From the IMG/VR virus record IMGVR_UViG_3300015360_000182, positions 1 through 25,242 of that record: DNA of 25,242 bases. One strand, 5' to 3'. This DNA comes from a virus. The notes under the pieces are model-generated. The model was not told the origin of the DNA. It was given only the letters and a program-made list of their open reading frames with translations, and made no database searches. The position numbers and the translations under genes were made by a program. Every line of letters begins with the position of its first letter. Position 1 is the first letter of the stretch. Of this stretch, positions 1 through 25,242 are shown piece by piece.

Positions 1-2058
1 TATGCTACGGTTTCTGGTGGCCAAACCAACACCGCATCAGGCACGAATGCTACGGTTTCTGGTGGACGACTTAATACTGCCTCAACCAGTCATGCTACGG
101 TTTCTGGTGGCATATCTAACACCGCCTCGGGCAGTTATGCTACGGTTTCTGGTGGACGACTTAATACTGCTAGCGGAGCGTATTCCACAATTAGCGGTAG
201 GGGCAATACATCATCTTCTGTTTATTCAACAGTAGGTGGTGGATATAGGAATGTATCTAGTACCGGTGCGGCAGCAACGGTTTCTGGAGGGTGGTTAAAT
301 TCAGCAACAGGGATTCACGCAACGGTTAGTGGAGGATATAGGAATACAGCAACTGGTCTTAGAGCTACTGTTTCTGGTGGACACAGAAACAGCGCTTCGG
401 GATCGCATGCTACTGTTTCTGGTGGAAATGTTAACACCGCCTCAGCCACAGAGGCTACGGTTTCTGGTGGATTCTATAACGCCGCCTCAGCCACGGCCGC
501 TACGGTTTCTGGTGGACGATATAATACCGCCTCAAGCTATGCTACGGTTTCTGGTGGCATATCTAACACCGCCTTAGCCAATTATGCTACGGTTTCTGGT
601 GGACGAAATAACAAAGCAATAACAGGAACATATGTGGTAGTTAGTGGAGGATTTGGCAACACAGCATCTGGAACTCACGCTGTAGTTAGTGGAGGATTAG
701 ACAATACAGCAAGTGGAGCCCAAACTGTAGTTAGTGGAGGGGCTGCGAATTCAGCACTAAATACATATGGAATAATTAGTGGTGGACTATCAAATACATC
801 ATCTGCAACTTACGCGACAGTGAGTGGAGGGCAGTTATGTGTAGCAAGTGCTTCACATGGTTGTGTTTCAGGTGGAAAAAATAATAGGGCTGCTGGAAAT
901 TACAGTGCAGTTTCTGGTGGTGTAAATCATGTAGTGGCAGATAATGTTGCACTAGCCAATAATATTACAGCTAGTACAACAACACTAACTGTATTAAATG
1001 CAACCGCAGCAGATTTTGATAGCACCACATCCAATGCTTTGGAGATTAGATATACTAATGCTAACATACCTATTTTAATAACAAGAACGGTTAGCTCAGC
1101 AGTGCAGGATGGTGCCAATGTCACAATAACTACTACCACTGCTGTAGGACAAAATGCACAAACTTGGCAATATGTTAATGTTGTTAATATTGGAGAAACT
1201 CAGACTGCCAGTGTCAATAGCACTGTTTGCGGCGGAGAAAGCAATATTGTTAGCGGCAGTTATAGCACAATAGTTGGAGGACGAAATAATATAATTTCTG
1301 GCGATCACGCCTTCGTTGGAGGAGGAATTTACAATAAAGCAACTGGACATAGATCTACTCTTAGTGGAGGAAGAGAAAATACAGCAAGCGGTCTTTATGG
1401 AGTAATTTCTGGAGGAGAATTAAACACGGCATCTGGAACAAGAAGCTCTATCGGAGGAGGCTCCTATAATCAAGCAACAAATGATTATACAACGGTAGCT
1501 GGAGGAGCCTTTAATATAGCGTCAGGTCTTCGTTCGGCAGTAAGTGGTGGTTCGGGCAATACTGCCTCTGCATCATATTCATCAGTTTTAGGAGGCATTC
1601 AAGGTAAAGCATTTTTATATGGTTCAAATGCTCATGCGTCAGGATATTTTGCAAATGAGGGAGATTCAGAATATTTACGGTTAATTGCTCGAAATTCTAC
1701 TACTAATAATACTGTAACAACATTGTTTTTAGATGGTTCATCTACTCGTTTAGTTATTCCTGCACAAACCACATGGACATTCAATATTTTAGTGGGGGCG
1801 TATAATACAACAGACAATATTAGTGCTGGGTGGCTTATTAAGGGCGTAATTAATAGAGATAATGCTAATAATACAACTATAGTTGGAACAACAACATATG
1901 AGAACTGGAAGGACGGCTCAATGGCCACTACAGATGCTACTGCTACAGCAGACAATACGAATGAAGCATTGCAAATTGATGTAACAGGAATTGCTGCTAA
2001 AAACATGAGATGGACAGCTACTGTAAATATCAACCAAGTTAGCTATGGAACCCCATAA
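1..2058 (+). CDS. Tail-fibre/adhesin-like beta-roll repeat protein, 5' end outside the window
   Basis: The frame is open from base 1 to the TAA at 2056-2058, giving 685 residues with the start missing. It consists of tandem units of about 15 residues of the type ATVSGGxxNTASGxY, the pattern of YadA-head (Hep/Hag) left-handed beta-rolls found in trimeric autotransporters and in many phage fibres. An insert without the repeat (about bases 930-1200, rich in Thr, Asn and Val) splits the array. The repeats stop near base 1615. A C-terminal domain of about 145 residues follows, with a GDSEYLRLIARN...LFLDG...LVIPAQTTWTF pattern that I know from phage structural proteins ending such repeat arrays. 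The likely role is a receptor-binding or decoration fibre on the virion. The next protein-coding genes include a heptosyltransferase of the family that glycosylates autotransporter adhesins. Function is confident at the level of structural adhesin; attachment point and receptor are unknown. Confidence 0.8.
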   Translation, partial: YATVSGGQTNTASGTNATVSGGRLNTASTSHATVSGGISNTASGSYATVSGGRLNTASGAYSTISGRGNTSSSVYSTVGGGYRNVSSTGAAATVSGGWLNSATGIHATVSGGYRNTATGLRATVSGGHRNSASGSHATVSGGNVNTASATEATVSGGFYNAASATAATVSGGRYNTASSYATVSGGISNTALANYATVSGGRNNKAITGTYVVVSGGFGNTASGTHAVVSGGLDNTASGAQTVVSGGAANSALNTYGIISGGLSNTSSATYATVSGGQLCVASASHGCVSGGKNNRAAGNYSAVSGGVNHVVADNVALANNITASTTTLTVLNATAADFDSTTSNALEIRYTNANIPILITRTVSSAVQDGANVTITTTTAVGQNAQTWQYVNVVNIGETQTASVNSTVCGGESNIVSGSYSTIVGGRNNIISGDHAFVGGGIYNKATGHRSTLSGGRENTASGLYGVISGGELNTASGTRSSIGGGSYNQATNDYTTVAGGAFNIASGLRSAVSGGSGNTASASYSSVLGGIQGKAFLYGSNAHASGYFANEGDSEYLRLIARNSTTNNTVTTLFLDGSSTRLVIPAQTTWTFNILVGAYNTTDNISAGWLIKGVINRDNANNTTIVGTTTYENWKDGSMATTDATATADNTNEALQIDVTGIAAKNMRWTATVNINQVSYGTP
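4..612 (+). repeat. Near-identical DNA repeats inside the fibre gene (unit core GCTACGGTTTCTGGTGG)
   Basis: The 17-base core occurs unchanged about eight times (near 4, 49, 94, 139, 463, 508, 541 and 586) and with one change (GCTACTGTTTCTGGTGG) near 364 and 409. The first four copies are spaced 45 bp, i.e. 15 codons. Downstream repeats (about 640-1600) encode the same amino-acid motif with different codons. The 5' part therefore looks recently amplified or homogenised at DNA level, whereas the 3' part is old and diverged. Confidence 0.85.
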
Positions 2059-2079
2059 GAACGGAGATAATTTATCAAC

Positions 2080-2447
2080 GGCGGCGAGAAAACCCCTACT
2101 TTTCTCTGAACGAGAAAAGTTTGCCCTGTAGGGAGCGAGCGACCAAACAGGGCAAACCTCTTTAGGGTAGTGGGATGAGAGCCGCCATAGTAGAAATTGC
2201 CTACAACCTAACGCTGATCTAATCTGGTTTCCGCTTGCCCAATTAGAAACCCAGGAAAATGGGATAAAATTCAGCTTTTGTTTTAGAAAAATTGTTTAAC
2301 GCAACTATATTAAGACTAAGAACTCTCGGAACGAGGGGGTAGCCGATTGCCCTGATGTAAGACCCATAAAATTTGGGCTATTGGTTGGATCGGAAGCCCC
2401 GACCTCTTTAGGGTCGGGGTAGTTGACTGTGTCAGTAACATTAAATT
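2080..2447 (+). ncRNA. Large structured RNA resembling a TnpB omegaRNA / IS605-type right end, without tnpB
   Basis: This gene-free stretch is much more GC-rich and structured than its surroundings. GGCGGC (2080-2085) pairs with GCCGCC (2181-2186) and encloses CCCCTAC/GTAG-GGG (2093-2099 with 2167-2174), a hairpin 2099-2119 (8-bp stem) and a hairpin 2120-2156 (10-bp stem). A second half (2208-2427) contains TCTAAT/ATTAGA, CTGGTTT/AAACCCAG and a block TAGCCGATTGCCCTGATG (from 2340). It ends in GGAAGCC, an 8-bp hairpin CCCCGACC/GGTCGGGG with a CTTTAG-containing loop, and TAGTTGAC at 2420-2427. GGAAGCC-stem-CTTTAG-stem-GGTAGTTxAC is, from memory, the hallmark 3' end of TnpB guide RNAs; in that family the bases after it (here from 2428, TGTGTCAGTAACATTAAATT) act as guide. 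No TnpB reading frame or remnant is visible. The block recurs at 15313-15384. The assignment is by motif recall; a different structured RNA remains possible. Confidence 0.6.
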
Positions 2448-2462
2448 AAATGAAAGGTAAAA

Positions 2463-2783
2463 ATGAGTATTTTAAATAGAGCAGATGCAGAACCAACGCC
2501 AGCATTTCGTGCAGCGAAACAAATTGTAAATCAGACAAAAAATAATTACAATTCTTTTGTTTCAGCTTTTAATGATGGATCACAGAATTTTTGGCAAAAT
2601 CCACGAGCAACGCCACAAGAAATTGCGGTGGAGCTAGGAACAGATGCTAAAGAAGTTTTTGAGCTACATTACGCAATGGGTCAGTTTATTGCAACAATAA
2701 ATCCAGATGCGATAGCTCCTGGACTTGGTGTAATAGGGCAATTCAATATTAATGAAGATGGAACCGTAACAATAACTTCATAA
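2463..2783 (+). CDS. Small phage protein of unknown function, probably structural
   Basis: This is a 106-residue protein with an AAAGG ribosome site 5 nt before the ATG. It begins NRADAEPTPAFRAAKQIV and continues with a helical stretch, NPRATPQEIAVELGTDAKEVFELH, then ends in a short beta-like segment, NEDGTVTITS. I have an impression of similar proteins near fibre genes in marine phages but cannot name a family. No transmembrane segment or catalytic motif is seen. Its 5' leader is the predicted guide segment of the upstream structured RNA, so the RNA element sits directly against this gene. It is followed after one base by the heptosyltransferase gene, so the two are probably co-transcribed. 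Confidence 0.7.
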   Translation: MSILNRADAEPTPAFRAAKQIVNQTKNNYNSFVSAFNDGSQNFWQNPRATPQEIAVELGTDAKEVFELHYAMGQFIATINPDAIAPGLGVIGQFNINEDGTVTITS

Positions 2784-2784
2784 T

Positions 2785-3714
2785 ATGCATCCAAGAGATT
2801 ATTCAAATATAAAAAGATTAACATACCAAGAACAAAATCCAAATTCTTGGAGTCTTGAAAATTTAGACATTTTATTACACTTAGATAGTTTCTGTCTAGG
2901 TGATACTATTTGTTTTTCATGTTTTCTTGACGATTTTGTTAAAAAATATAAACCAAAAAGTTTAAAAATATCAACTTTTTGGAAAGAAATATTTGATGAA
3001 AAATATCAATTTATTGATGCAACAACAAATGTTCATTTATATGTAGATAAATTAGTAAATATTGGATTTCATAAAGAAGAATTGAATCATGTAAGAAATG
3101 GAATGATTTGGGCAGTTAAAAATATAATGGGATTAAATCAAGATATTCCATTATTAAAACCTCCATTAAAAAAACTTGATTTAATAAATAAAAAGAAAAA
3201 AATTACAATAGCTACTGAATCATTAAAAAAAATAGCTAAATGGGATAGAGCAAATGGATGGGAAGAAGTAATAAAAACATTACTTAATGCAGGATTTGAA
3301 ATTCATAATGTTTCTTATGAAAAGACTACGGAAATAGAAGGAGTGATATATCATGATAACAATAATGATATATCAGAAGCTCTTCATCACATAGCAGAAT
3401 CCGTTCTTTTTATTGGGCTATCTAGCGGTCTTTCTTGGCTTGCTTGGTCTTACGATGTACCTGTGGTGATGATATCTGGATTTACAAAGCATTACAATGA
3501 ATTTCCATGCTATAGAGTAATAAATGAAAGGGCGTGTAATGGTTGTTTTAATATATTAAAAAATATTAGTAATGAGTGTCCTTTGTTTTTAAATACAGAA
3601 CGACAAAATGAATGTCATAATATGATTACTCCAGATATGGTGTTGACTCAAGTTGCAAATGCGTTAAAAGACAATTATCAAGTTTCATTATTGAATTTAA
3701 TTAATCAATCCTAA
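2785..3714 (+). CDS. Autotransporter heptosyltransferase-like glycosyltransferase (TibC/Aah-type)
   Basis: This is a 309-residue protein. The C-terminal half matches my memory of bacterial autotransporter heptosyltransferases, which use ADP-heptose to O-glycosylate repeat adhesins in the cytoplasm. It has WDRANGWEEVI (about 148-158), FIGLSSGLSWLAWS and VVMISGFT..NEF (GT-B nucleotide-sugar domain). Four cysteines, C251, C254, C265 and C277, match the CxxC-C-C iron site of that family. The N-terminal part, LHLDSFCLGDTICFS, has the usual GT9-like D-x-x-GD loop. The start lies one base after the previous stop and lacks an obvious ribosome site, so translational coupling is likely. The adjacent adhesin-type repeat protein is the natural acceptor candidate, which is inference. 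Family assignment is fairly confident; sugar donor and acceptor are not shown. Confidence 0.75.
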   Translation: MHPRDYSNIKRLTYQEQNPNSWSLENLDILLHLDSFCLGDTICFSCFLDDFVKKYKPKSLKISTFWKEIFDEKYQFIDATTNVHLYVDKLVNIGFHKEELNHVRNGMIWAVKNIMGLNQDIPLLKPPLKKLDLINKKKKITIATESLKKIAKWDRANGWEEVIKTLLNAGFEIHNVSYEKTTEIEGVIYHDNNNDISEALHHIAESVLFIGLSSGLSWLAWSYDVPVVMISGFTKHYNEFPCYRVINERACNGCFNILKNISNECPLFLNTERQNECHNMITPDMVLTQVANALKDNYQVSLLNLINQS

Positions 3715-3731
3715 ATATATTAGGAGGAAAT

Positions 3732-4106
3732 ATGAATTATTCTTATGAAGGATCTGGTATTATAGAGATTTCAGGTTGTTCACAAATTTCTATAAAAAAG
3801 AATTTTATTATAGAATTTCCTCTAAGAACAAGAGTTTGGATTAAAGATAAAGCAAAAAAAGGTATTTTGGAATCAGTAGTAATTAAAAGAATAAATGCAA
3901 TTCCTCCAGAAGAAGAATGGGCGACTTTGAACTATCAACCTATAATAAATTATGTTGATAGTTTTAATCGTGTTTGGCTAGAAGATGAATTGATTATAGA
4001 AGCTGAAGCTATAGATTTATCAACTGCATATTTTGAATATATTGACCAACTAACTCGTAGAAAATTCGAAGAAGATGGATGTGTGCCTTTCAGCCCGGAA
4101 GAATAG
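3732..4106 (+). CDS. Hypothetical protein, 124 residues
   Basis: The start is well supported by TAGGAGG 5 nt before the ATG at 3732. The protein looks globular, with alternating beta segments (IIEISGCSQISIKK, RTRVWIKDKAKKGILESVVIKRI) followed by an acidic helical end. I do not recognise a family; the small beta-rich fold with a W-I-K-D-K-A turn is the kind of protein found among phage virion accessory genes. It lies 17 bp after the heptosyltransferase stop, and its 3' end overlaps the convergent glycosyltransferase gene by 17 bp. Confidence 0.65.
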   Translation: MNYSYEGSGIIEISGCSQISIKKNFIIEFPLRTRVWIKDKAKKGILESVVIKRINAIPPEEEWATLNYQPIINYVDSFNRVWLEDELIIEAEAIDLSTAYFEYIDQLTRRKFEEDGCVPFSPEE

Positions 4107-4806
4107 TTGTGAAACTACAATTCCCCCAATCGATATTTTTATTTGAAATATAATCTTTGTTTAAATCATATTCGGCACATATATTTTTACTTATTTCTTT
4201 TGTTAATTGAATATCTTTAAGTTGACAATTTGCTGTTCTAATTGAATTAGAATGAGGGATGCATGATATTAAAGGAGGGACAACAATTAATTGCAAATTG
4301 TTTTGCATTTTAGTGCGATACTGATAACTGACATCGTCATATCCCCATCCTAAATTTATATTTTCATCATATCCATTTACTGAATAAAAATGTTCTTTTC
4401 TAGCAATGATCATACCAGCGCAACCCATATTTCCATTAAAATCTTCGCTTTTAAAAGCTAAAACAATATTAGGATTCTTTGAAAAATTTTCTTCTATAAA
4501 TTCACAAAATTTTTCTGGAATGGTTATATCACAATCTAAATTACAAAGTATATCTCCGGTAGCTTGCTTATGTGCTATATTTTTTGCATGTGCTGCAACC
4601 CAATACTGTGGATCTTCCGTTCTATAAAATTTAAATCTATCAAAATATTCACTAAATTCTTCTTTTACCCAATTTTCTATAGACTCAGAACTTCCATAAT
4701 CCAACAAAATAAATTCAGCATTTGGAGCATTATTTAAATTTTTTTTATAAGTTTCTTTTAAGTGGAAAAGTCTATTCATGCAAGTTGTGCAAAAAGACAC
4801 TTTCAT
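4090..4806 (-). CDS. GT-A fold glycosyltransferase (GT2 / galactosyltransferase-like)
   Basis: This is a 238-residue protein with a GT-A layout. The N-terminal strand VSFCTTCMNRLFHLKETY and EFILLDYGSSE form the nucleotide-binding part. A metal-binding D-x-D (NLDCDI, D91-C-D93) follows YWVAAHAKNIAHKQATGDI. The acceptor part has GCAGMIIARKEHFYSVNGYDE and GWGYDD (153-158), the equivalent of the GWGxED motif of Glyco_transf_7C enzymes, then a histidine (H185). It is the last gene of a three-gene minus-strand operon. Its ATG overlaps the TGA of the oxygenase gene as ATGA, indicating coupled translation. It probably transfers a sugar to a virion protein or host glycan. Donor and acceptor cannot be read from sequence. 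Confidence 0.8.
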   Translation of the reverse strand: MKVSFCTTCMNRLFHLKETYKKNLNNAPNAEFILLDYGSSESIENWVKEEFSEYFDRFKFYRTEDPQYWVAAHAKNIAHKQATGDILCNLDCDITIPEKFCEFIEENFSKNPNIVLAFKSEDFNGNMGCAGMIIARKEHFYSVNGYDENINLGWGYDDVSYQYRTKMQNNLQLIVVPPLISCIPHSNSIRTANCQLKDIQLTKEISKNICAEYDLNKDYISNKNIDWGNCSFTTILPG

Positions 4807-5435
4807 TGCGTGCCCTTAAAAAATGCTACGAGGGAAGCTCGAACATGATCTCCAGCATCAGCATCAACTCTATTAATACTATGCCACAGTCCAGCTTTTG
4901 TTAAAACAAGTCTATTTGGTTTACAAGTAATATAATTTCCACTTCCGTAATAAGATAAAAATGTATCTTCTTCACGATGATCCAAATGAGGAGGAGGAAT
5001 AGTATTGCAAGGTGGAGTTTTAGCCAAAAGAAGCTCTCCTCCCCATGTTGACGCCCATTCTGGATGAATATAGTAAATTCCAGCACCAAGATAACCAGTG
5101 TCATTATGCCAAGATAATTTTGTACCTCTTGGATACAGATAAGATCTCATGCTTATTTTGAGCCATTCTGGGACTACAGAAGGATGTTTTTTTGCAATTT
5201 CAGAAAACATCTTATATATAAAGTCCATATAATTATTGTAAGGTGCATTTGAAGAATCATATTCTATTCCTCCCATGCAATTTCCGTCACTTAATCTCCA
5301 TACTTTTGACCAACTTCCAATATGAGGAATGACAAACTTTTCCTGTTGAACAGCAATCCACACAGCACGGAATTGTTCTTGACTTAAAACTTCATCATAA
5401 ACAACACAATCATCAGTTTCTTGAACTTTTATCAT
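4803..5435 (-). CDS. 2-oxoglutarate/Fe(II)-dependent oxygenase (prolyl-hydroxylase-like)
   Basis: This is a 210-residue protein with the full 2OG-Fe(II) motif set: H110-x-D112 (SWHND), distal H185 (GLWHSINRV) and the 2-oxoglutarate-binding arginine R199 (HVRASLVAFF). LKISMRSYLYPRGTKL and GGELLLA are the flanking strands of the jelly roll. Such enzymes hydroxylate protein side chains, sugars or nucleobases, and T4-like cyanophages carry many of them. Its position between a sulfotransferase-like gene and a glycosyltransferase gene suggests a shared modification pathway, for example making a hydroxyl that is then glycosylated. That is inference. It overlaps the upstream gene by 23 bp and the downstream gene by 4 bp. 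Confidence 0.85.
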   Translation of the reverse strand: MIKVQETDDCVVYDEVLSQEQFRAVWIAVQQEKFVIPHIGSWSKVWRLSDGNCMGGIEYDSSNAPYNNYMDFIYKMFSEIAKKHPSVVPEWLKISMRSYLYPRGTKLSWHNDTGYLGAGIYYIHPEWASTWGGELLLAKTPPCNTIPPPHLDHREEDTFLSYYGSGNYITCKPNRLVLTKAGLWHSINRVDADAGDHVRASLVAFFKGTQ

Positions 5436-5997
5436 TGATTTCCTTTAAATAATAATAATATCTTTCATAAGCGTCTGAACATCGTTCTACAATCTTTTCT
5501 GGACATAAGCATGGTAGCTTTTCGTCAAGAATGAAGGGATTCAAATCTGAACTTAAATCTAGATACTCTTTGATTTTATCATAAGATTCTTTTTTTGCAA
5601 GATCTTCCCAAGAAAAAAAAATCATTTTTGATTTTTTTGCTATTTCACATAATCTTCGTAATCTAAAACAATAATAAGATGCAGATTTTTCAGGATCTAG
5701 CCCCAAAGAAATCAATTTTTCAAGAGAAGATCGTGCAGATCTAATAACAATTATAAACTTACAAGATGAATATATATCTTTATTACAAATTGAAGTATTG
5801 CGTAACAAATGATCTCCATAAATAGCAGAAGAATTCCGACATTTATGATCTACGCTAAATAACCACCGAAGTGACGATTTATTTGTATATTTTATATTAG
5901 ATTCATAAAATTGACATTGAGGATGAGTGTTTAATGAATAAATTAAGTTTTCAGAACCCGATGCGAGATGACTAACTACGAGACAGATCTTTTTCAA
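5413..5997 (-). CDS. Sulfotransferase-like P-loop protein
   Basis: The frame is open further upstream, but the start is best placed at the TTG at 5995-5997. It is preceded by AAAGGGG about 7 nt upstream and followed by KKICLVVSHLASGSENLIYSL, a typical sulfotransferase N-terminus (strand, loop with S-G-S, helix, then THPQCQFYE). FIIVIRSARSSLEKLISLG in mid-protein resembles the PAPS 3'-phosphate-binding strand-loop (R-D-x-x-S-x). MIFFSWEDL corresponds to the later strand that often reads xxYExL. The classical GTTW/GSTW lysine-type loop is not exact, so activity is uncertain. It is first gene of the minus-strand modification operon and diverges from the portal gene across about 60 bp. Confidence 0.55.
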   Translation of the reverse strand: MKKICLVVSHLASGSENLIYSLNTHPQCQFYESNIKYTNKSSLRWLFSVDHKCRNSSAIYGDHLLRNTSICNKDIYSSCKFIIVIRSARSSLEKLISLGLDPEKSASYYCFRLRRLCEIAKKSKMIFFSWEDLAKKESYDKIKEYLDLSSDLNPFILDEKLPCLCPEKIVERCSDAYERYYYYLKEINDKSSRN

Positions 5998-6032
5998 AAT
6001 TTTCCCCTTTGTAACTACAATAATAGAGCGGA

Positions 6033-6052
6033 AAATATATAATTTTTGGAGA
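6033..6052 (+). promoter_or_regulatory. Late-promoter-like TATATAAT and ribosome site before the portal gene
   Basis: AAATATATAATTTTTGGAG lies in the short gap between the divergent sulfotransferase and portal genes. TATATAAT resembles the T4 late-promoter -10 box (TATAAATA). GGAG at 6048-6051 sits 6 nt before the ATG at 6058 and decides the portal start over an in-frame TTG at 6046. Confidence 0.5.
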
Positions 6053-6057
6053 TAGTA

Positions 6058-8535
6058 ATGCCTTGGTTCGATTTTTATAAACTTTGGACATATCAATTTG
6101 AAAAAGGACCATTAGAAAAATTAGACAATAAAAATCTAACTGGTGCTGGAGTCGTCGTGCCGGACGCAATGCCAGACCTTCGTAACGATGCTTATGGAGA
6201 TTCTAGATCCCAACTACAGCTACACGATAGCAATGATTTTATTGATCTATCAACCGTTTCAAATCGTCCACAAAGATATAAGGAATATGAAAGATTACGA
6301 AGTATTCCAGAAATTGAAAACGCTATGACCGTAATTAGCGATGAAGCTTGCATACATAGCACAACAAAAATTTCAACATTATTTGATGGATTAAAAACAA
6401 TAAAATGGCTCAAAATGAAATGGGATCAAAATCCAAGCCCATTTCTTGTTTATTGTTGGGATTTTCAAAAAGAAGATTATGCTCTTGGATGGGCTTATGA
6501 TCCTAGAATTATTAAAATCGCAAAAACTGTCAAGGTTTTGCTTGATGATGGAAATATACTACAAGTGACTCCAGACCACAGAATATTAAAAAGAGATCAA
6601 ACTTGGATAGAAGCAGGAGATCTAAAAAAAGGCGATGAACTTATGCCTTTTTATCGACTAAGTCCAAATAAAGAACTTAATAAACTTAAAGTGGGACAAT
6701 TTCCAAGAATATTCACCTTTGACGGATGGAAACATGAAAGACAATTTATTGATGAATGGAAAGGAGAAGGAGAGAAATACGAAATTATAAATAAAGCAGT
6801 AAGAACTATCTGTTCTGGAGTCTCTGTTAAAAAACTTCGGAGCGTTACAAAACATCCGTATGAAAGCGTTAAAGTTTGGCTTGAAAAAGAAGGATACCAA
6901 CCAAAAGAATTAAGATGGTTGAGCAAAATGAAAGATAGACGAAAGGTTTTGGCCGTTTTTGAAAGTGAAGAATCTGAAGTTTATGATCTTAGCGTAAAAG
7001 AACATGAAAACTTTTGTACAGAAAATTTAGTTGTTCATAATTGTCAAAAAAATGATAATGGAAATGTTTTTAACATATATACAGATAATGATGAAATAAA
7101 AAAAGAATTAGAATTTTTATGTTTCAATAGAAAAATGCTAAATTTTAATAGAAAAGCTTGGTCAATAATGAAAAAATTATGTATTTTTGGAGATAGTTTT
7201 CAAGAACTAATAACAGACCAAAAAGAACCAAAAAATGGAATTTTAAAAATACAAGAACTACCACCAGATAGTATGTACAAAATTGTTACGACAAAAGGAA
7301 GAATTGTAGAATATCAACAAAGTAGAGATGGTCCAGATTATCAAGCACTCACAAGAAGTAGCTTAAAATCCGCAACTGATGAAGATCTTATGCAAAGTAA
7401 CGCAATAAGATTTTCGGTAAATCAAGTTGTTCATATGTTTCTAGGAGAAGATAGAAAAACATTCTTCCCATATGGACAAAGTTTAATAGAACCAGCACGA
7501 GGACCAGCACATCAATTGCGTTTAATGGAAGATGCAATGATGGTTTATAGACTTTCTAGAGCGCCAGAACGAAGAATTTTTTATATTGATACAGGACAAT
7601 TACCTGGCGCAAAAGCTGAAGGGTTTGTGGAAAGAATGAAAGATCAGTTTCGCAAAAAGAAAGTTTCTTCAAATAAAGGAAATGGAGCAAGTGGAGTAGA
7701 AGAAAGATGGGTTGCCCCTGCGGCAGATGAAGATTATTGGGTTCCAATAAGACCGAATTCTAACACTCGTATAGAGACGCTTCCTGGAGCTGTTTCGTTG
7801 TCTGAAATAGATGATGCGTTATATTTTAGAAATAAATTATACACTGCACTTCAATTTCCCAAAAATTATTTAAATAGTGAAGATGTAGGAGCAACTAGAA
7901 TAACACTTTCTTCTCAAGATGCCAGATTTGCCAGAATGATAGAAAGAATTCAATCTTCTGCAGAAGATGGATTTTTAGAAATATGCGAACGGCATTTGGA
8001 AATGAGAGGCTTTCCTTCTGATTCTTATGAAGATTTGAGAATAGAAATGACTCCTCCTTCTGCATGGAAAGAACTTAGTGAAGCAGAAATTGTTAATAAT
8101 AGAATAAACACAATAACTTCATTAAAGGGCAGTATGATAATGAGCGATTTTGATCTTCTTACAAAGTATATGAAATTTTCAGAAGATGAAGCAAAAAAAC
8201 TAATTGCTAGAAATAAGATTCAAAAATTGGAAGATCTTAAAATTCAGGTTATTGGCCAAAATCCACAACTTATGGGAATTGGAATTCCAGCCGCAGATTC
8301 AAACGAGCCTGAAATGGGGGCAGAACTTGGCGGTCCGGTGGCAAACATTGGAGAAGAACCTCCACAAGAAAATGAAGAACAATCATCCTCAGAAGAAATG
8401 CCAAAAACTCAATCTGAATCATTGCCGGAACTTCCAGATCCAAAAGAAGAAGACATTAAAAAATATAATTTGGAAATAGAAGATTATAGCAATACTATAG
8501 ATAGTGAAGATATTGACTGGAGTGAGGAAAATTAA
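6058..8535 (+). CDS. 20: Portal vertex protein (T4 gp20-like) interrupted by an intein
   Basis: The dodecameric portal forms the DNA gate at one capsid vertex. The precursor is 825 residues: N-extein 1-97, intein 98-328, C-extein 329-825 (about 594 residues of mature portal against 524 in T4). Portal signals are the N-terminal FYKLWTYQFEK, YERLRSIPEIENAMTVISDEA, the wing region WSIMKKLCIFGDSF, the clip/stem region HQLRLMEDAMMVYRLSRAPERRIFYID (a classic T4-type portal motif), FVERMKDQFRKKK and LYTALQFPKNYLNSE. The C-terminus is long and acidic (Glu/Pro-rich, from about residue 755). The start at 6058 has GGAG at 6 nt. The TAA overlaps the next ATG (TAATG). Position before the internal protein, protease, scaffold and capsid genes matches T4 order. 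Confidence 0.9.
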   Translation: MPWFDFYKLWTYQFEKGPLEKLDNKNLTGAGVVVPDAMPDLRNDAYGDSRSQLQLHDSNDFIDLSTVSNRPQRYKEYERLRSIPEIENAMTVISDEACIHSTTKISTLFDGLKTIKWLKMKWDQNPSPFLVYCWDFQKEDYALGWAYDPRIIKIAKTVKVLLDDGNILQVTPDHRILKRDQTWIEAGDLKKGDELMPFYRLSPNKELNKLKVGQFPRIFTFDGWKHERQFIDEWKGEGEKYEIINKAVRTICSGVSVKKLRSVTKHPYESVKVWLEKEGYQPKELRWLSKMKDRRKVLAVFESEESEVYDLSVKEHENFCTENLVVHNCQKNDNGNVFNIYTDNDEIKKELEFLCFNRKMLNFNRKAWSIMKKLCIFGDSFQELITDQKEPKNGILKIQELPPDSMYKIVTTKGRIVEYQQSRDGPDYQALTRSSLKSATDEDLMQSNAIRFSVNQVVHMFLGEDRKTFFPYGQSLIEPARGPAHQLRLMEDAMMVYRLSRAPERRIFYIDTGQLPGAKAEGFVERMKDQFRKKKVSSNKGNGASGVEERWVAPAADEDYWVPIRPNSNTRIETLPGAVSLSEIDDALYFRNKLYTALQFPKNYLNSEDVGATRITLSSQDARFARMIERIQSSAEDGFLEICERHLEMRGFPSDSYEDLRIEMTPPSAWKELSEAEIVNNRINTITSLKGSMIMSDFDLLTKYMKFSEDEAKKLIARNKIQKLEDLKIQVIGQNPQLMGIGIPAADSNEPEMGAELGGPVANIGEEPPQENEEQSSSEEMPKTQSESLPELPDPKEEDIKKYNLEIEDYSNTIDSEDIDWSEEN
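6349..7041 (+). other. Intein in the portal protein, 231 residues, no LAGLIDADG or HNH nuclease
   Basis: The intein begins at Cys98 (TGC at 6349, block A CIHSTTKISTL). Block B is GNILQVTPDHRIL with the T-x-x-H motif, block F is VYDLSVKEHENFCTENL, and block G is VVHN followed by Cys+1 (TGT at 7042). Excision joins ...VISDEA to CQKNDNGNVF.... All residues needed for standard class 1 splicing (C1, block-B T/H, penultimate H, terminal N, +1 C) are present, so it should splice. About 90 residues sit between blocks B and F. They contain a helical, basic stretch (AVRTICSGVSVKKL...HPYESVKVWLEKEGY) that could be a helix-turn-helix, perhaps left from a lost homing endonuclease or a DNA-binding domain. 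Confidence 0.9.
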
Positions 8536-8963
8536 TGAAAACTTTTCAAGAATATATTATGGAAAATCATCCGGAATCTTTAGAAGAAGGTTTTTGGAAA
8601 AATCTTGCAATTGGTGGAACTTTAGTTGCTGGTGCTCTCGGAGCGGGTGGAATGATGGGGGCAGGAGCAGGAAAAGCCGACCATCAAAAACAATCTGTTT
8701 CCGCTGATAATTTTGACAATGCTTCTGATGTCAACGCTATCGATAAAACTGAATTGCTTCAAGTAGCCGCTCAAAAAGTTGGAATTCCTCATGGTCAAAA
8801 ACTTACCGGAACATTAGAAGCCGGAATAGTAACTTCGGTTAATGGCAAAAAAGTTCCATTAACTCCTCAACAAATTAGTCAAGTTAATTCAATTAGATCA
8901 ATTAAAAGCAGAATGGGTGGCGGTGGCGGTGTGGAAGTTAGAAAAAGCAGAACAGATTTCTAA
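8535..8963 (+). CDS. Capsid internal/core protein with T4-type capsid-targeting N-terminus (gp67 position)
   Basis: This is a 142-residue protein starting MKTFQEYIMEN, almost the capsid-targeting sequence MKTYQEFIAE of T4 internal protein III, where the prohead protease cuts after (I/L)xE. A cut after I-M-E10 is predicted. A Gly/Ala-rich hydrophobic segment follows (about 29-51, NLAIGGTLVAGALGAGGMMG), resembling a glycine zipper or membrane-active stretch. Then comes a globular tail with PLTPQQISQVNSIRSIKSRM. Its start overlaps the portal stop (TAATG) and has GAGG upstream. T4 has gp67, a processed core protein, in this slot. The role of the hydrophobic segment is unknown; assistance in DNA or protein delivery is a guess. 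Confidence 0.7.
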   Translation: MKTFQEYIMENHPESLEEGFWKNLAIGGTLVAGALGAGGMMGAGAGKADHQKQSVSADNFDNASDVNAIDKTELLQVAAQKVGIPHGQKLTGTLEAGIVTSVNGKKVPLTPQQISQVNSIRSIKSRMGGGGGVEVRKSRTDF

Positions 8964-10114
8964 AAACCTACTCTTATTTTTTCATCTTGTTTTTTCTCAT
9001 AATAATTATCTTCTTTATTATATATTTCAGCTAATGTCATAGGAACATCAGTTTTATGATCTATTCCTATTTTTTCTAAAAGTATGTTCGATTGTTCCAC
9101 GGTCAAAGCGATAAAGTGATGATCTATCAACAATCTTCCTTTTCTTACTAATGCTGGATCAATATCTTCTCTTCCGATATTAAATGTTGCAATGATAAGA
9201 ATATTTAAACAATCACCTAATATTCCATCACTAATATTTAAAATATTGCTAACATAATTATTATCTTCTACTTCTCTATTTCTTAATACTTTTTCTGCAT
9301 CTTCTAAAAGAAGAATACAATTTCTATGTTCTAATATGAAACTTAAAAATTCAGGATTTGAGAATTGCGCCACAATTGTGCTTGATACATACACTACTTT
9401 TCTCGTTGTTTTCGTCGTCAAATACTTTAAAAATGTACTTTTGCCAGTTCCTGGATCTCCAGAAAGTAGCACGAGTCCATTTTTATTATTATTTATTTGT
9501 TCAATAATTTTTTGAAATTTAAACTCTGCGATTTCTCCATAATTTAATTTTAGATCTATTTCTTCAGAAGGAAGTTTTACATCAAATCTTTGAAGATCTA
9601 AAGCTCCATCTAATTTACATAAAAGATGAACATTGCCTTTTTTCTTTTTTTCAGGTTCTTTTTCAACAAATTTTTCAATTTCTAAAAGTGTCGAGTTTTC
9701 TTGGTATAATATTTTTAAATTATAAAATTTTTCTTCTTGTATTTTTTCGTCAGAGTTGCAATCAGAATCTTCATCATCGTAATTATAATCATAATCATAA
9801 TCAGACAATCTGTTTGTGCGTATATTGAAGTATACCAAGGCATCTTTATAGGAAAAACACAATTCAGTTATATCTATTTTCAATTTTTCATTATGGAACT
9901 TTTCTTTTTCTGCAAGAAATATTTTAGAAAAATTCTTATCTTTTTCCATTTTTTTTATAGTATTTTCTTTGATTGATACGATGAAAGTTTTTACATTTGG
10001 CTGTAAATTATATCTTTGAAGATATGTGTAATATAGGTTATATAAAGCTCCAAAATCACTATTGCTTACTTTAGCCGCATAAGGTCTGAGAATATTTTCA
10101 TTTGTCTTTGCCAT
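8960..10114 (-). CDS. AAA ATPase (BCS1/CDC48-like AAA domain)
   Basis: This is a 384-residue protein. The N-terminal half (1-185) is unrecognised and carries a Tyr/Asp-rich acidic run (about 104-118). The AAA domain follows with Walker A GDPGTGKST (219-227), Walker B CILLLEDAEK (266-275), sensor-1 N312 in IIATFN, and arginine-finger region DPALVRKGRL (319-328). The DPALxRxGR block is characteristic of classical AAA proteins (FtsH, BCS1, p97), so it probably remodels or translocates a protein substrate. It lies on the opposite strand inside the head-gene module, its stop overlapping the internal-protein stop by 4 bp. It therefore looks like an insertion with its own expression. The target is unknown. 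Confidence 0.85.
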   Translation of the reverse strand: MAKTNENILRPYAAKVSNSDFGALYNLYYTYLQRYNLQPNVKTFIVSIKENTIKKMEKDKNFSKIFLAEKEKFHNEKLKIDITELCFSYKDALVYFNIRTNRLSDYDYDYNYDDEDSDCNSDEKIQEEKFYNLKILYQENSTLLEIEKFVEKEPEKKKKGNVHLLCKLDGALDLQRFDVKLPSEEIDLKLNYGEIAEFKFQKIIEQINNNKNGLVLLSGDPGTGKSTFLKYLTTKTTRKVVYVSSTIVAQFSNPEFLSFILEHRNCILLLEDAEKVLRNREVEDNNYVSNILNISDGILGDCLNILIIATFNIGREDIDPALVRKGRLLIDHHFIALTVEQSNILLEKIGIDHKTDVPMTLAEIYNKEDNYYEKKQDEKIRVGF

Positions 10115-10165
10115 ATGACTAATTTAGCAAAAGGAAGAAAAAAGTCAACCATATTTTTTAAAAAA

Positions 10166-10193
10166 ACAAATATTATGCATAACTAATATTTGT
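10166..10193. repeat. Perfect 10-bp inverted repeat between the divergent ATPase and core-protein genes
   Basis: ACAAATATTA (10166-10175) and TAATATTTGT (10184-10193) flank the 8-base spacer TGCATAAC. The dyad lies in the 153-bp gap between two divergent starts. There is no T-run after it, so an operator or regulator-binding site is more likely than a terminator, though no regulator is identified. Confidence 0.5.
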
Positions 10194-10267
10194 CGAATAA
10201 AAAAACAGAAATTGCGGCATAGATACGATATCAGCTTTTTAATGTAGCTAAAGAATTAGGAGTAAAA

Positions 10268-12070
10268 ATGAAAAGAAAGTTAGTGGATTTTGATACTTTT
10301 CAAAAAATCAAACAAGAATCTTTTATCAATACCCAAAAAGAACTCGAAGCAGCAGCCCCACTGCTTGCAGAATCACTAGATCTTGAAAATTTAACTTTAG
10401 AATCATACACAAATGATGAAGTTTTATTTGAATCATTAGATGGAGATTTTGTTCATGCAAAATATGATATTTCCAATGGATATGTCAAATTTGAAGATGT
10501 TGAACAACTAGTTCTAAATGAAGAAAGTGAAATTGCTGAATCTAAAGAACTTTTGTCAAAAATGATTGATTATCTTGTGGAAAATAATGAAACTAAAGCG
10601 GAAAATCTTTTTTCAGAATATATGGATCTTCCAAGAACAAAGCGTGTTATTAGCGAAGAATATAAGCTTCGTAGCGTTCCAATTCGTAAGAAAGTTGGCG
10701 GAAAAACAAAAATTGTAGGATATCGCAAAGCTCGTTGGAATGTTACTTCAAAAAAGCATGAAAAACCAAGCTCAACCATAAAACGCATGCGTAGTAAAAA
10801 AATCAATAATCGCAAAATGCCTGCTGGTCTGAAACTATTTCTCAAGGCAAAAAGAGACAGAGTCAATAAAAGTATCGGCAAAAACATGAAAGAATGGAGT
10901 GTGATTGCTGAAAATGTACTTAATTTTGTTGATCTCCAGACAAATGGACCAGAAGTTAACAATATTAAAACTTTAAGGAGAGAAGGTGAAGTTGTTGCTG
11001 TAAAAGTTCCAACAATAGCACTTAGAAACGAAGCTAGAGTTCTTAAATTTGATTGGAAGACAATGAATACCGATGTCGTTATTAAGAGAAACAACGCCAA
11101 GAAACTTCATGAAAACAAAAATTTTATTAAGACTGTTAGTGAACTTCGACATCTTAATGCAATTTCAAACACATCAGAATTTGAAGCTAAAATGGAAAAT
11201 GCCGTTATCAATTTCTCAGATGTGCTTTATCTAACAGAATCAGAACTTAAGAACATTATGGCTAATGCTCTAGAAAATTCAGGATCGAAAAATTTCGATG
11301 ATGAAACTTGTTCATTTCTTGCAGAAGGTTTACTAAGAACTGCTCATGATACATTTGTTGATCGTGTTGCAAAAATTGTAAGACAATCTGGCGGGAGACT
11401 TAACGAGAGAGCCGAGGATAAATATGCTAATTTCTGTGTTATTGCCAATGATTTTTATAGTAAACTTGATGAATCCGCACTTCTTGAAATGCAGGCATTC
11501 GTTGATGTTTATGAAGCTCTAAGACAAGTTCATAAACTAGCAAAAGAAGAAGGCAATGAAAGCGTAGCTAACGAAACCGCAAGTTATCTTGATGACCTAC
11601 TTCCAATCATATCTGGCGTCGAACAGCAGAATCTTGATGTTTTAAATGATTCTGCAGAGTGGCTTGATACAGTTGTTGAAGCAACATCAGATGAAATGTC
11701 CGCAGATCCAGTTGTTAACTATTGTGGCGAACATCCAGATCTTGCAAAGAAAGCGAAAATGTCACAGTCCCCTTCGGAAATGCAGGGCTCGACACCAGAT
11801 TTTCAACCAACAAGTTCAGGAAAAGGAGCAGATGCTTCTGATGCTAAAGAACTTGGAGACGAAGGTTGGGGAAACATTGGAGGAGATGGCGTTTATCCAG
11901 AACTTGATAATCCTTACTGCCTCAAATCTGATGCTCGAAAAATAGTTGGAGAAAAAGACATTGATTCAGATAGTGATCAACTCGCTCATTGGGGCGATGA
12001 TGACACTTGGCCAAACTTAAAAAACACATACTCAAAAGACTCGGTAACTCCAAAGTCTGTAAAGGAATGA
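10268..12070 (+). CDS. Prohead core protein, 600 residues (gp68 position)
   Basis: It starts with AGGAG 5 nt upstream of the ATG. I recognise no enzyme motif. Acidic, helical N- and C-terminal parts enclose a very basic middle (about 130-205, many K/R, e.g. IRKKVGGKTKIVGYRKARW, TIKRMRSKKINNRKM), fitting a scaffold/core protein that contacts DNA or the shell. Numerous L/I-x-E triplets (LLAE, LVLNEE, VISEE, FLAE) could be prohead-protease sites. The last 90 residues are low-complexity, Asp/Gly/Ser-rich. T4 has core protein gp68 (141 residues) between gp67 and gp21; this one is four times longer. It runs into the protease gene with one base between TGA and ATG. Confidence 0.6.
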   Translation: MKRKLVDFDTFQKIKQESFINTQKELEAAAPLLAESLDLENLTLESYTNDEVLFESLDGDFVHAKYDISNGYVKFEDVEQLVLNEESEIAESKELLSKMIDYLVENNETKAENLFSEYMDLPRTKRVISEEYKLRSVPIRKKVGGKTKIVGYRKARWNVTSKKHEKPSSTIKRMRSKKINNRKMPAGLKLFLKAKRDRVNKSIGKNMKEWSVIAENVLNFVDLQTNGPEVNNIKTLRREGEVVAVKVPTIALRNEARVLKFDWKTMNTDVVIKRNNAKKLHENKNFIKTVSELRHLNAISNTSEFEAKMENAVINFSDVLYLTESELKNIMANALENSGSKNFDDETCSFLAEGLLRTAHDTFVDRVAKIVRQSGGRLNERAEDKYANFCVIANDFYSKLDESALLEMQAFVDVYEALRQVHKLAKEEGNESVANETASYLDDLLPIISGVEQQNLDVLNDSAEWLDTVVEATSDEMSADPVVNYCGEHPDLAKKAKMSQSPSEMQGSTPDFQPTSSGKGADASDAKELGDEGWGNIGGDGVYPELDNPYCLKSDARKIVGEKDIDSDSDQLAHWGDDDTWPNLKNTYSKDSVTPKSVKE

Positions 12071-12071
12071 G

Positions 12072-12782
12072 ATGAAGCTTCTTTTAGAAAATGAATTGAT
12101 ACCAGGAGCAACTTTCCAAAACCGACTAATTCTAGGAGGAGGAGGATGTGCCATTCTTAACGAAATGGACCTTCACGAATCTGCTGGAAGTAGCGGCGTC
12201 GTTAAGTTCCGTGGAAAATTCCAAGAAGCCGACACTATTAATAAAAATAAAAGAACATACCCATTTGATATATTAAATGATAATGTTAAAGCATTACAGG
12301 AAAGCATTAAAAATAATGGACTAATTGGAGAACTTGATCATCCAACAGATAGCATTGTACATTTTGCTAACGCTAGTCATAAAATTACAAAATTGTGGTG
12401 GGAAAATAAAACTCTCATGGGCGAAGGCGTCATTCTTAATACACCACATGGTAAAATTCTCAAAGCTCTTATCAATGATGGAGTTAGAGTAGGAATTAGC
12501 AGCCGTGGAGTTGGAAATGGTAAAGTAAATGAAAATGGCATCCTCGTTATCGGAGAAAGCTACAAGCTTATCACCTTTGATGCAGTTGCTGATCCAAGTA
12601 CAAGCCAAGCTTTCCAAGAAAAGGTTGTTTCAAAAGAAAATTATGAAGTTTTCTCGAAAGAAAATTTTTCAAAAAATGAAGCCAGTAGCATACATAACTT
12701 AAACAAAGATGTTATTATTGCCGCTATCGGCGGAATTATCCAGAAACAGGCAAAAAACATAAAAGAAGAGAGGTTTAAATAA
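12072..12782 (+). CDS. 21: Prohead maturation protease (T4 gp21-like)
   Basis: This 236-residue serine protease, of the herpesvirus-assemblin-like fold, cleaves scaffold, capsid and internal proteins after (I/L)xE during prohead maturation. Recognisable blocks are FRGKFQEADTINKNKRTYP, GLIGELDHP with the predicted catalytic H90, and DGVRVGISSRGVG with the predicted nucleophile in SS (143-144), then LITFDAVADPS. It is encoded just before scaffold and capsid, as in T4. Its substrates in this window probably include the family of proteins sharing the MKSFxxWLE N-terminus. TAA overlaps the scaffold ATG (TAATG). Confidence 0.9.
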   Translation: MKLLLENELIPGATFQNRLILGGGGCAILNEMDLHESAGSSGVVKFRGKFQEADTINKNKRTYPFDILNDNVKALQESIKNNGLIGELDHPTDSIVHFANASHKITKLWWENKTLMGEGVILNTPHGKILKALINDGVRVGISSRGVGNGKVNENGILVIGESYKLITFDAVADPSTSQAFQEKVVSKENYEVFSKENFSKNEASSIHNLNKDVIIAAIGGIIQKQAKNIKEERFK

Positions 12783-13693
12783 TGGACAAAATCGTAGAAG
12801 CTTTGACCAAGCTACTCCCTGAAGATTCAGTAATCGAAGTAACTGAAGCTGTAAAAGCCGAACTGGAATCCGCCAAGACAGCTTACGAAGGCGAATTCAA
12901 TCAGAAACTCGAAGAAGCTTATTCAGAACTAGCTGAAGAACTAACTCAAGCAGAAGACACCGCCATCCAAGGCTACAAAGAAGCATATGCAATCATCGTA
13001 GATCTTCGCAATCGTCTCGAAACACAACAGAAAGAATTCGAAACGAGTATGGAAGAAGGTTATGAAGAAGCATATCAAATGATACAGTCCGAAAAAGGCA
13101 AAAATGAAAATATAGAAGTTGATATGTACGAAACATTCAATAACAAACTTCAAGAAATGAAGGAATATATGGTTGACAAAGTTGACCAGTTCCTACAACA
13201 CAAAGGATCAGAAATTTATGAATCAGCCCGTAAAGATCTCGAAAATGATCCAAGAACAAATGAACACAAACTCGCACTTGACAAAATTGTTGAATGCGTA
13301 GCCGGATTCATTGGTGATGACAGCGTAAGTTCAAAGCATAAAGCAGAAGAACTTAGTGGCAAAGTCGAAGAAATCAAAGCACAAGTAAAAATACTCGAAG
13401 CTCGAAATATTCGCCTAAGTGCTGACAATACCAAACTTAATGAAGCCGTCCGAGACCAACAGAAAGTCATTACAGAATCTGTCTCGGCTAAGAAAGAAAG
13501 AATTGAAAAAGCCAAGAATGCAGAGGGGAGAGGACGAGCCGTTGGCAAAGAAGAAATTGTCAAAGAATGGAACGATGACAAAGCTTCTGCACCCAAAAAG
13601 GGAAATGCTGACACAACCTTAATCGAAAGCTTAGACCCAGAATTGCTCCGTGATCTGCGAGTGCTCGCAGGTACGAGAAAATCTGACGATTGA
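12782..13693 (+). CDS. 22: Prohead scaffold protein (T4 gp22-like)
   Basis: This is a 303-residue, strongly helical, acidic, Glu/Lys/Ala-rich protein with long coiled-coil stretches (about 20-110 and 185-250), as expected for the major scaffold that is degraded by gp21. Its position between protease and capsid genes is as in T4 gp22. AGAGG precedes the ATG. Codon use is visibly more C-ending (GAC, CTC, ATC) than in the flanking accessory genes, consistent with high expression. It ends with a charged tail, LLRDLRVLAGTRKSDD. Confidence 0.85.
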   Translation: MDKIVEALTKLLPEDSVIEVTEAVKAELESAKTAYEGEFNQKLEEAYSELAEELTQAEDTAIQGYKEAYAIIVDLRNRLETQQKEFETSMEEGYEEAYQMIQSEKGKNENIEVDMYETFNNKLQEMKEYMVDKVDQFLQHKGSEIYESARKDLENDPRTNEHKLALDKIVECVAGFIGDDSVSSKHKAEELSGKVEEIKAQVKILEARNIRLSADNTKLNEAVRDQQKVITESVSAKKERIEKAKNAEGRGRAVGKEEIVKEWNDDKASAPKKGNADTTLIESLDPELLRDLRVLAGTRKSDD

Positions 13694-13736
13694 GGAAACC
13701 AATAACAATTTCTAGTTAAACCAAGGAGAAAATAAA

Positions 13737-15164
13737 ATGCAAGCTAATGCTAAATTTCTAAATGAAGCAAAAGAGCTAGAATCTCGTTGGGCACAAACAG
13801 GTTTGCTAGAGAACATCGAAGACAAGTACACTCGTTCTTGCACCGCAGTTCTCTTAGAAAACCAGCGTTTAATCAACGAATCTTCAACAGATTCAGGTGA
13901 TGTTGCCCAGTTCAAGAGAATCTCTATACCTCTCGTTCGTCGTATCTATCCACAACTTATCGCTAACAAAGTAGTTAGCGTACAGCCATTACTCGGTCCA
14001 ACAGGACTCGTGTATTACCTCCGTTTCCGATACGGAAGTAACAAAGGCTCAGTTCGTGGAGGTACAAAATCAGGATTTCCAGGTGATGATAGTAACTCAC
14101 TCCAGCAACTCGCTAGTGGCGATGCAAACTTGAGTGTTTATTACTCACACCAGTTCGTAGAAAATGAGACTCAAGCCGATGCAGGTGGAGATACAAACAG
14201 TGTTCATACCTTTGAACACACACCAGTACTCGCAGGAACAATCACTGGTACAATCTATGACGGTGTAGTAGCCATACAAACCTTCGTTATAAGCGAAGCT
14301 GGCGTCTTTACCAAAACTGATATCGGTACTCCAGTTCCAAAGGTTACTGCTGCTGCAATGAACTTGACCACAGGCGAACTGAGTCTAACTTGGGATGGAG
14401 ATCCATCTGCAAACAAGGTTATCGTTTCATACGAATATAACATGGAATGCAATCAGGATCTTCCAGAAATTAACCTCGTCATTGAAAGCGAATCAATCGC
14501 TGCAAAGACTCGCAAACTCAAGGCAGTGTGGAGCTATGAAGCCCAACAGGATCTTCGTAGTCAACACAACTTGGACGCAGAAGCAGAATTAACTGCCGTT
14601 CTCGCCCAGGAAATCAACCTTGAAATCGACCGCGAAGTTCTTAGCGATCTTCGTAACAATGCCGGAACCGTGGCAAGCTGGGACTTCAATACCGCCCTTG
14701 GCGATACCATCAAGGAAAAGTATGAAAGTCTCTATGTCAAAGTTGTAGAAGTAAGTAATGTTGTTCATCGTAAAACCCTCCGTGGTGGATGCAATTGGAT
14801 CGTTACCAGCCCTGAAGTTGCTTCGATCTTCGAAACAGCTACCGCTGGCTTCGCTCCTGCACCATCAGAAGGATTTACAAGCTCACTCGGCATCCAGTAT
14901 GTCGGTACTGTAAACAACAGATGGAGAATCTACAAAGACCCACTATTCCCAACAGGTCAGTTACTCATGGGGTATAAGGGTGATAGTTATATGGACAGCG
15001 GATACTTCTACTGCCCGTATGTTCCACTCACTCAGACACCAGTTGTCCTTGATCCAGAGAGCTTTTGCCCTCGTAAAGGAATATTGACCAGATATGGCAA
15101 GAAGTTGCTTAGAGAGGGAGCTAAATTTTATGCCCGCCTCAGTATTGCTAATTTCGTAATATAA
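13737..15164 (+). CDS. 23: Major capsid protein (T4 gp23-like)
   Basis: This is a 475-residue protein with CCAAGGAGA before the ATG. HK97-fold T4-type signatures are ISIPLVRRIYPQLIANKVVSVQPL and GPTGLVYYLRFRYG near the N-terminal arm, and INLVIESESIAAKTRKLKA, YEAQQDLRSQHNLDAEAEL and INLEIDREVLSDL in the middle. NWIVTSPEVASIFE, GTVNNRWRIYKDPLFPTGQLLMGYKG and FYCPYVPL are in the P/A domain. A prohead-protease cut after I-N-E48 (or L-L-E41) would remove a short N-terminal propeptide, shorter than the 65 residues of T4. The CDS uses C-ending codons heavily and is followed by a strong terminator, as suits the most abundant virion protein. Confidence 0.93.
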   Translation: MQANAKFLNEAKELESRWAQTGLLENIEDKYTRSCTAVLLENQRLINESSTDSGDVAQFKRISIPLVRRIYPQLIANKVVSVQPLLGPTGLVYYLRFRYGSNKGSVRGGTKSGFPGDDSNSLQQLASGDANLSVYYSHQFVENETQADAGGDTNSVHTFEHTPVLAGTITGTIYDGVVAIQTFVISEAGVFTKTDIGTPVPKVTAAAMNLTTGELSLTWDGDPSANKVIVSYEYNMECNQDLPEINLVIESESIAAKTRKLKAVWSYEAQQDLRSQHNLDAEAELTAVLAQEINLEIDREVLSDLRNNAGTVASWDFNTALGDTIKEKYESLYVKVVEVSNVVHRKTLRGGCNWIVTSPEVASIFETATAGFAPAPSEGFTSSLGIQYVGTVNNRWRIYKDPLFPTGQLLMGYKGDSYMDSGYFYCPYVPLTQTPVVLDPESFCPRKGILTRYGKKLLREGAKFYARLSIANFVI

Positions 15165-15207
15165 TAATAAGTTTTACACCGCAATTTGCGGCACAAAACG
15201 AACAAAA

Positions 15208-15239
15208 ACCCTCTGGTCGCAAGACCAGAGGGTTTTTTT
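15208..15239 (+). terminator. Rho-independent terminator after the capsid gene
   Basis: An 11-bp perfect stem ACCCTCTGGTC/GACCAGAGGGT with a GCAA tetraloop is followed by seven T. It closes the head transcription unit about 45 bp after the capsid stop. A smaller dyad CCGCAA-T-TTGCGG lies just upstream (15179-15191). Confidence 0.92.
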
Positions 15240-15291
15240 GTTGATACGGAAAAAAATTTCTCATTTGTAGCTAATTAGTCGCAAATGTATG

Positions 15292-15385
15292 AATATGATG
15301 TTAAATTTACTATGAACTACCGTTAGCTAAAGACGGCGTGGCTTCCAACCAACAGTCTTATATCAGGACAATCGGCTATCCCTCT
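15292..15385 (-). ncRNA. Second, shorter TnpB-omegaRNA-like element with a guide matching the neighbouring fucosyltransferase gene
   Basis: Read on the minus strand from 15384, this begins GAGGGATAGCCGATTGTCCT and GATATAAGAC, 25 of 28 bases as in the structured RNA near 2336-2363. It then has TTGGTTGGAAGCC, a weak stem with CTTTAG in the loop (GCCGT-CTTTAG-CTA-ACGGT), and ends GGTAGTTCA at 15321-15313. This is the same 3' architecture as the element at 2080-2427, minus one internal hairpin. The 5' half seen in the first copy is absent or too diverged, so it may be truncated. The following 21 bases (15312-15292) would be the guide; they match the minus strand of the fucosyltransferase gene 20/21, next to TTCA. 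No tnpB is present. Confidence 0.6.
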
Positions 15386-15465
15386 ATTAATATTGTATCA
15401 GACATATTTTCGTTAAGTAATAGCAAAATATGAATTTTAATTATACTATATTACAAAGTAAAAAT

Positions 15466-16299
15466 ATGATAACTTTTTCGAATATTGGGTATAAGGGCAG
15501 ATTAGGAAATCAAATGTTTCAATTTGCCTCAACTTTGGGAATTGGTAGAAAATGTAAATATGATGTTAAATTTCCTATGAATTCAAAAAAAATAAATAAG
15601 AATTTTGCTGACGGCATAAAGCGTCTAGCTTGGTTCGAATTGCCAGATATTTTTCAAATAAATTCAGAATTGCTAATCGAAAATGTACCACACACATTAA
15701 ATCGTTTTCGTGAGCCACATTTTCATTTCGATAAAAATGTGTTTTCTACTATGCGAGACAACGCTGATCTATTTGGTTATTTTCAAAGTGAAAAATATTT
15801 TAAGGAATCTGAGGCTGAAGTTAGAAGTAATTTTACATTCAAATCGAATATTATTAAGTATGCAAGAAAACATATGCCTAATACATCTAATGAAACAGTT
15901 GCAATTCATATTAGGGGAGGTGATTTTTTAAAATTAAAAACTTTCCAAGTATGCTCGCAAAAATATTATAATTCGGCCATATCTAAATATTTTGTTGATA
16001 AAAAATACCATTTTCTCATATTTTCAGATGATCATAAATATGCAAGAAAATTATTTAATACATATGATAATGTTACATATATCAGTACGAATAACGCATA
16101 TGTAGAAATGTGCATGATGTCTTTGTGTAATCACAATATAATTCCAAATAGTACATTTGGTTGGTGGTCCGCATGGTTAAACATAAATAAAAATAATAAA
16201 ATTATTATGCCGTCTAAATGGTTTAATAGTGAGTCTAAATATAATTTTAGAGATGTGCATTGTAAAGATTGGATTGTAATGGATTGTAATGGATTGTAA
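15466..16299 (+). CDS. Glycosyltransferase family 11 (alpha-1,2-fucosyltransferase-like)
   Basis: This is a 277-residue protein from the ATG at 15466. An in-frame ATG at 15430 would add 12 residues, but family members typically start MITFxxxGxLGNQMFQ, so 15466 is preferred; neither has a ribosome site. GT11 motifs are GRLGNQMFQFAS (11-22), HIRGGDF (148-154, donor GDP-fucose binding, HxRxxD), FSDD (187-190) and NSTFGWWSAWL (228-238). The probable reaction is transfer of fucose from GDP-fucose to galactose in an alpha-1,2 linkage. It is followed by methyltransferases, a usual glycan-tailoring combination. Codon use is extremely AT-rich compared with the capsid gene directly upstream, which suggests separate acquisition. 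Confidence 0.88.
   Translation: MITFSNIGYKGRLGNQMFQFASTLGIGRKCKYDVKFPMNSKKINKNFADGIKRLAWFELPDIFQINSELLIENVPHTLNRFREPHFHFDKNVFSTMRDNADLFGYFQSEKYFKESEAEVRSNFTFKSNIIKYARKHMPNTSNETVAIHIRGGDFLKLKTFQVCSQKYYNSAISKYFVDKKYHFLIFSDDHKYARKLFNTYDNVTYISTNNAYVEMCMMSLCNHNIIPNSTFGWWSAWLNINKNNKIIMPSKWFNSESKYNFRDVHCKDWIVMDCNGL
15557..15581 (-). other. Predicted target of the omegaRNA-like guide, inside the fucosyltransferase gene
   Basis: On the minus strand this reads TTCA then TAGGAAATTTAACATCATAT, ending T at 15557. The element at 15292-15316 reads TTCA then TAGTAAATTTAACATCATAT, ending T. That is 24/25 identity including the TTCA; the only difference is guide base 4 (15309 versus 15574). TTCA-type sequences are known target-adjacent motifs of some TnpB groups. 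Whether it is a functional target or a duplicated gene fragment cannot be decided here. Confidence 0.55.
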
Positions 16300-16300
16300 T
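16271..16300 (+). repeat. Three exact tandem copies of GGATTGTAAT at the end of the fucosyltransferase gene
   Basis: The unit is 10 bp, so each copy shifts frame. The reading frame passes through the first copies and stops at TAA within the third (…VMDCNGL*). This looks like replication slippage that altered the last residues of the protein; a diverged fourth unit (GAATTGTTAG) follows. Confidence 0.8.
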
Positions 16301-16377
16301 GAATTGTTAGTTAATTAATTAATTAAAATAGATGATATATATTGTAAAGAATTAAATCTTATACAAATGAAAATATT

Positions 16378-17016
16378 ATGTTAATGCCACTTAGTGAAAT
16401 AGTTGACAAATATGGCAAACCAAATGGAATAATTCATATTGGTGCAAATTTAATGCAAGAAAGAGGCCAGTATTTAAATTTTGGTTTAAATAACACCATA
16501 TGGGTTGAAGCGAATACCAATATTTACAATAATATTAAAAAATTAACAAATGAAAATGTGTTTAATTATGCAATATCTGATGTTGACGGTAAAATATATG
16601 AATTATATATAACTAATAATAATAGTTTATCATCTTCCATATTGAAATTAAACAAACATAAAATGCACTACCCGACAATATTTGAGACTGGTTCCATTAA
16701 GATAGAATCTAAAAGAATGGATTCATTAATAATCGAGAATAAAATCAATATATTAAATTATAACTTTTTGAATATCGATATCCAAGGTGCTGAACTATTG
16801 GCGATTAAAGGATTCGGTGATTTATTAAATAATATAAAATATATTTACACCGAAGTATACACTAATTATTTGTATGAAAATTGTGCGTTAATTGGCGAAA
16901 TCGATGAATATTTAAAAGCATTTGGATTTTTGAGAATGGAAACCAACATGACTAAATTCGAATGGGGAGAAGCCCTTTATCAACGGCGACAAGTAAGAAA
17001 TCTTCTTGAATTTTAA
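16378..17016 (+). CDS. FkbM-family SAM-dependent methyltransferase
   Basis: This is a 212-residue protein with the FkbM pattern: N-terminal IIHIGANLMQERGQYLNFG (motif I, IGAN in place of VGAN), ENVFNYAISDVDGKIYELYITNNNSLSSSIL, and ESKRMDSLI. NFLNIDIQGAELLAIKGFGDLL follows with the diagnostic D-x-Q-G-x-E, then a C-terminal EVYTNYLY and MTKFEWGEALY. FkbM enzymes O-methylate sugars, peptides or small molecules; next to a fucosyltransferase the substrate is most likely a glycan. There is no clear ribosome site. The 3' end overlaps the convergent downstream gene by 4 bp. Confidence 0.85.
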   Translation: MLMPLSEIVDKYGKPNGIIHIGANLMQERGQYLNFGLNNTIWVEANTNIYNNIKKLTNENVFNYAISDVDGKIYELYITNNNSLSSSILKLNKHKMHYPTIFETGSIKIESKRMDSLIIENKINILNYNFLNIDIQGAELLAIKGFGDLLNNIKYIYTEVYTNYLYENCALIGEIDEYLKAFGFLRMETNMTKFEWGEALYQRRQVRNLLEF

Positions 17017-17564
17017 TTCTTAATATCAGAGATAATTTTAAATAGTTTTTCTGATTTGGTGGCGATTGCCAATCCTCTGGATGGGAAATAGACGAACGGA
17101 AATTTTCCAATATATTTATGATATCTATTTCTTTGTGCATCATGAACAATAGTTATAGAATCTTCTCTTCCTTCGTTAAATGCATTTTTGATACATATTT
17201 GTCGCTCACGAGAATCGATAAAGAATAAGTCCCATAATTTTGGTGTATCAATTTTGGTCCATTCAGGATTTTTTGAATCTATTATTTTTTGAATAAATTT
17301 AGATCCATATTTTTTTCCTCCTATGAATTTCCATTTTTCATTAAATTCTTTTGTGTGGACTTTTGCTCCATGTTCTAATGCCATTTTGGTATTGATTCCT
17401 GGTCCCCATTCGTATATTGATTTTGGATTTATTATATTCAATATTTCTTTGTAATATTGAATATAAGAGTGAATTTTTTCACATGTGCAATATAGTTCTT
17501 TGCAAAAACATGGATCAAATTTGCCATAAAAGTTAAAAGATTGTATGTATGATAATTTATTCAT
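17013..17564 (-). CDS. Methyltransferase-like protein (class I SAM fold suspected)
   Basis: This is a 183-residue protein. SIYEWGPGINTKMALEHGAKVHTKEF looks like methyltransferase motif I followed by the acidic end of strand 2 (E-x-G-x-G, then E). LWDLFFIDSRERQICIKNAF and SITIVHDAQRN fit strands 4 and 5, with D/H residues as in Methyltransf_24-type proteins. FPFVYFPSRGLAIATK is a C-terminal hairpin. The N-terminus has a Cys cluster (FDPCFCKELYCTCEK) that could bind metal. Start at 17564, divergent from the next gene over only 22 bp. Substrate unknown; probably belongs to the glycan cassette. Confidence 0.6.
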   Translation of the reverse strand: MNKLSYIQSFNFYGKFDPCFCKELYCTCEKIHSYIQYYKEILNIINPKSIYEWGPGINTKMALEHGAKVHTKEFNEKWKFIGGKKYGSKFIQKIIDSKNPEWTKIDTPKLWDLFFIDSRERQICIKNAFNEGREDSITIVHDAQRNRYHKYIGKFPFVYFPSRGLAIATKSEKLFKIISDIKN

Positions 17565-17586
17565 CTTGCACTATATATAATTTATC
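17565..17586. promoter_or_regulatory. 22-bp divergent promoter with shared TATATATA, no ribosome sites
   Basis: The whole gap between two divergent ATGs is CTTGCACTATATATAATTTATC. On the plus strand TATATATAA ends 6 nt before the ATG; on the minus strand TATATATA is 9 nt before the ATG. No Shine-Dalgarno is present on the plus side. A late-type -10 box this close to the start implies a leaderless or nearly leaderless transcript. Confidence 0.45.
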
Positions 17587-17865
17587 ATGAATACATTTAC
17601 AGAATGGTTGGAAAATCGAGTTTTTTTTGAGGGCGATAGTCAGCACAAGAGAGAATTGGAAGATTTATTGAAAAGAAATGATTTCCACATAGAAAGAAAT
17701 AATAAGGAAAATTGGTGGGTTAAAGATGGAGTTGGAGTTTCTGTCTCGATTCAGTCAAAAATCATTCCCCGGAAAATGTTTAAAACTGTGATGCGAGATT
17801 GGTTGCGAAATAAAGCAATAGAGATGGCTAAACGAGCAAAAAGAGAGTTGGAAAAGACATATTGA
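17587..17865 (+). CDS. Predicted capsid-packaged small protein, HicA-like fold possible
   Basis: This 92-residue protein starts MNTFTEWLENR, the shared capsid-targeting-like motif with a predicted cut near E9. The rest (LLKRNDFHIERNNKENWWVKDGVGVSVSI...RKMFKTVMRDWLRN) has the order of a HicA/dsRBD-like fold: helix, R-x-x-x strand, D-G-V-x-V-x-I strand, helix. The HicA catalytic histidine (G-S-H) is not evident, replaced by ENWW, so nuclease activity is doubtful. There is no ribosome site; TATATATAA lies 6 nt before the ATG. If packaged it would enter the cell with DNA. The fold call is weak. Confidence 0.6.
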   Translation: MNTFTEWLENRVFFEGDSQHKRELEDLLKRNDFHIERNNKENWWVKDGVGVSVSIQSKIIPRKMFKTVMRDWLRNKAIEMAKRAKRELEKTY

Positions 17866-17933
17866 CAACATTCTTCAATGGTGGTTAATTTTAAATATTT
17901 TGTTTAAAAATAATTTAATCTATGTTTTGAGTC

Positions 17934-18248
17934 TCAAAATTTGCTTCTACTAAGAGGCGAATTTAGCCATTCTTTAAAATTCATTGGGTCATAATCACAA
18001 CCTGGGCATGGTAGATCTGGGTTGAAATTTGGTGCGGTTGTGCCGCATTTTGGGCACCGAACGGGATGGGGTTCATATTCTATTCTTGGTTGTATTTCTT
18101 TTAGTTCTCCAAAATAAACATTTATAGCATTTCCCTTTCTTTTTCCTTTAATTATTCTTACAAAAGCTTTATTTTCTGCATAATCTAATTTTAAAACAAC
18201 TACTATTTCTTTTCCAAAATTGTATTTTTCGCCTATTTTTAATTTCAT
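17934..18248 (-). CDS. Zinc-ribbon protein with beta-barrel-like N-terminus
   Basis: This is a 104-residue protein. Residues 1-55 are beta-rich and basic (GEKYNFGKEIVVVLKLDYAENKAFVRIIKGKRKG), like a small SH3/KOW-type domain. Residues about 64-84 hold CPKCG...CPGC, a complete two-knuckle zinc ribbon. The C-terminus, MNFKEWLNSPLS, strikingly resembles the N-terminal capsid-targeting motif of neighbouring proteins, but at the wrong end. Nucleic-acid or ribosome/RNA-polymerase binding is plausible, with no specific function assigned. It shares an 18-bp promoter gap with the next gene. Confidence 0.7.
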   Translation of the reverse strand: MKLKIGEKYNFGKEIVVVLKLDYAENKAFVRIIKGKRKGNAINVYFGELKEIQPRIEYEPHPVRCPKCGTTAPNFNPDLPCPGCDYDPMNFKEWLNSPLSRSKF

Positions 18249-18266
18249 ATAGTTATATATAATTAC
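18249..18266. promoter_or_regulatory. 18-bp divergent promoter built on a palindromic TATATATA
   Basis: ATAGTTATATATAATTAC is all that separates two divergent ATGs. TATATATAA is followed by TTAC-ATG on the plus strand and TATATATAAC by TAT-ATG on the minus strand. Neither gene has a ribosome site. One symmetric -10 box may serve both directions and give leaderless mRNAs. Confidence 0.5.
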
Positions 18267-18632
18267 ATGAAATCTTTTTGCAATTGGTTAGAATTTTACA
18301 ATCATAGTCATTTGGAAAGTCCTCAAAAACCAGTAAGGGGAATTTTCAAGATCATTCCAGATAATCAATCTTCAAGAATTTTTCATTTAAAGTTGAAAGA
18401 TTCAACTGTCAAATCAATATCGATTTACAGTAAAAATAATCATGTTTTAGAATCTATTTTTTCATTGTTGCAACAAGATTATATTTCGAATGAAGAAATA
18501 GAGATTTTAAGAAATTTTGCCAGACAAATATCAATATATGGACAAGAAATGAAAAGTGCTTCAATAGATATTATAGAATCATTGAATAAAGCAATTCATG
18601 ATGCGGTGGATAAAGACATGGAGAAATTATGA
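18267..18632 (+). CDS. Predicted capsid-packaged protein, 121 residues
   Basis: It begins MKSFCNWLEFY, the shared capsid-targeting-like motif (predicted cut near E9). The remainder has two beta strands (RGIFKIIPDNQSSRIFHLKL, TVKSISIY) and a helical C-terminal half (NEEIEILRNFARQISIYGQEMKSASIDIIESLNKAI). No known domain is recognised. Expression appears leaderless (TATATATAA 4 nt before the ATG). ATGA overlap with the next gene, which carries the same motif, shows that the two form a unit. Confidence 0.65.
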   Translation: MKSFCNWLEFYNHSHLESPQKPVRGIFKIIPDNQSSRIFHLKLKDSTVKSISIYSKNNHVLESIFSLLQQDYISNEEIEILRNFARQISIYGQEMKSASIDIIESLNKAIHDAVDKDMEKL

Positions 18633-18829
18633 AATTTTCAAATTGGCTAGAAAGTAAAAAGGCAAATTCTATTCAGATGCCTAAAGAAAAAACTAATAAA
18701 ATAGAAATTAAAGATGCTAAAGCGAGATATCCTACAGGAAGACCAAATACAACTATGGATGATCGTCCAAAAAGGTTAAGAACTAGAGGAAGCGTCAATA
18801 AAAAAGTTATTCGAGATTATGAAGATTAA
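18629..18829 (+). CDS. Predicted capsid-packaged small basic protein
   Basis: This is a 66-residue protein starting MKFSNWLESKK, a one-residue-shorter form of the shared motif. The rest is disordered-looking and very basic (KEKTNKIEIKDAKARYPTGRPN, RPKRLRTRGSVNKK), as in DNA-condensing internal proteins. GGAG lies 5-6 nt before the ATG inside the upstream gene, and starts and stops overlap by 4 bp. It may travel bound to DNA in the capsid. Confidence 0.6.
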   Translation: MKFSNWLESKKANSIQMPKEKTNKIEIKDAKARYPTGRPNTTMDDRPKRLRTRGSVNKKVIRDYED

Positions 18830-18998
18830 TTTGTACTAAAAAGAAAGTTGTATATCCAACTAAAAATAGTAAAACAACTATAGAAACAAATCTCAAAACA
18901 TCTAATAATGGTCGTTGGTAAGAAAATTAAATTGAACATCTGAATATTGTCCATCTAGATAGTTTTTTGCTAATTCTTTTTATTTTTCTATATAAAAT

Positions 18999-19607
18999 AT
19001 GCAATCTTTTAAAAATTGGATGGAAAATTATGATAAGCTTTTCAATCAAAGAGACATTTCTCAAAAGGCGGATATTGCAAAAATGTTAGGTTTTGCAAAA
19101 CCGTTAAAAAAGCTTCATCAGGGTAGTTTTGCTACTTTGTATCAACATCCACAAAAAGAAAATCTTCTTATTAAAATAACTGCTCATGAAGAAGATGTTA
19201 AAAATTTAGTTAAAGCACAAAGTATTAAAAGTAATAATGTTGTAAAAGTTTTTGATTGGAAAAAAGGGAAAAAGATTAAAGAATTATCAGAAATCAATTC
19301 TTTAGCGATAATAGTAGAAAAAGTAGTTGGCGAATCAATGGACTACACAACTAGCGATTTTTATGAACTTAGTCTTGATGGCAATTTTGAACTTGCCAGT
19401 GAATGGTTAGGTAGCACAGTTCATAAAAAACAAAAGCTAATTTTAGATAAATATCATAAAAACAATGATGTAGAACATTTAAAGTTAGCAGAACTATTTG
19501 CAACTTTAAATAATTTAGAAAAACTTTATAGAATAGAGTTGTCTGATTTTCAAGACAATATTTTAGATAGTGGAAATCACTATGTGATTATTGACATGGG
19601 TTTTTAA
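18999..19607 (+). CDS. Predicted capsid-packaged kinase-like protein
   Basis: This is a 202-residue protein: MQSFKNWMENY capsid-targeting-like motif (cut near E9), then a compact protein-kinase-like fold. Visible are a glycine-loop equivalent HQGSFATLYQH (40-50), the strand-3 lysine in LLIKI (K59), a helix with E64/E65, the hinge region LAIIVEKVVGES (102-113), catalytic-loop-like LSDFQDNIL (181-189) and DMGF (199-202) in place of DFG. The loop has D183-FQD-N187, one residue shorter than H-x-D-xxxx-N, so catalysis is uncertain. The protein ends at DMGF with no C-lobe beyond, much shorter than normal kinases. CTATATAAAAT abuts the ATG and there is no ribosome site. Confidence 0.65.
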   Translation: MQSFKNWMENYDKLFNQRDISQKADIAKMLGFAKPLKKLHQGSFATLYQHPQKENLLIKITAHEEDVKNLVKAQSIKSNNVVKVFDWKKGKKIKELSEINSLAIIVEKVVGESMDYTTSDFYELSLDGNFELASEWLGSTVHKKQKLILDKYHKNNDVEHLKLAELFATLNNLEKLYRIELSDFQDNILDSGNHYVIIDMGF

Positions 19608-19919
19608 CTGACAAACTTCTATTTCTGATCTTGTTTCGTGTTCATCATAGATGTATTTTAAAGAAAAACCAACAGATTTTTCTATTTTTTTAATTAATTT
19701 TTTAGAAAGTTTCTCTCCACAATATAATTTATTTCCAACTATTCTTGCTCTTTTTTGAGAATAAGGAAGATTTTTAATATTGTGAAAATTTACTTTATAT
19801 TTTTTAGCAAATTCTTTTGCGACAAAACTTTCCCAATAAGATGGATGATCTAAATCTTCTTTTATGAAGAATACAGATTCGTCATCGAGAACATAAATGG
19901 GGAATCCGCCGTCGATCAT
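19563..19919 (-). CDS. Hypothetical protein, 118 residues
   Basis: It has a coherent globular sequence: IYVLDDESVFFIKEDLDHPSYWESFVAKEFAKKYKVNFHNI, then LPYSQKRARIVGNKLYCGEKLSKKLIKKIEKSVGF. No family is recognised. It overlaps the convergent kinase-like gene by 45 bp at its 3' end, ending beyond the DMGF codons. No strong ribosome site precedes the ATG at 19919. Confidence 0.55.
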   Translation of the reverse strand: MIDGGFPIYVLDDESVFFIKEDLDHPSYWESFVAKEFAKKYKVNFHNIKNLPYSQKRARIVGNKLYCGEKLSKKLIKKIEKSVGFSLKYIYDEHETRSEIEVCQLKTHVNNHIVISTI

Positions 19920-19957
19920 ATGTTCATTCTAGCCAATATACTGGCTTTGCAAACCAA

Positions 19958-20182
19958 TTGGAAAAACCCCAAGAATTATATTATCAGAATCATATATATT
20001 TTAGCATCTTTAAAATAGCTGCACATGACTTAAAAAATACCGTCAGTTCGACGGGAATTAACGCTCATGGAGATGATAAGGTTCATGCCAAGAAATTGGC
20101 AAGTGATCGTCGCAAAAATGAGAATCAAACATCAATATCTACTCAGGTAGGTTTTGAGGAACGGTCAGTAATGTCCAAATAG
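19958..20182 (+). CDS. Possible small gene with unclear start, or 5'-decayed gene
   Basis: The frame encodes a plausible protein (IFKIAAHDLKNTVSSTGINAHGDD, HAKKLASDRRKNENQTSISTQVGFEERSVMSK) and ends 8 bp before the next ATG. However, the only start is a TTG without ribosome site. Codons continue open upstream (…SSQYTGFANQLEKPQ). FANQLE there resembles the capsid-targeting motif FxNWLE with TGG changed to CAA and no ATG before it. It may be a decayed family member. Confidence 0.35.
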   Translation: MEKPQELYYQNHIYFSIFKIAAHDLKNTVSSTGINAHGDDKVHAKKLASDRRKNENQTSISTQVGFEERSVMSK

Positions 20183-20190
20183 GAGAAAAT

Positions 20191-20505
20191 ATGGCATCTT
20201 TTACAGTTCAATTAACGCCTGATGTTGTTAATATAACAACAGAAGGTAGTCTAGATACATCAGTTGTTGGTGGAGTTTCTATTCAGCGTACTATGGATTC
20301 TGTTTTCGTTGTTAATGGAGCAAATGAAAAAATGCTCTATAGACTTGTTGATGGAGAAGTATATGACGATACAACTTTCGCAACAGGAACAACTGAAGTA
20401 GATATTGGAAATCCAGTATTTAATGCTGGTACTCCAGTAATTGATTCAGATAATGTTTCTGTTGGTCATCCTACTGCTTCAAGTACATCTGGCAGCACTT
20501 TCTAA
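20191..20505 (+). CDS. Hypothetical beta-rich protein, 104 residues
   Basis: AGGAGA precedes the ATG. The composition is rich in Val, Thr, Asp and Gly, with few Lys (SFTVQLTPDVVNITTEGSLDT, VVNGANEKMLYRLVDGEVYDD), resembling small virion decoration or fibre proteins. The C-terminus is a Ser/Thr-rich tail (ASSTSGSTF). No family recognised. A strong bidirectional terminator follows 8 bp after the stop. Confidence 0.6.
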   Translation: MASFTVQLTPDVVNITTEGSLDTSVVGGVSIQRTMDSVFVVNGANEKMLYRLVDGEVYDDTTFATGTTEVDIGNPVFNAGTPVIDSDNVSVGHPTASSTSGSTF

Positions 20506-20512
20506 TTTTTTT

Positions 20513-20543
20513 AATCAAAAAGGGGCAACACCCCTTTTTGATT
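20513..20543. terminator. Bidirectional terminator between two convergent genes
   Basis: A 13-bp perfect stem AATCAAAAAGGGG/CCCCTTTTTGATT with loop CAACA. T-runs occur on both strands, so it can stop transcription of the genes at 20191-20505 and 20542-20739. Confidence 0.9.
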
Positions 20544-20739
20544 ATTTGATTTCCACCAAAATTTCTTTCTTGCGAAGTTCTTGCCGATTAGCAAGTCTCG
20601 CAAGTCTTTTTACTCGCCAAGCTGGCAGTTTGACAACTTTGAATTCTTCTATTTTTAGATTTTCCACTAAAACACTTTTTTCTTGTGCGATCGCTGGACT
20701 TGCAATAAGAGCGGCAATTAAAAATATTAATTTTTTCAT
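20542..20739 (-). CDS. Small secreted protein with signal peptide
   Basis: This is a 65-residue protein, with AAAGGA 6 nt before the ATG (minus strand). The N-terminus MKKLIFLIAALIASPAIA-QEK is a textbook signal peptide with an A-x-A cleavage site after residue 18. The mature 47 residues are basic and helical (WRVKRLARLANRQELRKKEILVEIK). It would act in the periplasm or on the envelope of a Gram-negative host. Phage proteins of this size and location often block superinfection or modify the envelope, but nothing here proves that. Confidence 0.75.
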   Translation of the reverse strand: MKKLIFLIAALIASPAIAQEKSVLVENLKIEEFKVVKLPAWRVKRLARLANRQELRKKEILVEIK

Positions 20740-20788
20740 ATTTTCCTTTCGGGTTGAACTAATATAGTTTAGCCTTTATTTTTTTAAA

Positions 20789-21007
20789 ATGATTAAACAA
20801 GATAGTTATTGGTATGTTGAAGGAGATGATGAAGAGGGTGTTATAAAAGCACTCTGTACTATCTGTGCAAAAAAAATGAATAAAGGCTGGTATTGGAGTA
20901 GTGCCAATGGATATGGGGATCACGATATTTTTTGTTCATCATGTAAAAATACCATATATCTGAAACCAGAAGGAAAAGATGAAGTTGAAGCCGAAGCCGA
21001 TAATTAA
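20789..21007 (+). CDS. Small two-CxxC zinc-binding protein
   Basis: This is a 72-residue protein with CTICAKK and CSSCKN separated by about 28 residues containing GWYWSSANGYGDHD, typical of a rubredoxin/zinc-ribbon-like knuckle pair. The C-terminus is acidic. It overlaps the next start by 29 bp. Function unknown. Confidence 0.6.
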   Translation: MIKQDSYWYVEGDDEEGVIKALCTICAKKMNKGWYWSSANGYGDHDIFCSSCKNTIYLKPEGKDEVEAEADN

Positions 21008-21698
21008 AACGAACCAGACTCTTTATAAAATATCAAATTGGATAGTTGAAAAATTTCCAGAAAACTACAAAGAATTGTCTTATTTTGAACCATTTTTCAA
21101 TGATGGCAGTATTCTTTTATCTAAAGAAAAATCTATAGAAGAAGTTGTTTCTAGTTCAGATTTGAGTTTAATAAACATTTGGAGAGCAATTAGAGATGAA
21201 TGCACTTCATTTTCTTCTAAAATAAAAAGAATGACTTATTCTAAAAATACATTTGAAAAATGTCAAAAAATAAATCATGAAGATTATATGGATGAAGCAA
21301 TTAAAGAATTTGTTTTAAGAAGAATGAGTAAGGAAGGATTGAAAAAGACATATATTTCTTTAAAAACTGAAATTAAATGTAAAGATTGCTGGTGCGATTT
21401 GTTTGAAGAAATTCCAATTGTAAGTGAGAGAATTCAAGATTTATTTTTTATTAATATGAATGATCTTGAAAGTGTTAAATCTTTTAATCATTCGAAGTCT
21501 CTTATTTTCTGTTCTCCTCCTTTATTAGATAGCGAAAATGCAGATTTTCATACTGATTTGAGCGTATTATTAAGAGACTTTAGAGGAAAAGTCGTTCTTT
21601 ATGGTAGAAATTCTACACTTTATAAACGACTATTTCCTGAATGGCATAAAAAAGGAATTCCAGAAAATAGAAATCTTTCAATTTGGAGTAATTTTTAA
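20979..21698 (+). CDS. Degenerate D12-class DNA adenine methyltransferase (Dam-like), catalytic motif lost
   Basis: This is a 239-residue protein with AAGGA 6 nt before the ATG inside the upstream gene. The Dam-like layout is present: YFEPFFNDGSILL (35-47) matches the SAM motif EPFxGxG..., and VVSSSDLSLINIWRAIRD (56-73) matches the conserved D-x-N-xx-LIN-x-YRxL. LIFCSPPLLD (175-184) is where DPPY should be. DPPY is replaced by SPPL and the glycine motif is altered, so methylation is unlikely. A retained fold could bind DNA and shield sites, or be decaying. Confidence 0.6.
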   Translation: MKLKPKPIIKTNQTLYKISNWIVEKFPENYKELSYFEPFFNDGSILLSKEKSIEEVVSSSDLSLINIWRAIRDECTSFSSKIKRMTYSKNTFEKCQKINHEDYMDEAIKEFVLRRMSKEGLKKTYISLKTEIKCKDCWCDLFEEIPIVSERIQDLFFINMNDLESVKSFNHSKSLIFCSPPLLDSENADFHTDLSVLLRDFRGKVVLYGRNSTLYKRLFPEWHKKGIPENRNLSIWSNF

Positions 21699-21719
21699 AA
21701 ATTAAATAATAGATAGTTT

Positions 21720-21998
21720 ATGCTAAGTTTTAGAGAATTTCGAGAATTTGAAGAAGAAAAAAAAGAAGAAAAAGCTCTAGATATAATTCGTAAGGGAATG
21801 ACCCTTCAAAGAAGTAAAGATTTTTGGAGTGATTTCTTAAATTTGTGTGGCAATAGCGAAGGAATGGCGGCATTGTTAGATGTACCAAGAGATAAAGTTT
21901 CTGGTCTTTCTGGAAAAATTGAAAGACTAAAAGGTACTATTGTAGATTCCGATAGTAAAAAAAATGATAGAATCATCAAAACAGGACATAAACTTTAA
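21720..21998 (+). CDS. Small protein with partial capsid-targeting-like start
   Basis: This is a 92-residue protein beginning MLSFREFREFEEEKKEEK, a looser version of the shared motif (M-x-S-F-x-E-F, glutamates at 9, 11 and 12). The middle reads RKGMTLQRSKDFWSDFLNLCGNSEGMAALLDVPRDKVSGL, a helical globular stretch that looks real, with no family recognised. There is no ribosome site. The next gene starts 10 bp downstream with a strong one. Confidence 0.55.
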   Translation: MLSFREFREFEEEKKEEKALDIIRKGMTLQRSKDFWSDFLNLCGNSEGMAALLDVPRDKVSGLSGKIERLKGTIVDSDSKKNDRIIKTGHKL

Positions 21999-22007
21999 GG
22001 GGAAATA

Positions 22008-22862
22008 ATGAAATCAATAAAAGAATGGATGAGTGAAAAGGACATGATATCTGAAGATTTTGATAAAAATGCCCTTCAGCGTTATTTCGGTTCTACACAA
22101 ATAGAAGTTGATCAAAATATTAGAAAAGAATTAAGACCAAAAATTGAAAGAATTATGGATATGGACGAATATAAAGTCCTACCAAAAGAAGAACTTCTTC
22201 AAAAGTTTAAAGCTGTAATTGTTCATATTGTTGGTGGAATGAGTGGAACAACTCTTAATTCAAGAAGTGCAGCACGCAAAATTGATGGAGAAATGTCAAG
22301 CACTGATATTTCTAAATTTGCGACAATGATGGGTTCGGAAAAAATGGATGTTGATTACAAATTACGAAGAGAATTAAAGCCAAAGATTGAAAGAATCTTG
22401 GATATGGATGAATATAAAGATATGCCAAAAAGTGAACTAGAAGCTAAAATTCTTGCTGTGGTTTTTCAATTACTTGGAGAAATGAGTGGAGGTTCCATGA
22501 GCATAAGTCGTCTTCAAAATAAATTTGAACAAGATCCAGTTGCACAAGAATCAAAATTGCCTTCTTTTTTGACTTGGATTGAAAACAATGAAGATGCAGT
22601 TTCTGATCCACAACATAAGGCTGGGGAAGAGAATATGAATCTTCAAGCTACCGTTGAAAAAAGACTCATGCAAATGGCACTGGATTTAGAATCAGACGGC
22701 AAAGGCACAAGAAAAGAAATACTTGAAGCTATTAAAATAGTTCTTAATTCAGTAGAAGAAAAAGAAGAAGATCAAGCAATTCCGGACCAAAGTGATATGC
22801 CATTGGGCGATACTCCAAATCCAGGGCAGCAAAATCCAGGGCAGCAAAATCCTCAATTTTAA
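22008..22862 (+). CDS. Predicted capsid-packaged protein with a duplicated domain and an internal targeting-like motif
   Basis: This is a 284-residue protein, with AAGGGGA before the ATG. It starts MKSIKEWMSEKDMISED (predicted cut after M-S-E10 and/or I-S-E16). Two homologous units of about 75 residues follow. Unit 1 has RKELRPKIERIMDMDEYKVLPKEEL...IVGGMSG; unit 2 has RRELKPKIERILDMDEYKDMPKSEL...LLGEMSG. Then comes LPSFLTWIENNED, a copy of the targeting motif in mid-protein, which could be a further protease site releasing a C-terminal piece. The end has a 15-bp in-frame duplication (NPGQQ twice). Function unknown; it is probably a virion core protein. Confidence 0.65.
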   Translation: MKSIKEWMSEKDMISEDFDKNALQRYFGSTQIEVDQNIRKELRPKIERIMDMDEYKVLPKEELLQKFKAVIVHIVGGMSGTTLNSRSAARKIDGEMSSTDISKFATMMGSEKMDVDYKLRRELKPKIERILDMDEYKDMPKSELEAKILAVVFQLLGEMSGGSMSISRLQNKFEQDPVAQESKLPSFLTWIENNEDAVSDPQHKAGEENMNLQATVEKRLMQMALDLESDGKGTRKEILEAIKIVLNSVEEKEEDQAIPDQSDMPLGDTPNPGQQNPGQQNPQF

Positions 22863-23188
22863 CAAACATTTTCGTATTTGTTTCTGTATTCTTGCATTTT
22901 CATTGTTTCTATATAATTATAAAAACATCTTTCATTTGCATCTATTCTTTTCAATCCATAAACAGAAACTTTTTGCAATGCGTCCATTTGGTATTGGGTT
23001 AATTTTTCTATAAGTTTTTCTCCAAGACTTTCTCTTTTGATTATCTTGCCATCTATTAGCCTGATTATGACTTTTGGGGGCTTGTCACCCTCTATGTTGA
23101 TAACTCGGTCTAAACAGCCGTCTGCGGGGCCACCATTGAGCATAGCGTCCCATTCATAACCATATTTTTCATCTTGAGTCATATCCAT
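22859..23188 (-). CDS. Hypothetical protein, 109 residues
   Basis: The segment DAMLNGGPADGCLDRVI resembles a short NGGPADG motif I associate with many small phage and bacterial hypothetical proteins. Beta strands (PKVIIRLIDGKIIKR) and a helical C-terminus (LTQYQMDALQKVSVYGLKRIDANERCFYNYIETM) follow. It is second gene of a two-gene minus operon (10-bp overlap with the upstream gene). Its stop overlaps the convergent packaged-protein gene by 4 bp. No function assigned. Confidence 0.6.
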   Translation of the reverse strand: MDMTQDEKYGYEWDAMLNGGPADGCLDRVINIEGDKPPKVIIRLIDGKIIKRESLGEKLIEKLTQYQMDALQKVSVYGLKRIDANERCFYNYIETMKMQEYRNKYENVC

Positions 23189-23487
23189 CCTTCTACAGTT
23201 GCTTTCTTAATCTCTTCTGCAGTTACTTTTCTTCCGATTGCTTCAGATACACTATTTATAAAATCTTTTTCTATTCTCTTTTGTTCTTTAATAAGGGCTT
23301 CTGGTCCTCTATTTTTTGCTTCTAAAAATTCAATAATATCAATTTTAAAATCTAATTTTTCATTATCTACAAAAATAGCTTTTTCCATACCATCTTTTGC
23401 CTCTGTTCCAAGTGTTTTCATCATAACTTGAAATTTGTGTTTAAAGTTTCCATTTTCATCCAATGGAGGGATTTCTGTGTTAATCAT
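23179..23487 (-). CDS. Hypothetical protein, 102 residues
   Basis: This is a charged, mostly helical protein (NGNFKHKFQVMMKTLGTEAKDGMEKAIFVDNEKLDFKIDIIEFLEAKNRGPEALIKEQKRIEKDF). AAGG lies just before the ATG and a TATAAT-like sequence upstream, so this is the promoter-proximal gene of the pair. No domain recognised. Confidence 0.6.
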   Translation of the reverse strand: MINTEIPPLDENGNFKHKFQVMMKTLGTEAKDGMEKAIFVDNEKLDFKIDIIEFLEAKNRGPEALIKEQKRIEKDFINSVSEAIGRKVTAEEIKKATVEGWI

Positions 23488-23528
23488 ACCTTATTATAAT
23501 TAATTTTATTCAAAAAATACTAAATATA

Positions 23529-23627
23529 ATGAAAGATTTTAAAACCTTAAAAACAATGGAAATTACTAGAAACTTTTTAAGAAGTTTTAAAATTCATTAC
23601 ATGAGGCCAAATGACTCACATGATTAA
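23529..23627 (+). CDS. Possible 32-residue peptide upstream of the LAGLIDADG gene
   Basis: It reads MKDFKTLKTMEITRNFLRSF and then KIHYMRPNDSHD before TAA. TAAATATA directly abuts the ATG (late-promoter-like, leaderless type). The first residues are reminiscent of the packaged-protein motif. It overlaps the next start by 17 bp and could be a coupling leader, or not a gene. Confidence 0.25.
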   Translation: MKDFKTLKTMEITRNFLRSFKIHYMRPNDSHD

Positions 23628-24168
23628 TCCAAAAATAACACACGCTCAAAAGTTTCTTATTATAGGAACAATTTTGGGAGGAAGTTCTATTGTTCGACCA
23701 AAAAAAGGTAAAAATTGTTATCTTTCAATGAGAAATAAAGATATGCAGTGGCTAAAGTTTAAAAGCGAACAAATAAAAGATTTAGCATCTCCTTCTCCAA
23801 TGACTATAGAAAAAACCAATAGATGGCATTCAGTTTGCTATCCATTATTTAATGATTTTTATGCTATGTTTTATGAAAATGGAAAAAGAAAACTTAAAGA
23901 AAAAGATTTACAGCTTCTTCATGATAGTAGTATGGCAATATGGTATGGAGATTCCGGTAAATATAACGGAAAAAATATCATATTCAATACTCATATTTGG
24001 GGAGAATCTGGAACACAATTAATTAACGAATATTTTGAAAGTTTAGATTGGAGTTCTTTTGTATTTTTAGAAAGAAAAAATCACAGAATTAAACTAGATG
24101 AAAAATCCTCAGAAGAATTCATAAAAATAACTACTCAATATTTGCCAGAATACAAGAAATTCGTTTAG
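23611..24168 (+). CDS. I-SceI-like LAGLIDADG protein with both catalytic acids replaced
   Basis: This 185-residue free-standing homolog of two-motif LAGLIDADG homing endonucleases compares well by eye with I-SceI along its length. IIGTILGGSSIV stands for GLILGDAYI, then YLSMRNKDMQW and RWHSVCYPLFNDFYAMF. LLHDSSMAIWYGDSGKY stands for LAYWFMDDGGK, followed by IIFNTHIWGESGTQLINEYF. The catalytic aspartates (D44 and D145 in I-SceI) align with Gly and Ser here. The fold should still bind DNA but cleavage is doubtful. No intron or intein surrounds it. TGAGG lies 4 nt before the ATG. Confidence 0.75.
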   Translation: MTHMINPKITHAQKFLIIGTILGGSSIVRPKKGKNCYLSMRNKDMQWLKFKSEQIKDLASPSPMTIEKTNRWHSVCYPLFNDFYAMFYENGKRKLKEKDLQLLHDSSMAIWYGDSGKYNGKNIIFNTHIWGESGTQLINEYFESLDWSSFVFLERKNHRIKLDEKSSEEFIKITTQYLPEYKKFV

Positions 24169-24611
24169 TCTCGTAGAATAGTTACACCAGCAAGAGGATC
24201 TTCAACAAATAGTCTTTCTTTTGTTTTTGTTTTTTCTTGTGGAGAATCTTCATTTAAAGGCAATGATTCTGAATCAACAATATGTTCTACTTTACCTTCC
24301 ATTGTGATTTGATCTGGTTGATCTAAAACTAATTTTTCTGGCATTTTTACTCCTTCTTTTGGGGTAATAACTTCAACAAGAGTTGCATCTTGGGGAACCA
24401 TAGAGAAGAAATAACTATCTCCTTTCCATGTTTGATTTGGTTCTATCCATTTCTTTCCATCCAAAGATATCTTTGGCAATTCTAAAGAAGCATTATTTTT
24501 ATTTCTAAAAACAAAAACCCCAGTTCCCGCTTGGTGATAAGCAATCGCTTCTTTTTTAAGCATTTTTCTTTCGAGTCTATTAGATATGGCAGATTTATTA
24601 TTTTTTTTCAA
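24165..24611 (-). CDS. Hypothetical protein, 148 residues
   Basis: It starts at TTG 24611 (AAAGGG 7 nt upstream). A basic N-terminus (KKNNKSAISNRLERKMLKKE) is followed by a beta-rich domain (GTGVFVFRNKNNASLELPKISLDGKKWIEPNQTWKGDSYFFSMV...ATLVEVI) and an acidic Glu/Pro-rich tail. It looks like a small virion or tail accessory protein, but I cannot name a family. The stop overlaps the LAGLIDADG gene by 4 bp. Confidence 0.6.
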   Translation of the reverse strand: MKKNNKSAISNRLERKMLKKEAIAYHQAGTGVFVFRNKNNASLELPKISLDGKKWIEPNQTWKGDSYFFSMVPQDATLVEVITPKEGVKMPEKLVLDQPDQITMEGKVEHIVDSESLPLNEDSPQEKTKTKERLFVEDPLAGVTILRD

Positions 24612-24636
24612 TTTTTTTCCCTTTTATTTAATAGAG

Positions 24637-25242
24637 TTATATGTTTTCAAATTTTTCTTCAAGAGCATCATATAACCGTTGCACATCTTCCTCTTCATCA
24701 TTTATATTCATCATCGAAAAGCCTGGGCGATATTTCGATGTGCTTAAAATGCTATATAAAGGAGATCGTTGACCAGAATGATTATCACTAGAAAACCAAT
24801 ATATTGCGGATTCCATTGAAAAATTAAAATCAGCAGAATTTACATCCTCTAAACCTTTAAATTTCAACTTAAGATAATCTTTCATTTCTTGCTTCAAATC
24901 AGATTCTTGATCGTAGCCGTTGACATCCTCGCCGTAGCCGTTGACATCCTCGCCGTTGCTATCGTACCCATGGAATCGGCGGCCCCAAATGTCTATACCA
25001 TCTTGATTGTAGCCGTTTTTATCGTAGCCGTTGACATCAAAGCCTTGGCGATTGAATCCCCTGGCATTGTAGCCCTCGTCATTATAGCCCTCGACATCAT
25101 AGCCATCGGCATTGAATCCTTGGTGGTCGTAGCCAAAGAGATCAAAGCCAAGGTAATCAAAGCCATCACTATTTAATCCTTGGCGGTTATAGCCTTGGTG
25201 GTCAAAGCCGTTGACATCATAGCCGTTGCGATCAAAGCCATA
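24637..25242 (-). CDS. Pentapeptide-repeat protein of (Y/F)(D/N)xxG units, N-terminus outside the window
   Basis: The minus frame is open from the window end to the TAA at 24637-24639 (201 residues, 5' truncated). From 25242 to about 24910 it is an uninterrupted series of five-residue units such as GYDVN, GFDHQ, GYNRQ and GFNAD, each with a D or N after an aromatic. The register slips once (GEDVNGYGEDVNGYD near 24920-24955). A C-terminal domain of about 85 residues follows (KQEMKDYLKLKFKGLEDVNSADFNFSMESAIYWFSS...RLYDALEEKFENI), unrecognised. Similar GYDxx repeats occur in various phage and bacterial proteins. Function unknown; the regular Asp/Asn and aromatic ladder suggests a solenoid or metal-binding surface. 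Confidence 0.7.
   Translation of the reverse strand, partial: YGFDRNGYDVNGFDHQGYNRQGLNSDGFDYLGFDLFGYDHQGFNADGYDVEGYNDEGYNARGFNRQGFDVNGYDKNGYNQDGIDIWGRRFHGYDSNGEDVNGYGEDVNGYDQESDLKQEMKDYLKLKFKGLEDVNSADFNFSMESAIYWFSSDNHSGQRSPLYSILSTSKYRPGFSMMNINDEEEDVQRLYDALEEKFENI
24910..25242 (-). repeat. 15-bp coding repeat array (units like GGCTACGATNNNNAC on the minus strand)
   Basis: On the plus strand units read TAGCCGTTGACATCA or AAGCCATCACTATTT, with GCC fixed every 15 bp. There are more than 20 units up to the window edge. Third-position and xx codons vary, so the array is selected at protein level, with a few locally identical copies (GTAGCCGTTGACATCCTCGC twice near 24913-24953). Confidence 0.85.

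Follow-up and report, generated by a model that had tools for sequence, protein, structure and literature searches.

The window analysed here, a complete viral contig record of 25,242 bases (G000), is itself a fragment of a phage genome. The phage is of the T4-like type: its portal protein matches Portal_T4 and its capsid protein matches Gp23, the latter being 76% identical to its counterpart in LR756511.1, a 595-kb uncultured phage. Beyond the terminator of the major capsid gene lies an intact gene of the GT11 family, with a further in-frame ATG upstream at 15430, and between the two sit a decayed transposon right end (RE) and a stretch resembling the 5′ part of the GT11 gene (table 1). In relatives of the capsid gene, conservation past the terminator ends at about 15242 and the place holds no GT11 gene, so the cargo from 15243 onwards is lineage-specific. 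Elsewhere in the window, the T4-like portal gene (6046–8535) carries an intein-like insertion (PF14890, ORF residues 159–332), a free-standing LAGLIDADG_2 endonuclease ORF (PF03161) occupies 23611–24168, and positions 1–2058 hold an extended series of imperfect 45-nt repeats (ATVSGG..NTASG), and the ORF containing them is open at the contig start and probably represents a tail-fibre or adhesin-like head region.

Table 1. Features of the window that bear on the second element and its flanking match to the GT11 gene.
Feature	Coordinates	Strand	Basis or remark
First core-deleted IS605-type element, better preserved	2071..2426	+	ends 93–97% identical to the 175-nt G001 copy
Bidirectional terminator hairpin of the major capsid gene	15204..15237	.	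in the path of a minus-strand transcript through element and guide
Degraded second copy of GT11 5′ coding sequence, reading LI-SRKC / frameshift / YDVKFTM	15275..15316	+	alignment
'Guide', 21 nt flanking the RE tip, TAGTAAATTTAACATCATATT	15292..15312	-	20/21 identical to 15557–15577, minus strand
Decayed IS200/IS605-type RE of a TnpB-carrying element type, 5′ truncated	15313..15386	-	28-nt block and tip
Remnant of the tnpB 3′ coding end, NRGIADCPDIRLLVGSHAVFS, then TAA stop (15325–15323)	15326..15388	-	translation; reading frame shared with the first element, L001 and L090
Intact GT11 (alpha-fucosyltransferase family) gene	15466..16299	+	PF01531, E = 1.5e-23
Site within the GT11 gene matching the guide	15557..15577	-	preceded by TTCA (15581–15578), not TTAT

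The first element in the window sits downstream of a repeat-rich ORF (634–2058) and has kept both ends while losing its core: a left end (LE) that follows TTTAT and begins CAACGGCGGCGAG, the C-terminal codons of tnpB, an intact terminal hairpin and the tip GGTAGTTGA. A 175-nt copy, likewise core-deleted with both ends kept, was found at 18447–18621 of a second viral contig (IMGVR_UViG_3300020186_000392, here G001); it is near-identical to the first element (LE 97%, RE 93%), which indicates that such elements are dispersed in phage contigs. In this first family TTTAT stands before the left ends and the right ends terminate in TTCA or TTGA, and in the better-preserved relatives TTAT precedes the left end. 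The left end at 2071 opens with 13 nt, TTTATCAACGGCG, that recur within the 3′ end of an FkbM-type methyltransferase gene (16976–16988), an identity that could be either a relic or chance.

G001 also holds a second family of transposase-free, IS605-like elements (L106 and L107, at 4964–5319 and 11685–12038), whose two 356-nt copies are 97% identical, lie in opposite orientation and end in GGGTAGTTCA with the same TTCA tip. On its minus strand at 23179–23733, a truncated TnpB-like ORF with a Cas12f1-like_TNB domain and a further solo right end (23735–23815) are arranged head to head. Scanning viral contigs with a short element pattern returned nine loci, two of which hold the element: L001, in a 298-kb contig, and L090, in G001 (23.8 kb). 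The other seven were chance matches in unrelated sequence.

At the second locus, the minus strand at 15355–15382 is 89% identical to 2336–2363 across 28 nt, and a longer gapped alignment with the first element extends to the tip region (GAAGCC..CTTTAG). The sequence-only reading of this DNA was therefore right to see a diverged second copy of the 3′ part of the first element; it had further described that copy as a solo omegaRNA-like element, and here the relatives point elsewhere. The conserved motif lies in a single reading frame in L001, L090 and both window copies, and reads as the C-terminus of TnpB: the better copies, including L001 and L090/G001, translate as GVADCPDVRP..GLLVGSEAP and the copy under study as NRGIADCPDIRLLVGSHAVFS*. 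L001 keeps an N-terminal TnpB-like ORF (recognized by eye, not by a profile), and an annotated full-length TnpB of Cyanobacterium aponinum (398 aa) ends likewise, in CNIRDEGLRILSLGTSESASCPDVRP..LSVGDEAH, with a right end that carries GGGTAGTTCA. The shared C-terminus, together with the cyanobacterial match, shows the 'RNA half' to consist of the tnpB 3′ end and the right end of the transposon. In the second copy, NRGIADCPDIRLLVGSHAVFS* runs into the RE tip CGGTAGTTCA, a layout common to L001, G001 and the cyanobacterial element, and the tip GGTAGTTCA (15321–15313, minus strand) is the same as in the G001 copies and the cyanobacterial tnpB element. The tnpB 3′ coding end is thus continuous with the RE tip at 15313–15386, as in an IS200/IS605 right end. 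Judged from its sequence, this interval is a transposon end and not a stand-alone omegaRNA gene. A full-length TnpB of exactly this subfamily was not found in viral contigs, BLASTN of both elements against annotated phages and a search of bacterial genomes for the exact element pattern gave no matches, and an Rfam search of the window returned no family.

The second copy has decayed considerably. The subterminal hairpin before the tip, intact in the first element and in G001 A and G001 B, is not formed, so that 15313–15386 can be called only a decayed remnant of an IS200/IS605-type right end rather than a working one. Elsewhere the terminal stem has been kept by two-sided pairing changes (CCCCGACC/GGTCGGGG, CCCCGCCG/CGGCGGGG); in the second copy it is broken (CCACGCCG/CTAACGG) and a hairpin region has been lost between AAGAC and TTGG. 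The best remaining fold, an unrelated hairpin, does not exceed shuffled sequence in stability (z about −1.1, versus −2.1 to −2.9). No left end with a cleavage or target site was recognizable for this copy: similarity to the 5′ half of the first element was equalled by 29 of 500 shuffles, and searches against family B and L001 showed none.

The 21 nt following the tip match the fucosyltransferase gene as originally described, with the sole mismatch at guide base 4 and TTCA ahead of both copies. Coincidence, which an AT-rich region would favour, is scarcely credible as an explanation: the next best match to the guide on either strand of the window is only 15/21, which argues that the 20/21 match did not arise by chance, and the alignment in which it lies scores above all shuffles. 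For the guides of the other solo elements, nothing better than 16/20 was found in the window and related contigs.

The similarity also continues beyond the guide. Positions 15254–15316 align with 15520–15581 at a score of 60, compared with a maximum of 35 in 300 shuffles. Directly past the guide, ATTAGTCGCAAATGTA in the fragment corresponds to ATTGGTAGAAAATGTA in the gene (14/17 identical after a 2-nt indel), and this stretch tested alone gave p between about 4e-4 and 8e-4. Translated, the fragment reads LI-SRKC / frameshift / YDVKFTM against LGIGRKCKYDVKFPM in the gene, with the Arg preserved by a synonymous codon change (AGA/CGC). Similarity in coding register that runs past the guide and includes a disabling change, the 2-nt frameshift, marks the fragment as a decayed duplicate of GT11 5′ sequence; such homology was what the sequence-only reading had itself held to argue against a guide. 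Identity is uneven: in 15283–15316 approximately 32 of 33 aligned bases agree, with a single 2-nt indel, and values are much lower further left, where similarity is suggestive only (15243–15274, p 0.005–0.025). On the other side of the element, no GT11 similarity was detectable at 15387–15465, and this stretch was rejected as the left flank of a disrupted GT11 copy.

Could the match nevertheless reflect targeting? One possibility is that a TnpB- or TldR-like ribonucleoprotein, supplied by phage or host, is guided to the phage's own GT11 gene and represses or cuts it. The 20/21 match does fall exactly at the guide position, and phage-encoded TldR guide RNAs are known (PMC13418256). We nonetheless find this very unlikely, as the terminal hairpin is broken, the mismatch falls in the seed, the similarity reaches past the guide, TTCA precedes the gene site whereas TTAT (the expected TAM) precedes related elements, and no TnpB domain was detected in the contig, albeit a fragment (PF01385 and PF07282 absent). 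The earlier suggestion that the RNA silences the gene, if taken to act through TnpB, is undercut by the same points: no TnpB detected in the contig, the wrong TAM and an RNA that is not intact. The seed mismatch is itself real, and had been offered as one possible sign that the phage targets the GT11 genes of its rivals while sparing its own copy. The homologous genes contradict this proposal, to which we attach almost no credence. Viral GT11 relatives offered 62 distinct homologous sites, and guide base 4 was matched in none of them (0/62), because the position falls in a conserved Pro codon; TTCA preceded none of the sites (0/62), no site matched perfectly, and the nearest homologue differed at 4 of 21 positions. 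Near-perfect sites in the viral and genome collections were not in GT11 genes but in unrelated ones (portal-like, DnaN-like and other proteins with YDVKFxM).

A minus-strand transcript might instead act without any protein, as a putative antisense RNA that lowers GT11 translation by pairing over approximately 30 nt of the mRNA. Its predicted transcript would run from promoter-like sites near 15472–15434 to the terminator at 15237–15204. The strength of that terminator, downstream on the minus strand, and the fact that no other part of the fragment is as well conserved as the pairing region are both consistent with such an RNA, but promoter-like matches occur at the shuffled rate (three found, 3.4 expected), the arrangement is seen in no relative and a recent duplication accounts for the match without any function. 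An antisense role for the shared 20–30 nt is thus unlikely. We likewise doubt strongly that the right end captured a piece of the phage glycosyltransferase gene whose putative minus-strand RNA now serves as an antisense or RNA-guided repressor of that gene.

We consider it highly probable that at this locus a dead IS605-type end, core-deleted and PATE-like, is joined to a scrap of the GT11 gene, and that the guide match reflects shared ancestry rather than targeting. The identification of a tnpB 3′ end and an RE tip, the frameshifted similarity past the guide, the loss of the terminal hairpin, the missing TAM and the lack of targets elsewhere all point in this direction. An IS200/IS605-type element with tnpB would have lost its core to give a PATE-like, terminal-only derivative, and one such end is left facing the capsid gene, with a decayed duplicate of the GT11 5′ coding part directly beyond its tip. 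Guides of this transposon family consist, by their construction, of the DNA flanking the right end; the flank here is a piece of the GT11 copy, which would explain why the guide matches the gene. The right end may have met the scrap by inserting into a paralogue, or the two may have recombined at the TTCA common to the RE tip and the gene; these routes would look alike since both partners carry TTCA. Of the earlier suggestion of a relic of an element inserted in a paralogue, the relic is upheld by the homology past the guide; the far side of the element, where no GT11 trace was detected, lends no support to a simple paralogue insertion. Some observations fit the relic less well: the uneven identity of the fragment is not predicted by uniform neutral decay, the left end of the second element is gone, and none of 80 capsid-gene relatives shows the ancestral layout, in which an intact GT11 gene would follow the capsid gene.

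The elements resemble the PATEs of Haloquadratum, terminal-only, core-deleted derivatives of IS605-type transposons (PMC3119063), in being short and transposase-free, with IS605-like ends, near-terminal palindromes, no target duplication and an origin by core deletion. They differ in residing in phage contigs, and the second copy also lacks a left end and palindrome. As in the reRNA/omegaRNA of ISDra2, where the RNA-coding region comprises the 3′ end of tnpB and the RE (PMC8612924), flanking DNA occupies the guide position. TTAT (left) and TTCA (right) are among the more frequent IS200/IS605 cleavage motifs (PMC9956272). Unlike ISDra2-type elements, the second copy has no tnpB gene, its terminal hairpin has decayed and the matched site lacks a TTAT-type TAM. 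TldR guides are found alongside a tldR gene and serve to repress a homologue in the host (PMC13418256); the element at 15313–15386 shares with them a phage-borne, TnpB-type guide RNA region adjoining a gene, although neither a tldR gene nor repression of a host homologue was seen for it.

Core-deleted IS605-type elements are thus recorded in two phage-like contigs, the present one, with its capsid protein related to that of a 595-kb phage, and one other. A decayed IS605-type end beside a duplicated gene scrap can mimic a self-targeting guide RNA, a trap for scans that look for solo omegaRNAs.
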